This document shows, one piece after another, positions 1-64,000 of a stretch of DNA of 64,000 bases. A program made the translations under genes and the position numbers. Position 1 is the stretch's first letter. Each line of letters begins with the position of its first letter. Below the pieces are notes generated by a model. The model was given only the letters and a program-made list of their open reading frames with translations, did not search any database and was not told where the DNA came from. This DNA is from Epilithonimonas hominis (lineage in GTDB: Bacteria > Bacteroidota > Bacteroidia > Flavobacteriales > Weeksellaceae), in NCBI RefSeq assembly GCF_003730015.1, contig NZ_RJTU01000055.1:30056-94055 (forward strand), read 5' to 3'.

Positions 1-5
1 AAATC

Positions 6-311
6 TTAAGCTTGAACGTTGTTACCTCCTAATACGAAAGGCTCAACTTCTTTAATTTCGCCAAATTGTTGCTCGTAATTAGTGATGTTTTGTTGCAATG
101 CAGCTAAAACTCTTTTTGCATGAAGGGGAGCCAAGATTACTCTTGATCTAACTTTAGCCTGCTGAACGCCTGGCATAAGTTGGATAAAATCTACCACGAA
201 TTCTGAAGGTGAATGGTTTACTAAAGCTAAGTTAGCATAAACACCAGCTGCTACCATTTCGTTAAGCTCGATATTGATGTTGTTTGGATCTTGATTTTGA
301 TTGTTGTCCAT
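6..311 (-). CDS. DUF3467 family protein
   Basis: A 101-residue protein with no signal peptide or membrane segment, so probably cytoplasmic. It opens with an Asn/Gln-rich stretch and continues with an all-beta-looking core (HSPSEFVVDF, KVRSRVILAP, HAKRVLAALQQN) typical of DUF3467. Members of this family commonly follow rpoC in Bacteroidetes; their function is unknown to me. It lies 118 nt after rpoC on the same strand with no terminator visible between them, so it is probably the last gene of the rpoBC transcript. The family call is from sequence recognition; any role in transcription would be inference from position only. Confidence 0.85.
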   Translation of the reverse strand: MDNNQNQDPNNINIELNEMVAAGVYANLALVNHSPSEFVVDFIQLMPGVQQAKVRSRVILAPLHAKRVLAALQQNITNYEQQFGEIKEVEPFVLGGNNVQA

Positions 312-429
312 GTTTTTTTAATATTTTAAATTACAGATTGCAAGATAATAGATGATAGACTAATAGACAAGAGAAATTATTATTAAATTAAAATCAATTA
401 TCTATCAGTCTATTACCTAAAAGTCTTTA

Positions 430-3400
430 CTAGTTAATATCTTCAAATTCTTTTCTAGAACCCACGATAACGTTTTGATACTCCTTAAGACCTGTACCTG
501 CAGGAATTCTGTGTCCTACAATTACGTTTTCTTTTAGACCATTCAAGAAGTCGATTTTTCCAGAAACTGCCGCTTCATTAAGAACCTTGGTTGTTTCCTG
601 GAACGATGCAGCAGACATGAATGATTTGGTCTGTAATGCTGCTCTTGTAATACCTTGTAATACAGGAGTTGCAGTTGCAGGAAGCGCTTCTCTCACTTCT
701 ACCAATGCCTGGTCTTCTCTCTTAAGCTTGGAGTTCTCATCTCTCAATTCTCTTGCAGTAATCATCTGTCCTGCTTTGAACTCTTTAGAATCTCCTGGTT
801 CTACAACCACTTTAAGTCCGAAAACTCTGTTGTTCTCTTCCAAGAAATCATATTTATGTTCTAAAGCACCTTCTAGGAACTGAGTATCTCCACCATCCAC
901 AATCGATACTTTGGTCATCATCTGACGAACAATAATCTCGAAGTGTTTGTCATCGATTTTTACCCCTTGAAGACGGTAAACCTCCTGAATCTCGTTAACC
1001 AAATATTCCTGAACCGCAGTTGGACCTTTGATTCTCAAGATATCATCTGGTGTGATAGAACCATCGGAAAGCGGATCACCAGCGTAAACGAAGTCATTTT
1101 CTTGTACCAAAATCTGGTTAGATAATTTCACAAGATATTTTTTGATTTCTCCTGTTTTAGCTTCCACGATCAATTCACGGTTACCTCTCTTGATTTTACC
1201 GTAAGATACTACACCGTCAATTTCCGTCACTACCGCAGGGTTAGAAGGATTTCTCGCTTCGAACAATTCGGTTACTCTCGGAAGACCTCCGGTGATATCC
1301 CCTGCTTTTGCAGATTTTCTCGGGATCTTGATTAATATTTTACCAGCCTTAATTTTCTCACCATCATTGACCATTAAGTGGGCTCCTACTGGTAAGTTAT
1401 AAGCTTTCTGCTCCACACCTTTAGAGTCTACAACCTTCAATGTTGGAACAGCTTTCTTATTTCTAGATTCAGAAATTACTTTCTCTTCGAAACCAGTCTG
1501 TTCATCGATTTCCAATTGGAAAGAAACCCCTTGGATGATATCTTCGTACTCTACTTTACCTGCAGTTTCTGCAATGATAACCGCATTATATGGATCCCAT
1601 CTTGCGATAAGGTCTCCTTTTTTCACTTTGTCACCTGGTTTTACAGATAGAACGGAACCGTAAGGAACGTTAGCCACCATAATTGGTGTTCTCGCTTCGT
1701 TATCCGCAACCAATCTGAATTCTGTAGAACGAGAAACAACGATGTCTGCAGAGTTTCCTTCTTCATCTTCAGACTTAATTGTTCTAACCTCATCCATCTC
1801 TACAATACCGTCACGTTTTGCAACAATACTTGGATTTTCTGAGATGTTACCAGCAGTACCCCCTTGGTGGAAAGTTCTCAGTGTTAACTGAGTTCCTGGT
1901 TCACCAATAGACTGTGCAGCGATCACGCCCACAGCTTCTCCCATATGGATGCCTTTACCTGTTGCAAGGTTACGTCCGTAACACTTCGCACAGATACCTT
2001 TCTTAGCTTCACAAGTCAATGGAGAACGAACTTCTACAGCTTCGATTCCCGCTTCCTCGATTTGCTTAGCTACAGCTTCCACGATTAACTCATCAGCGTT
2101 TGCCAATAATTCATCCGTTTCTGGGTGGTAAACGTTGTGAAGAGAAACTCTACCAAGAATTCGGTCTGAGATTCGTTCTACGATTTCATCATTTTTCTTA
2201 AGTGCAGTCACTTCTGTACCTCTCAATGTTCCACAGTCATCTTCTGTAATGATAACGTCTTGTGCAACGTCCACCAATCGTCTGGTTAAGTAACCAGCAT
2301 CGGCCGTTTTAAGAGCGGTATCCGCAAGACCTTTACGAGCACCGTGGGTAGAGATAAAGTATTCTAAGATGGACAAACCTTCTTTAAAGTTTGCAACAAT
2401 CGGGTTTTCGATAATCTCTGCGCCTACAGAACCTGCTTTTTGTGGTTTTGCCATCAAACCTCTCATACCGGATAACTGACGAATCTGTTCCTTAGAACCC
2501 CTCGCACCAGAATCAAGCATCATAAATACAGAGTTGAATCCGCCTTGGTCAGATTTCATTCTGCTCATAATCATTTCGGTAAGTCCGGCGTTGGTATTAG
2601 TCCAAACGTCGATTACCTGATTATAACGTTCTGTATCTGTGATAAGACCCATGTTATAGTTAGCCTTGATTTCATCTACATTCTCAACAGCCTGAGCAAT
2701 CATTGCTTTTTTCTCTGCAGGGATTACGATATCGCCAAGAGAGAAAGAAAGCCCTCCTTTGAATGCATTAGAGTATCCAAGGTTTTTCATATCATCCAAG
2801 AATTTAACGGTAGTTGGGAAATCCGTATCTGCAAGGATCTGACCGATAACATTTCTAAGAGATTTCTTAGTCAATAATTCATCGATATAACCCACTTCTT
2901 TCGGTACAATCTGGTTGAAAAGGATTCTACCAACCGTTGTGTTTGTTAATCTTGTAACAATCTCTCCGTTTTCTTTGATTGGAAGACGACATCTTACTTT
3001 AGCATTAAGAGACACTTGTCCTTCAGCATAAGCAATTTCCACTTCTTCCGGAGAATAGAAAGCCAGGCCTTCTCCTTTTACTTTATAATCATCGGTAGAA
3101 TGCGCTTCTTTGGTCATAAAATAAAGACCCAAAACCATGTCCTGAGAAGGTACCGTAATTGGCGAACCATTCGCAGGGTTTAGGATATTTTGTGAACCTA
3201 GCATCAATAACTGAGCTTCCAAGATTGCTTCTGGTCCAAGTGGCAAGTGTACCGCCATCTGGTCACCATCGAAATCGGCGTTGAAGGCCGTAGTTACCAA
3301 CGGGTGCAGCTGAATAGCTTTACCTTCGATCATCTTCGGCTGGAACGCTTGGATACCCAATCTGTGAAGCGTAGGTGCTCTGTTCAGAAGAACCGGGTGA

Positions 3401-4695
3401 CCTTTCATCACATTTTCTAGGATATCATAAACTACAGGCTCTTTTCTGTCGATAATTCTCTTAGCTGATTTTACAGTTTTTACAATTCCTCTTTCGATTA
3501 GTTTTCTAATGATAAACGGTTTGTAAAGTTCCGCAGCCATATCTTTTGGAAGACCACACTCGTGCAACTGAAGGCTAGGTCCTACGACGATAACCGAACG
3601 TGCAGAGTAATCTACCCTTTTTCCTAATAAGTTCTGACGGAAACGACCTTGTTTACCTTTCAATGAATCAGAAAGGGATTTCAATGGTCTGTTGGATTCC
3701 GACTTAACAGCAGAAGATTTTCTTGTATTATCGAACAATGAATCTACCGATTCCTGAAGCATACGCTTCTCGTTTCTCAAGATTACTTCCGGAGCTTTGA
3801 TCTCCAATAGTCTCTTAAGACGGTTGTTTCTGATGATAACCCTTCTGTAAAGATCATTAAGATCCGACGTTGCAAAACGTCCTCCATCCAATGGAACCAA
3901 TGGTCTCAATTCCGGTGGAATGATCGGAAGAACTCTCATAATCATCCACTCAGGCTTATTGATCATTCTTGTATTGGCAGCTCTAAGTGCTTCTACAACG
4001 TTCAATCTCTTAAGCGCTTCAGTTCTTCTTTGTTTAGAAGATTCGTTGTGAGCTTTGTGTCTTAGGTCGAATGACAAAGAATCTAGGTCGATTCTTTTCA
4101 GCAATTCCTCGACAGCTTCTGCTCCCATTTTCGCTACGAATTTATTCGGGTCAGAGTCATCAAGATATTGATTTTCTACAGGAAGTGTTTCCAAAACATC
4201 CAGATATTCTTCTTCAGTCAAAAATTCCTTATCATCGAAATCAGAACCATCTGCTTTCTTGGCAATACCCTGCTGGATTACTACATATCTTTCGTAATAG
4301 ATAATCATATCCAATTTCTTGGAAGGAATACCTAAAAGATAACCAATTTTGTTCGGTAAAGAACGGAAATACCAGATGTGAGCCACAGGCACCACAAGGT
4401 TGATGTGTCCGATTCTCTCTCTACGTACTTTTTTCTCTGTAACTTCCACCCCACATCTGTCACAAACGATTCCTTTGTATCGGATTCTTTTGTATTTTCC
4501 ACAAGCACATTCGTAGTCTTTTACAGGACCAAATATCTTCTCGCAGAACAACCCGTCTCTTTCCGGCTTGTGCGTACGGTAGTTGATCGTTTCCGGTTTT
4601 AGAACTTCTCCTCTCGATTCCTGAAGAATAGATTCCGGTGAAGCCAAACCAATAGTGATTTTATTAAATCGACTTGTTTTATTTTTATTTGACAT
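430..4695 (-). CDS. rpoC: DNA-directed RNA polymerase subunit beta'
   Basis: 1421 residues, close to the 1407 of E. coli, so full length. It forms the catalytic cleft of RNA polymerase with RpoB. Visible features are the N-terminal zinc ribbon ([15 protein letters not shown]), the catalytic metal-binding loop [12 protein letters not shown], the toggle/bridge region ([21 protein letters not shown]) and the second zinc site in the C-terminal half ([15 protein letters not shown]). It starts 98 nt after rpoB in the same direction. That spacer has a 7-nt tandem repeat but no terminator, so rpoBC is one transcript. No truncation or frameshift is seen. Confidence 0.99.
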
Positions 4696-4704
4696 TTTTT
4701 GATC

Positions 4705-4737
4705 AGATTTTAGATTTTAGATTTTAGATTTTAGATT
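4705..4737. repeat. Heptanucleotide tandem repeat between rpoB and rpoC
   Basis: The 7-mer AGATTTT is repeated four full times plus a partial copy in the rpoB-rpoC spacer, ending about 10 nt before rpoC as read on the coding strand. It is a simple repeat that could change copy number by slippage. No function is assigned. Confidence 0.9.
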
Positions 4738-4793
4738 AAATGCTACTGCACAAAAACTAAGACCATCTAAAATTCATCATTTAAAATTTAAAA

Positions 4794-7700
4794 TTATTCT
4801 TCAAGTCTTACATCAAGTCCAAGACCTTGTAACTCGTGAAGTAATACGTTGAAAGATTCTGGAATACCAGGTTCTGGCATTGCTTCACCTTTTGCGATTG
4901 CTTCATAAGTTTTTGCTCTACCAATCACGTCATCCGACTTAACAGTCAGGATCTCTCTCAAGATATTGGATGCTCCAAATGCTTCAAGAGCCCAAACCTC
5001 CATCTCTCCGAATCTCTGACCTCCGAATTGCGCTTTACCTCCTAATGGCTGCTGCGTAATCAATGAGTACGGTCCGATAGAACGTGCGTGCATCTTATCA
5101 TCTACCATGTGTCCTAACTTCAGCATATAAATCACACCAACAGTAGCTGGCTGAGTAAATCTCTCCCCTGTTCCACCATCGTAAAGGTGTGTGTTTCCGA
5201 ATTTAGGAAGTGCTGCCTGCTCGGTGTATTCGGTAATTTGATCTAAACTAGCTCCATCGAAGATCGGTGTTGCGAATTTTAGTCCAAGCTGCTTACCTGC
5301 CCATCCAAGAACAGTTTCGTAGATCTGACCAATATTCATACGGGAAGGTACCCCAAGTGGATTCAATACGATATCTACCGGTGTTCCATCCTCTAGGAAC
5401 GGCATATCTTCTTCACGAACGATTCTTGACACAATACCTTTGTTACCGTGACGACCAGCCATTTTATCACCCACATTCAGTTTACGTTTCTTAGCGATGT
5501 AAACTTTAGCTAATTTGATGATACCAGCCGGAAGCTCGTCTCCGATAGATAATGCAAATTTCTCACGGTTTTTAACCCCGGAAAGATCATTGTATTTAAT
5601 TTTATAGTTGTGAATCAATTGCTTGATCAATTCATTCTTGTCTGCATCAACAGTCCAGTCTGCGCCACTGATGTTTACATAATCCTCAACAGACTGAAGC
5701 AACTTCAAAGTAAACTTAGTTCCTTTTCCGATCATTTCTTCTTGAAGGTCATTTTTCACCCCTTGAGACGTTTTACCGGAAACCAACGTGTTTAGTTTGT
5801 CAATCAAAGTGTTTCTTAAGTCATCGAACTTAGCTTTATAAGTATTTTCGATTTCTTCCAGTTTGATTTTCTCTTCGCTTCTTTTCTTTTTGTCCTTGAT
5901 GTTTCTGGAGAACAATTTTTTGTTGATTACAACACCTCTAAGAGAAGAATCTGCTTTAAGAGAAGCATCTTTTACATCACCCGCTTTATCCCCGAAAATC
6001 GCTCTAAGAAGTTTTTCTTCCGGAGTAGGATCAGATTCACCTTTTGGTGTGATTTTCCCGATAAGGATATCGCCAGGCTTCACTTCTGCTCCGATACGGA
6101 TCATACCGTTCTCATCAAGATCTTTAGTGGCTTCTTCAGAAACGTTAGGAATATCTGCTGTCAGTTCTTCCATACCTAGTTTGGTATCACGAACTTCAAG
6201 AGAATACTCATCTACGTGGATTGAAGTAAACCAGTCCTCACGAACTACTTTTTCATTGATTACAATCGCATCCTCGAAGTTATACCCTTTCCAAGGCATG
6301 AAAGCAACTACTAAGTTTCTACCAAGAGCTAATTCTCCGTTTTCAGTTGCATAACCGTCACAAAGCACCTGTCCTTTTTCCACTGTGTCCCCCACTCTTA
6401 CGTTAGGTCTCAGTGTAATAGTTGTACTCTGGTTTGTTTTTCTGAACTTAGTTAATTTATAAGTCTTAGTTGCAGAATCGAAGTTTACCAAATCATCTTC
6501 TTCGCTTCTTTCATACTTAATAACAATTCTTTCAGCATCTACATATTCCACTACTCCATTTCCTTCTGCATTGATAAGGATTCTAGAATCTTTCGCAACT
6601 TGCTTTTCCAGACCTGTACCCACGATTGGCGCTTGTGGCTTCAATAATGGAACGGCCTGACGCATCATGTTAGAACCCATCAAAGCACGGTTCGCATCAT
6701 CATGTTCCAAGAAAGGAATCAATGAAGCGGAAATACCGGAAATCTGGTTTGGGGCAACGTCAATCAAATCTACTTGCTGAGGCTCTACTACAGGATAATC
6801 CCCATCCAAACGAGCGATAATTCTATCCGTTTCGAAGTTACCATCATCACTCAAAGCAACGTTAGCCTGAGCAATTACTCGGTTTTCTTCATCCTCCGCA
6901 TTAAGATAAATTGGCTTAGCCTGAAGATCTACTTTTCCATCCTCTACTTTTCTATAAGGTGTTTCGATGAAACCAAGGTTGTTGATTTTCGCATACATCC
7001 CAAGAGAAGAGATCAAACCGATGTTTGGTCCTTCCGGCGTTTCAATCGGACAGATACGTCCGTAGTGTGTATGGTGAACGTCACGAACCTCGAAACCTGC
7101 TCTTTCTCTTGATAAACCACCAGGTCCTAGCGCAGATAATCTACGCTTGTGCGTGATTTCTGACAATGGATTGGTCTGATCCATAAACTGAGAAAGCTGG
7201 TTAGTTCCGAAGAACGAGTTAATAACAGACGTCAAAGTCTTGGCATTAACCAAATCTACCGGTGTAAAGATTTCGTTATCTCTAACATTCATTCTTTCCT
7301 TAATAGTTCTTGCGATTCTGGAAAGACCAACACCAAACTGACCAGACAATTGCTCGCCCACAGTTTTGATACGTCTGTTAGAAAGGTGGTCAATATCATC
7401 TACCTCAGCTTTGGAATTAACCAATTCAATTAGGTGTTTTACGATTGCGATGATATCTTCCTTGGTCAGTACTTCCGTCGTTTCCGGAATATTAAGACCT
7501 AATTTTTTATTTAATCTGTAACGACCAACTTCACCCAAAGAATAACGCTGCTCAGAGAAGAATAATTTTTCAATGATTCCTCTTGCAGTTTCCTCATCCG
7601 GTGCATCAGCGTTTCTCAGCTGACGGTAGATGTACTCCACTGCTTCTTTTTCAGAGTTAGTCGGGTCTTTTTGTAGTGTATTTTGGATGATAGAGAATTC

Positions 7701-8621
7701 ATTAGAATTTTCTTTGTGAATCAGGATAGACTTAACGCCTGAATCCAAAATAATATCAAGGTGTTCTTTTTCAAGAACAGTTTCTCTATCCAAGATGATT
7801 TCGTTTCTTTCGATAGAAACTACTTCACCCGTATCTTCGTCTACGAAATCCTCGAACCAAGTGTTCAGTACTCTCGCAGCAAGAGTTCGGCCTTCTACTT
7901 TCTTAAGGGCAGCTTTGGAAACTTTCACTTCCTCAGCAAGATCGAAGATCTGAAGGATTTCCTTATCAGATTCATAACCGATTGCTCTAAGTAAAGTTGT
8001 TAAAGGTAATTTTTTCTTACGGTCGATATAGGCGTACATTACGCTGTTGATATCGGTTGTAAATTCCATCCAAGATCCTTTGAAAGGGATAATTCTTGAA
8101 TAGTAAAGTTTAGTTCCGTTGGCGTGGTAAGTCTGTCCGAAGAATACACCAGGTGAACGGTGAAGCTGCGTTACGATTACCCTTTCAGCACCATTAATGA
8201 TGAAAGATCCGCTTGGCGTCATATAAGGAACTGGACCTAGGTAAACATCTTGCACAACAGTCTGGAAATCTTCATGTTCCGGATCTGTACAATATAGTTT
8301 AAGTCTAGCTTTAAGAGGAACTGAATAAGTCAAACCTCTTTCCACACACTCATCAATAGAGTAACGTGGAGAATCTACAAGATAATCCAAAAACTCCAAT
8401 ACGAATTGGTTTCTGGAATCTGTAATTGGAAAATTTTCCTGAAATGTTTTGTAAAGCGATTCTTTTTGTCGCTCTTCAGGAAGTGTGTCTAGCTGGAAAA
8501 ATTCCTTGAAAGACTGGATTTGGATGTCCAAAAAGTCAGGAGTTTCGATTTTACCTTTTGCAGAAGAAAAGTTAATTCTCGGAGTACCTTGAACTTTAGG
8601 AGCGGCCTGTGTTTTACTCAT
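4794..8621 (-). CDS. rpoB: DNA-directed RNA polymerase subunit beta
   Basis: 1275 residues, full length for a Bacteroidetes beta subunit. The rifampicin region reads [20 protein letters not shown] followed by LSALGPGG, so the positions equivalent to E. coli D516, H526 and S531 are all wild type and a rifampicin-sensitive enzyme is expected. The C-terminal half has the conserved [10 protein letters not shown] and [20 protein letters not shown] segments that pair with beta'. The ATG at 8619-8621 has no Shine-Dalgarno, as usual in this phylum. Unlike in most bacteria it is not directly downstream of rplL: another gene, two terminators and a dedicated promoter intervene. Confidence 0.99.
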
Positions 8622-8711
8622 AAAATTATAAGAAAAATGGGTTAAAAAATATTTTGATTAAAAAAATATCAGAAAGAAGAAAGAGAAAGAGAAAAAAGAA
8701 AGACTATGATG

Positions 8712-8929
8712 TTTGGCGCTATCAGAATTAGTCTTGGTTCTTGATTCTTGATTCTTGATCTAATTTCTAACTGCAACGCCGGTATATCTTTTCACGGCGT
8801 AATGCAAAATATTTTTATTTATTTTGACGATAATGAGAATCAACATCTATAAAACACGAAACCTCTTTCAAAACTGAAAGAGTTGATATTCAATATTTTA
8901 TTGATGTATTAATAATTATTAGCGCCAAA
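8712..8929 (-). ncRNA. Candidate structured leader of the rpoBC mRNA
   Basis: The predicted 5' leader of rpoB (about 310 nt) has a perfect 10-bp complement, TTTGGCGCTA (8712-8721) with TAGCGCCAAA (8920-8929), that would close a domain of about 218 nt. Inside are a perfect 8-bp hairpin (8863-8870 with 8875-8882), a helix ATCAAC/GTTGAT around it (8839-8844 with 8882-8887, sharing one base) and a GC-rich 6-bp hairpin ACGCCG/CGGCGT (8776-8781 with 8795-8800). The closing helix begins 1-3 nt after the expected transcription start. A pyrimidine-rich tract follows before the rpoB start. Regulatory function is inference. Confidence 0.5.
8738..8758. repeat. Heptanucleotide repeat in rpoB leader
   Basis: Three perfect copies of the 7-mer TTCTTGA lie inside the rpoB leader, between the GC-rich hairpin and the closing helix. 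It has the same period as the repeat ahead of rpoC but a different sequence. Confidence 0.85.
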
Positions 8930-8936
8930 ACGAGTG

Positions 8937-8967
8937 CAAATTTAGGAAAATTAATTCGCTTTCACAA
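8937..8967 (-). promoter_or_regulatory. rpoBC promoter
   Basis: On the minus strand this reads TTG, 20 nt, TAAATTTG, an exact match to the Bacteroidetes primary-sigma consensus. The start is predicted near 8931, giving a leader of about 310 nt. The -33 element abuts the terminator of the upstream gene. Confidence 0.75.
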
Positions 8968-8968
8968 G

Positions 8969-8994
8969 TAAAAAACCATCTCCGGAGAGATGGT
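8969..8994 (-). terminator. Rho-independent terminator before the rpoB promoter
   Basis: 8-bp stem ACCATCTC/GAGATGGT with a 4-nt loop and a run of six T on the minus strand. It would end transcripts of the surface-protein gene (stop at 9327) just before the rpoB promoter. Confidence 0.8.
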
Positions 8995-9326
8995 CTGTTA
9001 TAAAGTTTAGGCTTACTGTTAAGATTATTTGCCCAAAAAAACTTAATTTTTTTTAAATATAAATCCATCTAATTAAGTTATGATGGACCTTTTAATTATA
9101 TGCAAATAAGTATTTGTAACTATTATAACATTAAGTAATTACTACAGATTGCGGTCTAAATTTGTATGCTTCATAATAGCGCTAACATCAGTGCTGACAA
9201 TCAATTTTTAAAAAATTAACTAATTTTTGCTAAACAATCATTTAACTTCGCTTTCGTTTTTACTGAAACATAGCAAATAATTTTATTGTGATAAGAATTT
9301 TTTATCAATGCTTTGTTCGTCTTTAT
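8995..9326. other. Gene-free stretch downstream of the surface-protein gene
   Basis: 330 nt of AT-rich sequence between the stop of the surface-protein gene and its terminator. No ORF, tRNA or strong hairpin is seen. A lone TAAATTTG on the plus strand near 9156 has no -33 element. Confidence 0.5.
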
Positions 9327-10550
9327 TTAATATTTAGAGATAATATACCAGTTTGTTCCATTACTCTGCACGGTTATTCCACTGTTTCCAGCTGCACCGT
9401 TTAAAGGATAATTTGTAATGCTGGCACCGTTCAAAAAAATTGGAGAATTGATGGACATTGGAATTCCGTCATAAACAATATGGTAGATTTTTCCAGGTGT
9501 ATTAGCAGCGGGAGGCAGACTGATGTTGCCAGTTGCTAAAATAGTGTAGTCTGTAGATAAAAGCATTCCATTTTTAGACGCTATATTGTTATAAGAACCT
9601 GGCAAACCTCTAAAACTGCCAAGTACTCCATTATCATCTACTACTACCGTTTTAGTAGCTGTAAATGTTTGTGTTGGTTGAGGAACTACCGTCGTAGTAG
9701 CGAGCAGGGAAGATGCTCCGCCAGGAGTGGTATAGATACTGTTAGTGGCACCGGAAACTGGTAAATTTCTAATTCTGAGTGCTCCGCCAATATCTAATGT
9801 TTCTGAAGGATTTTTAACATTAAATCCGAAAAGGCCCTGATCTGTTATTTTAAACCCATAATATGTAGCTCCGCCGGCTCCGGAATGCGGAATGATATTA
9901 AAGGAATTACTCGTGAACACGTTGGGATTATTATCAACGCTAAAAATTAGACCCATATCACCACCATTAGAAATGGAACTGAAAGAACCACCACCTAAAT
10001 TTTCTGCAAATCCGAACCAGGGGTTAACACCATTAACAATATTGCGGTAAGAGCCGTAAATCATCATCCCGTTTGTGGATCCCACAGCGTCGTAGACTGA
10101 TAAAATTCCATTGGTAGCGTTGCCGTTGACGCTCACCCTTCCCCTTTGATAAATATCCTGATTATTGGCCGTAGCCGGCTGTCCGGTTTTCTGGTTATAC
10201 CAAGGCTCCACATAATTAGCGGTAGAAGATAATTTTTGCCAAATAGTCCCGTCGAAATAATAATATCCTGCAGAAGTAACATTAATAGTTTGTCCAGCTG
10301 GAGAAGTATCCGGTAATGTGGCATACACAATGCTTCCGGTTTGAGCTGTGGTATAGTTTTTAGCGCGCAGTTGATTGCCAGTAATTCTTGGAGCTATGAT
10401 ACCATCAAGCTTCGCAGTATCAGCAGCAAATCCATTAACATCTAAAGTTGCAACTGGAGTCGTAGTGTTGATTCCAACATTACCACTTTGCCCTTGCAGG
10501 AAGTGGACAGACAGCGAAATAATTGAAATTGTTAATGTTTTTTTCATCAT
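9327..10550 (-). CDS. Exported surface protein of unknown function between rplL and rpoB
   Basis: 407 residues with an N-terminal signal peptide ending around LQGQ. The mature protein opens with SGNVGINTTTPVATLDVNG, a segment shared by many flavobacterial surface or tail-fibre-like proteins, followed by Gly/Asn/Thr/Ser-rich sequence likely to form repetitive beta structure (YYYFDGTIWQKL). No C-terminal T9SS sorting domain is obvious and no enzyme motif was found. It has its own promoter and terminator, so it is a stand-alone unit inserted in the rplL-rpoB junction. Two consecutive ATG codons (10550 and 10547) could each be the start. The surface location is inferred; the function is unknown. 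Confidence 0.8.
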   Translation of the reverse strand: MMKKTLTISIISLSVHFLQGQSGNVGINTTTPVATLDVNGFAADTAKLDGIIAPRITGNQLRAKNYTTAQTGSIVYATLPDTSPAGQTINVTSAGYYYFDGTIWQKLSSTANYVEPWYNQKTGQPATANNQDIYQRGRVSVNGNATNGILSVYDAVGSTNGMMIYGSYRNIVNGVNPWFGFAENLGGGSFSSISNGGDMGLIFSVDNNPNVFTSNSFNIIPHSGAGGATYYGFKITDQGLFGFNVKNPSETLDIGGALRIRNLPVSGATNSIYTTPGGASSLLATTTVVPQPTQTFTATKTVVVDDNGVLGSFRGLPGSYNNIASKNGMLLSTDYTILATGNISLPPAANTPGKIYHIVYDGIPMSINSPIFLNGASITNYPLNGAAGNSGITVQSNGTNWYIISKY

Positions 10551-10561
10551 AAATTTTTCTT

Positions 10562-10592
10562 CAAAATTAATATATTTTTATAAAAGAAACAA
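10562..10592 (-). promoter_or_regulatory. Promoter of the surface-protein gene
   Basis: Minus strand reads TTG, 20 nt, TAATTTTG, matching the consensus. Only 11 nt separate the -7 element from the first ATG, so the mRNA leader would be about 5 nt. Confidence 0.7.
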
Positions 10593-10710
10593 TGTAAAAT
10601 ATATGTAACCGCGCCTTAAAGTTTTTAACTTTCAAAAATTCTTTTATCAACTGATCTGCGCAGCGCTCCATTTAAAACGTTACGGAGGTTTAATAGATAA
10701 AAATTTAAGC

Positions 10711-10743
10711 AAAAAAAAGGAGATTGCATTGTAACAACCTCCT
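10711..10743 (-). terminator. Terminator after rplL
   Basis: 9-bp stem (AGGAGGTTG pairing with CAATCTCCT, one G-T pair), 8-nt loop and eight T on the minus strand, about 20 nt after the rplL stop. It separates rplKAJL from everything downstream. Confidence 0.85.
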
Positions 10744-10764
10744 AATCTTCATCTAGTAAAAGAA

Positions 10765-11133
10765 TTATTTCAATTCTACTTCAGCACCAGCTTCTTCAAG
10801 TTGCTTTTTAAGCGCTTCTGCTTCGTCTTTAGATACACCTTGCTTGATTGGAGCAGGAGCACCATCTACGATATCTTTAGCTTCCTTAAGACCAGCACCA
10901 GTTAAATCTTTTACCAATTTAACGATAGCCAATTTAGAAGCACCTGCAGACTTAAGAATTACGTCGAATTCAGTCTTTTCTTCAGCAGCTTCACCTGCAC
11001 CACCTGCAGCAACTACTACAGCAGCAGCAGCTGGCTCAATTCCGTACTCATCCTTAAGGATAGCAGCTAATTCGTTTACGTCTTTTACTGTTAAGTTTAC
11101 TAGCGTTTCAGCTAAATTTTTTAAATCTGACAT
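10765..11133 (-). CDS. rplL: Large ribosomal subunit protein bL12
   Basis: 122 residues, the usual length of L7/L12. It has the N-terminal dimerisation/L10-binding helices ([19 protein letters not shown]), an Ala/Gly-rich hinge near residues 38-50 and the compact C-terminal domain that contacts elongation factors ([20 protein letters not shown]). It is the last gene of the rplKAJL operon, 48 nt after rplJ, and is followed by a strong terminator. Confidence 0.98.
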
Positions 11134-11181
11134 TGTTGTAATGTTTTTTTGTTGATTATTTATCTATTTTTTTGAGTGTAA

Positions 11182-11772
11182 TTATTCAGCAGCTGGAGCT
11201 TCTCCTTCTGCAGCAGCTTCTGGAGTTTCAGTAGCTGGAGTTTCTTCTTCAGCAGGAGTTGCAACTTCTTCAGTCGCCGCTTCTCCAGAAGCTTCAGATT
11301 TGTTTTGAAGAGCAGAAACAACTCTTTGGATTGGAGACTGAAGCAATCCGATGATTTCACCGATCATTTCTTCTCTAGACTTGATATTAACTAAAGTATC
11401 AAGGTTGTTATCTCCAACGTAGAATGTCTCTTGAACGAAAGCTGACTTAAGTGCAGGCTTCTCTTCTTTCTTTCTGAAATCCTTGATTAATTTTGCCGGA
11501 GCGTTAGCCGTTTCAGCAATCATAATCGCAGAGTTACCTTTGAAAGACTGGAACATCTCAGAGTAATCTACGCCTTCAATTTGTTCCATTGCTTTTTGCA
11601 AAAGTGTATTTTTTACAACTTTCACTTTAATATTTTGCTTGAAAGCCTGTCTTCTGAAATCAGAAGATTTACCAGCGTTCAAACCTTCTAGATCTGCTAC
11701 ATAAACTACTTTTGCATCCTGAAGCAAATCTTTGATCTCTTGTATCGCTACAACTTTTTGGTCTTTTGTCAT
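11182..11772 (-). CDS. rplJ: Large ribosomal subunit protein uL10
   Basis: 196 residues, longer than the 165 of E. coli. The first 160 or so match L10 (DLEGLNAGKSSDFRRQAFKQ, VKVVKNTLLQKAM), which anchors L12 dimers on the GTPase stalk. The last 35 residues are an Ala/Glu/Pro/Thr-rich tail (EEVATPAEEETPATETPEA), probably disordered; I believe such tails are common in flavobacterial L10. It lies 17 nt after rplA and 48 nt before rplL. The short upstream gap leaves no room for an L10 autoregulatory leader of the E. coli kind. Confidence 0.98.
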   Translation of the reverse strand: MTKDQKVVAIQEIKDLLQDAKVVYVADLEGLNAGKSSDFRRQAFKQNIKVKVVKNTLLQKAMEQIEGVDYSEMFQSFKGNSAIMIAETANAPAKLIKDFRKKEEKPALKSAFVQETFYVGDNNLDTLVNIKSREEMIGEIIGLLQSPIQRVVSALQNKSEASGEAATEEVATPAEEETPATETPEAAAEGEAPAAE

Positions 11773-11789
11773 TGTCTTTAGGATTAAAA

Positions 11790-12482
11790 TTAGTTAACAG
11801 ATTTAGTATCGATTGCAATTCCAGGGCTCATTGTAGAAGACAAATAGATAGACTTCACATAAGTACCTTTTGCAGCAGTCGGCTTCAACTTGATTAATGT
11901 CGAGATTAATTCCTGAGCATTTTCTTTAAGTTTAGCAGCATCAAAAGACACTTTACCGATACCAGCGTGGATGATACCATATTTATCTACTTTGAAATCG
12001 ATTTTACCAGACTTTACTTCTGAAACTGCTTTCCCGATTTCCATCGTTACAGTACCTGATTTAGGGTTTGGCATAAGACCTCTTGGTCCTAACACTCTAC
12101 CTAATGGTCCTAATTTACCCATTACAGCTGGCATCGTAACGATAACGTCAACATCTGTCCAACCTTCTTTGATTTTTTGTAAATACTCATCAAGACCAAC
12201 ATAATCAGCACCAGCTTCTTTAGCTTCTGCTTCTTTATCCGGCGTTACAAGAGCAAGAACTTTAACGTCCTTACCAGTTCCGTGAGGAAGAGATACTACA
12301 CCTCTTACCATTTGGTTTGCTTTTCTTGGATCTACACCTAGTCTAACAGCGATATCTACAGACGCGTCAAACTTTGCGAAATTTACTTCTTTTACCAAAG
12401 CAGATGCTTCGTCAAGATTATAAATTTTGTTCTTTTCTACTTTGCTTAAAGCTTCTTTTTGCTTCTTCGTTAATTTTGCCAT
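11790..12482 (-). CDS. rplA: Large ribosomal subunit protein uL1
   Basis: 230 residues, full length. L1 forms the stalk at the E site and in many bacteria represses its own operon by binding the rplK leader. The conserved segments [32 protein letters not shown] and [15 protein letters not shown] are present. It starts 11 nt after rplK and ends 17 nt before rplJ, consistent with tight translational coupling. Confidence 0.98.
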
Positions 12483-12493
12483 TTCTCTAAGTT

Positions 12494-12937
12494 TTAAGCG
12501 TTAGTTGGTTTAGTTCCTGTTACTCTCAATCCCATAGATCTAGCAGTACCTGCAACCATAGAAAGAGCTGAATCCAAAGTAAAGCAGTTAAGGTCTGCCA
12601 TCTTATCTTCAGCAATCTTTTGAACCTGAGCCCAAGTTACAGCACCTACTTTGTTTCTGTTTGGTTCTCCGGAACCTCCTTTGATTTTTGCAGCATCCAT
12701 CAACTGGATTGCAGCAGGAGGGGTTTTGATTACGAATTCAAAAGATTTGTCTTCGTACACAGTAATTACTACTGGCAAAACCTGCCCAGGCTTATCCTGA
12801 GTTCTTCCGTTAAATTGTTTACAAAACTCCATGATGTTCACACCTGCAGAACCCAAAGCTGGACCTACTGGTGGAGAAGGGTTAGCAGCGCCACCTTTCA
12901 CCTGAAGTTTTACCATTTTAAAGACTTTTTTAGCCAT
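12494..12937 (-). CDS. rplK: Large ribosomal subunit protein uL11
   Basis: 147 residues, full length. The N-terminal domain has the proline-rich [20 protein letters not shown] segment and the C-terminal domain the rRNA-binding region ([13 protein letters not shown]). L11 organises the GTPase-associated centre. It is the first gene of the rplKAJL transcript. A perfect promoter lies about 100 nt upstream, and a hairpin between nusG and the decayed genes upstream suggests transcription does not simply run on from nusG. Confidence 0.98.
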
Positions 12938-12993
12938 TTTTTGTTTTTTAAATTTGAATAATTAATGAGTTTGGAAGCATTTATTATTCAGCA

Positions 12994-13020
12994 GGTTATC
13001 CATTCTCACATTAGAAAACC
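12994..13020 (-). promoter_or_regulatory. Irregular hairpin in rplK leader, possible L1 target
   Basis: In the leader RNA, GGTT pairs with AACC and TTCT with AGAA around a 6-nt loop, leaving an asymmetric internal loop (T opposite TGGAT). Irregular hairpins with asymmetric loops are the known form of L1 mRNA targets. The resemblance is loose and is my inference. Confidence 0.25.
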
Positions 13021-13034
13021 CACTTTTCGGTTTG

Positions 13035-13064
13035 CAAAAGTATTAATATTTTTTGAATCTGCAA
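13035..13064 (-). promoter_or_regulatory. rplKAJL promoter
   Basis: Minus strand reads TTG (within TTTG), 19 nt, TACTTTTG. The predicted start near 13030 gives a leader of roughly 90 nt before rplK. Confidence 0.75.
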
Positions 13065-13157
13065 ACAGAAATTATATATTTATTGTAAATTAGTAAAAAA
13101 TAAGTACTTGTATTATAGTGCAATACAACCACTCAAAAAATTTGATTTAAGTTAATT

Positions 13158-13636
13158 TCATTTTTGCCAAAGCAGGAAATTATACAAACTTCTATGCCAA
13201 GTTAACCATTCGTGATATGTTTCTGGAGATATGTAAGATTTCAATGGAATCTTTCTCTCCCTGAATTCTTTTTCTAAAATAGTTTTAAAATTAATAAAAC
13301 GCTCATTCTCAAGACTCCCAATACTTAAGAAAAATTTTTGTTTACTAAAATTCTCTGTTTTTATTTTAGCGAACTTATCTTCTATTACATTACTGTATAG
13401 CACAGGACTAAACATCTCAACTTTTGAAAACACTTCTGGATAATCTGTCCCAATTTTGAAAGCTTGATAGCTGCCTTTTGACAAACCTGCGATGCTTTTT
13501 TTGCAAGAAAAAATTCTTTTTCTAATTCTGGTAAAACTTGATTTATCAATTCTTTTTCTATTAATGTAATCTCAGACAAAGTCTCATCTTCTAAATTTTT
13601 GTAAGAAATCTCGCTCTTTATATCATCAGAATAGTC
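13158..13636 (-). pseudogene. Decayed alpha/beta-hydrolase esterase, N-terminus missing and frameshifted
   Basis: Two reading frames on the minus strand join into the C-terminal half of a putative esterase (PF00756-like). The upstream frame carries KELINQVLPELEKEFFLAKK; the downstream frame continues with the nucleophile elbow GLSKGS and ends with the likely catalytic histidine region YHEWLTWHRSLYNF. The frames would join if the A-run at 13496-13502 had eight instead of seven bases. The coding-like sequence stops at a TAA near 13636, so the N-terminal half is absent. It lies in the nusG-rplK gap, head to head with an AraC fragment. A sequencing error could explain the frameshift but not the missing N-terminus. 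Confidence 0.75.
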
Positions 13637-13648
13637 TTACCTTGCGCA

Positions 13649-13861
13649 ATGATACTTTTCAAAAAAACAATGAAAATCACTTTTACAGATTTTCTCAATC
13701 AATACAGAATTGAAAAAGCTTGTCATCATATTCTACAAGGTAAAAGTGTATCAGAAAGCTGTTATAGTACTGGATATAATAATATTTCTTATTTCAATAG
13801 AGCTTTCAAAAAATATGTTGGCGAAACACCTACTGAATTTAATAATGAGATGATAAAATAG
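13649..13861 (+). pseudogene. AraC-family regulator fragment (C-terminal HTH only)
   Basis: 70 residues matching the last part of an AraC/XylS DNA-binding domain: FLNQYRIEKACHHIL, the second helix-turn-helix (SCYSTGYNNISYFNRAFKK) and the family-typical ending GETPTEFN. The first helix-turn-helix and the sensory domain are missing, and reading upstream in frame gives no more AraC-like sequence beyond about 13640. It faces the esterase remnant, and both are cut at nearly the same point. Its stop abuts a bidirectional terminator shared with nusG. Probably non-functional. Confidence 0.75.
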
Positions 13862-13862
13862 A

Positions 13863-13896
13863 AAAACACCTAAGAAAATTCTTAGGTGTTTTTTAT
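13863..13896. terminator. Bidirectional terminator between nusG and the AraC fragment
   Basis: Long stem ACACCTAAGAA pairing with TTCTTAGGTGT, flanked by A and T runs so that it works both ways. It sits about 15 nt after the nusG stop and separates secE-nusG from rplKAJL. Confidence 0.85.
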
Positions 13897-13911
13897 ATTT
13901 TGTAAAAGTAA

Positions 13912-14454
13912 TTACACTTTTTCTACTTGCATAAAGCTCAATTCCATCGGTGTTTTTCTTCCGAAGATAAGAACAGAAACTTCGATTTTCTTTTTGTCTT
14001 CAAGAATCTTTTCGATAGTTCCATTGAAACCGTTGAAAGGTCCGTCCACAACTTTTACATTTTCACCAACAGTAAAAGGGATTTCTACATCTGTAGCAAA
14101 CTCGGAAAGCTCATCCATCCTTCCAAGCATTCTGTTAACCTCAGATTTTCTCATTGGAACAGGATCACCTCCTTTTGTCAGACTAAGGAAAGAAATCACA
14201 CCTGGAATATTTTTAATCACGTGAGGTACTTCACCAATCAGATTCGCTTCTACCATAAGATAACCAGGATAATATGGTTTCTCTTTCGGAACTTTTTTAC
14301 CGTTTCTGATTTGGATTACTTTTTCCATAGGAATAACTACTTGAGTAACATAAGAATCCATACCTAATCTGTGGATCTCGTTCTCAATATAGTTCTTAAC
14401 CTTATTTTCCTGTCCGCTAATAGCTTTCAGCACATACCATTTCATATCGCTCAT
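13912..14454 (-). CDS. nusG: Transcription termination/antitermination factor NusG
   Basis: 180 residues. The N-terminal NGN domain (KWYVLKAISGQENKVKNYIE, PYYPGYLMVE, VISFLSL) contacts RNA polymerase and the C-terminal KOW domain (GENVKVVDGPFNGFNGTIEKI) contacts Rho or ribosomal S10. It starts 17 nt after secE and is followed by a terminator, so tRNA-Trp-secE-nusG may form a separate transcript here. Confidence 0.98.
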   Translation of the reverse strand: MSDMKWYVLKAISGQENKVKNYIENEIHRLGMDSYVTQVVIPMEKVIQIRNGKKVPKEKPYYPGYLMVEANLIGEVPHVIKNIPGVISFLSLTKGGDPVPMRKSEVNRMLGRMDELSEFATDVEIPFTVGENVKVVDGPFNGFNGTIEKILEDKKKIEVSVLIFGRKTPMELSFMQVEKV

Positions 14455-14471
14455 ATGGAAAGTAATTTGGA

Positions 14472-14678
14472 TTAGTTGAATAGATTAATAAACGTCGCAA
14501 TAAAATTCTTGATAGTTACACTAAATAAAGAATCTACTCCAAATGTAAATAAAGCAAGAAGTACAGTCGCAATAGCTACAACAATTGTAGAAGACTGCAG
14601 ATCTGGCCATTTAGGCCATTCTACCTTATCTTTAAATTCTGTATAAGAACCTTTTAAAAAACTAATTAATGAGCTCAT
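14472..14678 (-). CDS. secE: Preprotein translocase subunit SecE
   Basis: 68 residues, the short single-span SecE form. An amphipathic stretch with the conserved EFKDKVEWPKWPDLQSSTIVV precedes one membrane helix (VVAIATVLLALFTFGVDSLF). It clamps SecY in the inner membrane. It lies 12 nt after tRNA-Trp and 17 nt before nusG, the standard bacterial arrangement. Confidence 0.96.
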   Translation of the reverse strand: MSSLISFLKGSYTEFKDKVEWPKWPDLQSSTIVVAIATVLLALFTFGVDSLFSVTIKNFIATFINLFN

Positions 14679-14690
14679 ATTTTATTTTTG

Positions 14691-14761
14691 CACGGGCACA
14701 AGGATTCGAACCCTGATCAACGGTTTTGGAGACCGGTATCCTACCATTGGACGATGCCCGT
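14691..14761 (-). tRNA. tRNA-Trp (CCA)
   Basis: Folds as a cloverleaf with acceptor ACGGGCA/TGCCCGT, anticodon loop CTCCAAA (anticodon CCA) and T-loop GTTCGAATC. The outermost anticodon-stem pair is a mismatch (C-T). It lies between tuf and secE, the usual place in Bacteroidetes. Confidence 0.95.
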
Positions 14762-14766
14762 AGATT

Positions 14767-14800
14767 AAAAAGTTCCGAAAGCTTCCTTCCGGAACTTTTT
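14767..14800 (-). terminator. Terminator after tuf
   Basis: Stem AAAAAGTTCCG/CGGAACTTTTT around a 12-nt loop, 14 nt after the tuf stop. It is symmetric, with A and T runs on both sides. tRNA-Trp starts 6 nt further on. Confidence 0.85.
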
Positions 14801-14813
14801 ATATTTGATTAAA

Positions 14814-16025
14814 TTAGTCTAGGATTTCAGTTACCTGACCAGAACCAACTGTTCTACCACCTTCTCTAATTGCAAATCTAAGACCTACGTTAAGAGCGAT
14901 TGGCTGAATTAGTTCTACAGTAATCTCCAAGTTATCACCTGGCATTACCATCTCAACTCCTTCTGGCAAGAAGATCTCACCTGTAACGTCAGTTGTTCTT
15001 ACGTAGAACTGAGGACGGTACTTGTTGTGGAATGGAGTGTGACGTCCACCTTCTTCCTTAGAAAGGATATAAACAGATGCTTTGAATTTTTTGTGTGGTT
15101 TCACAGAATCTTTCTTAGCGATAACCATACCTCTCTTGATGTCAGTTTTTTCAATACCTCTCAACAATAGACCTACGTTATCACCAGCTTCACCTCTGTC
15201 TAAGATTTTTCTGAACATCTCAACTCCTGTAATAGTAGAAGTCAATTTCTCATCACCCATACCAACGATATCAACTGGATCTCCAGTGTTGATAACACCA
15301 GCCTCGATTCTACCAGTTGCTACAGTACCTCTACCAGTAATAGAGAATACATCTTCGATTGGCATCAAGAAAGGCTTATCAGTATCTCTTGGTGGTTGCT
15401 CGATCCAGTTATCAACAGCGTCCATCAATTCTTCAACTGATTTAAACCACTTATCATCAGAGTTTGCAGGAGATGCAGTAGCAGCAGTAAGAGCTCCTAG
15501 TGCAGAACCTTGGATTACTGGAGAGTTATCACCATCGAAATCATAAGTAGACAATAAGTCTCTCAATTCCATTTCTACTAGCTCTAACAATTCTGGATCA
15601 TCTACCATATCCACTTTGTTCATGAAAACAACGATTCTAGGTACATTTACCTGACGGCAAAGTAGGATGTGCTCTCTAGTTTGTGGCATTGGACCATCTG
15701 TAGCAGCACATACAACGATAGCACCGTCCATCTGAGCAGCACCCGTTACCATGTTCTTTACATAATCCGCGTGACCTGGACAGTCAACGTGAGCATAGTG
15801 TCTTTTTTCAGTTTCGTACTCGATGTGAGCAGTATTGATAGTAATACCTCTTTCTTTTTCTTCTGGAGCAGAGTCAATAGCAGAGAAATCTTTCTTCTCA
15901 GCAAGACCTTTGCTAGCCAATACAGCAGAAATAGCTGCAGTAAGTGTTGTTTTACCATGGTCAACGTGACCAATAGTACCAATGTTCAAGTGTGGTTTGT
16001 TACGATTAAACGTTTCCTTTGCCAT
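14814..16025 (-). CDS. tuf: Elongation factor Tu
   Basis: 403 residues, slightly longer than the 394 of E. coli. GTPase motifs [16 protein letters not shown] and NKVD are intact, as are the tRNA-binding domains ([28 protein letters not shown]). The extra length includes a short Ala/Ser/Asn-rich insert after [18 protein letters not shown] near residue 185, at the end of the GTPase domain. It delivers aminoacyl-tRNA to the ribosome. It normally follows the tRNA-Thr/Tyr/Gly/Thr cluster; here a lipoprotein gene on the other strand separates them, so tuf needs its own promoter. Confidence 0.99.
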
Positions 16026-16067
16026 GATTTTAATATTTATTTATTAACTATTGTTTTTTTCGGTCTG

Positions 16068-16075
16068 CAAATATA
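16068..16075 (-). promoter_or_regulatory. Probable tuf promoter -7 element
   Basis: Minus strand TATATTTG matches TAnnTTTG, about 43 nt before the tuf start. No TTG is found at the expected -33 position, so the assignment is weaker than others here. Confidence 0.45.
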
Positions 16076-16265
16076 ACGATTTTTTGGATATTAAAAATTA
16101 TTTTATAAAAAAAATAAAATTCTTATATCCAATATATCAAATACAGATCAACCTGTTTATTCTTAGGATTTGCAAATTTAAGGAAAATTTTGGATAAATA
16201 AAAGATTGTAAATCCAAGATTGATTTTATCTCGTAGATGTAATTATCAACTATAAAAATAATCTT

Positions 16266-17831
16266 ATGAAAAAACATTTCAGACTTTATTCGCTGGCATT
16301 AGTGCTGATGACTGCATTAGCCTGCAACGATGATGACACAATGATGGAAAACCCTATTGAAGATAATCCCGCAGTCGGTCCAAATCTTATGGCTTACGGA
16401 TTGACAGAGTCCAATGAATTAGTATCATTCAATGCAAATAGTCCAGGCACATTTAGTTCAAAGACATCCATCAGCAACATTCCATCTGGTGAGAGATTAC
16501 TGAGTATTGACTTCCGTCCTGCTACTGGTGAACTATATGCATTGTCCAATGCCAGTAAGTTTTACATTGTGAATACCGCTTCCGGCACAGCAAGAGCAGT
16601 CGGTAACAATGCCTTTTCACCTGCAATCTCGGGAACTATTGCTTCAATTGATTTTAATCCTACTGTGGACAGGATAAGACTCGTTACTAACATTGGTCAA
16701 AATCTGAGACTGAATCCAGAAACCGGATCTGTCGCCGCAACGGACGGTAGTGTTGCAACCACTTCATCTATCACAGGAATTGCTTATACTAATAGCAAAT
16801 CAGGTGCAACTACTACAACACTTTACGACATCGATGTTACAGCTGGGAAACTATTCAAGCAAGACCCTCCTAATAATGGAACCTTAGTTGAGGTAGGAAG
16901 TCTAGGCGTTTCAGTGTCTGGCCAAGTGGCTTTTGACATCAATCCTGACAATTCCACAGCTCTCGTTGCCGCTACTACAGAATCTAAAAATAATCTCTAC
17001 ACCATTGATCTTAATACGGGCAAAGCCACCAACATTGGTGGTCTGACACAAAAAATTATTGATTTGGCTATCCCTACTAACCCAGTAGCTTATGCCGTCG
17101 ATAATTCCAATGCCCTTCAGATTTTTGACCCAAACAAGCCAGAACCTGTTTCTAAAGCAATAACAGGACTACAAAATAATGAAAGTATTCTTGGTATAGA
17201 CTTTAAACCTGTTAATGGCCAATTGTACGCTCTTGGAAGCAGCAGCAGAATCTACACCATCAATCTGGGCACAGGTGCTGCAACTCAGGTAGGATCTGGA
17301 ACGCTTTCCACACCGCTAATGGGAACTGATTTTGGTTTTGATTTCAACCCGACTGTTGACAGAATACGTGTGGTGAGCAACACAGGCCAGAATCTTCGTC
17401 TCAATCCAAATGACGGCGCTGTTGTAGCTGTGGATATGAATCTAAGTCCCGGGATGCCGATGATAGGCGCTGTTGTAGCTGTGGATATGAATCTAAGTCC
17501 CGGGATGCCGATGATAGGCGCCGCAGCCTACACAGATAATTTTGCGGGAACCACTAGTACTTCACTATTTGTAATTGACCACAATACTGACAAATTATAT
17601 TTTCAAAATCCACCAAATGATGGAATACTCGTAGAGAGAGGTTCATTAGGGATTGATATTACATCTTCCAACGGTTTTGATATTGGCAGTAGAAGCCAGA
17701 AAGCTTATCTTCTAGCCACTGTAGGCAATGAAACGAAAATTTTCACTGCCAGTACAACTACTGGTTCAGCTACTATGATGGCCAACTATCCTAATGCGGT
17801 AAAAGGCTTTGCTGTAGGATTAGGATTCTAG
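16266..17831 (+). CDS. Lipoprotein with two DUF4394 repeats
   Basis: 521 residues. A signal peptide ends in a lipobox (MTALAC), so it is predicted to be lipid-anchored. Two halves of about 235 residues repeat the same DUF4394 pattern: LLSIDFRPATGELYAL with NPTVDRIRLVTNIGQNLRLN in the first, and ILGIDFKPVNGQLYAL with NPTVDRIRVVSNTGQNLRLN in the second, suggesting one beta-propeller-like fold. The second half contains an exact 17-residue tandem duplication. It lies on the plus strand between minus-strand tRNA-Thr and tuf, so it is an insertion into a conserved block. Function unknown. Confidence 0.85.
   Translation: MKKHFRLYSLALVLMTALACNDDDTMMENPIEDNPAVGPNLMAYGLTESNELVSFNANSPGTFSSKTSISNIPSGERLLSIDFRPATGELYALSNASKFYIVNTASGTARAVGNNAFSPAISGTIASIDFNPTVDRIRLVTNIGQNLRLNPETGSVAATDGSVATTSSITGIAYTNSKSGATTTTLYDIDVTAGKLFKQDPPNNGTLVEVGSLGVSVSGQVAFDINPDNSTALVAATTESKNNLYTIDLNTGKATNIGGLTQKIIDLAIPTNPVAYAVDNSNALQIFDPNKPEPVSKAITGLQNNESILGIDFKPVNGQLYALGSSSRIYTINLGTGAATQVGSGTLSTPLMGTDFGFDFNPTVDRIRVVSNTGQNLRLNPNDGAVVAVDMNLSPGMPMIGAVVAVDMNLSPGMPMIGAAAYTDNFAGTTSTSLFVIDHNTDKLYFQNPPNDGILVERGSLGIDITSSNGFDIGSRSQKAYLLATVGNETKIFTASTTTGSATMMANYPNAVKGFAVGLGF
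17415..17516 (+). repeat. Exact 51-bp tandem duplication inside the DUF4394 gene
   Basis: The 51 bases at 17415-17465 are repeated without any difference at 17466-17516. The unit is 17 codons, so the frame is kept and the peptide GAVVAVDMNLSPGMPMI occurs twice in a row. The other DUF4394 half has a single copy at the equivalent place, so the duplication is recent. Confidence 0.97.
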
Positions 17832-17855
17832 CTAATTAAGAGAATAAAAAAAAAT

Positions 17856-17887
17856 AAGCCTCAGACAAAAATCTGTCTGGGGCTTTC
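17856..17887 (+). terminator. Terminator after the DUF4394 gene
   Basis: 10-bp stem GCCTCAGACA/TGTCTGGGGC (one G-T pair) with a 6-nt loop, followed by a short T-rich stretch, about 25 nt after the stop. Confidence 0.75.
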
Positions 17888-17950
17888 TTATGCTTTACAA
17901 TAGTTAATAAAATGTTTAATAAAAAAATCCTGAATTGCTTCAGGACTTTG

Positions 17951-18022
17951 AGCCAACTACGGGACTTGAACCCGTGACCTCTTCCTTACCAAGGAAGCAC
18001 TCTACCGCTGAGCTAAGTCGGC
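17951..18022 (-). tRNA. tRNA-Thr (GGT)
   Basis: 72-nt cloverleaf with acceptor GCCGACT/AGTTGGC, anticodon stem CTTCC/GGAAG, loop TTGGTAA (anticodon GGT, codon ACC) and T-loop GTTCAAGTC. Last of four tRNAs in a row. Confidence 0.96.
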
Positions 18023-18063
18023 GTAAAAAAAAATCACATTCCGTAAGGTTTGTGATTTTTTTG

Positions 18064-18136
18064 AGCGGAAGACGGGGGTCGAACCCGCGACATTCAGCTT
18101 GGAAGGCTGACGCTCTACCAACTGAGCTACTTCCGC
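18064..18136 (-). tRNA. tRNA-Gly (TCC)
   Basis: 73-nt cloverleaf with acceptor GCGGAAG/CTTCCGC, anticodon stem TCAGC/GCTGA and loop CTTCCAA (anticodon TCC, codon GGA). Confidence 0.96.
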
Positions 18137-18219
18137 ATTTTGTTTCCAAAAGGTTGGTAAACGAGATTGCAAATTTAAAAATACTTTTTGAATCTGCAAA
18201 TAATTTATATTAAAAAAAG

Positions 18220-18300
18220 TGGGGAGAGCAGGATTCGAACCTACGTAGCCGAAGCAGCTGAGTTACAGTCAGCCCCATTTGACCGCTCTGGTATCTCCCC
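18220..18300 (-). tRNA. tRNA-Tyr (GTA)
   Basis: 81 nt with a long variable arm as expected for tRNA-Tyr. Acceptor GGGGAGA, anticodon stem GCTGA/TCAGC and loop CTGTAAC (anticodon GTA). Confidence 0.96.
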
Positions 18301-18317
18301 GATACTTTTTATAATAG

Positions 18318-18391
18318 AGCCTCCAGAGGGATTCGAACCCACGACCCCGAGATTACAAATCACGTGCTCTGGCCAACTGAGCTATGGAGGC
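18318..18391 (-). tRNA. tRNA-Thr (TGT)
   Basis: 74-nt cloverleaf with acceptor GCCTCCA/TGGAGGC and loop TTTGTAA (anticodon TGT, codon ACA). It is the first tRNA of the Thr-Tyr-Gly-Thr series. Confidence 0.95.
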
Positions 18392-18448
18392 AAATAGATT
18401 TCAAAAGAACTATCTTTCTGCGCTGCGGTTACTTCCGTTTTGCGAGTG

Positions 18449-18479
18449 CAAATATGAGACACTTTTTTGAAACCTACAA
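18449..18479 (-). promoter_or_regulatory. Probable promoter of the Thr-Tyr-Gly-Thr tRNA cluster
   Basis: Minus strand reads TTG, 20 nt, CATATTTG, one mismatch from TAnnTTTG. The predicted start near 18442 is about 50 nt before the first tRNA. Confidence 0.5.
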
Positions 18480-18510
18480 ATATTTTTATAAAAAAATTTC
18501 AATTATTTTT

Positions 18511-18801
18511 CTATGCCAACTCTTTTTTCTTGATTAACAGTTTCTTAGCTGTATCAACACTTTCATCCAAACTTTCCTCAAAACTGGCACCAGTCTTCTT
18601 AACGACTATATCATTCCCTGGAATCTTCACTACGAGTTCTATGGTTTTATTGTTTTTATCGGACGTGTTTTCTACTTTAAGATACACTGCAGCCTCAACT
18701 ATTTTATCATAAAATGTTTCTAGTTTGCTCAATTTTTTTTCAATTCTTTCTTTCAACGGTTCGTGAGGTGTAACACCTACAGTCTGAATTGTAATTTTCA
18801 T
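18511..18801 (-). CDS. hpf: Ribosome hibernation promoting factor (short HPF/RaiA family)
   Basis: 96 residues, the short form without a dimerisation tail. It matches the HPF/RaiA fold: an N-terminal strand MKITIQTVGVTPHEPLKERI, the basic helix KLSKLETFYDKI and the second helix SFEESLDESVDTAKKLL. The family binds the 30S decoding site and stores ribosomes in inactive form during slow growth. It lies 54 nt after the Xer recombinase gene on the same strand with no promoter visible between them. Confidence 0.9.
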   Translation of the reverse strand: MKITIQTVGVTPHEPLKERIEKKLSKLETFYDKIVEAAVYLKVENTSDKNNKTIELVVKIPGNDIVVKKTGASFEESLDESVDTAKKLLIKKKELA

Positions 18802-18855
18802 AATGCGTAATTTAAATGGTTAAACAATTAAAAAATGTAGAAATTATTCCATATA

Positions 18856-19749
18856 CTATTGTTTTTTGTCTGGTGTCTTCATTCTAGGATGAGCGTTTTT
18901 ATAAACTTTCTTCAGTTCCTCTATATTGGCGCTTGTATAAACCTGCGTACTTGCCAGGCTAGAATGTCCCATTATTTTCTGAACCTTGGAGATCTCTGCC
19001 CCACCATTCAAGACATGCGTTGCAAAAGTATGTCTGAGAATATGCGGACTTCTTTTCTGCTTAGAAGTGACTTTACTAAAGTACTTATTAACTACCAAAT
19101 AAACAAACTTTTCACCTAGTTTTTTACCTTTTTTGTTAACGAAAAAATATTTCTGATTTTCTGTGTCCGGCATTCTAACATCAAGATATGCTTTCATATC
19201 TGCCATCAAATCATCAGATACTGGGATAACTCTTGCTTTATTTCCTTTACCTATGACAAAAATTTCTTTTTTGGAAAAGTCCACATTTGAGTACAGAAGA
19301 TTACAAAGCTCCGATTTACGGATTCCGGTCTGGTAAAGTGTTTCTATGATAAGTTTTTCGAGAAGTGTTATTTGCCCTTTATCTTCTACTTGGGTTTTTA
19401 TAGATTCCATTTCGTCTTCGGAAAAAGGAATGCGTTTCTCTGCATAGAATTTTAATGAATCAATCGTTTCCATCGGTGATACTCTGATCTCGCCCAATCT
19501 GAGCATAAACATATAAAAACTACGTAATGATGATAGTTTTCGGTTAATGCTTCGTTTGCTTATTCCTGAACGGCTGAGTTCCGCAATAAAATTTTTAATT
19601 ACTTTTTTGTGAATGTGAACAACATCATCTGACGATTCTGTTTTCAAAACGAAATTTGAAAAATCGGATAAATCTTTTTTGTAGTTGGTAACGGTATGAG
19701 GAGAATATCTTTTTTCTACTTCTATATAATCCAGGAAACGTTCTATCAT
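18856..19749 (-). CDS. xerC: Tyrosine recombinase, XerC/XerD type
   Basis: 297 residues, typical for chromosomal Xer recombinases. It has an N-terminal SAM-like core-binding domain (RYSPHTVTNYKKDL) and a C-terminal catalytic domain with the full active-site set: R144 (TGIRKSEL), K168, H236 and R239 (HILRHTFATH), H262 (MGHSS) and nucleophile Y271 (QVYTS). It is expected to resolve chromosome dimers at dif with a partner recombinase. Its place between rpsU and hpf is the conserved Bacteroidetes location, so it is a housekeeping Xer protein rather than an integrase of a mobile element. XerC versus XerD is not settled by sequence alone. Confidence 0.9.
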   Translation of the reverse strand: MIERFLDYIEVEKRYSPHTVTNYKKDLSDFSNFVLKTESSDDVVHIHKKVIKNFIAELSRSGISKRSINRKLSSLRSFYMFMLRLGEIRVSPMETIDSLKFYAEKRIPFSEDEMESIKTQVEDKGQITLLEKLIIETLYQTGIRKSELCNLLYSNVDFSKKEIFVIGKGNKARVIPVSDDLMADMKAYLDVRMPDTENQKYFFVNKKGKKLGEKFVYLVVNKYFSKVTSKQKRSPHILRHTFATHVLNGGAEISKVQKIMGHSSLASTQVYTSANIEELKKVYKNAHPRMKTPDKKQ

Positions 19750-19763
19750 ATGTATACAAATGC

Positions 19764-19800
19764 AAAATCACTTCCAAATATAGAAATTCGGAAGTGATTC
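19764..19800 (-). terminator. Hairpin after rpsU
   Basis: 10-bp stem AATCACTTCC/GGAAGTGATT with a 14-nt loop and a short T-run on the minus strand. A TATATTTG motif (19775-19782, minus) sits in the loop and could be the -7 element for the recombinase gene. Confidence 0.6.
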
Positions 19801-19825
19801 TTATTATGTTTTGCTAAAAAGAACC

Positions 19826-20023
19826 TTAAGCTTGTTCTTCTTTGCTCAAGTTTCTTTGCTTGTGAGCTGCTTTTAATTTCGCTTGTCTGAAAGTTACAGA
19901 AGGCTTGATGAATTGCTGTCTAGCTCTAAGCTCTTTTACAACTCTTGTTTTGTCAAATTTTCTTTTGTACTTTTTTAAAGCTCTGTCGATAGACTCTCCG
20001 TCTTTTACTGGAATTATTAACAT
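19826..20023 (-). CDS. rpsU: Small ribosomal subunit protein bS21
   Basis: 65 residues, basic, starting MLIIPVKDGESIDRALKKYK and with the RKFDKTRVVKELRARQQF segment typical of S21. In Bacteroidetes S21 has been linked to sequestration of the anti-Shine-Dalgarno on the 30S platform, which fits the lack of Shine-Dalgarno sequences across this window (established for the phylum, not shown here). It is the first gene of the rpsU-xer-hpf series and has a strong promoter. Confidence 0.95.
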   Translation of the reverse strand: MLIIPVKDGESIDRALKKYKRKFDKTRVVKELRARQQFIKPSVTFRQAKLKAAHKQRNLSKEEQA

Positions 20024-20046
20024 ATTTTACATCTCATTTTGAAGTG

Positions 20047-20076
20047 CAAAAATAGTAATTATTTATTAAAATGCAA
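20047..20076 (-). promoter_or_regulatory. rpsU promoter
   Basis: Minus strand reads TTG (within TTTG), 19 nt, TATTTTTG. The predicted start near 20041 gives a leader of about 18 nt. Confidence 0.7.
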
Positions 20077-20463
20077 ATTTTAAAAGAGAATTTCAGAGAA
20101 ATTTTTTAATTCATCTTTGAACAGATAATAAATGCATAGAATTTTCTAAACATTAGAAAAAGCCTTTAAGTTTTCGTAAACGTGATTGTGCTCAGAAAAA
20201 GGATTATTAAAATTAACGATATTTTGTTGAAACTTCGGAAGAATGACAAATTATAATATATACTTATTCTTTTGCTTAATATTTGGGAAGCTTCCATTCA
20301 TAAAAGTTGGCATAATATCCACAATTCGACAAACTCAGGGACACAGCTCGAATACTAACCGCAATTCTTTAACATTGTCAGGTTCAGAATGTAGAAACTG
20401 TTATAAGTGAAAGAGATAGGTCTATTCTATTATTATGCAAATGTTGTTGGGTTGACAAAGCCC
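20077..20463. other. Gene-free stretch between rpsU promoter and hairpin repeat
   Basis: No ORF with coding character is seen. A short segment near 20322-20350 (TTCGACAAACTCAGGGACA) resembles a degenerate copy of a common bacterial intergenic repeat. Nothing else is recognisable. Confidence 0.4.
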
Positions 20464-20542
20464 TAGCCCCGATAGGAACGGCATCCTTTTCCTTTTTTTG
20501 CTAAAAAAGAAAAAGATATAGTGGATAGCGGGATTAAGCTTC
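20464..20542 (+). repeat. Hairpin repeat element, copy A
   Basis: An intergenic element that recurs at 41728-41812. Shared order: AGCCC, GAT, CGGCATCCTTTT, a long T/A hairpin, AAAGATATAG, GG, AGC, GG, and GCTTC or GCTCC. Outer arms pair as CCCG/CGGG here and as CCTG/CAGG in the other copy, a compensatory change. It lies downstream of pdhB in the opposite orientation to the gene. Confidence 0.75.
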
Positions 20543-20553
20543 AAAAAATTTCT

Positions 20554-20588
20554 AAAAAAAAACTCCCGAATTCGTTCGGGAGTTTTTA
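20554..20588 (-). terminator. Terminator after pdhB
   Basis: 9-bp stem ACTCCCGAA/TTCGGGAGT with loop TTCG, flanked by A and T runs, just after the pdhB stop. Confidence 0.9.
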
Positions 20589-20591
20589 GTT

Positions 20592-21575
20592 TTATGCTTT
20601 GATATACATTGCATTTTTGATTTCTTCTTTTACTTTTTCCAACTTCGGGAACCACGCTTCAAATAATGGTGCTGAATACGGCGCAGGTGCGTCTGGCGTA
20701 GTGATTCTTTTGATTGGCGCATCCAGATAATCGAATGCTTTCTGCTGCACCATATAAGTGATCTCTGATGCTACAGAAGCAAATGGCCAAGCTTCTTCCA
20801 GAATTACCAGTCTGTTGGTTTTCTTCACAGATTCCAGCACTGTATCATAATCCAATGGGCGAACGGTTCTCAAGTCGATTACTTCTACAGAGATCCCTTC
20901 TTTTTCCAGATCTGCGGCTGCCTGAAGTGCAAGTTTCATAATCTTGCCGAAAGAAACCAAAGTAACATCTTTACCTTCTTTCTTGATATCGGCCTTCCCG
21001 ATTGGGATGTAATATTCTTCTTCTGGGATTTCCATTTTGTCTCCATACATCTGCTCAGATTCCATAAAGATCACTGGATCATTATCCTGGATTGCTGTTT
21101 TCAGAAGTCCTTTTGCATCGTATGGATTGGAAGGCACTACTACTTTCAGTCCAGGGCAGTTGGCATACCAGCTTTCGAAAGCCTGAGAGTGTGTTGCTCC
21201 CAACTGACCGGCAGAAGCTGTTGGCCCACGGAAAACCGCAGGGCAGTTCCACTGACCGCCACTCATCTGATAGATTTTTGCAGCATTATTAATAATCTGA
21301 TCAATAGCCACCATCGAGAAGTTGAATGTCATAAACTCTACTATCGGACGGTTACCATTCATTGCAGCTCCCACAGCAATACCTGTAAAACCAAGTTCGG
21401 CAATTGGTGCGTCTATGATTCTTTTCGGACCGAATTCGTCCAGCATTCCTTTGGAAGCTTTGTAAGCACCGTTATATTCTGCAACTTCCTCTCCTACAAG
21501 AAATATGGATTCGTCTTTGCGCATTTCCTCACTCATAGCCTGAGCGATCACTTCACGAAATGTATATTCTTTCAT
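20592..21575 (-). CDS. pdhB: Pyruvate dehydrogenase E1 component, beta subunit
   Basis: 327 residues, full length for the E1-beta chain of the alpha2-beta2 type. Conserved regions include GEEVAEYNGAYKASKGMLDE, PIAELGFTGIAVGAAMNG and the thiamine-diphosphate/subunit-contact segment FRGPTASAGQLGATHSQ. With E1-alpha it decarboxylates pyruvate and acetylates E2. No pdhA or pdhC is next to it in the window; it stands alone between a repeat element and a DUF2147 gene. Related 2-oxoacid dehydrogenase beta chains (branched-chain, acetoin) are alternatives, but the match to PdhB is strong. Confidence 0.93.
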   Translation of the reverse strand: MKEYTFREVIAQAMSEEMRKDESIFLVGEEVAEYNGAYKASKGMLDEFGPKRIIDAPIAELGFTGIAVGAAMNGNRPIVEFMTFNFSMVAIDQIINNAAKIYQMSGGQWNCPAVFRGPTASAGQLGATHSQAFESWYANCPGLKVVVPSNPYDAKGLLKTAIQDNDPVIFMESEQMYGDKMEIPEEEYYIPIGKADIKKEGKDVTLVSFGKIMKLALQAAADLEKEGISVEVIDLRTVRPLDYDTVLESVKKTNRLVILEEAWPFASVASEITYMVQQKAFDYLDAPIKRITTPDAPAPYSAPLFEAWFPKLEKVKEEIKNAMYIKA

Positions 21576-21636
21576 TTTGAAACTGTTCTTTTAAAATTGA
21601 AGTACAAAAGTATTAATTTTTTTATTATTCGCATAA

Positions 21637-21662
21637 CAAAAAAGGCTTCCGAATGGAAGCCT
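21637..21662 (-). terminator. Terminator after the DUF2147 gene
   Basis: 8-bp stem AGGCTTCC/GGAAGCCT with a 4-nt loop and a T-run on the minus strand. Confidence 0.85.
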
Positions 21663-21683
21663 GTAATTTATCATTAAATTAGA

Positions 21684-22103
21684 TTAATCAACTTTTTGCC
21701 AAGTCTGGGTTCTACCGATAATAGAAATCCCCATATAACCTCTTACATTCAGTTTATCTCCGTCTCTGGTAATGGTACATTTATAAGATTTTCCGTTCTT
21801 CGGATCTGTAATTGAGCCTCCTGTGAACTCAGCCCCATCTTTTTTCAGTCCGCGGATGATTTCCATGCCTACCAGTGGCTTATTTTTCCTGTCATCTTTG
21901 CATTCAATACAGTTTGCGTGTTCTGACTTTATCAAAACTTGTGAGATTTTCCCATAATATTTACCATCCGCTTTTTTCCAAATTTCTACGATGGATTTTG
22001 CTTTTCCGCTTTCGTCATCAATTGTTTTCCATTTTCCTTCGATCTGTGCAAACGAAAGAACACCGATGAATGATAAGGCAAATGCTAATAATACTTTGTT
22101 CAT
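21684..22103 (-). CDS. DUF2147 family exported protein
   Basis: 139 residues with a signal peptide (LLAFALSFIGVLSFAQ). The mature part begins IEGKWKTIDDESGKAKSIVEI and ends with RGYMGISIIGRTQTWQKV, the pattern of DUF2147. Members are small periplasmic proteins with a lipocalin-like beta fold and no known activity. Two Cys residues (NCIECKD) could form a disulfide. It is a single gene with its own terminator. Family confident, function unknown. Confidence 0.85.
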   Translation of the reverse strand: MNKVLLAFALSFIGVLSFAQIEGKWKTIDDESGKAKSIVEIWKKADGKYYGKISQVLIKSEHANCIECKDDRKNKPLVGMEIIRGLKKDGAEFTGGSITDPKNGKSYKCTITRDGDKLNVRGYMGISIIGRTQTWQKVD

Positions 22104-22258
22104 TGTCTTTTATTTTAAGTTGTTTTGTTTTTGATAAGAAATCGCTGTTAACGTTAAATTAACATTGATAAAAATATAAATTAATTTTAAACAAACAAAC
22201 ATTTTTATTATCCGAAGCATAAATAATCATCATTTCCGGACATTTTCAAAATTAAACA

Positions 22259-23887
22259 TCACAAAATTTGTATCAGATAATACGTTTCGAGCTGAGCGTT
22301 TCTTGTTTTGGGATTCAGGAATTTAAGCGATAATCTTGTGACCGGATAATAATCCCAGGCAACAACAACCCGATACTGCCTGCTGAGCTGATTCATAAAA
22401 CTCTCATGGACGACCACATAATCATCTTTTTTCAGATCATCCGGCGAAACCCTGGGAATATTCTTCTGAAGATAGAAATCAAAAGACCAGGCATCTGCTC
22501 CCGGCAACATTACTATCTTTTCTTCATCAATTTTATTTTTTCTTACATAATCTGCCAAACAAATCCCGGATTCGTAATTATTAATAAGAACCGGATAGAA
22601 CTGTGTGTTAAGAAAAATATTCACGCTTATCATCAATAATAAAGAAGCAACAACATACTTGCGAAAAATATTTTCTTTTCTGAGAACCTGATAGATCAGA
22701 AACAGAAACAAAATCCCGCATAAGCCAAACATCCAAACATTATTGATCCCCGTAAAATAATAGCTCAATAACCCGACAACGATCATACTTCCGGCAATCA
22801 CGACCAATTGAATAATCCATAAAACCTTGATTTTCATTTTCTGATTTTCCCGGAAAATTTTGAATAAATAAGCGGCTGTGAAAATGGACAGAACCGCGAT
22901 CAATCCGTTAAGATAATGCGGAAGCTTGAATTTGGAAGCAGAAAATAAAAGCATTACCAGCCAAAATCCGCCTAATGTCAGAAATTCGTTGCCTTCTGTC
23001 TTTCTGAATTTATTTTTAATAAAAAAATAAGAACGGTCAAAAACACCAACATAAAAAGCCAGCGAAAACGGCAGAAAAACCCAAAGCAATGTATGAAAAA
23101 AGAATAAATAATCCGGGCTTGTCTCTTCAAAACCGCTTGCTGTAAGACGATTGAAGCTTTGATTGAACAAAATGAACCTCAAGCCTTCTTCTCCAAACTG
23201 ATGGTAATATGCAAATAAAACCGGAGCAATTCCTATAATAAAAGATAACAGGCCCAAAAATAATTTCCAGTTAAAAAAGCGTTTCCATTCCCTGGAATAA
23301 AGCAAATAAGAAAAAATACAGAACCCTATAATAACGATCGCCATTTGTCCTTTCGAGGAAAATGCAAAAGCAGCACCCAAGCCGCCCAAAACAATGCTAA
23401 CTAAGCTTTGCTTTTTGATAAATCTCACAAGCTGCCAGACCGAAAAGATAATAAATCCTGTAAGAACCGCATCCGTCCTGACATCATGAGCTGACAGAAT
23501 AATGGTTTGCGCAGACAGGAAAATCAATGAAGACAGATATCCGAAATTTTGATTTTCGTAAAGCAGATCCGTTAATTTTTTGGTAGAAAAAGCACCGAGA
23601 AAAATGCATAGCAGCGCCGGGATCCTGTATGCCACATGATTGATCCCAAATAATTTCATAGACATTGCAGCCAGCCAAAAATGCATGTGAGGCTTGTCGA
23701 GATAAGGCTCCTGCCATTTATAAATATTGAGAAAATCATTGTTGAGCGCCATTCTCATCGCCATTGTGGCGTGCTGCGCAGAATCGTTTTCCATCAAAGG
23801 AACAAACAATCCCGAAATATAAACCGCAAGAAATCCGGCATATAAAAATAAAATCTGGCGTGTCGTAAGCAATTGATTCTGGGACAT
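22259..23887 (-). CDS. Glycosyltransferase family 39 (ArnT/PMT-like) membrane protein
   Basis: 542 residues when started at the ATG at 23885-23887 (MSQNQLLTTRQIL). The open frame continues another 657 nt upstream but is there only the antisense of the divergent GT2 gene, so I reject that extension. About ten membrane segments are visible. The first periplasmic loop has the acidic motif MENDSAQHATMAMRM and PYLDKPHMHFWL, typical of GT39/PMT_2 enzymes that move a sugar from a polyprenyl-phosphate donor to an envelope acceptor. It is divergent from a dolichol-phosphate-mannose-synthase-like GT2 gene, its likely donor-making partner. Confidence 0.85.
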   Translation of the reverse strand: MSQNQLLTTRQILFLYAGFLAVYISGLFVPLMENDSAQHATMAMRMALNNDFLNIYKWQEPYLDKPHMHFWLAAMSMKLFGINHVAYRIPALLCIFLGAFSTKKLTDLLYENQNFGYLSSLIFLSAQTIILSAHDVRTDAVLTGFIIFSVWQLVRFIKKQSLVSIVLGGLGAAFAFSSKGQMAIVIIGFCIFSYLLYSREWKRFFNWKLFLGLLSFIIGIAPVLFAYYHQFGEEGLRFILFNQSFNRLTASGFEETSPDYLFFFHTLLWVFLPFSLAFYVGVFDRSYFFIKNKFRKTEGNEFLTLGGFWLVMLLFSASKFKLPHYLNGLIAVLSIFTAAYLFKIFRENQKMKIKVLWIIQLVVIAGSMIVVGLLSYYFTGINNVWMFGLCGILFLFLIYQVLRKENIFRKYVVASLLLMISVNIFLNTQFYPVLINNYESGICLADYVRKNKIDEEKIVMLPGADAWSFDFYLQKNIPRVSPDDLKKDDYVVVHESFMNQLSRQYRVVVAWDYYPVTRLSLKFLNPKTRNAQLETYYLIQIL

Positions 23888-23915
23888 TGGAAAAGCGGAG
23901 TTTTTAGTATTTTTG
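23887..23915 (+). promoter_or_regulatory. Promoter of the GT2-PssA operon
   Basis: TTG, 18 nt, TATTTTTG on the plus strand, in the 69-nt gap between the divergent GT39 and GT2 genes. A minus-strand TATATTTG at 23931-23938 could serve the GT39 gene. Confidence 0.55.
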
Positions 23916-23956
23916 CAAAAGTTTGCAATGCAAATATAACAATTCAAAACAATCCT

Positions 23957-24910
23957 ATGGATCAAAATAAATTTTATTCTTTGGTAATCCCGATGTTTAA
24001 CGAAGAAGGAAACGCAGGACTTCTGATCGACAAAATCCGGAATGCGATGACCGGTTTCCGATACGAGCTGATTCTGATCGATGATGCTTCTTCTGACGGA
24101 ACAGTGAAAGAAATCAAAGAAAAAAATGATCCGAATGTTGTTTTGATTGAGCTGAAAAAAAATTATGGGCAAAGCTCTGCAATGATGGCCGGTTTCGATT
24201 ATGCTTCCGGCGATTATGTGATAACGCTGGATGGCGATCTGCAGAATGACCCAACTGACATCCCGGCAATGGTAGAGCTTTTGGAAAACGGAAATTATGA
24301 CCTTGTTGTTGGCAAAAGGCAGAAAAGAAAAGACTCCAGCATACGGACGATTCCTTCCAAAATTGCCAATTTCATCATCAAAAAAACCACGAAGCTTAAC
24401 ATCTCCGACCAGGGCTGCGCACTGAAAGTCTTCACAAAAGATACCGCAAAAGAACTTAATCTCTATGGCGAAAACCACCGCTTCATCAGTCTGATGGCGC
24501 ATCTGAACGGTGCAAAGATCGCAGAAATGCCGGTAAAGCATCACGCAAGGCAGTTTGGGGTTTCAAAATATGGGATGAACCGGACCTTCAAAGTGATCAA
24601 TGACCTGCTGCTGGTTCTGTTCAATCAGAAATACCTTTCCAAACCGATCTATCTTTTCGGGAACATTGGACTGATAACTTTCTCTATCGGTGTTTTGATC
24701 AATATCTATCTGCTGATCGTCAAAATATTAGGCTATGATATCGGCGGCCGGCCGCTTTTGATTCTGGGCGTTCTTTTGATTTTCATCGGGATCCAGTTTT
24801 TCACAACGGGAATTATTATCGATATGCTGATGAAAACTTATTACGAATCCCAGGACAAACGGCCTTTCAACATCAGAAACATTACAGATTTTGGAAAAAC
24901 AAAGGCTTAG
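23957..24910 (+). CDS. Glycosyltransferase family 2, polyprenyl-phosphate sugar synthase type
   Basis: 317 residues from ATG 23957 (MDQNKFYSLVIPMFNEEGN); a longer upstream start is less likely because it overlaps the promoter region. The catalytic domain shows LILIDDASSDGT and the metal-binding TLDGDLQNDP, and ends with QFGVSKYG. Two C-terminal membrane helices follow (residues about 225-295), the layout of ArnC/GtrB-like enzymes that load a sugar onto undecaprenyl phosphate. It is divergent from a GT39 transferase and overlaps the next membrane-protein gene. Confidence 0.88.
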   Translation: MDQNKFYSLVIPMFNEEGNAGLLIDKIRNAMTGFRYELILIDDASSDGTVKEIKEKNDPNVVLIELKKNYGQSSAMMAGFDYASGDYVITLDGDLQNDPTDIPAMVELLENGNYDLVVGKRQKRKDSSIRTIPSKIANFIIKKTTKLNISDQGCALKVFTKDTAKELNLYGENHRFISLMAHLNGAKIAEMPVKHHARQFGVSKYGMNRTFKVINDLLLVLFNQKYLSKPIYLFGNIGLITFSIGVLINIYLLIVKILGYDIGGRPLLILGVLLIFIGIQFFTTGIIIDMLMKTYYESQDKRPFNIRNITDFGKTKA

Positions 24911-25760
24911 AAAAATCACAATCAATATCGCGAAGATATTGATAAGCATTGCTCTTCTGGTTCTGGTTTTCAGAAAAATACCGTTTCGAGAGGTCGCCGG
25001 ATTATGGAAAAATGTGAATATCCTGTATCTTTTTTCTGCAGCAATTTTCTTCCTTGCTTCTCAAATTATTTCGGTCAAAAGGTTAGAGCTCTATCTTCAT
25101 ATTTGTAATTTTAAGTTGAGTTTTTGGAGCAATCTTGAGCTGTATTTTCTGGGAATGTTCTACAATTTTTTCATTCCAGGCGGCATCGGCGGCGATGCTT
25201 ATAAGATCTATCTTCTTAACAAAAAATTCGGTTGGAATGTAAAAAAGCTGACTTCTACCATTTTCAACGACCGGCTTAGCGGGCTTTTGGCAATCTGTGT
25301 ATTAGCGCTGACTTTGTTAATTCCGCTGTTTGGGATCAAATTTTCGCCCTTGATTTTAATCTTAATTCTTGCAGGGATCTTCATCACTTTTTTTGCTACG
25401 AAAAAATTATTTTCAGACTTCCGGGGAGTTTTCTTCAGGACATTTTTTATTTCGTTGATTATTCAGTGTTTGCAGGTTATCTGTTTTGTTTTGCTGCTGA
25501 AAAGCCTGGGATTACAATCCGATTTCCTGATTTACGGCATTGTTTTTCTTTGCAGCTCTGTTCTCAGCCTCATTTCTTTTTCCGGGATCGGAGTCCGCGA
25601 AATATTGTTTTTGCAGGCCTCAAAATATTTTCATTTTTATCCGCAGATTTCGGTTTCCGCATCATTGCTTTTCACAGTTATTACTGCATTTTTTTCAGTT
25701 TTTGGTGTGATATTCCAATTAAGAAAACTAAATTTGACACTTTCTGACTCACAAGAATGA
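24891..25760 (+). CDS. Lysylphosphatidylglycerol synthase TM region / YbhN-like membrane protein
   Basis: 289 residues with about seven membrane helices. The conserved LPG_synthase_TM elements are visible: FFIPGGIGGDAYKIYLL, the FNDRLSGLLA segment and FSGIGVREILFL near the C-terminus. No catalytic lysyl-transfer domain is attached. The only plausible start is a TTG at 24891, 20 nt inside the GT2 gene, since no ATG occurs early in the frame; this implies translational coupling. Similar proteins next to GT2 genes are suspected of handling polyprenyl-linked lipids in the membrane, but that is inference. Confidence 0.75.
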   Translation: MEKQRLRKITINIAKILISIALLVLVFRKIPFREVAGLWKNVNILYLFSAAIFFLASQIISVKRLELYLHICNFKLSFWSNLELYFLGMFYNFFIPGGIGGDAYKIYLLNKKFGWNVKKLTSTIFNDRLSGLLAICVLALTLLIPLFGIKFSPLILILILAGIFITFFATKKLFSDFRGVFFRTFFISLIIQCLQVICFVLLLKSLGLQSDFLIYGIVFLCSSVLSLISFSGIGVREILFLQASKYFHFYPQISVSASLLFTVITAFFSVFGVIFQLRKLNLTLSDSQE

Positions 25761-26500
25761 CAACTTTCTTCAAAAATAATCTTGCAAATATTCTGACACT
25801 CGGCAATCTTTTTTCCGGCTGCGTTGGGATCATACACTTAATAAATGGCGATTATCAGGCGACAGCATTTTGTATTATCATTTCGCTTGTTCTGGATTTT
25901 TTCGACGGTTTTATTGCAAGAGCGATGAACTCCAGCAGTAATCTTGGTGGACAATTGGATTCATTGGCAGATATGGTGAGCTTTGGATTTTTGCCAGGCG
26001 TGGTGATGATGAAAATGCTTGAACCTTTTGGCAACCAATTTTTCGGAGTCCAATTACCTTTTGAAATCAAATATTTTGGATTTCTGATTACACTTTTCTC
26101 TTGTTTGAGATTAGCGATTTTCAATTTGGATGATGATCAAAAATATTATTTCAAAGGTCTGAATACGCCAAGTAACACGATTTTAATTTTCGGGCTTTAC
26201 TATACTTTTTTTGTTTTTGGCGAGAAAAGCTCGGAAACGTCCAAAATTCTAAGACTGATTTTTGAGTACAGTGATTTGATTTTAATTTCCATAACTCTAC
26301 TAAGTTCCTGGCTATTAATTTCTCCGATCAAAATGATTGCAATGAAATTCAAATCAAAACAACTGAGAGACAACTATCCAAAACTGGCTTTATTGATTGG
26401 TGGAATCTTGATTTTGTTAATTTTCAAAACAATCGGTATTCCGTTAGTCATTATATATTACATTTTGATTTCACTGATATTTCAAAAACAACTTAAATAA
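25757..26500 (+). CDS. pssA: CDP-diacylglycerol-serine O-phosphatidyltransferase
   Basis: 247 residues. It contains the CDP-alcohol phosphatidyltransferase motif as DFFDGFIARAMNSSSNLGGQ followed by LDSLADMVSFG, with all the acidic metal ligands present. NILTLGNLFSGCVGIIHLIN opens the first helix, and six to seven membrane spans follow. It makes phosphatidylserine, precursor of phosphatidylethanolamine, in the inner membrane. The start overlaps the stop of the previous gene by 4 nt (ATGA). Confidence 0.92.
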   Translation: MTTFFKNNLANILTLGNLFSGCVGIIHLINGDYQATAFCIIISLVLDFFDGFIARAMNSSSNLGGQLDSLADMVSFGFLPGVVMMKMLEPFGNQFFGVQLPFEIKYFGFLITLFSCLRLAIFNLDDDQKYYFKGLNTPSNTILIFGLYYTFFVFGEKSSETSKILRLIFEYSDLILISITLLSSWLLISPIKMIAMKFKSKQLRDNYPKLALLIGGILILLIFKTIGIPLVIIYYILISLIFQKQLK

Positions 26501-26565
26501 TTATAAATAATGAATGATAAATTATTAATGATTTAATTAGTCATTCAAAATCACAACCATAAAAA

Positions 26566-27330
26566 ATGAATTTAAAATTATATAAACCGCTTTGCGTTTT
26601 CGATTTAGAAACCACGGGAATCAATATCGGTAAAGACAGAATAGTAGAAATCTGCATCCTGAAAGTCAATCCAGACGGATCAAGAGAAAGCAAAACCTGG
26701 AAAGTCAATCCGGAAATGCCAATCCCGAAAGAATCTTCCGCCATTCATGGTATTTATGATGCAGATGTTGCAGACTCGCCCACCTTCCGAGAAATCGCGC
26801 CGAAAGTAATGGAGATGATCAAAGATGCAGATTTAGGCGGCTTCAATTCCAACAGGTTTGATATTCCTGTCCTAGCAGAAGAAATGTTGCGGTCTGATAT
26901 AGATTTTGACCTTAGCAAGCATCACTTTGTGGACGCACAAACTATTTTTTTCAAAAAAGAGCCAAGGAATTTGGGAGCAGCTTACCAATTCTATTGCGGG
27001 AAGACTTTAGAAAATGCCCATTCTGCGGAAGCTGATGTAATGGCCACTTTCGAAGTGCTGGATGCACAGGTCGGAAGATATGACGATGTACCAAACGAAA
27101 TTGCCGAGCTGAGTGATTTTTCTTCCCAGAGCAGATTCGCAGATCTGGCCGGTATGATTCATTTAGATGAAAAGAATCAGGAGATATTTGCGTTTGGAAA
27201 GTACAAAGGTCAGAAGGTTAAAGATGTTTTCCAGAAAGATCTTGGCTATTATGGCTGGCTTCAGAGCGCTGATTTTCCGCTTTATACCAAGAAAATTTTC
27301 ACAAAAATTCAGCTAAAATCTAGATTTTAA
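26566..27330 (+). CDS. DEDDh 3'-5' exonuclease (DnaQ-like)
   Basis: 254 residues. An RNase-T/DnaQ exonuclease domain covers the first 170 residues: Exo I FDLETTGIN, Exo II GGFNSNRFDIPVLAEE and Exo III HSAEADVMATFEVLDA, giving the DEDDh metal ligands. A small C-terminal module (FGKYKGQKVKDVF, YYGWLQSADFP) resembles the exodeoxyribonuclease X C-terminal domain. It probably trims DNA ends in repair or acts as a separate proofreading-type nuclease; the exact substrate is not settled. It lies 65 nt after pssA and 4 nt before the next gene. Confidence 0.88.
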   Translation: MNLKLYKPLCVFDLETTGINIGKDRIVEICILKVNPDGSRESKTWKVNPEMPIPKESSAIHGIYDADVADSPTFREIAPKVMEMIKDADLGGFNSNRFDIPVLAEEMLRSDIDFDLSKHHFVDAQTIFFKKEPRNLGAAYQFYCGKTLENAHSAEADVMATFEVLDAQVGRYDDVPNEIAELSDFSSQSRFADLAGMIHLDEKNQEIFAFGKYKGQKVKDVFQKDLGYYGWLQSADFPLYTKKIFTKIQLKSRF

Positions 27331-27334
27331 ATCG

Positions 27335-27706
27335 ATGAACAAGATGCTAATCACTATCATTCTACTTGTCATTTCAAACATATTCATGACATTGGCCTGG
27401 TATGGTCATTTGAAATTCAAACAAATGGACTGGTTTCATAATCTCGGATTAGTGTCCATCATTTTAATCAGTTGGGGCATCGCTTTTTTTGAATATTGTT
27501 TTCAGATTCCGGCCAACAGAATTGGATTTAAGGAAAACGGAGGTCCTTTTAATCTTTGGCAGTTGAAGGTGATGCAGGAAGTCATTACACTTAGCGTCTT
27601 TACCATATTTACCATCGTATTTTTTAAAGAAGAAAGTTTCCGTATGAATCATCTCATAGGATTTATTTTCCTGATTCTGGCGGTTTATTTTATCTTTAAG
27701 AAATAA
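27335..27706 (+). CDS. DUF486 family small membrane protein
   Basis: 123 residues with four membrane helices, in the size range and layout of small multidrug-resistance/DMT-like proteins. Segments NIFMTLAWYGHLKF, WGIAFFEYCFQIPANRIG and LWQLKVMQEVITLSVF match DUF486. The role is unknown; a transport function is a guess from the fold. The start may be the first ATG at 27335 or the third codon later (27344). It is packed 4 nt after the exonuclease gene and 27 nt before the FAH gene. Confidence 0.82.
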   Translation: MNKMLITIILLVISNIFMTLAWYGHLKFKQMDWFHNLGLVSIILISWGIAFFEYCFQIPANRIGFKENGGPFNLWQLKVMQEVITLSVFTIFTIVFFKEESFRMNHLIGFIFLILAVYFIFKK

Positions 27707-27733
27707 TTTTAAACAAAATCATTATTCATTATT

Positions 27734-28342
27734 ATGAAAATCATCTGTATCGGAAGAAATTATAGCGAACACGCCAAAGAGTTGGGAAATGAAGTTCCGG
27801 AGGATCCGGTTATTTTTATGAAGCCGGATACAGCTGTCCTGAAAAAAGGTTCAGATTTTTACATTCCTGAGTTTTCTGATGATGTCCATTATGAATTGGA
27901 AGTAGTCCTGAAAATTTCGAAAGGCGGAAAATACATCCAGAAAGAAGCAGCTTCAAAACATTATGAAGAGATCGGCCTTGGCATCGATTTTACGGCTCGG
28001 GATCTACAGTCAAAACTGAAAAATAAAGGATTACCGTGGGAATTGGCAAAAGGTTTTGATGGTTCGGCAGTTTTATCAGACTTTGTATCAAAGGAAAATT
28101 ATGATCTTCAAAACCTTAATTTTTCATTGGCAAAAAATCAGCAAGTGGTGCAAAACGGCAATACAAAAGATATGATTTTCAGTTTCGATGACATTATTGC
28201 ATTTGCTTCTCAATATTTTACACTGCGTGTTGGCGACTTGATTTTCACAGGAACACCTCAAGGTGTAGGGAAAGTATCGGAAAATGATTATCTGGAAGTT
28301 TATCTTGAGGATGATAAAATGTTCGGTTTAAAAGTCCAGTAA
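27734..28342 (+). CDS. Fumarylacetoacetate hydrolase family protein
   Basis: 202 residues, the compact single-domain FAH form. It has KIICIGRNYSEHAKELG at the start, DPVIFMKPDTAV, the metal-binding HYELEVVLKI, and the active-site GIDFTARDLQ. Compact members hydrolyse or decarboxylate small acylpyruvates or oxaloacetate, with Mg2+ bound by the Glu-Glu-Asp set. The specific substrate cannot be told from sequence. It is probably cotranscribed with the preceding exonuclease and DUF486 genes. Confidence 0.88.
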   Translation: MKIICIGRNYSEHAKELGNEVPEDPVIFMKPDTAVLKKGSDFYIPEFSDDVHYELEVVLKISKGGKYIQKEAASKHYEEIGLGIDFTARDLQSKLKNKGLPWELAKGFDGSAVLSDFVSKENYDLQNLNFSLAKNQQVVQNGNTKDMIFSFDDIIAFASQYFTLRVGDLIFTGTPQGVGKVSENDYLEVYLEDDKMFGLKVQ

Positions 28343-28393
28343 ACCGTTACGCTCTGGCTAAATTTTTGCACTCAACCTAATATAACTTTAATT

Positions 28394-28834
28394 ATGAAAA
28401 AAATTATTTTACCCGTAGATTTTTCGGATAGCACAGATCATTTAGTAGATTTTGCCGTTGGTTTTGCGAAAGACATTAACGCAGATATTTCTCTTATTCA
28501 CGTTGCTTCTTCTGATATTGGATTCGTGATTGGCGATATGGGTTTTCAATACTTTCCAGAAGTCGAGGAGAATGAAATAAAATTCGAACTGAAAGAACTC
28601 AATAAACTAGAACAAAGAGTAATATCGCAAGGTATAAATTGCACGCACATTTTGAAGCAAGGAGTTGCTGGAGATACTATTTTGGAACATGCCGAGGAAA
28701 ACAAAGCAGATTACATTGTCGTAGGATCACACGGCAGAAGTGGTGTGTATGATGTTCTTATTGGAAGCCTGACGAAAGAAATTACCAGAAAATCTAAAAT
28801 ACCAGTTCTAGTTGTACCGTGTCACAATGATTGA
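28394..28834 (+). CDS. Universal stress protein (UspA family)
   Basis: 146 residues, single Usp domain. The start KKIILPVDFSDSTDHLVDFA and the ATP-binding loop VVGSHGRSGVYDVLIGS match the ATP-binding Usp type (G-2x-G-9x-G-S/T). Such proteins accumulate in starvation and oxidative stress; a precise role cannot be assigned. A bidirectional terminator follows. Confidence 0.9.
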   Translation: MKKIILPVDFSDSTDHLVDFAVGFAKDINADISLIHVASSDIGFVIGDMGFQYFPEVEENEIKFELKELNKLEQRVISQGINCTHILKQGVAGDTILEHAEENKADYIVVGSHGRSGVYDVLIGSLTKEITRKSKIPVLVVPCHND

Positions 28835-28854
28835 TTGTTTCCTACTGAACAAAA

Positions 28855-28892
28855 AGAACCCGTCTCGTTAATTAAACAAGACGGGTTTTTTA
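28855..28892. terminator. Bidirectional terminator between Usp and DUF6341-like genes
   Basis: Stem AACCCGTCT/AGACGGGTT with a 13-nt loop, A-rich on the left and T-rich on the right, between convergent genes. Confidence 0.85.
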
Positions 28893-28910
28893 TAAATATA
28901 ATCAATTTAT

Positions 28911-29144
28911 TTAACCTTCGTTTTTATAGATCTTTGGATCATAATAAGGATGTTTTCCTTCTGTAGGAGAATAATATTGCTTGTCTTTTTGTCCTCCTAA
29001 TGTAGAAACAAGAATATAGCACCAGTAGCAGAAAAAGCCCGATGCTACAAGAAACAAGATCCAATTCAGAACATTGCCTGTAAGGGTAAAAAAACCGAAA
29101 GACCATTTGAAAGCTGCGCTTAATGCTAACCAGAAAGATGTCAT
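28911..29144 (-). CDS. Small membrane protein (DUF6341-like)
   Basis: 77 residues with an amphipathic start and one or two membrane segments (LNWILFLVASGFFCYWCYIL), then a charged tail ending in YYDPKIYKNEG. Flavobacteria keep a small protein of this kind next to the larger DUF6427 membrane protein; here the two are divergent and share a 43-nt gap. The family name is from memory and not certain. Function unknown. Confidence 0.65.
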   Translation of the reverse strand: MTSFWLALSAAFKWSFGFFTLTGNVLNWILFLVASGFFCYWCYILVSTLGGQKDKQYYSPTEGKHPYYDPKIYKNEG

Positions 29145-29187
29145 CTTTTTTCTTTTTTTAAATTAACTTTGCACAAATTTATAAAAA

Positions 29188-30087
29188 ATGTTTCGATTAC
29201 TTTCTAAAGAAAGCAATATTTTTTCTGTTCCAGTCTATATTGGTGTTCTTTTTCTCATTTTTATATCGCTTAATCTATTAGATTTCAAAAACATAGACTA
29301 TATATCAACGGGAATCACCTTTGTTGGAATCAGTTTAGGATATTTTTTATTTAACAACATTGCACTCAATCAGTTTTCGCATCTTCCTTTGTTTTTATAT
29401 ACTTCTTTCGTGATCTGTTTTTACCCAGGCGATATAGATCTTGGATTGGCATTCACATTCTTTACAAGTGCAATTATTTTGCTTATTTTAACCAGCCAGG
29501 ACGACTATCTTAGAAAAAGTTCTTTTTTACTCGTAGGATCCATTTTGGCTTTTAATTATCTTGTTTTCCCTCCCAGCTGGCCTTTAGGCGTTTTTGTGAT
29601 ATTTCATATTATAGGAACTTCTGGAAGAATTGGCCTTAATATATTCAGACTGATTTTCGGCGCAGCAATTATTGTCCTCAGTTATGGAGGATTAATGTAT
29701 CTTATTCACTATACAACTTGGGACGCTGGCTATCTACCATTCAATGGGGACTTTAAGATGATGGATTCTTATTATCCACTATATATTCTGATCCCAATAT
29801 TACTGATGTTGATTTTTTCTATTTCTGACCATTTTAAACATTATAATGAAAAAAGCCCCATCAGCAGGTACAAATACACATTTGTCTTAGTATTTTCACT
29901 GGCCCAGCTCATCACCATTATATTTTATATGGGAAGAAACTATGAATATCTACTGCTGCTAGCGCTGCCTGCCAGTATTATCCTAAGTCGAATGCTACGC
30001 TTTCTTCCAAATTACTGGATGCAGGAAGCTGGACTTTGGATCATTGTATTTACGCTAGCCACATTTAAAATAATTACTTTTGCATAA
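29188..30087 (+). CDS. Polytopic membrane protein (DUF6427-like)
   Basis: 299 residues with eight to ten predicted membrane helices and almost no charged loops. The motif FPPSWPLGVFVIFHIIGTS and the N-terminal MFRLLSKESNIF resemble the flavobacterial DUF6427 family. No transport or catalytic motif is recognised. A -7 box TAACTTTG (29164-29171) precedes the ATG by 16 nt; a minus-strand TAAATTTG at 29174-29181 could drive the divergent small gene. Confidence 0.7.
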   Translation: MFRLLSKESNIFSVPVYIGVLFLIFISLNLLDFKNIDYISTGITFVGISLGYFLFNNIALNQFSHLPLFLYTSFVICFYPGDIDLGLAFTFFTSAIILLILTSQDDYLRKSSFLLVGSILAFNYLVFPPSWPLGVFVIFHIIGTSGRIGLNIFRLIFGAAIIVLSYGGLMYLIHYTTWDAGYLPFNGDFKMMDSYYPLYILIPILLMLIFSISDHFKHYNEKSPISRYKYTFVLVFSLAQLITIIFYMGRNYEYLLLLALPASIILSRMLRFLPNYWMQEAGLWIIVFTLATFKIITFA

Positions 30088-30109
30088 ATTTTAAAACCTT
30101 TAATGACGA

Positions 30110-30694
30110 ATGATTCAAATAGATGATAAACTGATTTCAGAAGATATATTTGCCGAAAGCTTTGTATGTAACCTTACCAAGTGCAAAGGTGCCTGCTGTG
30201 TAGATGGCGATACGGGCGCACCACTAGAAAAGGAAGAACTGGCAGTCCTCAATGATATTTTTCCAAAAGTTAAGCCTTATTTAAGACCTGAAGGTGTAAA
30301 AGCCATAGAGGAACAGGGAACATGGGTTATTGATGATTATGATGGTGGCTATGTGACAACGCTTGTAAACGGCAGTGAGTGTGCTTATGTGATTTTTGAT
30401 GAGAAAGGAACTACAAAGTGCGGAATAGAGAAAGCCTATGAAGATGGTGCTGTAGACTGGAAAAAGCCTATATCATGCCATCTCTATCCTATTCGGGTGA
30501 ATGAGTATAAAACATTCACAGCACTTAACTATCACGAATGGAATATTTGTAAAGACGCTTGTACGCTAGGATCCGAACTGCAAGTTAGAATCTATCAGTT
30601 TCTGAAAGAACCACTGATTAGAAAATATGGTCCTGAGTTTTATCAAACACTTACAGAAGCTGCCCAAGAATGGGAACGAGAATTCAACTCATAA
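30110..30694 (+). CDS. DUF3109 family cysteine-rich protein
   Basis: 194 residues, soluble. It has a cysteine pattern CNLTKCKGACC near residues 21-31 plus further cysteines in SCHLYPIRV and CKDACTL, the layout of DUF3109, which is related to CxxC-rich metal-binding proteins (YkgJ-like). Metal or Fe-S binding is likely from the cysteines but unproven. It lies 22 nt after the DUF6427-like gene and is followed by a strong terminator. Confidence 0.85.
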   Translation: MIQIDDKLISEDIFAESFVCNLTKCKGACCVDGDTGAPLEKEELAVLNDIFPKVKPYLRPEGVKAIEEQGTWVIDDYDGGYVTTLVNGSECAYVIFDEKGTTKCGIEKAYEDGAVDWKKPISCHLYPIRVNEYKTFTALNYHEWNICKDACTLGSELQVRIYQFLKEPLIRKYGPEFYQTLTEAAQEWEREFNS

Positions 30695-30724
30695 AAAAAG
30701 AACCCAATTTTCGGGTTCTTTTTA
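30694..30724. terminator. Bidirectional terminator after the DUF3109 gene
   Basis: 11-bp stem AAAAAGAACCC/GGGTTCTTTTT with a 7-nt loop, between convergent genes. Confidence 0.9.
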
Positions 30725-30744
30725 ATTGCAATAATATTGGCAGT

Positions 30745-31392
30745 TTATTTAAATTCATCATCAGAAACCGGCTGATTGATTTTGATATCAGAATTTTTAA
30801 TTTTTATCTCCTGTCCTGCAGCATTGAGTGTCATCTCTTCCACAAATTTAATCCCATCTACATCCGTATATTTAGTGATGCTCATATTTCCTTTATCGTT
30901 CTCAGTTTTGGAAAGCAATCCAGTTTTAACATCAAAATAAGATTTGGAATCATCGGAAGAAAGAACATAATAATCTGCTCCATCTACTTGTTTTTTCTCT
31001 ACCGTTTTGATTTTTGCAGGATCCATCCCAAGTGCATCAATTATTTTAGACACTTTTAGTTTTGCAACCTGATCTGCTGGAAAATCAATCTTCTGACCCA
31101 TTTGGTTAGCATAGCCTTTTTCACCATCAAACATCTGCACCATTTCCTGTCCCATCATGGTTTGGGTAGATTTGAACTTATTATCCTTTTTAACTGTCTT
31201 CCCTTCCATATCCATTCCCATCACACTGATTGTATTTTTCATGGAAAGCGTTTTGACGGATTCCAGTTTTTGCTTTCCGCCTAGGGCTGTAATGTAGTTA
31301 TCAATGATTTGTTTCGCAGTCGGAACATTTTGTGCCATCATATTTGCAGCAAACAAAAGAGAAAGCGCAAATGACATAATAATTTTTTTCAT
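30745..31392 (-). CDS. Exported LolA-like protein
   Basis: 215 residues with a signal peptide (SFALSLLFAANMMAQ). The mature part starts VPTAKQIIDNYITALGGKQKL and has FDGEKGYANQMGQKIDF and YYVLSSDDSKSYFDVKTGLL, typical of the outer-membrane lipoprotein-sorting/LolA-like fold found in many exported Bacteroidetes proteins. These bind hydrophobic ligands or lipoproteins in the periplasm. It is not the canonical LolA of a lolA-ftsK pair, so I leave the symbol empty. Confidence 0.75.
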   Translation of the reverse strand: MKKIIMSFALSLLFAANMMAQNVPTAKQIIDNYITALGGKQKLESVKTLSMKNTISVMGMDMEGKTVKKDNKFKSTQTMMGQEMVQMFDGEKGYANQMGQKIDFPADQVAKLKVSKIIDALGMDPAKIKTVEKKQVDGADYYVLSSDDSKSYFDVKTGLLSKTENDKGNMSITKYTDVDGIKFVEEMTLNAAGQEIKIKNSDIKINQPVSDDEFK

Positions 31393-31471
31393 TTTATTTT
31401 CAATTTTTCAGCAATATAGCTAATTTATGTTAATACTTTCAGGTTCGTAAGTATTAATTATTTTTTGTTAC

Positions 31472-31502
31472 AAAAAAACAACTCCGAATTCTGAAGTTGT
31501 TT
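31472..31502 (-). terminator. Terminator after the 11-mer repeat protein gene
   Basis: Stem ACAACTCC/TTCTGAAGTTGT region with one mismatch and a run of seven T on the minus strand. Confidence 0.75.
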
Positions 31503-31515
31503 AATAATGAAGGAT

Positions 31516-31863
31516 TTAATTTTTCTTTTTGAGATCGGCTTTAACGTCTTTGTAAGTATCACTAACAGCATCTGCGCCTTTTTCGGCTTGCTTACCGGTC
31601 CATTTTGCACCTTTTTTAACTTTTTTATCAGTCCATTTTGCGCCGTCTTTTACACCTTCAGCGGTTTCATCTGCACCTTTTTCTACTGTTTTCCCAGTCC
31701 ATTTTGCAGCATCTTTTACGCCTTCTCCAGTTGCTTTAGCTCCTTTTTTAACCGCAGTTCCTACAGTTTTAGCATCATCTTTCACTTCTTCTTTTACAGT
31801 TTGAGCATTCATTGCAACTGCCACAAATAGAACTGCAGATAATGATAATAATCTCTTTTTCAT
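31516..31863 (-). CDS. Exported protein made of 11-residue LEA-like repeats
   Basis: 115 residues: a signal peptide (1-21, ending AMNAQ) and then eight consecutive 11-residue units from residue 23 to 110, for example TGEGVKDAAKW, TGKTVEKGADE, TAEGVKDGAKW, TDKKVKKGAKW, TGKQAEKGADA. The period of 11 and the Ala/Lys/Gly/Thr-rich composition match group 3 LEA proteins, which are disordered in water and form amphipathic helices on drying or on membranes. A periplasmic protectant or surface-binding role is inference. It is transcribed alone and has its own terminator. Confidence 0.8.
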   Translation of the reverse strand: MKKRLLSLSAVLFVAVAMNAQTVKEEVKDDAKTVGTAVKKGAKATGEGVKDAAKWTGKTVEKGADETAEGVKDGAKWTDKKVKKGAKWTGKQAEKGADAVSDTYKDVKADLKKKN

Positions 31864-31981
31864 CGTTTTTTATATTTTAAAATTAATGTTACAATATTAG
31901 CATAAAATAAGCCAAAAATATTCATCTGGATTTAAATTTCATAAAATAAATTTTCTTCGATATTTCAATTAATAAAAATAA

Positions 31982-31989
31982 TATTTTTG
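31982..31989 (+). promoter_or_regulatory. -7 element of the lysozyme gene
   Basis: TATTTTTG ends 8 nt before the ATG, so the mRNA would have a leader of only 1-4 nt. No TTG is found at -33. Confidence 0.45.
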
Positions 31990-31997
31990 CAAAACTT

Positions 31998-32858
31998 ATG
32001 TCAAAGATCAATCCAGTTTCCAAAAGAAAAATTCATCAGAAAAGAAGAAAAACAGTCATCAAGAAACGCTGGATTCTGTTGACTATACTTTGTTTTTCTT
32101 TGTTGGGAACCGGTTTTTATCTTCGTCAAAAAATCAATTATTATTTTACTTATTATCTCGGAAAACATTTTGAGCACAAAAAACTCTCCAATACGGAAAC
32201 CGAATCCCAAAGAATCGAGAAAATAATCGGACTTTATTCTAACCAGACTTTTGGTTTTGATATTTCTCATTATCAAAGAAAAGAAGACATCCAATGGGAT
32301 AGTTTGAGCATAGGTAACAGAACGATCCCTCTTCAGTTTGTGGTTCTGAGAGCAAGTATGGGAAACCGAAAGTTAGATAAAAATTTTGACCATTTTTGGG
32401 AAACTGCAAAACAGCATAACTTAATCCGTGGCGCTTATCATTTTTACCGTCCGGACGAAGATCCTGTGATGCAAGCCAATTCTTTTCTTTCTGTGGCGAA
32501 ATTAGAATCAGGCGACCTTCCGCCCATTCTCGATATTGAAAAAAATCCGAGGAAAAAATCAAAAGAACAATTGGTTTCTGACCTCAAAGTTTGGATAAAA
32601 ATAATGGAAGATACTTACGGCGAAAAACCGATTATCTACACTTATTATCATTATTACAAAGATTACTTGAAAGGCGAGTTTGATGAATATCCACTTTGGC
32701 TGGCCAATTATAACGATGTTCCGACACCTTCTCCAGACGATGAATGGCAGTTTTGGCAATTCTCAGAAAACGGAATTGTTTATGGGATTAATTCAAAAGT
32801 AGATTTGGATATTTATAATGGGAATCTATGGTCGTTGAAAATGATGACGATTGATTAG
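31998..32858 (+). CDS. Glycoside hydrolase family 25 lysozyme, membrane-anchored
   Basis: 286 residues. A very basic N-terminus (KRKIHQKRRKTVIKKRW) and one membrane helix (about 26-42) anchor it with the enzyme outside. The GH25 domain follows from residue 80: FGFDISHYQ with catalytic D88, VVLRASMG, GAYHFYRP, PPILDIEKN with the second acid residue, and YTYYHYY. It would cut peptidoglycan between MurNAc and GlcNAc. It could serve wall remodelling rather than defence, since it is tethered. Confidence 0.88.
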   Translation: MSKINPVSKRKIHQKRRKTVIKKRWILLTILCFSLLGTGFYLRQKINYYFTYYLGKHFEHKKLSNTETESQRIEKIIGLYSNQTFGFDISHYQRKEDIQWDSLSIGNRTIPLQFVVLRASMGNRKLDKNFDHFWETAKQHNLIRGAYHFYRPDEDPVMQANSFLSVAKLESGDLPPILDIEKNPRKKSKEQLVSDLKVWIKIMEDTYGEKPIIYTYYHYYKDYLKGEFDEYPLWLANYNDVPTPSPDDEWQFWQFSENGIVYGINSKVDLDIYNGNLWSLKMMTID

Positions 32859-32861
32859 AAT

Positions 32862-33686
32862 TTACTTTTGAACTTTCACATCCATATTAATTGCTGGCGC
32901 TGCCATTCCGATTTTTTCCCAATTCCCATAAAATGAACGGTAATAACCCGACCTGAATAATGCACCACTCAAAGCAACTTTACCACTCGATTGTCCGATA
33001 AATTGAATCCCCACAAAAAATTTACCTTGAAGCCAAATCCGCTCACTACTCACATCCAGAGAGAAACTATAATCATCCAAATCGTCTTTATTAATCGTTG
33101 CAATGATGTCTTTACTCAAAATCAAATTGTTCGGTTTTCCGTCTTTTTCATCATAAATCGTGTAACGAACTTTGATTGGTGTTGTAGATTCGAATCTGGA
33201 AAAATTCATATTGATTTTTGTAATCTTCAGCTTTTTATTGGAACTGAATTCCACAGCGGTTTCTTCCACCACAGAATTTCCTTTTTCCATATTGGGCGTA
33301 AACATTATGGATTTTGACTTGCTGTTAACCCCAAGATTTTTATCTTTATAATTCTTCGGAGTCATCACAACATCCTGGATGTTAGTTACTTTTTCATACA
33401 GATAAATGTTGTGAGGATTGGTCTTCACAAAGTCTTCTACAGAGCTTCGGAATTGTTTGTAGCCGGCAACATCGACAATCAGTTCTTTATCTTTCGAAAT
33501 GTCATCTAGTTTGATTTGAAATTTCCCGTTTTCATCCGCCTGAATTCCATAATTACTATTGATAATTCCGATTTTCGCATAAGGAATTGGGTGGTTATCG
33601 TCTTTTGAAATTACAGTTCCGGAAATAGTTTGTGCGTGAAAAGATAAGATTGCGAATAACGCAAGGATAAAGTTGATTTTTTTCAT
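32862..33686 (-). CDS. Exported protein with carboxypeptidase-regulatory-like domain
   Basis: 274 residues from the ATG at 33684-33686, chosen because a clean signal peptide follows (MKKINFILALFAILSFHAQ); a longer open frame to 33737 adds only non-conserved residues. Residues 20-95 form a CarboxypepD_reg-like beta domain (ISGTVISKDDNHPIPYAKIG, NGKFQIKLDD). The rest is beta-rich and resembles the C-terminal part of exported flavobacterial proteins of unknown role. No TonB plug or barrel is present. It is convergent with the lysozyme gene, with 3 nt between stops. Confidence 0.75.
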   Translation of the reverse strand: MKKINFILALFAILSFHAQTISGTVISKDDNHPIPYAKIGIINSNYGIQADENGKFQIKLDDISKDKELIVDVAGYKQFRSSVEDFVKTNPHNIYLYEKVTNIQDVVMTPKNYKDKNLGVNSKSKSIMFTPNMEKGNSVVEETAVEFSSNKKLKITKINMNFSRFESTTPIKVRYTIYDEKDGKPNNLILSKDIIATINKDDLDDYSFSLDVSSERIWLQGKFFVGIQFIGQSSGKVALSGALFRSGYYRSFYGNWEKIGMAAPAINMDVKVQK

Positions 33687-33865
33687 TGAAATTAATTTAA
33701 CACAAACTTCTGAATTTTCTTTTTCCCAATCTCTCAAAAAAAGGTTAAATCCACTAATTTTTTAGTTAAATTTTTCTGAATATTAATCAATAGTAACAGA
33801 ATTTTCGGTTTTCAATTTCGTATTTTCGCAGATCATTTATATTTCATCATTTATCATTTATAAAA

Positions 33866-35758
33866 ATGAATTACGTTTCTGCAGAAAATCTTAGCAAATC
33901 TTACGGTCTCAAAGTTTTATTCAAAAACATTACTTTCCACGTTAACGAAGGTGACAAAATTGCTATCGTTGCCAAAAACGGAAGTGGAAAATCGACACTC
34001 TTGAAAATCCTGATGGGAAAAGAAATTGCTGATGGTGGAGATGTGGTTATCAACAAAGATATTCAGGTCGTTTTATTTGACCAAGAGATTGATTTTGACC
34101 CAACATTGTCTGTGGATGAGTTTATGATGACTTTGGATTCCGCACCAATTTTGGCTTTGAAAAAGTATCATCACGCCTTGACTTCAGAAAATCCGGATGA
34201 TATGGAAACGGCTCTGGCAGAAATGGAAATCCATAAAGCGTGGGATTTGGAAAACGAAATGGAACAAATCCTTTCTCAGCTTAAAATCACAGATTTGAAA
34301 GCGAAAATGGGAACACTTTCCGGAGGTCAAATCAAAAGAATTGCATTAGCTAAACTCTTGACTGAAACCAGAGCAGAACATCGCCACACACTTCTGATAA
34401 TGGATGAACCAACCAACCACCTGGATGTGGAAATGGTAGAATGGTTGGAAAATTATTTGAGTAAAGCTAAAATTACGTTGCTTTTGGTGACGCACGACCG
34501 TTATTTCTTGGATGCCGTTTGTGATAAAATCTGGGAAATGGAAGACGGCAATCTCTATCTCCACAACGGAAGTTATGCGACATATCTTGAGAATAAAATG
34601 ATTCGTGAGGATAATCTGAATTCGACGATTGATAAAGCGCAAAACCTCTACAGAAAGGAATTAGAATGGATGCGACGTCAACCAAAAGCGAGAACAACAA
34701 AATCTAAATCAAGACAAGACGATTTCTACGAAACTGAAAAAATAGCGAAAACGGACACTCGAAAAGATGCTTTGGAATTGGATTTCGAAATGAAAAGATT
34801 GGGAAATAAGATTCTTGAACTTAAGGATATCAACAAAAGTTTTGGGGAAAAAGTTCTCTTCAAAGATTTTTCTTACCAATTTCAAAGAGGTGAAAAAGTG
34901 GGGATTGTCGGAAAAAATGGTGCAGGAAAATCGACTTTACTGAATATCATTCAAGGTTTTGAACCGAAAGATTCTGGAGAAATTGAAACCGGAGAAACGA
35001 TTAAATTCGGATATTTTGCTCAGGAAGGACTTCAATATAAAGAAGACGAAAGAGTCATTGATTTCATCAAAGAAATTGGAGAAAATTTCCCTTTAGCGAA
35101 TGGAAAAACAATTTCAGCTTCTCAGTTTTTGAGATTATTCTTGTTTGACGACCAAACGCAATATTCGCCTATTTCGAAACTTTCCGGAGGAGAAAAACGA
35201 CGTCTGCACTTGATGTACATTCTTTATCAGAATCCGAATTTCCTGATTTTTGATGAGCCAACGAATGATTTGGATTTGCCGACTTTGACAGTTTTGGAAA
35301 ATTTTCTTCAGAATTTCCAAGGCAGTTTGATTATTGTTTCGCACGACCGTTATTTTATGGACAGAATTGTGGACCACGTTTTAGCATTTGAAGGCGAGGG
35401 AAAAATTAAAGAATTTGTCGGAAACTTTTCGGAATATCGAGAACATTTGAAATCGGAAGATAAAAATTCAAAACCTGAAACTCCGAAAGTTGAAAAGGTT
35501 GAAACTCCAAAAGAAGTAGAGACTTCTACTATTAACGCAACTCAAACAACCAAAAAGAAATTATCTTTCAAAGAGCAACGTGAGCTGGAGACTATCGAAA
35601 AAGAAATGCCAAAATTGGAAGAAAAAAGAGCTGAAATTCTGGAGCAACTCAACAACGAATCCGATTACGATATAATCTCCAAATTATCTTCGCAACTTGA
35701 AACAATATCAGAAAAACTTGAAGAATTTGAAATGCGTTGGTTGGAGCTTCAGGAATAA
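33866..35758 (+). CDS. uup: ABC-F family ATPase, Uup type
   Basis: 630 residues with two ABC ATPase domains: Walker A KNGSGKST and KNGAGKST, signatures LSGGQ and LSGGE, Walker B LLIMDEPTNHLD and FLIFDEPTNDLD. No membrane domain is present, as expected for ABC-F. A charged linker between the domains (RRQPKARTTKSKSRQ) and a C-terminal coiled coil (residues about 560-630) match Uup rather than EttA. Uup proteins act on the ribosome and influence translation and precise excision of transposons in E. coli. Antibiotic resistance is not implied. Confidence 0.9.
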   Translation: MNYVSAENLSKSYGLKVLFKNITFHVNEGDKIAIVAKNGSGKSTLLKILMGKEIADGGDVVINKDIQVVLFDQEIDFDPTLSVDEFMMTLDSAPILALKKYHHALTSENPDDMETALAEMEIHKAWDLENEMEQILSQLKITDLKAKMGTLSGGQIKRIALAKLLTETRAEHRHTLLIMDEPTNHLDVEMVEWLENYLSKAKITLLLVTHDRYFLDAVCDKIWEMEDGNLYLHNGSYATYLENKMIREDNLNSTIDKAQNLYRKELEWMRRQPKARTTKSKSRQDDFYETEKIAKTDTRKDALELDFEMKRLGNKILELKDINKSFGEKVLFKDFSYQFQRGEKVGIVGKNGAGKSTLLNIIQGFEPKDSGEIETGETIKFGYFAQEGLQYKEDERVIDFIKEIGENFPLANGKTISASQFLRLFLFDDQTQYSPISKLSGGEKRRLHLMYILYQNPNFLIFDEPTNDLDLPTLTVLENFLQNFQGSLIIVSHDRYFMDRIVDHVLAFEGEGKIKEFVGNFSEYREHLKSEDKNSKPETPKVEKVETPKEVETSTINATQTTKKKLSFKEQRELETIEKEMPKLEEKRAEILEQLNNESDYDIISKLSSQLETISEKLEEFEMRWLELQE

Positions 35759-35851
35759 TTGATAAATATCATAATATTATAAAACATTGATTTACATATA
35801 ATTAAATCAATAAAACTTCATTATTTAGAATTATTTAAAATAACACTGCGT

Positions 35852-35878
35852 TGGTAAAGATACATTTTATACTTTTGC
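35852..35878 (+). promoter_or_regulatory. Promoter of the TonB-dependent receptor gene
   Basis: TTG, 16 nt, TACTTTTG; the spacer is shorter than usual. No recognisable Fur box was found nearby. Confidence 0.45.
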
Positions 35879-35905
35879 CTAGTTTTTAAATATTCTAAAT
35901 AAACA

Positions 35906-38161
35906 ATGAAGAAGTCCATCATCTCTGCAAGTCTGGTTTTGCTTTCTATCTCTGTCTATTCTCAAAAAGGTGGACAAAAAGATAATGACACAATCAAAAT
36001 TCAGCAAATTGAAGACGTAGCGTTGCATAAAACGGGCAATCCTAACAAGGCTAAAACATCAACTTCTAAATCAAATCTTACAACAATGGAAAATCCTCAA
36101 CCGGTTTCCATTGTGACTCACGAGATTATCGAACAACAGCAAATACGCCAATTGTCGGAAGTTATTCAAAACGTTAGTGGATTGTATGTAACTTCTGCGA
36201 GAGGAAATTCCCAGGCCAGTTTTGGAGGTAGAGGTTTTACTTTCGGATCAGAGAATCTATATAAAAACGGTGCAAGAATCAACAGCGGTGTAAATCCCGA
36301 AGTTTCCGGATTGGAACGTGTAGAAGTTGCAAAAGGCGCCAATGCCTTGTTATATGGTAATGTAGCCGCTGGTGGGATTATCAATATGATTACAAAAAAA
36401 CCAATTTTCAAATCTGGCGGAACACTTGGTTTCTCGGCAGGAAGTTGGGATTCTTACAAACCAACTGTTGATATCTACGGAACATTGACAGAGAAGATTG
36501 CTTTTCGCGTGAACGGTACTTATGAAAAAGCGAATAGCTTTCGTGATGTGGTAAATTCTGAAAAGTACTATTTCAATCCATCTTTTGCTTTTAACATCGG
36601 TTCTAAAACTCAGATTATTGTTGAAGCAGATTATCTTCAGAATAATTTCACACCAGATTTCGGACTAGGAACATTTGAAAATCCAGACAAAAGTTATTTC
36701 CTGAATACTACTTCGCCCATCAGCACCTTTTTTGGTACAGATTGGCAATATCAAAATGTGAAACAAGCTTCTACTGACATCATCGTGAATCATCAGTTTA
36801 ATGAAAACTGGACGTTGAATGCTGTAGTTACTTATCAGAATTATGCCAGAGATTATTTTTCAACTGAGCGTACAGCTTGGACTCAAAATAATAACCGATA
36901 CAGATGGAGAAGAAATCTTAACAGAACTTATAACGAACAAAATTACACCAGCGCACAGATTAATGTGAATGGAGAATTCTATACTGGCAAAATCAATCAT
37001 AAAATTTTGATTGGTGCAGATGCCGATTATTTGAAATCAGATGCCTACACTTATTTTGATCCTAACAGAAACAATGCTGTTTACGGAACGTCTTATTATT
37101 ATGGTACCAATGGTGATGCATCTGGCTACGTTTACCTGGATGATCCATCTTCTTGGAATGGTGGAACGATACCAAATGCCAACAAATATGAAAAAACAAG
37201 AATCCCAACCAGAAGAATAGGAATCTATGCCCAAGATTTTGTAAGCCTTACGAAAGAGTTGAAAGTCATTGCTGGTTTGAGATATTCTTATTTGGAGAAT
37301 ATGACCACGTTGGTTTCAAACTTTATGAATAACTCTAAAGTTGGCAAAGATAATTCTGCAACAGCAGACCGTGCTTTCTCTCCAAAGGCAGGATTGATTT
37401 ATATGCCTAATGAAAATTTATCCGTTTTTGCTACATATACCAATTCATTTTCTCCGAACACAGGTCGTGATGTGAACACAGATACAGGTTTGAAGCCAAG
37501 TATCATTGACCAGTTTGAAGTTGGAATCAAGAAAAATGTTTGGAACAATGCTGTGGCATTCAATGTATCAGCTTATCAGATTCTAAATAAAAATTTCTAT
37601 CAGCAAGCTCAATTTAAATTAGATGGAACTCCAAACAGTGACACAAATATTAAGGAATTCGCAGGTAAACTATTAAGCAGGGGTGTTGAAGCCGATATCA
37701 CAGGAAATCCAACGAAAAATATCTCCATCATCGCCGGATTTGCCTACAATCACGCGGTTTATAAAGATACACCAGAGATTTTTGGCTATGTCGAAAAACA
37801 AAGAGTGGTGAGAACGCCGGCTACAACGGTGAACGGTTCCGTGTTTTACACATTCGACAAATGGGTGAAAGGTCTTAAACTTGGTGGGACATACTATTTC
37901 ATCGGAGACAGACTTGCAGGCTGGAACGACACCAAAACCGGAGCAAACAGCTTGGAAGCAAGAAACGGCATTTCCAGAATCTTTAAACTGAAAGATTACA
38001 ACATCTTTGATCTATCTGTTGGATATGAATATAAAAAATTCTTGATTCAATGTAAAATTGGGAATCTTTTTGACACTCATAATTATGTGGTACACGAGAA
38101 TTACTCCGTAAACCCAATTATGCCAAGAAACTATTATGTGACTTTGACGTATAAACTTTAA
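35906..38161 (+). CDS. TonB-dependent siderophore receptor
   Basis: 751 residues. A signal peptide (ISASLVLLSISVYSQ) is followed by the plug domain (NPQPVSIVTHEIIEQQQIRQ, GRGFTFGSENLYKNGARINSG, RVEVAKGANALLYGN) and a 22-stranded barrel ending in aromatic residues (MPRNYYVTLTYKL), the outer-membrane insertion signal. The layout fits FhuA/FoxA-like ferric siderophore receptors. It lacks the N-terminal carboxypeptidase-like domain of SusC proteins. The next gene is a PepSY-TM protein, a usual partner in iron loci. The substrate cannot be told from sequence. Confidence 0.9.
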   Translation: MKKSIISASLVLLSISVYSQKGGQKDNDTIKIQQIEDVALHKTGNPNKAKTSTSKSNLTTMENPQPVSIVTHEIIEQQQIRQLSEVIQNVSGLYVTSARGNSQASFGGRGFTFGSENLYKNGARINSGVNPEVSGLERVEVAKGANALLYGNVAAGGIINMITKKPIFKSGGTLGFSAGSWDSYKPTVDIYGTLTEKIAFRVNGTYEKANSFRDVVNSEKYYFNPSFAFNIGSKTQIIVEADYLQNNFTPDFGLGTFENPDKSYFLNTTSPISTFFGTDWQYQNVKQASTDIIVNHQFNENWTLNAVVTYQNYARDYFSTERTAWTQNNNRYRWRRNLNRTYNEQNYTSAQINVNGEFYTGKINHKILIGADADYLKSDAYTYFDPNRNNAVYGTSYYYGTNGDASGYVYLDDPSSWNGGTIPNANKYEKTRIPTRRIGIYAQDFVSLTKELKVIAGLRYSYLENMTTLVSNFMNNSKVGKDNSATADRAFSPKAGLIYMPNENLSVFATYTNSFSPNTGRDVNTDTGLKPSIIDQFEVGIKKNVWNNAVAFNVSAYQILNKNFYQQAQFKLDGTPNSDTNIKEFAGKLLSRGVEADITGNPTKNISIIAGFAYNHAVYKDTPEIFGYVEKQRVVRTPATTVNGSVFYTFDKWVKGLKLGGTYYFIGDRLAGWNDTKTGANSLEARNGISRIFKLKDYNIFDLSVGYEYKKFLIQCKIGNLFDTHNYVVHENYSVNPIMPRNYYVTLTYKL

Positions 38162-38188
38162 TAAAATATCAAATCAAATTTCTAAAAA

Positions 38189-38222
38189 TAAAAGTGGAGT
38201 CATACATTTGCCTCCACTTTTT
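38189..38222 (+). terminator. Hairpin between the receptor and PepSY genes
   Basis: Stem AAAAGTGGAG/CTCCACTTTT with a 12-nt loop and a T-run, 28 nt after the receptor stop. A TACATTTG motif (38203-38210), a possible -7 box for the next gene, lies in the loop. Confidence 0.7.
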
Positions 38223-38245
38223 GAGGTAATAAAAAAATTAAAACA

Positions 38246-38761
38246 ATGGATAAAATTAAAGACACCAAAACTTTTATGAGAATCACGCATCGTTATCTGG
38301 GCTATTTCCTAGCTGGGATTATGGCTGTTTATGCAGTTAGCGGCGTGTTACTGGTTTACAGAGACACAGATTTTCTGAAAAAAGAAAAAAGTTATGAAAA
38401 GAAATTCGAGCCAAATTTGGACGAGAAAAAACTAGGGAAGGAAATCAAAATTAAAGGTTTTGAGGTTGACAAAACAGAAGGCGATGTAATGTTTTTCAAA
38501 CAAGGAACTTATAATATCAAAACTGGTGAAGCCAAATATAAAAAGAAAGAATTGCCTTTTGTTCTGGACAAAATGACGAAATTACACAAAGCACAATCGA
38601 AAGACACACTATCTCCACTCAATACGTTTTTCGGAATCTCGTTATTCTTTTTTGTGATTTCCAGCTTTTGGATGTTCCCACCGAAGTCAAAAATCTTCAA
38701 AAGAGGAATGGTTTTTACCGCTATTGGGATTGTGCTTGCTTTGTTATTGACATTTATCTAA
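38246..38761 (+). CDS. PepSY-associated membrane protein
   Basis: 171 residues: one N-terminal helix after MRITHRYLGYFLAGIMAVYAVSGVL (split by FLAG), a periplasmic domain of about 90 residues, and two C-terminal helices (FFGISLFFFVISSFWMF, MVFTAIGIVLALLLTF). The HRYLGY start is typical of PepSY-TM proteins, which in iron loci are linked to ferric siderophore reduction or uptake. This is the short form, about a third of the usual 350-400 residues. It sits 84 nt after the TonB receptor and 1 nt before the next gene. Confidence 0.78.
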   Translation: MDKIKDTKTFMRITHRYLGYFLAGIMAVYAVSGVLLVYRDTDFLKKEKSYEKKFEPNLDEKKLGKEIKIKGFEVDKTEGDVMFFKQGTYNIKTGEAKYKKKELPFVLDKMTKLHKAQSKDTLSPLNTFFGISLFFFVISSFWMFPPKSKIFKRGMVFTAIGIVLALLLTFI

Positions 38762-38762
38762 T

Positions 38763-39122
38763 ATGAAATTCAATTCTTTAAGACCGATTCTTTGGACCTA
38801 CCAATTTGAAGAAACGATAGAATTCTATACAGACATTCTCGGTTTTGAACTTGGAGAAAAGAATGAAGATTGGGGTTGGGCTTCCGTTTCTCGAGATAAT
38901 GTTGAACTAATGTTTGCAAAACCCAACCAACATACAGTTTTCATCAAACCTAATTTTACAGGAAGTTTTTACATCAATGTTCAGAATGTTGATGAAATCT
39001 GGGAAAGTTTAAAATCTGTATCTAAAATTTGTTATGAAGTAGAAACTTTCGAATGGGGAATGCGTGAATTTGCTATTTATGATAACAATGGTTTTATCTT
39101 GCAGTTTGGACAGGAAATTTAG
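38763..39122 (+). CDS. Glyoxalase/VOC superfamily protein
   Basis: 119 residues, one vicinal-oxygen-chelate module pair: LWTYQFEETIEFYTDILGFEL, WGWASVSRDNVELMF and WGMREFAIYDNNGFILQFGQ. The metal ligands of true glyoxalase I are only partly kept, so it may instead be a bleomycin-resistance-like binding protein. It starts 1 nt after the PepSY gene and converges with the TSUP gene, overlapping its stop by 4 nt. Confidence 0.8.
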   Translation: MKFNSLRPILWTYQFEETIEFYTDILGFELGEKNEDWGWASVSRDNVELMFAKPNQHTVFIKPNFTGSFYINVQNVDEIWESLKSVSKICYEVETFEWGMREFAIYDNNGFILQFGQEI

Positions 39123-40420
39123 ATTAAATGGAATGTCTTCAAAAGAACATTCAAGCTCCAGATAATTACCATCAGTCCAACTCCGATAAACATTGCTTTC
39201 AAAGGTAATTTTCCGGCTAATTTAGCTGCAATCGGCGCTGCAAGAACACCTCCTAAAATCAAGGCTGCAATTAATTGCCAATGACTGATTCCGATTACTG
39301 AAAAGAATGTCAATGCGCTGGCGAATGTCACGAAAAACTCGGTTAAACTGACTGTTCCGATGATATAACGCGGTGTTTTTCCTTTAGAAATTAAGGTTGA
39401 AGTTACCAAAGGTCCCCAACCGCCACCGCCGAAAGAATCTAAGAAACCACCTGCTCCAGCTAGCCAACCTACTCTTTTAGTTTTTTTGCGTTTTTTATTT
39501 TTCTTGAATGCGTTGAAGAGAATTCTGATTCCAAGAATGAATGTATAAGTTGCCAAAATCGGTTTGATTATTCCTGCATATTTTTCTCCAAAATATGATA
39601 ATAGCAAAGCTCCTAGAACAGCTCCAATCACACCTGGAATTAAAATATTTTTAAATAATTTTTTATTAATATTCCCGAATTTGTAATGACTGAAACCTGA
39701 AGCGCCACTCGAAAACATCTCAGCTGTGTGAATACTACTACTGATTGCAGGTAACGGAATCCCAATATACAAAAGCGCCGCAGTACAAGTCACGCCGTAA
39801 CCCATTCCCAAAGCACCGTCTATTAATTGAGCTAAAAATCCAACCAAGAATAACCAGAAAAATCGTTCGTCCGTATTATGATTCAGATATTGATAAGCGA
39901 CTTCTAAATCGTTGAATCCGATGTAAAAAGATAGAATATTTCCTATTAATAAAATTACAAAAGCAAAGAAAAAAATACTTGCTATTCTTCGCCATTTCTT
40001 TTCACCATTAATAAAGAAAAGATTTTTCCTGTCTTGATTATCATTATTTCCCCGAAAGAAAAAATCATTATCAGAAGGAGGACTTGGAGCAAAATATAGA
40101 TTCTTTCTTTCTTTAATTTTATTAATTATCAGCTGGTCCTGAGCAGAATCTTCTGTCGCCACAATGAACAGATCTGCAATCTCCAAATAGGAATCATCAA
40201 AATCTTCATTGATAATTTTGACCGATGTATTTTCCAGTAACAGGTTTTTGATATCATCAGACAGTCTCTTTGCGAGAACGCTGATATTAGCATCCGGAAT
40301 ATTCTGCATAATATCATTAAGCTGTTCCGAAGCTAATTTTCCACCGCCGACAATCAATATTTTGTTAGTCGATGCGTTGATGAAAACCGGAAGTGAAATT
40401 TTGGATGTTAGAGTCTGCAT
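39119..40420 (-). CDS. Fusion of siroheme-synthase-like Rossmann domain and TauE/SafE (TSUP) transporter
   Basis: 433 residues. Residues 1-115 resemble the precorrin-2 dehydrogenase part of CysG/Met8: LPVFINASTNKILIVGGGKL, with the NAD-binding glycine motif GGGKLASE, then LFIVATEDSAQDQLI. From about residue 145, eight or so membrane helices form a TSUP domain (GALGMGYGVTCTAALLYIG, GGFLDSFGGGGWGPLVTSTL). TSUP proteins export sulfite or similar sulfur anions. It is the last gene of cysH-cysD-cysN, 9 nt after cysN, so a role in sulfur handling coupled to siroheme or NAD is plausible. Whether the Rossmann part is active is unknown. Confidence 0.85.
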   Translation of the reverse strand: MQTLTSKISLPVFINASTNKILIVGGGKLASEQLNDIMQNIPDANISVLAKRLSDDIKNLLLENTSVKIINEDFDDSYLEIADLFIVATEDSAQDQLIINKIKERKNLYFAPSPPSDNDFFFRGNNDNQDRKNLFFINGEKKWRRIASIFFFAFVILLIGNILSFYIGFNDLEVAYQYLNHNTDERFFWLFLVGFLAQLIDGALGMGYGVTCTAALLYIGIPLPAISSSIHTAEMFSSGASGFSHYKFGNINKKLFKNILIPGVIGAVLGALLLSYFGEKYAGIIKPILATYTFILGIRILFNAFKKNKKRKKTKRVGWLAGAGGFLDSFGGGGWGPLVTSTLISKGKTPRYIIGTVSLTEFFVTFASALTFFSVIGISHWQLIAALILGGVLAAPIAAKLAGKLPLKAMFIGVGLMVIIWSLNVLLKTFHLI

Positions 40421-40429
40421 TGTTAAAAA

Positions 40430-41668
40430 TTACTGAATCAATCCTGCACCAACTGTTACAAAACTTGTCTCATCAATAAAGATAATTCCGCCATTGGAAG
40501 CCAAATCTTTGTAAGAATCGTAAGCTAAAGGTTTTGCAGTTTTGAGTTTTAGTTTTACGATTTCGTTGAGTGAAACTTGCTCCACTTCTTGTTTTTCCAA
40601 AGTATTGACATCCAATTTATATTCGATGTCTTTTACGATTCCTTTGACTTGAGTTGTGTTATTTTGAATCAGATATTTTGAACCAGATTTCAAAGGTTTA
40701 TCGCCCATCCAACAAACCAGAACTTCTAATTCCTGCTCGATTTTTGGAAGGTCATCAGATTTTACAATCAAATCTCCACGGCTGATATCTACATCATTTT
40801 CCAAATGCAAAACCACACTTTGAGGCGCAAATGCTTCTTCAACTTGTTTTTGAGCGACTTCTATTACAGAAATCTTACTTTCAGTTCCGGAAGGTAAAAT
40901 CGTCACCGAATCTCCAACTTTATAAATTCCGCTGGTGATTTTTCCTGCATATCCACGATAATCGTGAAGTTCTTCTGTCTGAGGACGAATTACGTATTGA
41001 ACAGGAAATCTCGCTTTATCCAGATTGATTGTATTTTCCAGCTCAACAGTTTCCAAATAATCGAGTAAAGTTTTCCCTTCGTACCAATTCAGGTTTTCGG
41101 ATTGGTCAACGATATTGTCTCCATTTAAAGCTGAGATTGGAATATAAACGACATTATTCAAAGACAGCTGTTCTGCCATTTTGGAATAGTCGCTTTTGAT
41201 ATTATTGAAAATCTCTTCCGAATACCCAACTAAATCCAACTTATTAATAGCCACAACAACATTCGGAATGTTAAGCAAAGATGCAATGATTGAATGTCTT
41301 TTGGTCTGTTCTATGATTCCGTTTCTGGCATCAATTAGAATAATGATTAAAGCGGCGTTACTGGCTCCTGTAATCATATTTCGGGTATATTGAACGTGAC
41401 CCGGCGCATCTGCAATGATGAATTTACGTTTTGGTGTTGAGAAATATTTGTAAGCCACATCAATTGTAATTCCTTGTTCACGTTCGGCTCTCAAACCGTC
41501 TGTCAGTAATGCCAAATCAATAGTTCCGTCATTTTTGAATTTGCTGGCGCGTTCAACAGCTTCCAATTGGTCTATCAGAATGTTTTTGCTATCGTATAAT
41601 AATCTGCCTATCAGTGTACTTTTTCCGTCATCTACACTTCCTGCAGTGATGAATCTTAATATGTCCAT
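40430..41668 (-). CDS. cysN: Sulfate adenylyltransferase subunit 1 (GTPase)
   Basis: 412 residues. GTPase motifs GSVDDGKSTLIGRLLYDS, DAPGH and NKLDL are intact, followed by EF-Tu-like beta domains (GYAGKITSGIYKVGD). With CysD it makes APS from sulfate and ATP, driven by GTP hydrolysis. There is no C-terminal CysC (APS kinase) domain, in agreement with the APS-type reductase encoded by cysH. It lies 143 nt after cysD, with a hairpin repeat in the gap. Confidence 0.95.
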   Translation of the reverse strand: MDILRFITAGSVDDGKSTLIGRLLYDSKNILIDQLEAVERASKFKNDGTIDLALLTDGLRAEREQGITIDVAYKYFSTPKRKFIIADAPGHVQYTRNMITGASNAALIIILIDARNGIIEQTKRHSIIASLLNIPNVVVAINKLDLVGYSEEIFNNIKSDYSKMAEQLSLNNVVYIPISALNGDNIVDQSENLNWYEGKTLLDYLETVELENTINLDKARFPVQYVIRPQTEELHDYRGYAGKITSGIYKVGDSVTILPSGTESKISVIEVAQKQVEEAFAPQSVVLHLENDVDISRGDLIVKSDDLPKIEQELEVLVCWMGDKPLKSGSKYLIQNNTTQVKGIVKDIEYKLDVNTLEKQEVEQVSLNEIVKLKLKTAKPLAYDSYKDLASNGGIIFIDETSFVTVGAGLIQ

Positions 41669-41727
41669 TATTGTAATGGTTAATTGTTAATGTTGAATGG
41701 TTATCATCTAACCATAGAATTGCTCAA

Positions 41728-41812
41728 TAGCCCTGATGGTAGCGGCATCCTTTTGCTTTTTTTTCATATATGAAAAAGCAAAAGATATAGCGGTCAGCAG
41801 GTTCTCGGCTCC
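41728..41812 (+). repeat. Hairpin repeat element, copy B, between cysD and cysN
   Basis: Second copy of the element at 20464-20542. The central hairpin is a perfect inverted repeat, CTTTTGCTTTTT with AAAAAGCAAAAG, and the outer arms pair as CCTG/CAGG. It occupies most of the cysD-cysN gap, touches the cysD stop codon, and lies antisense to the operon. Confidence 0.75.
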
Positions 41813-42720
41813 TAAAAATATCCGGCTTTCTTTCTGTCTTCCATTGCGGCTTCCGAAGTTCTGTCGTCTATTCTGGTTTCGCCTCGTTCGCTGGTTTTTG
41901 TGGTGATAATTTCTGCAATCACTTGTTCCAGATTATCTGCCTCGGACAAAACTGCGGCGGTGCAAGTCATATCCCCAACCGTTCTGTAACGTACTTTTTC
42001 TTTGGTTACAATGTCGCCTTCTTCCAGATTTAAAAACTCGTTCATTGCGATGAATTGATTGTCCAAATTCAAAACTTCTCTCTCGTGAGAAAAATAGATT
42101 GAAGGCAGTTGAATATTTTCTTTTAAAATGTAATTCCAAACATCCAACTCTGTCCAGTTACTAATTGGAAATGCTCTCACTTGTTCTCCTTTATGGATTT
42201 TCCCGTTGTAAGTATTCCAAAGTTCAGGACGCTGAAGTTTCGGATCCCACTGTCCAAAATCATCACGAACAGAGAAAATTCTTTCTTTAGCTCTGGCTTT
42301 TTCTTCATCGCGTCTTCCGCCACCAATACAGCAATCGAATTCGAATTCTTCTACTGTGTCCAAAAGGGTGAAAGTCTGCAATGCGTTTCTGCTTGGCAGT
42401 TTTCCTTTTGGTTCGGTCAGGCCTTTTTCTTTGATGGTATCTTCAACTTTTCTTACAATTAGTTTTTCTCCGATTTGTTCAGCCAATTGGTCGCGAAATT
42501 CCAGAACTTCGGGAAAATTATGACCTGTATCGATGTGAACTAGCGGAAACGGAAATTTCCCAGGACGAAAAGCTTTCAGCGCAAGATGTACCAATGTAAT
42601 ACTGTCTTTTCCACCACTGAAAAGCAAAGCCGGTCGCTCAAACTGACCCGCAACTTCCCTGAAAATATGAATGGCTTCGGATTCTAACTGTTCCAGGTAA
42701 TCCAAATGATATTTTGACAT
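41812..42720 (-). CDS. cysD: Sulfate adenylyltransferase subunit 2
   Basis: 302 residues from the ATG at 42718-42720 (MSKYHLDYLEQLESEAIHIF), the conserved family start; the frame stays open 30 nt further, which I reject. The PP-loop ATPase motif is FSGGKDSITLVHLA. Other conserved parts are HIDTGHNFPEVLEFRD, CIGGGRRDEEKARAKER and the C-terminal RKKAGYF. It transfers adenylyl from ATP to sulfate together with CysN. It is 149 nt after cysH; that gap has a short ACGCAAAGCGCGCAAAG-type sequence but no clear terminator. Confidence 0.96.
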   Translation of the reverse strand: MSKYHLDYLEQLESEAIHIFREVAGQFERPALLFSGGKDSITLVHLALKAFRPGKFPFPLVHIDTGHNFPEVLEFRDQLAEQIGEKLIVRKVEDTIKEKGLTEPKGKLPSRNALQTFTLLDTVEEFEFDCCIGGGRRDEEKARAKERIFSVRDDFGQWDPKLQRPELWNTYNGKIHKGEQVRAFPISNWTELDVWNYILKENIQLPSIYFSHEREVLNLDNQFIAMNEFLNLEEGDIVTKEKVRYRTVGDMTCTAAVLSEADNLEQVIAEIITTKTSERGETRIDDRTSEAAMEDRKKAGYF

Positions 42721-42869
42721 TTTTTTATTTTTTAAACGCAAAGCGCGCAAAGTTTTTTTATCTAATTGAAAATATTTTAAGGTTCACAAAGGCGTTTTAC
42801 TCAGCAAGATTATCTATTCGAAAATATTTAACAATTGGATTATATTTATTTTTCTAACTATTTGATTTG

Positions 42870-43586
42870 TTATTTATGAACGTGCAGTCCACATTCTTTT
42901 TTGCTGGCATCTTCCCACCACCAGCGACCTGCACGAAAATCTTCGCCCGGCTGAATCGCACGCGTACAAGGTGCACAGCCAATGCTGACGAAACCTTTGT
43001 CGTGCAAAATATTATAAGGAATATTATTTTTTTTGATATAATCTCTAACTTGTTGCGTTGTCCAGAAGAGGATTGGATGGTATTTAATGATTTGATTGGA
43101 CTCGTCCCATTCGAATTGAGAAAGATTTTCTCTCGCGACGGAATGTTCGGCTCTGAGTCCTGTAATCCAAATTTTGTTGCCTTTCAAAGCTCTTTTTAAC
43201 GGATGAACTTTCCTGATATCGCAACAAGTTTTCCTATTTTCCACAGACCTGTAAAAGGAATCAGGTCCATTTTCCTGAATAAAAGGTTCTAATTCTTCGG
43301 GATTTGGATAATAAGCTTTGATTGGAAGTTTGTATTTGGATTTAGTTAAATTCCAAGTGTTGTAAGTATCTTCGAATAAACGACCTGTGTCCAACGTGAA
43401 AACTTTGATTTCGGAATTTTTTACATAATCCGTAATCACTTGATCTTCGAAACTAAAGCTTGTGGAAAAGCAAACTTCATCGGGAAAAGTACTCGTCAAA
43501 ATCTCCAGAACTTCTTCTATCGATTTTGATTCAATGTTTTCATCAATCAGTTTTTGGTAAGCTTCTTTTAGTTCGTTGTTCATCAT
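42870..43586 (-). CDS. cysH: Phosphoadenylyl/adenylyl-sulfate reductase, [4Fe-4S] APS-reductase type
   Basis: 238 residues. Two cysteine pairs, C121-C122 (KTCCDIRKV) and C204-C207 (GCAPCTRA), are those that bind a 4Fe-4S cluster in bacterial APS reductases and are missing in the PAPS type. The catalytic cysteine is C232 in ECGLHVH at the C-terminus. PP-loop-related LDTGRLFEDTYN is present. It therefore probably reduces APS to sulfite directly with thioredoxin. It is the first gene of the cysHDN-TSUP series and has a perfect promoter 19 nt upstream. Two start ATGs lie in tandem. Confidence 0.95.
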   Translation of the reverse strand: MMNNELKEAYQKLIDENIESKSIEEVLEILTSTFPDEVCFSTSFSFEDQVITDYVKNSEIKVFTLDTGRLFEDTYNTWNLTKSKYKLPIKAYYPNPEELEPFIQENGPDSFYRSVENRKTCCDIRKVHPLKRALKGNKIWITGLRAEHSVARENLSQFEWDESNQIIKYHPILFWTTQQVRDYIKKNNIPYNILHDKGFVSIGCAPCTRAIQPGEDFRAGRWWWEDASKKECGLHVHK

Positions 43587-43604
43587 TAGATATTATCCGA
43601 AATG

Positions 43605-43635
43605 CAAATTTAACAATTCATTGAAATCTGACCAA
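43605..43635 (-). promoter_or_regulatory. cysH operon promoter
   Basis: Minus strand TTG (within TTTG), 20 nt, TAAATTTG: exact consensus. The leader would be about 12 nt, leaving no room for a riboswitch. Confidence 0.75.
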
Positions 43636-43665
43636 ATTAGTATAATTTAAATTTTGTTAATTAAA

Positions 43666-44697
43666 TCAGTAAAATCTTTTCACATCAATTTCGGAATCGA
43701 GTTCAATATCGTTTTCTAAGTAATCGTAAAGAACTTTGGAAAAATAACTTCCGTTGTAAACACCTCTTGCTCCCAATCCATTAAAAATATAAAAATTCTG
43801 ATGTTCTTGATGTCTTCCTAAAATTGGTCTTCTGTCTGCAACTGTAGCACGAAAAGCGAAATTAATATCTTTGATTTCAAAATCGTTTTTGTATAATTCG
43901 CGAAGTCCATTTTCTAATTCCTCAAAAGATGCTTTGTTGATATCATCTGAATTATCAAAACGGTCATAAGTTCCGCCGTAATAATATTCATCATTTTGAA
44001 GATTGAACAAGAAATGTTTTTTCTTGATAATGTAAGGTTCTGGTTTCTCTTTAAGTTTTAGTTTTAAGCAATGTCCTTTATTGGGTTTAATTGGAATTTC
44101 TTTAAAATAAGGATTATGATTGCTCGCAACACCTTCGCAGAAAATAAGGTTTTTAAATGAAAGATATTTATATGAATTATTTTCAGTATTAATCAAATCA
44201 TAGTCAAATTTTTCTTTGATCAAATAATTGTTGTCTTCGAAATAATTGAGCATATCTTGGAAAAATTCAGTTACATTTAATCTTGCAGAATGATTGACTT
44301 TTCCGGCTTCGAAAGGATTTTCTACGCTATCAAGTTTGATAAAATCATTATTAAGAAAAGATTGTAAGTTTTCTTTTTCAGAATTTTTCTTCCATTGGAT
44401 TTTCTCAGAATCATTATGAAAAATTCGAACTACATTTTCATCAATCAGATATTTTTTGGACTGATACTTTTCGATTTCATTAAAGATAACTTCAAGATAA
44501 TCGATTTGTTCCTGCGACTTCCAGAATGTCGTAAACCTTTTCAGGATAACAGGATTACAAACACCGGCAGAAATTTGAGAAGCAGAAATATTCTCATCAT
44601 AGAAAATCTTGAAAGATTTATTTTCCTTGATTAATTGATGTGCAAAAAAGAGTCCTGCATATCCAGCTCCAACAATGATGTAATCTACCTGTTCCAT
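43666..44697 (-). CDS. FAD-dependent oxidoreductase (DAO family)
   Basis: 343 residues. The N-terminal FAD-binding motif is VDYIIVGAGYAGLFFAHQL, and the C-terminus has the second FAD-contact motif FRATVADRRPILGRH with FNGLGARGVYNGSYF. The fold is that of D-amino-acid-oxidase-like enzymes, related to glycine oxidase or the MnmC oxidase domain. I cannot name the substrate. In flavobacteria a gene like this often sits next to gldN, as here, but a terminator lies between them and no link to gliding is known. Confidence 0.85.
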   Translation of the reverse strand: MEQVDYIIVGAGYAGLFFAHQLIKENKSFKIFYDENISASQISAGVCNPVILKRFTTFWKSQEQIDYLEVIFNEIEKYQSKKYLIDENVVRIFHNDSEKIQWKKNSEKENLQSFLNNDFIKLDSVENPFEAGKVNHSARLNVTEFFQDMLNYFEDNNYLIKEKFDYDLINTENNSYKYLSFKNLIFCEGVASNHNPYFKEIPIKPNKGHCLKLKLKEKPEPYIIKKKHFLFNLQNDEYYYGGTYDRFDNSDDINKASFEELENGLRELYKNDFEIKDINFAFRATVADRRPILGRHQEHQNFYIFNGLGARGVYNGSYFSKVLYDYLENDIELDSEIDVKRFY

Positions 44698-44704
44698 AAA
44701 AATA

Positions 44705-44736
44705 AAAAAACCTGAGTAAAGATACTCAGGTTTTTT
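44705..44736 (-). terminator. Terminator after gldN
   Basis: Stem AAAAAACCTGAGTA/TACTCAGGTTTTTT with loop AAGA, 20 nt after the gldN stop. It is symmetric but placed to end gldKLMN. Confidence 0.92.
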
Positions 44737-44757
44737 ATTATTTGTATATGAGATATG

Positions 44758-45975
44758 TTAGTAATTCCATAAATCATTTTCCATCTGAAGAATTTGGGCT
44801 TTGATTCTGTCGCTTTCTTCAAGTTGACCTTCCGCATCATTCGGTATATACTCATCGATGATGCCGCTACCGCCTCTACCCATTCCATTATCCGTCTTAT
44901 AAATTACAGAAGAAAATCTTCTTGCATTGAGAACATCATCAAAAGTAATATCAGAAGTAGAGTTTTTTGCATTAAAAATATAATTGCTGCTTAGAACTTG
45001 TCTAGCATCTGGATAATAGATCCAGAAAAGATCAATTAAGTCACTAGCTTCATTTAGGATAGATGGATCAACCGGAGCTCCTGATTCCTGCATTTGTCTA
45101 GCTCTTTCAGCTTTCAAAATCGCGGAGTTAGGATCTTCACCCATAGCAGCAATTCCAAGAAGTCTATATCTTAACTGAGTATCTCTTTTATCGATATACC
45201 ACATTCCCATTAGCTTAAGCGCTTTAACTTTCTCAGTTTTAGTTTCAGAAAAACCAACGTTAGCTTCAACATCACTTTTTTTGATTTTATACCAAGAACC
45301 GTCTAAGTTAACAAGCATTGTTCCAGGTTCGATAGAAGGAGCCTTGGTTGTTTTCTTAACCGTTTTTTTCTTTTTACCTTTTCCTGTAGTTACAGTTTCT
45401 TCAGTAGCGGCAGGCTGAGCAGCTCCGTTATACTCCAAAACATCGGCAAGTCTGGTAGAATATTTCATAAACATCCCATCAACTTGCTTATTACCAGCAC
45501 CTTTAAGAGAAGTAAAATATTTCAAAAGTCTTTGAGCTTCTGCATCTTCAATCTTATTGGCATTCATTATTTCTGTGAAATAATCATCGACCATTGGAAC
45601 AGATGTAGCAGCTGCAATACCTTCCGGGGTTAATCTAGTTGTAAAATCATCACCAGAATAAACTTCTTTTATTTTACCTGAATTAACAGCATCTAATAAG
45701 ATTTGATAAAGAGACTTGTTTTGAGAAACCAAGCCATCAGCATTATGATAGAAAGGCTGATTGATTTTATCGTTCATATCAATAATTTCCCATACAACCA
45801 TACTTCTCAAAATGTCTTTATCTTCTATAAATCCATATTTAAGAGGTGTTATACTATCTTTCTTGATCTCACGATCTTCTCTGAATGTCTGAGGAGAATT
45901 AGCATTCAGAATGCTGTTTTGTCCAAAAGACATTGCTGAGGAAAGACAAATTAAACTATATATAATCTTTTTCAT
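44758..45975 (-). CDS. gldN: Gliding motility / type IX secretion protein GldN
   Basis: 405 residues with a signal peptide (LICLSSAMSFGQ). GldN features include VVWEIIDMNDKINQPFY, FTTRLTPEGIA, KALKLMGMWYIDKRDTQLRY and LIDLFWIYYPDARQVL. A Lys-rich insert (KGKKKKTVKKTTK) splits the middle, as in longer flavobacterial GldN proteins. It forms the periplasmic ring with GldK attached to the outer membrane in the type IX secretion system. It is the last gene of gldK-L-M-N, 45 nt after gldM, and is followed by a strong terminator. Confidence 0.95.
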   Translation of the reverse strand: MKKIIYSLICLSSAMSFGQNSILNANSPQTFREDREIKKDSITPLKYGFIEDKDILRSMVVWEIIDMNDKINQPFYHNADGLVSQNKSLYQILLDAVNSGKIKEVYSGDDFTTRLTPEGIAAATSVPMVDDYFTEIMNANKIEDAEAQRLLKYFTSLKGAGNKQVDGMFMKYSTRLADVLEYNGAAQPAATEETVTTGKGKKKKTVKKTTKAPSIEPGTMLVNLDGSWYKIKKSDVEANVGFSETKTEKVKALKLMGMWYIDKRDTQLRYRLLGIAAMGEDPNSAILKAERARQMQESGAPVDPSILNEASDLIDLFWIYYPDARQVLSSNYIFNAKNSTSDITFDDVLNARRFSSVIYKTDNGMGRGGSGIIDEYIPNDAEGQLEESDRIKAQILQMENDLWNY

Positions 45976-46020
45976 AATAAGTATTGAAATATAAAATCAA
46001 TCAGATAAAACTTTTTTTAA

Positions 46021-47589
46021 TTATAGTACACTAATAACTACACCGCTGATATTAGGAAGTACTACTCCGCTTAATCCTTGAGCTGTTGCCTGAACATCAA
46101 AGATTGCTACGTTATCTCCAGATCTTAGACCTTTTGTTAAGGACTCTACTGGTGCTAATGAACTTCCGTTTACAGACATTACTGCCTTACCAGGTACTTT
46201 AACTTTAAAGCTTACCACATTAAACGAAACTGGGAAATCAAAATCTTTAAGTGTAGCTGTTAAAGTTTGTTTTGAAATCATGTTGGCAGGCATTACATCA
46301 TAACCCTTACCTCTAATTTCACCTCTTGGCGGAGGGATATTTTTAACTCTAAAATCAAAAGCTTGAGTTATCATTTTTCCACTAGGTGATTTTCCAGAAA
46401 TTGTTAATTTAACAGTGTTTCCAGCACCAGGTGTCACATTCCATTTTCCTTTACCTCCACTTACAGAAGCACCTGCTGCTGATAAAGTAGTTGCATTAAG
46501 ATCAGCTCCTAAGATAGATCCAGAAATTGGATTAGCTAAACCTCTATATAGAACATTCATCTTATCCGCTGCTAAGATTGCACCACTTTGCTCTTTAAGC
46601 GCTTCTTGTCCAGATACAACACTCAATGTATGAGAATAAGGAAGAGAATGAGCTTTTCCATTTTTATCATTGAAAGTAATAGTACCTTGGAATTTCTGCT
46701 CTCCAGGAGTTCCAGTAGCAGGAGTAATAATACCTTGTCCATTAATAATCTTTGCACCGCTAATAGCTAAACCAGGAACAGAACTTGCAAAAGTTCCGAT
46801 AGAAACTTTGATTTGAGCAGGTTCTCCTTTCATTACCGAACTTGGTCCAGAAACTAAAGCTTCATAAGCGTCAAATTTGATATCAGCATCTACTTTTTCC
46901 TGAAGAATTGAAGTAATTGCATCTGACTGCAAGTTTCTAGCCTCAGACTGAATAATTTCTAAGTTAGACAAAGCTGCTACCAATGGTTGGTTGTAAAACT
47001 TATATTGAATCCAACCTTGTGTGCTTCTCTTATCACCTTTAGGAAAATCTACAATAAGCATCTTTTGAGCTCTATCCGCAACAGTTTTAAGTTGTGGGTT
47101 TCCTCCAAAAGTAGAAACGATAAAATTTCTTAAATCATCTACTTTTGTTTTTAAATCTTGCGCAGTTTTTGATGGAGTTTTTTCATCACCATCTTTGAAG
47201 AAATTCTGAGTTGCTGGTTCTGTATTATTAAGTGCAGTAAGACTTTCCTCGATAGGTAATTTACTATCATACTCAGCCTCTAAACTCATTTTATTTTTAA
47301 TACCTTCAATAAAACCAACTAAATCATTGGTTTTTCCTTCCAAATTTTTGTATTGATCTAATAACGGTCCATAAGTTTCTGGAGAAGCAACAGCTTTAGC
47401 CTCCAAAGTTTTCTTAAAGATTTTATCGTTACGTTCCTCTACTGTTAATCTCGTATCAGTCAATGACTGATTCGTATCTTTATATGATCTGATGATTTGC
47501 TGATCGATTGTCATTGCAAGCATTGCAATGAAAACCAAATACATCAGGTTAATCATCTTCTGACGTGGTGTCTGTTTACCTCCTGCCAT
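46021..47589 (-). CDS. gldM: Gliding motility / type IX secretion motor protein GldM
   Basis: 522 residues. The N-terminus MAGGKQTPRQKMINLMYLVF carries the single inner-membrane helix (residues about 13-33) that sits inside the GldL ring. The remaining 490 residues form the periplasmic shaft, built of a helical part and beta domains ending VLPNISGVVISVL. With GldL it converts proton motive force into rotation that powers secretion and gliding. It lies 48 nt after gldL. Confidence 0.96.
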   Translation of the reverse strand: MAGGKQTPRQKMINLMYLVFIAMLAMTIDQQIIRSYKDTNQSLTDTRLTVEERNDKIFKKTLEAKAVASPETYGPLLDQYKNLEGKTNDLVGFIEGIKNKMSLEAEYDSKLPIEESLTALNNTEPATQNFFKDGDEKTPSKTAQDLKTKVDDLRNFIVSTFGGNPQLKTVADRAQKMLIVDFPKGDKRSTQGWIQYKFYNQPLVAALSNLEIIQSEARNLQSDAITSILQEKVDADIKFDAYEALVSGPSSVMKGEPAQIKVSIGTFASSVPGLAISGAKIINGQGIITPATGTPGEQKFQGTITFNDKNGKAHSLPYSHTLSVVSGQEALKEQSGAILAADKMNVLYRGLANPISGSILGADLNATTLSAAGASVSGGKGKWNVTPGAGNTVKLTISGKSPSGKMITQAFDFRVKNIPPPRGEIRGKGYDVMPANMISKQTLTATLKDFDFPVSFNVVSFKVKVPGKAVMSVNGSSLAPVESLTKGLRSGDNVAIFDVQATAQGLSGVVLPNISGVVISVL

Positions 47590-47637
47590 TTTAATAAAGT
47601 AATTTAATTGTTAAACAAAAATTAAAATGATAGTAAA

Positions 47638-48315
47638 TTAAGACTTCATTGCACTAAGCATACCACCGTAAACTCTATTAAGGCTATTAAGATTAGTTGT
47701 TAAACCTTGTAACTCTTCGTTGAATTTTTCTGACTGTGCTGCAGACTTTTGAATATCTTCAACATATTTTTTACTGAACTCAGATTGTTTTTGTCCTTGT
47801 TCCAATTGCAAAGCATATAACGCATTCATACTTTCCAAGTGAGAAGCGGCAAGATTTAATTGCTCGTTATATTTGTGGGTAGAGGCAGAAACATCTACAG
47901 TATGGTTAATTTGATCTACAGAAGAAGAGAATTTATCAATTCCACCTCTTAATCTTTCAAATAAACTCACGTCTAACTTAGCATCTGCTAACATTTTGTC
48001 AAGTTTATCAGATAATGAAACTTCTAATTCTTTATTTTCTACTTTAGCAACAACTTTTCTTGGTTGTCTTTCAGCAGACTCATCCAATAGTTCCGGATAA
48101 ACATTTTCCCAAGCATAATGCTCCTCTTTTGCTGGTGGATCGAATGCAAAGAATAAGAAGATTAATGCTTCTGTGATCAAACCAGCAGCAAGCGCAACGT
48201 TACCAGTAATTGGGCCTAAACTCCAGTGCGTCATCTTAAATAGAGCACCTAGGATTACGATAGCTGCACCAAACGAATAAACAAAATTTGTTATTGATTC
48301 TTTAGTTTTAAACAT
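47638..48315 (-). CDS. gldL: Gliding motility / type IX secretion motor protein GldL
   Basis: 225 residues. Two membrane helices (residues about 11-27 and 36-57) flank a short loop KMTHWSLGP. The second helix has a glutamate at position 49 (GLITEALIFLFFAF), the position reported as the proton-relay residue in Flavobacterium GldL. The cytoplasmic part is a long helical tail (ADAKLDVSLFERLRGGIDKF). It forms the pentameric stator around GldM. It lies 44 nt after gldK. Confidence 0.96.
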   Translation of the reverse strand: MFKTKESITNFVYSFGAAIVILGALFKMTHWSLGPITGNVALAAGLITEALIFLFFAFDPPAKEEHYAWENVYPELLDESAERQPRKVVAKVENKELEVSLSDKLDKMLADAKLDVSLFERLRGGIDKFSSSVDQINHTVDVSASTHKYNEQLNLAASHLESMNALYALQLEQGQKQSEFSKKYVEDIQKSAAQSEKFNEELQGLTTNLNSLNRVYGGMLSAMKS

Positions 48316-48359
48316 TTTTTTGAATTTTTAAGTTAGTAGTAGTTAGTTAATATAAATTT

Positions 48360-49784
48360 TTATTTTGTTTTTCTTGCAAATCTTCCAGCTCCGGCAGGTA
48401 TATCCTGAATTGTTCTGAATCCTATATAACTTCTTGCAGAATCTTTTCTTTCCCAATCTCTGTAACCTGTCATTAATAGAAATCCAGCATCTTTCCAAGA
48501 TCCTCCTCTTACAGTCTTTTTAACTTCCCTGTATGCCTGATTGGACAAGTTAGGATTTAATGTTGAGGAAAATTCATATGTGGAGTTATTATATGGAGAT
48601 TCTGTCCACTCTGAAACGTTTCCAGCCATATCATATAAGCCATATCCATTTTTAGGAAACTTTTTCACTGGTGCTGTATAAGTGTAATTACCTTTTTTCT
48701 CATCTTCTATATAGCTACCTCTTTTAGGTTTGAAGTTTGCCAGATAACATCCTCTATCATCCTGAAGATAAGGCCCACCCCATGGATAAGTAGCATTTTG
48801 AATCCCTCCTTTTGCAGCATATTCCCATTCTGCCTCTGTAGGAAGTCTAAAGCGCAATGCTTTTTGCTTTTTCTTTTTCAGGCTATTATTATAATCTGTT
48901 TTAATTTTAGTTTTGAAATCACAATAAGCTCTTGCCTGATCCCACGTTACACCGACAACAGGATATTCTTTGTAGGCGTTATGCCAAAAATATTGATTAA
49001 ATAAAGGTTCATTATAAGCATAGTTAAAATCCTTAACCCATACTGTGGTATCCGGATAAACTGCAATACTTTCTTTTTTAAGATACTTAGTTCCTCTATC
49101 TTTATCTTTTACTGCAGAAGAAACATCCTCCCACTGATAACTGTATTTAATTTTAGACCAATCAATGATTCTCTCATTATTGATTCTCTTTTCAGCTGGT
49201 AAATACATAGATTCTAAAACCTCTGCATATTTTTCATCCGGATAAGCAGAAGTATTATAAGTTAATGGTACTTTTTTATCTAATTTTTTAGACTCATCAT
49301 AACCATCTCTCCCACCCTGAGACTCCAGAAACTTTTGATACGGAGTTGCTTCTTCACCAGTTTTTTTTGAAGCGTAAGCATAGTCAGCAATAGAACTTCC
49401 GTTCCCGCCTTCTTCGCCACCACCTTCACCAGCAGCTTCAGCTAACAAACCTCTGGCAATTGAATCTCGAACAGCGTTGATGAAAACACGATATTCTGCA
49501 TTTGTAACCTCAGTTTCATCCATAAAAAAGGAAGAAACTGTTACAGTTTTAAGCATTGCTTTTTCTGGAGTATATGAAAAATCCTGATCTGCCATTCCCA
49601 TTACGAAAGATCCTCCTGGAATTGGAACCATGCCATAAGGTCTTTCAGCCACAAATGATTTTGAAGATCCTCTTGGAATAAGTTCACCCTTGATTCCGGG
49701 GTTACCTGTTATACCTTTCCCTCCACCTTTGGAACAAGAAATGATAACCGAAGTTGACAACAGTATAAATAATATCCTTTTCAT
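48360..49784 (-). CDS. gldK: Gliding motility / type IX secretion lipoprotein GldK
   Basis: 474 residues. The signal peptide ends in a lipobox (VIISCSKGG), so it is anchored to the outer membrane from inside. The body is a formylglycine-generating-enzyme-like (SUMF1) domain: PIPGGSFVMGMADQDFSYTP, PVVGVTWDQARAYCDFKT, RLPTEAEWEYAAKGG and GNVSEWTESPYN. GldK builds the ring with GldN and has no known enzymatic use. It starts a four-gene transcript, and a consensus promoter lies in the 3' end of glmS just upstream. Confidence 0.96.
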   Translation of the reverse strand: MKRILFILLSTSVIISCSKGGGKGITGNPGIKGELIPRGSSKSFVAERPYGMVPIPGGSFVMGMADQDFSYTPEKAMLKTVTVSSFFMDETEVTNAEYRVFINAVRDSIARGLLAEAAGEGGGEEGGNGSSIADYAYASKKTGEEATPYQKFLESQGGRDGYDESKKLDKKVPLTYNTSAYPDEKYAEVLESMYLPAEKRINNERIIDWSKIKYSYQWEDVSSAVKDKDRGTKYLKKESIAVYPDTTVWVKDFNYAYNEPLFNQYFWHNAYKEYPVVGVTWDQARAYCDFKTKIKTDYNNSLKKKKQKALRFRLPTEAEWEYAAKGGIQNATYPWGGPYLQDDRGCYLANFKPKRGSYIEDEKKGNYTYTAPVKKFPKNGYGLYDMAGNVSEWTESPYNNSTYEFSSTLNPNLSNQAYREVKKTVRGGSWKDAGFLLMTGYRDWERKDSARSYIGFRTIQDIPAGAGRFARKTK

Positions 49785-49885
49785 CCTATTTTAAAGAAAT
49801 TAAGCGGTAAATATATAATTTTTTTTATAAATAATTATCAATTTTAATTGAAAACGTAATTTGTTAAAGAATATTTCACAAAACA

Positions 49886-49916
49886 CAAAATTATTCTACA
49901 GTAACTGATTTGGCAA
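49886..49916 (-). promoter_or_regulatory. gldKLMN promoter inside the glmS 3' end
   Basis: Minus strand TTG, 20 nt, TAATTTTG. The -33 part lies in the last codons of glmS and the -7 element overlaps its stop codon. The predicted start near 49880 gives a leader of about 95 nt. Confidence 0.6.
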
Positions 49917-51744
49917 GATTTCTCGGCTGGTCTACATTAGCTCCTCTAGCCACAGCAATATAATATGACAATAGCTGTAATGGTATAGATGCCAAAATTG
50001 GAGAGAAGCATTCTGATGTCTCAGGAATCTCTATAATATAATCTGCCATTGCAGAAACTTGAGTATCACCTTTACTTACAATAGCAATCACCTTTCCTTT
50101 TCTCGCTTTGATTTCCTGTACATTGCTGACAATCTTATCATAATGGCCAACTTTTGGAGCAATAATAACGATTGGCATATTTTCATCAATTAAAGCAATC
50201 GGTCCATGCTTCATTTCTGCAGCAGGATAACCTTCGGCGTGGATATAAGAAATCTCTTTTAATTTTAGAGCTCCTTCAAGTGCTGCAGGGAAATTATAAC
50301 CTCTTCCTAAATATAAGAAGTTAGTAGCATCAACAAATTTGGATGCAATAGCTTTTACATTTTCATCCACTGAATTTAGAACATCTTCCACTTTCTTTGG
50401 AATTGCGTCCAATTCAGTAATTAACCTCATGAAATCTGCTTTTCCAAGATTTCCGTTGTGATTACCTAACTTGATTGCAATTAATGATAAAATTGTCAAT
50501 TGTGATGTGAAAGCTTTTGTAGAAGCGACACCTATTTCTGGTCCAGCATGCGTATAAGCACCTGCATCTGTATACCGGGCGATAGAAGAATCTACCACAT
50601 TACAAATTCCGAAAACAAAAGCTCCTTTTTCTTTTGCAAGCTTAATGGCAGCCATTGTATCTGCTGTTTCACCTGATTGTGAGATTGCAATTACAACATC
50701 TTTAGAACTTATGATAGGATTTCTGTATCTGAACTCAGAAGCATACTCCACTTCTACAGGAACTCTCGCAAATTCTTCAATAAGATACTCACCAATAAGT
50801 CCTGCGTGCCAAGATGTACCACAAGCTATAATAATGATTCTTTCGGCATTCGTCAATCTTTCCAAATGATCCCAGATTCCTGCCATTTTAATAATTCCTT
50901 CATCCACAAGAAGGCGACCACGCATTGTATCAAGAATGGATTTTGGTTGCTCAAAAATTTCTTTTAGCATAAAATGCTCATAGCCTCCTTTTTCAATTTG
51001 TTCAAGATTTAATCTTAACTCCTGAATAGCGGGTTCTATTTTCGTATTTTCTTTTATTGTTCTGATATCTATTCCAGATTCCAGAGAGATCGTCGCCATA
51101 TGACCTTCTTCAAGATACACAGCTTCTTTTGTAAACTCGACAAAAGGTGAAGCATCAGAAGCTACAAAATATTCATTCTCACCAATTCCTATTGCAAGTG
51201 GCGAACCTAATCTTGCAACAACTAACTGTCCTGGAAAATCTTCGTGCATTACTGAAATTGCATACGCGCCATAAACTTCATTCAATGCGTAACGCACGGC
51301 TTCAGAAAAATCGAGAGATGGATCTTTATCCATAAAATATTGAAATAAATTAACCAATACTTCAGTATCCGTTTCTGATTTAAATTCAAAGTTTTTATTG
51401 ATAAGCATTGTTTTGATGGTATCGTAATTTTCAATAATACCATTATGTACAATTGCTATTTTTCCGTTGTTGGAAAGGTGTGGGTGAGAATTATTATCAC
51501 TTGGAACGCCGTGTGTAGCCCATCTCGTATGCCCCATTCCAAGTTTGGAAGTTGCCTCAAGGTTTTTACAAATTGCTACTAGATCATCTACTTTTCCTTT
51601 TGTTTTTTTGAATTCAAACTTATCATTTTGTGATTCTAAAATTATACCTGCACTGTCATAACCACGATATTCTAGACGGCGCAATCCGTTTATTACAATA
51701 GCGTATGCATCTCTAAAACCTGTATAACCAACGATTCCGCACAT
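49891..51744 (-). CDS. glmS: Glutamine-fructose-6-phosphate aminotransferase (isomerizing)
   Basis: 617 residues, full length. The N-terminal glutaminase starts MCGIVGYTGFRDAY with nucleophile Cys2 exposed after Met removal. Two SIS sugar-isomerase domains follow (CGTSWHAGLIGEYLIEE, ISQSGETADTM, LGRGYNFPAALEGALKLKE) and the protein ends DQPRNLAKSVTVE. It makes glucosamine-6-phosphate for peptidoglycan and lipopolysaccharide. No glmS ribozyme is expected in Bacteroidetes, and the 12-nt upstream gap could not hold one. It follows the DUF4270 gene directly. Confidence 0.98.
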   Translation of the reverse strand: MCGIVGYTGFRDAYAIVINGLRRLEYRGYDSAGIILESQNDKFEFKKTKGKVDDLVAICKNLEATSKLGMGHTRWATHGVPSDNNSHPHLSNNGKIAIVHNGIIENYDTIKTMLINKNFEFKSETDTEVLVNLFQYFMDKDPSLDFSEAVRYALNEVYGAYAISVMHEDFPGQLVVARLGSPLAIGIGENEYFVASDASPFVEFTKEAVYLEEGHMATISLESGIDIRTIKENTKIEPAIQELRLNLEQIEKGGYEHFMLKEIFEQPKSILDTMRGRLLVDEGIIKMAGIWDHLERLTNAERIIIIACGTSWHAGLIGEYLIEEFARVPVEVEYASEFRYRNPIISSKDVVIAISQSGETADTMAAIKLAKEKGAFVFGICNVVDSSIARYTDAGAYTHAGPEIGVASTKAFTSQLTILSLIAIKLGNHNGNLGKADFMRLITELDAIPKKVEDVLNSVDENVKAIASKFVDATNFLYLGRGYNFPAALEGALKLKEISYIHAEGYPAAEMKHGPIALIDENMPIVIIAPKVGHYDKIVSNVQEIKARKGKVIAIVSKGDTQVSAMADYIIEIPETSECFSPILASIPLQLLSYYIAVARGANVDQPRNLAKSVTVE

Positions 51745-51756
51745 ATATTAATTAGT

Positions 51757-53373
51757 TTATTTTTTTGTGAATATTAATCTTAACTGGACATTTTTTGAGC
51801 TGACAGACATCTCCTGTCCTATTTTACTTGTATCGGTTCCTACCAATAATAACCTAAAAGGATTGTATGGTCTGTCATTATAAGTCTGACCAAGTAGTGC
51901 TCCTGTAGACGAGTCAACGAGATAAGATCCTACATCAATTATAAAATCTTTTCCATTATTCTCATTTATATTGTAAGACTCATCCTCGATAATTTGTTTA
52001 AGTGAGGAGGTAATACTAACATCGTAGTAAGCATCTTTTGTGGAAAGATTAGTACTACGAACAAGTGAATATCCAGCGCTTGCAAGTAGCGTCATATCCG
52101 GTAAGAATCTTGACATTGAATCTCTTTCTTTTACAAGGAAACTTGAGGGTTTTCTGTATTTATTATCCCACTCAGGATCAGTACTATCATTATATAATCG
52201 AATTTTTGCAGAAACAACTGCAATTTTTTCATTTTTATATTGATTTCTTAATGAGGTAATTAATTCCTTTGTAATGCGAACACCAATACTGCTTCCTCCC
52301 ATCCCTTGTAAATAAAGTTTGGTTGAAGGATTTGCTATTGGTAGTGCTGTATTTGTTTTGATATCTTTTGCATCTATGGCATCTTTTGTTCCGGTTATGT
52401 AAGAGCTACTTCTAGAGTAAGCCACGTGACTTAAGTGAACATTCGGCGAACCCAGACTTAAAGACGTTTCTTGTTTTGTCTTAGTAACTGTTCCATCTGA
52501 TGCGGTAACATCGTTCTTGTAATAAATGGTTATTGCAGCATCATTAGGAGCCATAGAAAACAGGTAACCGTCATTTTCATCAACCGAAATTCTTAAACCT
52601 CTGAAATATCTGATAAATGATGCAGCATCTTTCAACACTTGATTTCCTTGCTTTGCTATTATTTTATCCTGAAAAAATTCTTTTTTCAATGGTATTCTTA
52701 ACGACACAGCCCGGTTCACAATTTCCGACGCATCGGAATCTTTTGTGATGACCACTGAATTAACTGTACCATTGAAGCTTTTCGACCCAATATCTGTAGA
52801 TGAAACTGCAATTGTTTTATTTGTTTTAATAGAGTCGGAAGCTCCACCTAAAAAGTCAGTAACCTCGTGAACTCTTATGGTTAAAGGAGGAGTTGCCGTT
52901 CCAACCTTATATTTACCATATTTTCTAACTGGATAGGTATTCACTACTTTTTTTGCAGCTACATTTCCATCAGGATAGATATAATCTTCAGTTGTTGTAG
53001 TTTTTAAAGAGTCTGAAGCCGTTTCATATAAAGGTTTAAGAGTAAGAACAACAGAATCTACAACAGGATTTTTTCCAAAATCAGGATTATAGGAGCTCAG
53101 CCTTACTTGCGTGAAATAAGAAACTTTCTGACCACCAAAAACAGGCTCACTAAATGCGCCAATCCGAACACTGTCATACTGAGATGTAACAACTTTCTGA
53201 ACATCTTGGTTATTGACATTATAAGCAGCAAGTCCGTAAACTTTCTCTGAAGCTTCGGATCCGTTTACCAACTGAGAACCGAGGTTATCCAGTTCGCTTT
53301 CGCATGAATTCATCACAACAATCCCCATTAATAAAACAGGGATTAACTTCATCATTTTTTTTATTCTTATCAT
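51757..53373 (-). CDS. DUF4270 family lipoprotein
   Basis: 538 residues. The signal sequence ends in a lipobox (VVMNSCESELDNLG), so it is probably outer-membrane anchored. The DUF4270 pattern is visible in SVRIGAFSEPVFGGQKVSYFTQ and VDSVVLTLKPLYE near residue 100, and PFRLLLVGTDTSKIGQEMSV near the end. Beta-strand-rich, no catalytic motif. It sits between a GT5-like gene (20 nt upstream) and glmS (12 nt downstream), an arrangement I recall from other flavobacteria. A second ATG (MMKLIP) could be the true start. Function unknown. Confidence 0.85.
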   Translation of the reverse strand: MIRIKKMMKLIPVLLMGIVVMNSCESELDNLGSQLVNGSEASEKVYGLAAYNVNNQDVQKVVTSQYDSVRIGAFSEPVFGGQKVSYFTQVRLSSYNPDFGKNPVVDSVVLTLKPLYETASDSLKTTTTEDYIYPDGNVAAKKVVNTYPVRKYGKYKVGTATPPLTIRVHEVTDFLGGASDSIKTNKTIAVSSTDIGSKSFNGTVNSVVITKDSDASEIVNRAVSLRIPLKKEFFQDKIIAKQGNQVLKDAASFIRYFRGLRISVDENDGYLFSMAPNDAAITIYYKNDVTASDGTVTKTKQETSLSLGSPNVHLSHVAYSRSSSYITGTKDAIDAKDIKTNTALPIANPSTKLYLQGMGGSSIGVRITKELITSLRNQYKNEKIAVVSAKIRLYNDSTDPEWDNKYRKPSSFLVKERDSMSRFLPDMTLLASAGYSLVRSTNLSTKDAYYDVSITSSLKQIIEDESYNINENNGKDFIIDVGSYLVDSSTGALLGQTYNDRPYNPFRLLLVGTDTSKIGQEMSVSSKNVQLRLIFTKK

Positions 53374-53393
53374 TATAATATAATCGATCGTAA

Positions 53394-54164
53394 TTAATAA
53401 ATTTTTGCTATTGAATCTGCGTTCAGATAGTCGGATTTTTCAGCTTCGGCTTTCGCAAAGGCTTCTTCAAGTTTCTCTTCCAAAAATTCATTTCCTTTCA
53501 CTATAACATCTACATAATCCATACTGTCATTTACAAAATTGAGAAAGCTTGGATTATCTAACGATTGTAAATCTGAAATATTATCAAATTCAAGAATTTC
53601 TTTTGTATTTTCATTCAGCTTCAAATCTTCTTCATTATAAATAGAAAGAACAATTTTAGTATCCTTGAAATAAGAATCGTCTTTATAGTATGTTTTCAGA
53701 TATACCGGGATTAACGAAGACATCCAACCATTAAGATGAATTACATCTGGCACCCAATTTAGCTTCTTAATAGTTTCTATAACTCCCCTTGCAAAGAAAA
53801 CAGCTCTTTCATTGTTATCTTCGAAAGGATGGCCTTCGTCATCAAAATAGTATTGCTTTCTTTTGAAGTATTCTTCATTATCTATAAAATAAACCTGCAA
53901 ACGCTCACCTGGTAAAGATGCAACTTTGATGATCAGTGGCTGGTCCAAATCATTTATAATAATATTCATCCCAGACAGACGGATCACCTCGTGCAATTGA
54001 AATTTCCTTTCACTGATTTGTCCGAATCTCGGCATAAAAACCCTTACATCGTTACCCTCGCTATGCATTTTCAGCGCCATTTTGTGCACCAAGCTTCCCA
54101 TATTCGTATCTTCCTGATAGGGATACATCTCCGTAGTAACGTATAAAATCTTTTGATTAGGCAT
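53394..54164 (-). CDS. Short GT5-like (glycogen/starch synthase N-domain) protein
   Basis: 256 residues, about half of a glycogen synthase (470-480). It matches only the N-terminal Rossmann half: ILYVTTEMYPYQEDTNMGSL, VRVFMPRFGQISERKF, VYFIDNEEYFKRKQYYFDDE, WVPDVIHLNGWMSSLIPVYL. The ADP-glucose-binding KxGGL motif, expected just after the first strand, is replaced by DTNMGSLV, and the C-terminal GT-B half is missing, so normal glycogen synthase activity is unlikely. It is divergent from panC and first in a transcript with the DUF4270 and glmS genes, which suggests an envelope-sugar or regulatory role (inference). Confidence 0.75.
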   Translation of the reverse strand: MPNQKILYVTTEMYPYQEDTNMGSLVHKMALKMHSEGNDVRVFMPRFGQISERKFQLHEVIRLSGMNIIINDLDQPLIIKVASLPGERLQVYFIDNEEYFKRKQYYFDDEGHPFEDNNERAVFFARGVIETIKKLNWVPDVIHLNGWMSSLIPVYLKTYYKDDSYFKDTKIVLSIYNEEDLKLNENTKEILEFDNISDLQSLDNPSFLNFVNDSMDYVDVIVKGNEFLEEKLEEAFAKAEAEKSDYLNADSIAKIY

Positions 54165-54469
54165 AAAAATTTACTTTAAACGAAGTATAAAAACTTCATT
54201 TTGCAAAATTACAAAAAATTAAATCAAATCATTTATTTTACTTAATATTAATACTAATTAACAAAATATACTAAAAGTCAATGACTTACACTAGAAATAT
54301 TGTTAAAATAAGATTAATACTAGCCAGATTAAAAAGATTAATAATTACAAGATATTTAATAACTGATAGGTTGCAAGTCAATATCTAAAGCTTTTTAAGA
54401 AATTCTGTACAAATCATCTTCTGTAGAAACAAAAAACAGCTACCTTTGAGCCCATAAAACAGAAATAAT
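54165..54469. other. Divergent intergenic region before panC
   Basis: 305 nt between the GT5-like gene and panC, very AT-rich. It holds TACCTTTG at 54441-54448, a likely -7 box for panC 22 nt before its ATG, and a minus-strand TAATTTTG at 54204-54211 for the GT5-like gene. Neither has a well-spaced TTG. Nothing else is seen. Confidence 0.45.
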
Positions 54470-55315
54470 ATGCAGGTTTTTTACGATAAAGATTCTTTTT
54501 CAAAATATATTGATTTACAAAAAGAACAAAACAATTCCATCGGATTCGCGCCTACAATGGGAGCATTGCACGCCGGACACATATCTCTATATGAAGAAGC
54601 TAATAAAGATAATGACGTTGTAATTTCCTCCATATTCGTAAATCCTACCCAATTCAATAATCCTGACGATTTAGAAAAATATCCCAGAACTGTTGAAAAT
54701 GATATTGAAAAGCTCAAGAATTCTAAATTGGTAGATGCCGTTTACATCCCAAAAGTAAAAGACATATATCCAAATGGTTTGGAAAGAAAACATTACGACT
54801 TCGGAGGTATCGAAAACGAGATGGAAGGAGCTGCAAGACCTGGTCATTTTGATGGCGTAGGAACCGTGGTAGAAGAATTATTTCGACAAGTAAGACCAGA
54901 TAATGCCTATTTTGGAGAAAAAGACTTTCAACAACTGAAAATCATCGAAAAATTAGTAGATATTCTGAATCTGGGCATCAAAATTCATGGTGTAAAAATC
55001 CATAGAGAAAATAACGGACTGGCGATGAGTTCCAGAAATATGCGACTTTCCGAAGCGGAGAAAGAAGCATCATCTGTTATTTATCAAACCCTGAAAAAAG
55101 TGGATGATTGGTTTCGTGTCATAACGATACCAGAAATCAAAATAAGAGTTGAGGAAATCTTCGATAGGGATGATATGGTGCTGGAATACTTTCTGATTGC
55201 CAATGAAGACACTTTGAAAGAAGCAGACTTTTTTTCAGAAGACGAAAATTACCGTGCCTTCATCGTGGTAAATGTAGAGCAAGTTAGACTGATTGACAAT
55301 ATGCACCTGAAATAA
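54470..55315 (+). CDS. panC: Pantothenate synthetase
   Basis: 281 residues, full length. The ATP-binding motif is GFAPTMGALHAGHISL, followed by SIFVNPTQFNNPDDLEKYPR, the pantoate-binding region GHFDGVGTVVEELFR, YFGEKDFQQL and the KMSKS-like NGLAMSSRNMRLS. It joins pantoate and beta-alanine, the last step of pantothenate synthesis. It stands alone on the plus strand; panB and panD are not in the window. Confidence 0.96.
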   Translation: MQVFYDKDSFSKYIDLQKEQNNSIGFAPTMGALHAGHISLYEEANKDNDVVISSIFVNPTQFNNPDDLEKYPRTVENDIEKLKNSKLVDAVYIPKVKDIYPNGLERKHYDFGGIENEMEGAARPGHFDGVGTVVEELFRQVRPDNAYFGEKDFQQLKIIEKLVDILNLGIKIHGVKIHRENNGLAMSSRNMRLSEAEKEASSVIYQTLKKVDDWFRVITIPEIKIRVEEIFDRDDMVLEYFLIANEDTLKEADFFSEDENYRAFIVVNVEQVRLIDNMHLK

Positions 55316-55343
55316 AAAGAAGCTTCTTTTACAAGAAGCTTCT
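55313..55343 (-). terminator. Terminator of the Lys-Leu-Lys tRNA transcript
   Basis: Stem of two AGAAGCTTCT copies (each self-complementary) with a 6-nt loop. The T-run is on the minus strand, so it ends the tRNA transcript; it may also act on panC. Confidence 0.75.
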
Positions 55344-55393
55344 ACACCAAATCACAAAATATTAATATGAAAAAAATTTACTTGCGTAAATTG

Positions 55394-55466
55394 TGACTCG
55401 GCTGGGATTCGAACCCAGGACCCATACATTAAAAGTGTATTGCTCTACCAGCTGAGCTACCGAGTC
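55394..55466 (-). tRNA. tRNA-Lys (TTT), copy 1
   Basis: 73-nt cloverleaf with acceptor GACTCGG/CCGAGTC, anticodon stem ATACA/TGTAT, loop CTTTTAA (anticodon TTT). Identical to the other tRNA-Lys outside the acceptor stem. Confidence 0.97.
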
Positions 55467-55511
55467 TTTTTAATTATTAAAATAATTTAATAATTAAAAA
55501 TATTTCTGCTG

Positions 55512-55594
55512 TGCCTGCGACTGGACTCGAACCAGCACATCCTTAGGAAACCACCCCCTCAAGATGGCGTGTCTACCAATTTCACCACGCAGGC
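55512..55594 (-). tRNA. tRNA-Leu (GAG)
   Basis: 83 nt with a long variable arm. Acceptor GCCTGCG/CGCAGGC, anticodon stem CCATC/GGTGG, loop TTGAGGG (anticodon GAG, codon CTC). Confidence 0.95.
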
Positions 55595-55630
55595 AAAAAA
55601 AAACCGTATCGCTACGGATTAATTTGCTAG

Positions 55631-55703
55631 TGACCTGGCTGGGATTCGAACCCAGGACCCATACATTAAAAGTGTATTGCTCTACCAGCTGAGCTACCAG
55701 GTC
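55631..55703 (-). tRNA. tRNA-Lys (TTT), copy 2
   Basis: 73-nt cloverleaf with acceptor GACCTGG/CCAGGTC; the body is identical to copy 1, including loop CTTTTAA. It is first in the Lys-Leu-Lys transcript. Confidence 0.97.
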
Positions 55704-55799
55704 GGCCACTATAAAAATGAAAAGATTTATGACATGTGATAAATGATTGTAAAGTAAATCTTTTAGCGTTTACCGTTTATCTCTCATTTTTTAGTGGTG

Positions 55800-55828
55800 C
55801 AAAGATAGTACTTTTTTTAAAATCTCAA
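55800..55828 (-). promoter_or_regulatory. Promoter of the Lys-Leu-Lys tRNA operon
   Basis: Minus strand TTG (within TTTTG), 18 nt, TATCTTTG. The predicted start near 55794 is about 90 nt before the first tRNA. Confidence 0.65.
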
Positions 55829-55860
55829 AATTTTTTTCGAACTTTGTTTAAAATAAAATT

Positions 55861-56376
55861 ATGATAATTTCTTTACTTGGATATATGGGAAGCGGTAAAT
55901 CTCACGTTTCCAAAAACTTGAGCAAAAAATTAAATTTTCCATTAATTGACCTCGATCAAAGAATTTCTGAAGAAAACCTGCTCAGTATTCCTGAAATATT
56001 CCAGAAAAAGGGAGAAATATTCTTTCGCAAGGAAGAAAAACGCGTATTGGAACATATTCTGAACGTGGAAAAAGATATCATTCTGAGTCTTGGCGGTGGA
56101 ACTCCCGTTTACTATAATAATATGGATCTAATTAATGAAAAATCAAAGAGTATATTTCTAAGAGCTTCTGTAAAAACGCTTACAGACCGAGTACTGCTAC
56201 AGAAAAATACGCGCCCGCTGATTGCCAAATTAAATGATGACGACGTGCCTGAATTTATCGCGAAGCATCTTTTCGAAAGGAATCCTTTTTACAGTAAATC
56301 TCATTTTACAGTCGATACAGACTCCAAAACCGCCAATGATATTTCTGATGAAATCATAAAGCTATTAAAGATTTAA
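55861..56376 (+). CDS. aroK: Shikimate kinase
   Basis: 171 residues. The P-loop is LLGYMGSGKSHVSKNL; the shikimate-binding aspartate is in LIDLDQRI, and LGGGTPVYYN and the lid arginine region (TRPLIAK) are present. It phosphorylates shikimate in aromatic amino-acid synthesis. It converges with the S4-domain gene, overlapping its end by 4 nt. Confidence 0.94.
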   Translation: MIISLLGYMGSGKSHVSKNLSKKLNFPLIDLDQRISEENLLSIPEIFQKKGEIFFRKEEKRVLEHILNVEKDIILSLGGGTPVYYNNMDLINEKSKSIFLRASVKTLTDRVLLQKNTRPLIAKLNDDDVPEFIAKHLFERNPFYSKSHFTVDTDSKTANDISDEIIKLLKI

Positions 56377-56810
56377 TCTTCGCCTTCTTCAGTGTCCGGT
56401 GAGAAAAAAATATCCCAATCTTCATTATCCATTTCTAAAGCTGAACTGCCAGCAGAAAAATCGTCCATTTCTCGCCTATCTTTTTTTGTAGGTCTTCCGA
56501 GTCCTTTTTGCCTGTAATAGTCTTGAGCAGATTTTCTCATTTTTAAAATTTCATATTGATCTTTCTCCGTCATATCAATCACATAAAGCGCAACCAATTT
56601 AGCGCCAATCCTGCTTTTCGGGAGATCGGTCACTTTTATTTTATATTCGATTTGATTTTTTTTAATTTTTATAACATCGCCAATCTTTACCTCTTTAGAA
56701 GACTTAACCACATTTTCTCCTATACTCACCCTATTCTTTTTGATTTCTTCAGCAGCGATGTTTCTGGTTTTATAAAATCTCACACTCCATAAAAATTTAT
56801 CTATTCTCAT
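56373..56810 (-). CDS. S4-domain RNA-binding protein, Hsp15-like
   Basis: 145 residues. The S4 domain covers the first 60 residues (MRIDKFLWSVRFYKTRNIAA, NRVSIGENVVKSSKEVKIGD). The C-terminal part is basic and then acidic (KKDRREMDDF, ending in DTEEGED). Hsp15-type proteins bind stalled 50S-tRNA complexes and help recycle them. It shares a 57-nt gap with the divergent lipoprotein gene. Confidence 0.85.
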   Translation of the reverse strand: MRIDKFLWSVRFYKTRNIAAEEIKKNRVSIGENVVKSSKEVKIGDVIKIKKNQIEYKIKVTDLPKSRIGAKLVALYVIDMTEKDQYEILKMRKSAQDYYRQKGLGRPTKKDRREMDDFSAGSSALEMDNEDWDIFFSPDTEEGED

Positions 56811-56867
56811 AATTTTTTATACTTTTGTCTCGTTAAAATTAATCGCAATTTAACATTAAATAAAAAA

Positions 56868-57608
56868 ATGAAAAAAATACTTTTGGGAATTGCTCTTTCT
56901 GTAGCTGTCTTACAGGGATGCAAGAAAGACAATACTGATGATGAAGAGGTTGTACAGCTTACAGTAGATGAGCAAAAAGAATATGACGATGCCGCTGCTC
57001 TAGATTTTCTGAATAAGCATTATTTAGATAGCAAAGGCGTAATCACCGCTTTTGATGATACCACAGATACTGATAACAATGAAAAAAAATTAGCGGATTA
57101 TAATTACGTTAAGTTGCCATCCGGTGTAATCTATATTGTGAGACCTGGCGCACAGCCAAACCCCGGAAAAGATGTAGCAAGTAATGATGTAATTAGTTTT
57201 TTTAACATTACTAAAACATATAGTGCTAAAAAAACTAATGACAAAATAAGCTTTAGTGATGAAGCTACCTTTATTAATAATGTTGCTAATACTGGCGTTC
57301 CAAGCGTAGACCCAGCTTATTACTATGTAAAATCATCTGTTATTAAAGCTTATAATACTGCAAATAGCACCACAGTAGAACGTAACTTTTATGAAATTGA
57401 AGGATTGCAGGAAGCACTGAAGTTTTTTAAATCTTTTGACAACCGAGATATTGCAGAAGATTATAACATGCAGGGTGTTATTATAGTACCATCAAGAGCG
57501 GCATTTGCGAGAGATAATTCAATATACGGAACTGTTTATCAAAACAGAAGTTTTGTTTTCAACTTCCAGCTTTATAATACAAGAACTAGATTACCAAAAG
57601 AAGACTAA
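56868..57608 (+). CDS. FKBP-like lipoprotein of uncertain function
   Basis: 246 residues. The lipobox LQGCKKDN is close to the start, so it is lipid-anchored. The last 120 residues loosely follow an FKBP prolyl-isomerase pattern, with VIIVPSRAAFARDNSIYGTV and SFVFNFQLYN near the end in place of the usual IPxxLAYG and LxFxxELL. The N-terminal VDEQKEYDDAAALDFLNKHY resembles other flavobacterial FKBP lipoproteins. The active-site aromatic residues are not well kept, so isomerase activity is doubtful. A TACTTTTG box (56820-56827) precedes it. Confidence 0.6.
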   Translation: MKKILLGIALSVAVLQGCKKDNTDDEEVVQLTVDEQKEYDDAAALDFLNKHYLDSKGVITAFDDTTDTDNNEKKLADYNYVKLPSGVIYIVRPGAQPNPGKDVASNDVISFFNITKTYSAKKTNDKISFSDEATFINNVANTGVPSVDPAYYYVKSSVIKAYNTANSTTVERNFYEIEGLQEALKFFKSFDNRDIAEDYNMQGVIIVPSRAAFARDNSIYGTVYQNRSFVFNFQLYNTRTRLPKED

Positions 57609-57628
57609 TTTGGCATTCTTCTAGATAA

Positions 57629-57664
57629 AAAAAACCGCAAAAATAGTATTTTGCGGTTTTTTTA
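57629..57664. terminator. Bidirectional terminator between the lipoprotein gene and mtaB
   Basis: 12-bp or longer stem AAAACCGCAAAA/TTTTGCGGTTTT with a short loop, between convergent genes. Confidence 0.92.
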
Positions 57665-57678
57665 TTTTTGGTATTTGT

Positions 57679-59037
57679 TTAAATCTTAGCCAAAAAATCC
57701 TCAAATTGCATCTCTTTGATAGAAACATTACCTTCTTCTGTTATCTTTTCTAAGACGATTTCTTCAATTTGGTTCACGGATTTTTCATCAAATGGTTTAA
57801 CTACCCTCACGTAGTTTTCCGTGAAGCCGTACATCATTCCGTTTTTGTTTTCATGTTCCCAAAGAACAGGAAGTTTATTGCCTAGCTGTGATCTATAGAA
57901 TTCCATTTTCTTTTTCTCGGAAAGGATTCTCAGCATTTTGTTACGTCTTTTTCTTTCTGGGATTGGAATGGCTCCTTGCATATCGGCAGCTTCCGTATTT
58001 TCTCTTTCAGAATATGTAAAAACGTGAAGATAACTGATTGGTAAATCATTCAGAAAGTTATATGTTTCCAAAAACAATTCTTCTGTTTCGCCAGGAAATC
58101 CAACGATGACATCAACACCAATTGCCGCATTCGGCATTACTTCTCGTATTTTACTAACCCGATTAAAATATAATCTGGTTAAATATCTGCGTTTCATTTT
58201 TTTCAGTAATTCATCACTTCCAGACTGAAGCGGAATATGAAAATGTGGCACAAAAGTTCTGCTTTTGGCAACCAAATCGATACTTTCGTCTTTCAAAAGA
58301 TTGGGTTCGATGGACGAAATCCGAATTCTTTCAATACCCTCCACTTTATCCAGCTCAGAAATCAGATCCAGAAAAGTATGTTGGTGCTTTTTATTCCCGA
58401 ATTCGCCTTTTCCGTAATCACCTATATTAACACCTGTAAGAACGATTTCCTTTATATCTTTCGCAGCAATTTCTTTCGCATTATTTATGACATTTTCAAT
58501 TGTATCAGAACGAGAAATTCCTCTTGCTAAGGGGATTGTGCAATAAGTACATTTATAATCGCAACCATCCTGAACCTTCAGAAAAGCTCTGGTTCTGTCG
58601 CCTATAGAATAGGATCCGACGAAAAAATCCGTCTCATCAATTTCGCAGGAATGGACTTGTCCGTAACTCTCAGATTTCTCCAAATCATCCAAATAACTCA
58701 GGATATTAAACTTTTCCTTTGCTCCCAAGACGAGATCCACACCTTCAATGGCTGATATTTCTTCCGGTTTCAGCTGGGCATAGCAACCTATAATGGCCAC
58801 CAGACCATCCGGATTCGCTTTTGCAGCACGTTTTACATGTAGCTTGCATTCCTTATCTGCATTCTCTGTCACGGAACATGTGTTGATAATATAAACCTGT
58901 GCGGGTTCATCAAAATTAACTTTCTGGTAACCCGCATCGGTCAGTTGTCTTGCAATAGTAGACGTTTCTGCAAAGTTCAGCTTGCAGCCAAGTGTATGAA
59001 AAGCAACTGTTTTCGGTTGTATATTGACTTTTGACAT
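57679..59037 (-). CDS. mtaB: tRNA (N6-threonylcarbamoyl-A37) methylthiotransferase
   Basis: 452 residues with the three domains of methylthiotransferases: UPF0004 (FHTLGCKLNFAETS, NTCSVTENADKECK, GCYAQ), radical SAM (GCDYKCTYCTIPLARG, carrying the CxxxCxxC cluster ligands) and a C-terminal TRAM domain. The GCKLNFAE form of the first motif separates MtaB from MiaB (GCQMN) and RimO. It makes ms2t6A in tRNAs reading ANN codons. It has a good promoter and converges with the lipoprotein gene. Confidence 0.93.
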   Translation of the reverse strand: MSKVNIQPKTVAFHTLGCKLNFAETSTIARQLTDAGYQKVNFDEPAQVYIINTCSVTENADKECKLHVKRAAKANPDGLVAIIGCYAQLKPEEISAIEGVDLVLGAKEKFNILSYLDDLEKSESYGQVHSCEIDETDFFVGSYSIGDRTRAFLKVQDGCDYKCTYCTIPLARGISRSDTIENVINNAKEIAAKDIKEIVLTGVNIGDYGKGEFGNKKHQHTFLDLISELDKVEGIERIRISSIEPNLLKDESIDLVAKSRTFVPHFHIPLQSGSDELLKKMKRRYLTRLYFNRVSKIREVMPNAAIGVDVIVGFPGETEELFLETYNFLNDLPISYLHVFTYSERENTEAADMQGAIPIPERKRRNKMLRILSEKKKMEFYRSQLGNKLPVLWEHENKNGMMYGFTENYVRVVKPFDEKSVNQIEEIVLEKITEEGNVSIKEMQFEDFLAKI

Positions 59038-59044
59038 AAGGTTG

Positions 59045-59076
59045 CAAAGTTATTAATAAAATTGCAACCGTTCCAA
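59045..59076 (-). promoter_or_regulatory. mtaB promoter
   Basis: Minus strand TTG (within TTTG), 21 nt, TAACTTTG. The -7 element ends 7 nt before the mtaB ATG, so the leader is close to zero. Confidence 0.6.
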
Positions 59077-59303
59077 ATGATGACTTTTTTACAGAGAAAA
59101 ATCCGGAAATAACCAAATTTTTTTTTTGATTTATATGGATTTCGGAAAGTTGAATACATCTTTTTTTCTTCGGATATATCGGAAACTTAAGAATGATTAA
59201 TGCTTATAACTTTCTCACAAAAAGCTGCTATCGATTTCATATCATTCTCTTTCATCACTTTCCAAAATTTCATATTAAATTTTTAGTATCAATTTTATAA
59301 CTT

Positions 59304-59783
59304 TCACTCATCTGACTTTGGTACCTCCACTGCAACTTCATAAACTTTGGTATGCATCAAGTATTTAGACCTTTCGCGAGACGTTACGTTCTGTACTTCT
59401 CCTTTGTATAAAACAATAACAGCATCTTCTTTGATCAGCGGATCCGAATCGGAAAAATATTTTTCATCTGGACTTTTCTCAGTAACTTCATTTTGTCGTT
59501 CTTTTAGCTTATCTGCAACTTCCTGAAATCCTTCATCCGATGAATGCAATATCTTGTAATCCGGTCCGGCAAAGGCCTTATAATATTTGTTTTCTGCTAT
59601 CAAATTCTGCGAACTGTCTTCTACTGGATTATCATTGCCGTCCAAAAAACCTACTTCCAGTAATCTTCCGTTTCTTTCTTCTGCAAATTGTCTTGCTTCT
59701 GCAACTGATTTAAAACCAGTGTATAAGTTTGTTTTATCAAACTCATATCTCACGAGCCTTTCTACAATATTTTCTTTTTCCAT
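59304..59783 (-). CDS. Unknown soluble protein paired with a His-rich membrane protein
   Basis: 159 residues, acidic, no signal peptide. Visible segments are GFKSVAEARQFAEERNGRLL, which looks like a small alpha/beta sensor-type strand-helix unit, and DAVIVLYKGEVQNVTSRERS. Two similar-looking halves are possible but not convincing. I do not recognise the family. It is 13 nt after the His-rich gene in the same direction, so the two are cotranscribed. Codon use and composition look like its neighbours. Confidence 0.6.
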   Translation of the reverse strand: MEKENIVERLVRYEFDKTNLYTGFKSVAEARQFAEERNGRLLEVGFLDGNDNPVEDSSQNLIAENKYYKAFAGPDYKILHSSDEGFQEVADKLKERQNEVTEKSPDEKYFSDSDPLIKEDAVIVLYKGEVQNVTSRERSKYLMHTKVYEVAVEVPKSDE

Positions 59784-59796
59784 AATTTATTTAGAT

Positions 59797-60117
59797 TTAA
59801 TGATGTCTTTTGCCCTTCTGATGGTAATTTACCTGTCTATGATTAAAATTCTTATGGTTAAATTTTGAATTAATTTGAGAATCTATATGATGGTGAGCCT
59901 GAGAAAGAAGCTCAGGAGTGTCAAAATGTAGTTTCTTGCCATTCTGGAAAATCTCACCTTCTGAGTTTCTGTACATCTCATTTTCTTGATAAGTATTTCC
60001 GTCCGGTGCTTTGTAAGTTTGTGATCTGTTTTTTATAGCTTTTCTTATTATTCCTGCGGCAATTAGCAAACTTCCGCCTGCAAGAAATCCTAAAGCTGTT
60101 TTTAAACTAGATTTCAT
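59797..60117 (-). CDS. Small membrane-anchored protein with His-rich tail
   Basis: 106 residues. An N-terminal helix (LGFLAGGSLLIAAGIIRKAI) is followed by a short beta-like segment (KAPDGNTYQENEMYRNSEGE) and a tail with many His and Asn (AHHHIDSQ, NHKNFNHRQVNYHQKGKRHH). Histidine clusters could bind Ni, Zn or Cu, but this is inference. Not recognised. It precedes the 159-residue gene by 13 nt. Confidence 0.6.
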   Translation of the reverse strand: MKSSLKTALGFLAGGSLLIAAGIIRKAIKNRSQTYKAPDGNTYQENEMYRNSEGEIFQNGKKLHFDTPELLSQAHHHIDSQINSKFNHKNFNHRQVNYHQKGKRHH

Positions 60118-60480
60118 AATTAGATATTTTTTAATTGATTACCTTTCGATAAGATTATTTCAAACATTTTAGAAACGTTCTTTGTAGAAGTTTTAAAACA
60201 AAACGTCTGCCAAAATTATACTCGCTAAAAATGAAATCAGCCTTTTTTTCAAATCAATTTTAAAAATTAATAAGCATTATAATACAATTGTGACAATTTG
60301 TCATTTGTCTAATTATGTAATTGGAAATCAAACAATATCTATAAAAATACTTCATATAAAATGGAATGGAAGTTTAGTAGAAAAACTGTTAAAAGTACTT
60401 TTTTATTAAGAATTTTTTAAAAATGGTTAAACTTCGTTAAAAGTGTAACACTAATTTTTTAGTTCATACTAATTTAGCAT
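60118..60480. other. Intergenic region before the HtrA gene
   Basis: About 360 nt of AT-rich sequence between divergent genes, with no ORF. It carries TTAAAA/GTTAAA direct repeats near 60388-60445 and nothing else recognisable. Confidence 0.4.
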
Positions 60481-60488
60481 TAAATTTG
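60481..60488 (+). promoter_or_regulatory. -7 element of the HtrA gene
   Basis: TAAATTTG, 24 nt before the ATG. There is no TTG at the expected distance, which might reflect regulation by an activator or an alternative sigma factor. Confidence 0.5.
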
Positions 60489-60512
60489 TCTAACAAAAAT
60501 CTCAAATAAGAA

Positions 60513-62036
60513 ATGAATATTAAAATGAAGAATACATTAAAAAAACTAATGCCTTTTGCATTGACAGGAGTAATCTCTGGAGCAACCGTTTTCGGAGCAA
60601 GTCAGTATTTCACTAAAGAAAATAACGGAGAAGATTTCGAATACTTTACGAAAGCATCCAAGAGTTCTGCTTTTGTAGGAATGGGATCTGCAGTTGGAGA
60701 TGATTTTGTTAAGGCTTCCAAAATGACTGTTCCAGCAGTAGTAACTATTAAAAATTATCAGGACAGATCTGCACAGAGGATGCCGGATCAGGATATGTTC
60801 GACTTTTTCTTCGGAAATCCTTTTGGCGGCAACCAACAAAGACAGCAGCAGCCTCCTAAAAACATGCCTTCTGGTTTAGGTTCCGGTGTTATTATTTCAC
60901 CAGACGGTTACATCATCTCTAATAATCACGTAGTAGCTGGCGCCAACAAGCTGGAAGTAGTTCTTAGTAACAAAAAATCATATATAGCAACCCTAGTTGG
61001 AACAGATCCCAATACGGATATTTCTCTTCTGAAAATTGAGGAAAAAGGTTTGCCTTACCTCAACTTTGCTAACTCGGATATGGTAGAAGTGGGACAATGG
61101 GTATTGGCAGTAGGAAACCCTCTTGGATTAAATTCCACAGTAACAGCCGGAATTGTTTCCGCAAAAGGAAGAAGTATTGATATTCTTAGCCAACAATCCA
61201 GAACTCCGATTGAAAGCTTCATCCAGACAGATGCGGCGATTAACCCTGGAAACAGTGGTGGTGCTTTGGTGAACGTGAATGGAGACTTGATTGGCATCAA
61301 CACAGCCATTCAATCTAAAACCGGTTATTATGAAGGTTACGGATTTGCTGTTCCGTCCAACTTAGCAAGAAAAATTGTAGAAGACATCAAGAAATTTGGT
61401 CTTGTACAAAGAGGTTTCTTAGGAATAGGAAGTTTGGATCTTTCTAATGATATGCAGGTAGCAGCTTATAATCAAAAAAACAAATCTAATCTGAAAGTTG
61501 GCGACGGTGTGTATGTGACAGAAGTTACAGGAAAAAGTGGTGCTGAGGATGCAGGAATCAGAACTGGAGATATTGTTACAAAGATTGATGGTACCAACAT
61601 CGGAAGCTTTGCGGATCTTTCATTTGCAATTGGCAGCAGAAGACCAGGAGATAAAGTAACAGTGACATATACCAGAAATGGTAAACCAAATACTGTAACT
61701 GTTACCCTAAAAGATCAAAAAGGCGGAACGTCTTCTAGAAGCAAAGAGGATTTGACCGTGAGTGAGAAAATTGGATCTGAGTTCGAACCATTGAGCGACA
61801 GAGTAAAAACAGATTATGGCCTGGAAAGTGGCGTACTTGCAAAAAATGTAGCAGAAGGTGGCGAAATGGACAAAATAGGTGTCGTTGATAATTTTATCGT
61901 GATGGAAATCAATGGAAAACCGGTTAACTCGCAAAAAGATGTAGAAAAAATACTGAATGGCTACAAAGGAAATGTGCAGGTGAAGTATGTGGACAGCTAT
62001 GGAAGAATTACTACCAGAGGATTCAAAATGCCTTAA
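60513..62036 (+). CDS. Periplasmic serine protease of the HtrA/DegP family
   Basis: 507 residues. An N-terminal hydrophobic segment (about 12-30) serves as signal or anchor. The trypsin-like domain has the triad H139 (SNNHVVAG), D169 (DPNTDISLLKI) and S248 (NPGNSGGALVN). Two PDZ domains follow (about 300-395 and 420-505). A Gln/Pro/Phe-rich loop (FFGNPFGGNQQRQQQPP) is typical of the DegP LA loop. It degrades or refolds misfolded envelope proteins. It is a single gene with its own terminator. Confidence 0.94.
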   Translation: MNIKMKNTLKKLMPFALTGVISGATVFGASQYFTKENNGEDFEYFTKASKSSAFVGMGSAVGDDFVKASKMTVPAVVTIKNYQDRSAQRMPDQDMFDFFFGNPFGGNQQRQQQPPKNMPSGLGSGVIISPDGYIISNNHVVAGANKLEVVLSNKKSYIATLVGTDPNTDISLLKIEEKGLPYLNFANSDMVEVGQWVLAVGNPLGLNSTVTAGIVSAKGRSIDILSQQSRTPIESFIQTDAAINPGNSGGALVNVNGDLIGINTAIQSKTGYYEGYGFAVPSNLARKIVEDIKKFGLVQRGFLGIGSLDLSNDMQVAAYNQKNKSNLKVGDGVYVTEVTGKSGAEDAGIRTGDIVTKIDGTNIGSFADLSFAIGSRRPGDKVTVTYTRNGKPNTVTVTLKDQKGGTSSRSKEDLTVSEKIGSEFEPLSDRVKTDYGLESGVLAKNVAEGGEMDKIGVVDNFIVMEINGKPVNSQKDVEKILNGYKGNVQVKYVDSYGRITTRGFKMP

Positions 62037-62058
62037 TATTAATAACAAATAATTTTAG

Positions 62059-62088
62059 AAACCAATCTTAATCAGATTGGTTTTTTTG
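62059..62088 (+). terminator. Terminator after the HtrA gene
   Basis: 10-bp stem AAACCAATCT/AGATTGGTTT, 5-nt loop, seven or more T. Its T-run overlaps the -33 element of the next gene's promoter. Confidence 0.88.
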
Positions 62089-62116
62089 TTTTAACCCAGC
62101 AAAAAAGATACTTTTG
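62086..62116 (+). promoter_or_regulatory. Promoter of the MFS transporter gene
   Basis: TTG (within TTTG), 20 nt, TACTTTTG: full consensus. The ATG follows 12 nt after the -7 element, so the leader is about 6 nt. Confidence 0.72.
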
Positions 62117-62128
62117 CACTCCTACAAA

Positions 62129-63337
62129 ATGAAACTTTTCAATTCTTATATTAACACTTTCAAAGGACTTTCCAGAGAAGCCTGGATGTTGTCCATCGTG
62201 ATGCTCATCAACCGTTCTGGTTCGATGGTTTTGCCGTTTTTAGGTGTTTATATGACAGACCATTTGAAGTTTTCCTTGGAAAATACAGGGATTGTTTTGA
62301 GTTTTTACGGAATCGGTTCCGTGTTAGGTTCTTGGTTGGGAGGATTTTTGACTGATAAATTCGGGGAATATTATATCCAAAGTTGGAGTTTGTTTCTCAG
62401 TGCACCGATATTTATTATTATGCCATTTTTTTCAAGCGTGGAAATGATGGCTTTATTAATTTTTCTACAAAGTGCCATCAGTGATACATTTCGACCAGCG
62501 AACTCGGTGGCGATTACAAAATATGCAAGACCTGAGAATCTGACCAAAGCTTTTTCCCTAAACCGAATGGCTATAAATCTAGGTTTTTCGATTGGTCCTG
62601 CTTTGGGCGGAATCTTGTCGGGGATTTCTTATAATTTCCTTTTCATTGTTAATGGAATCGGGGCTGTAATTGCTGGAGTCATCTATGTCATCTTTTTCCG
62701 AAAAAGAAATAAAATCTTCCGTAAGAAAAAGAAATCAGAAACGACTGAAGTTGTAAAGAAAATAGGAAAATCACCTTACAAAGATTATCCGTTCTTGCTT
62801 TATAGTTTTCTGTGTGCGGTTTTTGCTGTTTGTTTCTTCCAGTTTTTCAATACCATCCCGCTTTTTTATAAGGATGTTGCGAAGCTGGATCAAAGCACCA
62901 TCGGTTTTATTTTAGGTTATAGCGGCTTCATTATCGTATTGCTGGAGATGCCCTTGGTAAGTCTTGCAGAAAGGGTTTTGAAGATTCCGCAAATCTTATC
63001 TATTGGGATTATAATGTCCGGTATTTCGTACCTGCTACTACTTTTTGGAAGTAACATTCCGTTGCTTTTGTTATCAATGTCGATATTATCTATTGCGGAA
63101 ATTTGGGTTCTACCATTTATGTCAACCGTTACGGCTTTGCGCGCTGAAAGAGGAAACAAAGGGGCTTATATGGGACTAAACGGGATTGCATTTTCGTTCT
63201 CCTTTATATTTACGCCGTTTTTGGGGACTTATGTTGTGAGCCACTTTGGGTTTGATAGTCTTTGGATTGGCTCGTTTGCTATTTTAATGGTTACAGCTTT
63301 TCTAATTTTTTGGATCACTAAAAAAATGATAAAATAA
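62129..63337 (+). CDS. MFS transporter
   Basis: 402 residues from ATG 62129 (MKLFNSYINTFKGLSREAWM); an upstream TTG would put the start inside the promoter, so I reject it. Twelve membrane helices are visible, with a central cytoplasmic loop rich in Lys/Arg (RKRNKIFRKKKKSE). The loop 2-3 motif appears as GGFLTDKFGE. It resembles MdtH/YajR-like efflux proteins of the DHA1 type. Substrate unknown. Confidence 0.85.
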   Translation: MKLFNSYINTFKGLSREAWMLSIVMLINRSGSMVLPFLGVYMTDHLKFSLENTGIVLSFYGIGSVLGSWLGGFLTDKFGEYYIQSWSLFLSAPIFIIMPFFSSVEMMALLIFLQSAISDTFRPANSVAITKYARPENLTKAFSLNRMAINLGFSIGPALGGILSGISYNFLFIVNGIGAVIAGVIYVIFFRKRNKIFRKKKKSETTEVVKKIGKSPYKDYPFLLYSFLCAVFAVCFFQFFNTIPLFYKDVAKLDQSTIGFILGYSGFIIVLLEMPLVSLAERVLKIPQILSIGIIMSGISYLLLLFGSNIPLLLLSMSILSIAEIWVLPFMSTVTALRAERGNKGAYMGLNGIAFSFSFIFTPFLGTYVVSHFGFDSLWIGSFAILMVTAFLIFWITKKMIK

Positions 63338-63373
63338 CAAAAAGCTTTCTCCATAATGGGGAAAGCTTTTTGC
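63338..63373. terminator. Bidirectional terminator between MFS and YceI genes
   Basis: 10-bp core stem AGCTTTCTCC/GGGGAAAGCT (one G-T pair) extended by flanking A and T runs, between convergent genes. Confidence 0.9.
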
Positions 63374-63401
63374 TATTTAGGAATATGGACTAAAACTTTA
63401 A

Positions 63402-63974
63402 TTATTTGCTTTTAACAAACTCTACATATACAGCAACATCCACATCTTTTGCAACACCTGCACCTGTTGGATCATAACTGATATTATAATCTAATCTGTT
63501 AACTTTGAAAGTAGTCTGGAAACCTAATTTCTCATTTCCTTGCTGATCTTTGTTCTTACCACCATAAACAGCAGTTACAGTAACTGGTTTTGTAACATTT
63601 TTGATTGTTAACTTACCTGTCAACTGATAAGTATTTCCTTTTAATTTTTTGATAGAAGTACTTTCAAATTTCATTGCAGGAAATTTTTCTGCATCAAAAA
63701 AATCAGCAGATTTCAAGTGATTATCACGCATCTCAACACCCGTGTTAACAGAAGTTGTATTAACAGTAAAATCAAATTTTGCATTGCTAAGATCATCAGC
63801 AGTCGTTACAACTTTTCCTTCAAACTTATCAAAACGCCCTTGTACAAAGCTAATTCCCAAGTGTTTGATGTTAAAATTGAACGAAGAATGCATTGGATCA
63901 ACATTCCAAGTAGTTTGCGAAAATCCTAAAATACTGATTGTTGCAAATAAAAACGATAAGAATAACTTTTTCAT
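63402..63974 (-). CDS. YceI family periplasmic protein
   Basis: 190 residues with a signal peptide (LSFLFATISILGFSQ). The mature protein has the YceI lipocalin-like pattern: WNVDPMHSSFNFNIKHLGIS, GRFDKFEGKVV, RDNHLKSADFFDAEKFPAMK and GKLTIKNVTKPVTV. YceI proteins bind polyisoprenoid lipids in the periplasm; a transport or storage role is inferred from homologues. Its promoter is beyond the window edge. Confidence 0.92.
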   Translation of the reverse strand: MKKLFLSFLFATISILGFSQTTWNVDPMHSSFNFNIKHLGISFVQGRFDKFEGKVVTTADDLSNAKFDFTVNTTSVNTGVEMRDNHLKSADFFDAEKFPAMKFESTSIKKLKGNTYQLTGKLTIKNVTKPVTVTAVYGGKNKDQQGNEKLGFQTTFKVNRLDYNISYDPTGAGVAKDVDVAVYVEFVKSK

Positions 63975-64000
63975 AATGAATACTCGTAGTGCATTATTAA

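What the first reader, a model, noticed from the sequence alone, without database searches (positions are those of the whole stretch)
8712..8931. Structured leader RNA of rpoBC closed by a 10-bp GC-rich helix
The consensus promoter at 8937-8967 predicts a leader of about 310 nt for rpoB. Within it a perfect 10-nt complement (8712-8721 with 8920-8929) would fold the first 220 nt into one closed domain, with the mRNA 5' end in the helix. Inside are a perfect 8-bp hairpin, a helix around it and a 6-bp GC hairpin, in otherwise AT-rich sequence. Such a domain ahead of the polymerase genes, in a genome where rpoB is uncoupled from rplL, could be an autoregulatory element (for feedback by RNA polymerase or NusG).
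Basis: partly seen in the sequence, partly recalled or inferred. Interest (0 to 1): 0.75.

Follow-up and report, generated by a model that had tools for sequence, protein, structure and literature searches.

The report
Folded RNA switch ahead of rpoB
In Epilithonimonas, Chryseobacterium and their relatives the RNA polymerase gene rpoB is preceded by a conserved RNA that is predicted to fold into a switch, which would set how much polymerase is made.

Summary
The 310-nt rpoB leader (window 8935-8622, - strand) contains every helix named, including the 10-nt complement, and it is conserved. An invariant hairpin, P3 (8805-8773, loop GUGAAAAGAUAUACC), precedes rpoB in 61 of 61 relatives fetched by their rpoB. 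Its model matches 25 of 33 sampled genera of the family (one chance match removed) and no genome of other families in two samples. Rfam has no match at its thresholds.

P3's flanks pair with two segments just before the start codon (X:D2, Y:D1), giving a three-way junction. On an rpoB tree Y:D1 has 49 double changes that keep the pair and 11 that do not.

D1 and D2 also pair with each other, weakly. In two divergent lineages P3's 3' strand is half of a terminator-like hairpin. I infer an attenuation switch that reads P3. Regulator, direction and 5' end are untested; feedback by RNA polymerase or NusG is possible, not shown.

The parts
8937..8967 (-). predicted promoter of the leader (TTG, then TAAATTTG)
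   Evidence: sequence; pattern at the same place in 55 of 61 leaders; start not mapped
8973..8996 (-). terminator-like hairpin just upstream of the promoter, likely separating rpoB from upstream transcription
8920..8930 (-). P1a, near the predicted mRNA 5' end; complementary to P1b and, less well, to K
8843..8907 (-). P2, hairpin 8882-8863 inside an outer helix 8907-8896/8854-8843
   Evidence: four inner pairs in RNAalifold, all with compensatory changes
8821..8829 (-). K, alternative partner of P1a (8931-8923), paired with it in the fold of the full leader
   Evidence: weaker support than P1
8805..8816 (-). X, AAAAAUAUUUUG, 5' flank of P3; pairs with D2
   Evidence: (pair I8)
8773..8805 (-). 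P3, invariant hairpin; loop region GUGAAAAGAUAUACC at 8795-8781
8764..8771 (-). Y, GUUAGAAA, 3' flank of P3; pairs with D1
8700..8735 (-). P4, purine-rich/pyrimidine-rich hairpin with P1b in its apical loop
8712..8721 (-). P1b, UAGCGCCAAA, complementary to P1a
8668..8675 (-). D1, UUUCUGAU; pairs with Y; its end overlaps the 5' arm of P5
8648..8670 (-). P5, weak D1:D2 hairpin GAUAUUUU/AAAAUAUU, U's follow (8647-8644)
   Evidence: consensus fold; about -1.6 kcal/mol; 0 of 162 core folds
8645..8656 (-). D2, CAAAAUAUUUUU; pairs with X or with D1
4794..8621 (-). rpoB, the gene behind the leader
   Evidence: family-wide protein matches

Best explanation
The rpoB leader is a conserved RNA that is predicted to fold with an invariant hairpin (P3) in a three-way junction and likely works as an attenuator: an unknown factor would read the P3 loop and so decide whether RNA polymerase continues into rpoBC. 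Shown by sequence comparison: P3 and its loop are conserved ahead of rpoB; P3's flanks X and Y are complementary to D2 and D1, and Y:D1 covaries strongly; D1 and D2 are also complementary to each other (P5), so X:D2 and P5 exclude one another; the leader's 5' segment P1a is complementary to the loop of P4 and to K beside P3. Inferred: the junction is the read-through form, because it keeps D2 and its U's out of P5, and because in two divergent leaders a terminator-like hairpin uses P3's own 3' strand. Inferred: pairing of the mRNA 5' end with the P4 loop tunes the switch. Unknown: the regulator (RNA polymerase, NusG, a ribosomal protein and a small molecule are all open) and whether its binding turns expression up or down.
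For: P3 ahead of rpoB in 61 of 61 leaders fetched by rpoB; of 65 leaders fetched by rpoB 62 have the loop exactly. Y:D1: 898 of 1152 cells paired in 128 distinct pairs of segments against a shuffle mean of 762, maximum 802 of 2000; on a 117-tip rpoB tree 49 double changes keep the pair and 11 do not, against 5-12 and 19-34 for slid registers. 139 of 162 distinct cores hold X:D2, Y:D1 and P3 together in their own minimum-energy fold. X changes opposite U are A to G in 27 cases against 3 transversions, three rewritten X set aside. X, D2 and D1 are rewritten together in L120 and L242, keeping X:D2 and D1:D2 (by eye). Terminator-like hairpins made with P3's 3' strand: -25.7 kcal/mol followed by T8 in L121, -15.8 followed by GA and T6 in L155.
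Against: P5 is weak: mean -1.6 kcal/mol in 58 leaders, no G-C pair in the window, in none of 162 core folds and 12 of 162 leader folds, and the terminator scan does not list it. RNAalifold on 55 leaders chooses P5 and P1 and contains neither X:D2 nor Y:D1. With 134 nt of upstream leader added, only 104 of 162 folds keep all three junction helices. X and D2 are nearly invariant, so X:D2 has little covariation outside a few leaders. Y:D1 also shows 107 single changes that break or leave a mispair, against 48 that keep it. The strong hairpins come from two lineages, both metagenome assemblies. No ligand, no mapped start, no expression data.
Confidence: 0.5

Rival explanations
1. Rho-dependent attenuation: P4 hides a G-poor pyrimidine tract between P1b and D1; when the junction opens, the tract would become a Rho loading site and transcription would stop before rpoB.
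For: The 3' strand of P4 is 55% T, 23% C, 16% A and 6% G over 120 leaders, median 45 nt; P5 is too weak to be a usual intrinsic terminator.
Against: Leaders such as L189 have almost no such tract but keep P3, X, Y, D1 and D2; Rho in these bacteria was not examined.
Confidence: 0.2
2. Feedback by the polymerase machinery: free RNA polymerase or NusG binds the leader and represses rpoBC.
For: P3 was found only ahead of rpoB, which fits a sensor of the gene's own product; one strong copy in the own genome.
Against: No computation here points to a regulator, and the divergent terminator-like hairpins fit better with the P3 form as the read-through form.
Confidence: 0.2
3. The fold controls mRNA stability or translation rather than transcription: pairing of the 5' end (P1) and the compact junction protect the messenger or shape the start region.
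For: P1a starts within a few nucleotides of the predicted start and is rewritten compensatorily; the junction ends about 22 nt before the AUG (coordinates).
Against: The stretch next to the AUG is outside X:D2 and outside P5 alike, so the two forms do not differ in exposing it; P1 is missing in some genera that keep P3 and the junction.
Confidence: 0.2
4. The conserved element is a translated upstream peptide (TTG CAY TAC NNN GTG AAA AGA TAT ACC NNN GTT GCA ...), with ribosome stalling as the signal.
For: The frame is open through the element in the window, and the first variable position is C/T in a CAY codon, which is synonymous.
Against: The two other free codons pair with each other and change amino acid; TAC, GTG, AAA, AGA and TAT never vary in 53 distinct elements, and ACC varies once, in its second base. 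L003, L018 and L046 lose 2 nt right after the hairpin.
Confidence: 0.03

Closest known systems
E. coli rplJL-rpoBC attenuator and the L10 leader (Rfam L10_leader; recalled)
   Same: Both control rpoBC or its operon from a structured RNA in or near the rplL-rpoB region; outgroup genomes here have a hairpin with T's in that gap.
   Different: Here the leader has its own predicted promoter and an invariant P3 in a three-way junction; no Rfam family, L10_leader included, reaches its threshold.
Junction riboswitches with transcription-terminator platforms, such as the purine and TPP types (recalled)
   Same: An invariant loop in a multi-helix junction whose closing strands also take part in an exclusive hairpin.
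   Different: Other sequence and topology, not a metabolite gene, weak platform hairpin in most members, ligand unknown, 5' end complementary to a hairpin loop.
Flavo-1 RNA (Rfam RF01705)
   Same: Structured RNA of the same bacteria; two copies in this window.
   Different: Annotated as an sRNA gene family; no match in the rpoB leader.

Membership tests
Any family of Rfam 15 | covariance-model score at or above the gathering threshold | tested here: not met
   Window and ten related loci: no match in the leader. Below threshold the best is snoZ13_snr52, E 0.061, 23.3 bits against 47.
Cis-regulatory structured leader RNA | conserved position ahead of one gene | tested here: met
   61 of 61 leaders fetched by rpoB; of 80 contigs listed by pattern 76 have rpoB 111-262 nt downstream and 4 end too early to tell.
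Cis-regulatory structured leader RNA | helices kept by compensatory change | tested here: met
   Y:D1 and P3 on a tree; P1 and P2; P1 rewrites.
Cis-regulatory structured leader RNA | effect on expression of the gene | not testable with these tools
   needs reporter or RNA-seq data
Intrinsic-terminator attenuator | GC-rich stem followed by a T run, exclusive with another fold | tested here: inconclusive
   Window P5: no G-C pair, about -1.6 kcal/mol, not listed by the scan. L121: -25.7 kcal/mol then T8 and L155: -15.8 kcal/mol, though the scan does not list L121's, its loop being longer than the scan allows.
Riboswitch | direct binding of a small molecule | not testable with these tools
   no ligand data
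Autoregulatory leader read by RNA polymerase or NusG | binding of the gene product or NusG and feedback on expression | not testable with these tools
   no computation here distinguishes the regulator

The most novel reading that the evidence does not exclude
This is an RNA sensor dedicated to RNA polymerase supply: the P3 loop binds free core polymerase (or NusG), the three-way junction relays that to a stop at the leader's end, and the mRNA's own 5' end docks into a hairpin loop as a second input, giving a clade-specific RNA feedback loop on polymerase itself.
Probability: 0.2. Interest if true: 0.88.

Novelty: new variant of a known kind. Interest (0 to 1): 0.72.

Why it matters
How bacteria far from E. 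coli set their RNA polymerase level is, to my knowledge, little explored. Here a large clade (Chryseobacterium, Kaistella, Epilithonimonas, Elizabethkingia, Riemerella and others) carries a conserved leader on rpoBC with a defined recognition loop and defined helices, so control of polymerase supply becomes testable with point mutations. If a protein or metabolite is found to read P3, it would be a new class of RNA control over the transcription machinery.

Tried and rejected
Rejected or dropped. Peptide-coding explanation: no synonymous variation except CAY, and indels just after the hairpin. Ribosomal-RNA mimicry of the P3 loop: a recalled likeness to 23S rRNA was tried with a pattern search in the own genome, which found only the leader and one other place (the assembly may lack rRNA copies). 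Wider regulon: the seven weak second or single hits looked at (E 0.015-0.097) do not carry the P3 loop; three of them are one homologous, apparently coding site. Partial extra copies exist in G004 and G019. Pairing of the P3 loop AAAAGAUAU with AUAUUUUUU was considered and dropped because L120 does not keep it. P1 as a simple closing stem was rejected for the full-length fold. L122 was too divergent for me to assign X, D1 and D2.

Literature. Seven answered searches listed no paper on this leader; I saw listings only, and for PMC9723704 also passages. The library lacks most subscription papers, so I claim absence only for these searches.

Limits of the statistics. The permutations do not control relatedness; one search uses a tree. 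The P1 helix finder counts G-U pairs, so its shuffled control also reaches 8 pairs in 207 of 775 cases; the mean scores, 23.1 against 13.8, compare better, and for the 32 non-canonical arms 21.0 native against 14.8 with 3' regions of canonical leaders (217 of 640 of those crosses reach 8 pairs). Only 46 of 138 P4 segments beat all ten of their chimeras, and 15 of 147 P1a:K pairs and 30 of 147 P1 pairs match or beat the best of 20 chimeras, since most leaders share the same arms. Selection: contigs and the script sets were found by the loop GTGAAAAGATATA, so they cannot show its variation; the 65 leaders fetched by rpoB can. Rows dropped: 6 of 61 leaders without the promoter pattern were left out of alignment A1; 7 of 171 distinct leaders without the exact D2 pattern were left out (L003 second copy, L120, L121, L122, L155, L242, L258), some of them the most divergent; L120, L121, L155 and L242 were then read by eye or folded singly. 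I did not check for each of the 204 matches that rpoB follows.

Full report
WHAT IS THERE. The window's - strand carries rpoB at 8621-4794. Upstream come a predicted promoter (8967-8937), a terminator-like hairpin (8996-8973), a 407-aa ORF without a Pfam match (9327-10550) and an ORF that reads as rplL (10765-11133), then L10, L1, L11 and NusG. The leader between predicted start and AUG is about 310 nt and folds to -69.6 kcal/mol against -45.1 for shuffles (z -5.3). In Flavobacterium psychrophilum mean and median 5' UTRs are 65 and 24 bp (PMC9723704, a passage seen), so this leader is long by that measure.

CONSERVATION. 21 of 23 same-genus genomes have an rpoB match and all 21 carry the leader; the other two gave only short matches elsewhere. 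Of 246 family genomes 242 have an rpoB match. From these I fetched 40 upstream regions of ten other genera: 39 hold GTGAAAAGATATACC exactly and one differs by a base. A covariance model of the 57-nt P3 element (R1, from 53 distinct segments) matches 204 of 242 family genomes and 26 of 33 genera. One of these, G136, the only match of its genus, is not a P3, which leaves 203 genomes and 25 genera. In an order sample the model matches 48 of 296, all in the own family; in a phylum sample 7 of 296, all in the own family. The own genome has one strong match (E 3e-16), the next at E 3.45. Named carriers (80 of 117 listed, scan stopped at its limit) include Epilithonimonas, Chryseobacterium, Kaistella, Halpernia, Riemerella, Elizabethkingia, Bergeyella, Moheibacter, Cloacibacterium and Soonwooa. 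In 76 of these 80 the rpoB start lies 111-262 nt downstream of the element; the other four loci show no rpoB hit on the held stretch.

GENOMES WITHOUT IT. Genera without a P3 match are g8, g12, g16, g18, g21, g28, g29 and g33 (g12 has no rpoB match, and the region of g33 was not looked at). I looked at 23 rplL-rpoB gaps from six of these genera and nine other families. They are mostly short, and 15 of 23 match a pattern for a hairpin GGTTTAGRCC...GGTCTAAACC followed by T's; by eye four more have it (L127, L128, L138, L143), and L136, L139, L144 and L145 do not.

P3. The element reads GCAYUAC-NNN-GUGAAAAGAUAUACC-NNN'-GUUGC. NNN and NNN' vary together (GCC/GGY, GCU/AGC, GUC/GAU, ACC/GGU, ACU/AGU); some members keep a mismatch at the first NNN position, for example UCC/GGC. 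On the rpoB tree the three variable pairs have 9 double changes that keep the pair and 6 that do not. In the 65 leaders fetched by rpoB rather than by the loop, the loop is exact in 62, ends in AUC in two and in AAC in one (a second copy in L003 ends in AAG).

THE JUNCTION. The 5' flank of P3 (X, AAAAAUAUUUUG, 8816-8805) is complementary over 12 nt to D2 (CAAAAUAUUUUU, 8656-8645). The 3' flank (Y, GUUAGAAA, 8771-8764) is complementary to D1 (UUUCUGAU, 8675-8668). The unconstrained fold of the window leader contains both helices, mean pair probabilities high for Y:D1 (0.91-1.0) and 0.30-0.98 for X:D2. 139 of 162 distinct cores hold X:D2, Y:D1 and P3 together in their own minimum-energy fold, and 104 of 162 when 134 nt of upstream leader are added. 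Y:D1 has the best evidence in this report. Among 128 distinct pairs of segments 898 of 1152 cells (positions 4-12) are standard pairs, against a mean of 762 (sd 10.6, maximum 802) in 2000 shuffles. On a 117-tip rpoB tree (positions 1-9) 49 branches change both sides and keep the pair and 11 do not; 48 single changes keep it and 107 break it or fall on a mispair; slid registers give 5-12 kept and 19-34 not kept among double changes. Rewritten examples are GUUAAACAA:UUGUUUAAU (L189), UUAGUAAG:CUUACUAA (L267) and GUUAGACU:AGUCUGAU (L266), all read. In X, changes at inner positions opposite U are A to G in 27 cases, A to T in two and A to C in one, three rewritten X set aside.

ALTERNATIVES. D1 and D2 are also complementary to each other (P5, GAUAUUUU/AAAAUAUU, then U's), with loops of about 5 to 23 nt in alignment A1. 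RNAalifold on 55 leaders chooses P5, P1, P2 and P3 and neither X:D2 nor Y:D1; 11 of its 26 pairs have a compensatory change, none of them in P5. D2 cannot be in P5 and in X:D2 at once. In L120 all three strands are rewritten (X UUUUUGCA, D2 UGCAAAAAU, D1 AUUUUUG) and both pairings survive; L242 does the same around AAAUUAA (by eye). P5 is weak: -1.6 kcal/mol on average in 58 leaders, -10.2 at best in L051 where a GC-rich insert sits in its loop; it is in none of 162 core folds and 12 of 162 leader folds. In L121 the 3' strand of P3 pairs downstream into a -25.7 kcal/mol hairpin followed by eight T's; in L155 part of that strand forms a -15.8 kcal/mol hairpin followed by GA and six T's. In both, P3 and the hairpin compete. 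This is the main reason for proposing attenuation. The terminator scan does not list the L121 hairpin, whose loop is longer than it allows, nor P5.

P1 AND P4. 32 of 155 have a 5' arm other than TTTGGCGC, and 23 of the 32 still pair over 8 or more: TTTTGGGCT/AGCCCAAAA, TGTTTGAAGC/GCTTCAAACA, AAGTTATCCGTTG/TAACGGATAACTT, TTTGGTGCAA/TTGCACCAAA, ATTTTGGCACA/TGTGCCAAAAT, TTTTGGCGTTA/TAACGCCAAAA. But the 3' arm lies in the apical loop of hairpin P4, whose flanks also stay complementary while they vary (by eye; -5.87 kcal/mol native, -3.47 chimeras, -2.73 shuffled, n = 138). P1 is thus a 5'-end-to-loop pseudoknot or an alternative to P4. P1a has a second partner, K, just 5' of X (native -9.70 against a permutation mean of -8.14, 0 of 5000 permutations as good, relatedness not controlled). 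P1, P4 and the promoter are dispensable: L070-L072 and L077 show neither the promoter nor the P1b pattern, and L189 has no P4 and no P1b but keeps X, P3, Y, D1 and D2. The core is X-P3-Y ... D1-D2.

MECHANISM. I commit to attenuation. The junction keeps D2 and its U's out of P5; opening it, under control of whatever reads P3, would let the polymerase stop about 22 nt before rpoB. Rho acting on the pyrimidine strand of P4 (6% G, 23% C, 55% T over 120 leaders) is a close rival. Which factor binds, and the sign of the response, cannot be had from sequence.

KNOWN OR NEW. No Rfam model reaches its threshold in the leader (best weaker match E 0.061 to a eukaryotic snoRNA), and seven literature searches listed no paper on it. 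It works like known attenuation leaders and switch RNAs but passes no membership test that I could run, so I file it as a new variant of a known kind. Against my first, returned submission the odds of the most novel reading went from 0.22 to 0.20, because the consensus fold lacks the junction helices and that had not been stated.

Noticed in passing
L123-L134, L136-L146 (rplL-rpoB gaps of genera and families without P3): A hairpin GGTTTAGRCC...GGTCTAAACC followed by T's stands between rplL and rpoB in 15 of 23 by pattern and 19 of 23 by eye; probably the older rplL-rpoB attenuator. A similar hairpin remains in the P3-bearing L070-L072 and L077.
   Followed up: partly
L031 / G004:C39:12057-12774: A second copy of the leader followed by broken rpoB fragments about 8 kb upstream of the intact gene; not mended.
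   Followed up: no
L003 / G019:C1:1237524-1237588: A second, partial copy of the P3 element about 740 nt upstream of the main leader copy.
   Followed up: no
window 20461-20539 (+) and 41725-41808 (+): Two Flavo-1 RNAs (Rfam RF01705) above threshold.
   Followed up: no
window 9327-10550 (-): A 407-aa ORF with no Pfam match is inserted between rplL and rpoB; in several relatives other sequence lies at this place.
   Followed up: partly
L048, L051 (P5 loop): A GC-rich palindromic insert sits in the P5 loop of two related genomes and leaves both P5 arms intact.
   Followed up: no
window 8768-8728 (-): AAGAATCAAGAATCAAGAACCAAG-type repeats in the 5' strand of P4 have short matches elsewhere in several same-genus genomes; possibly a dispersed simple repeat.
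   Followed up: no
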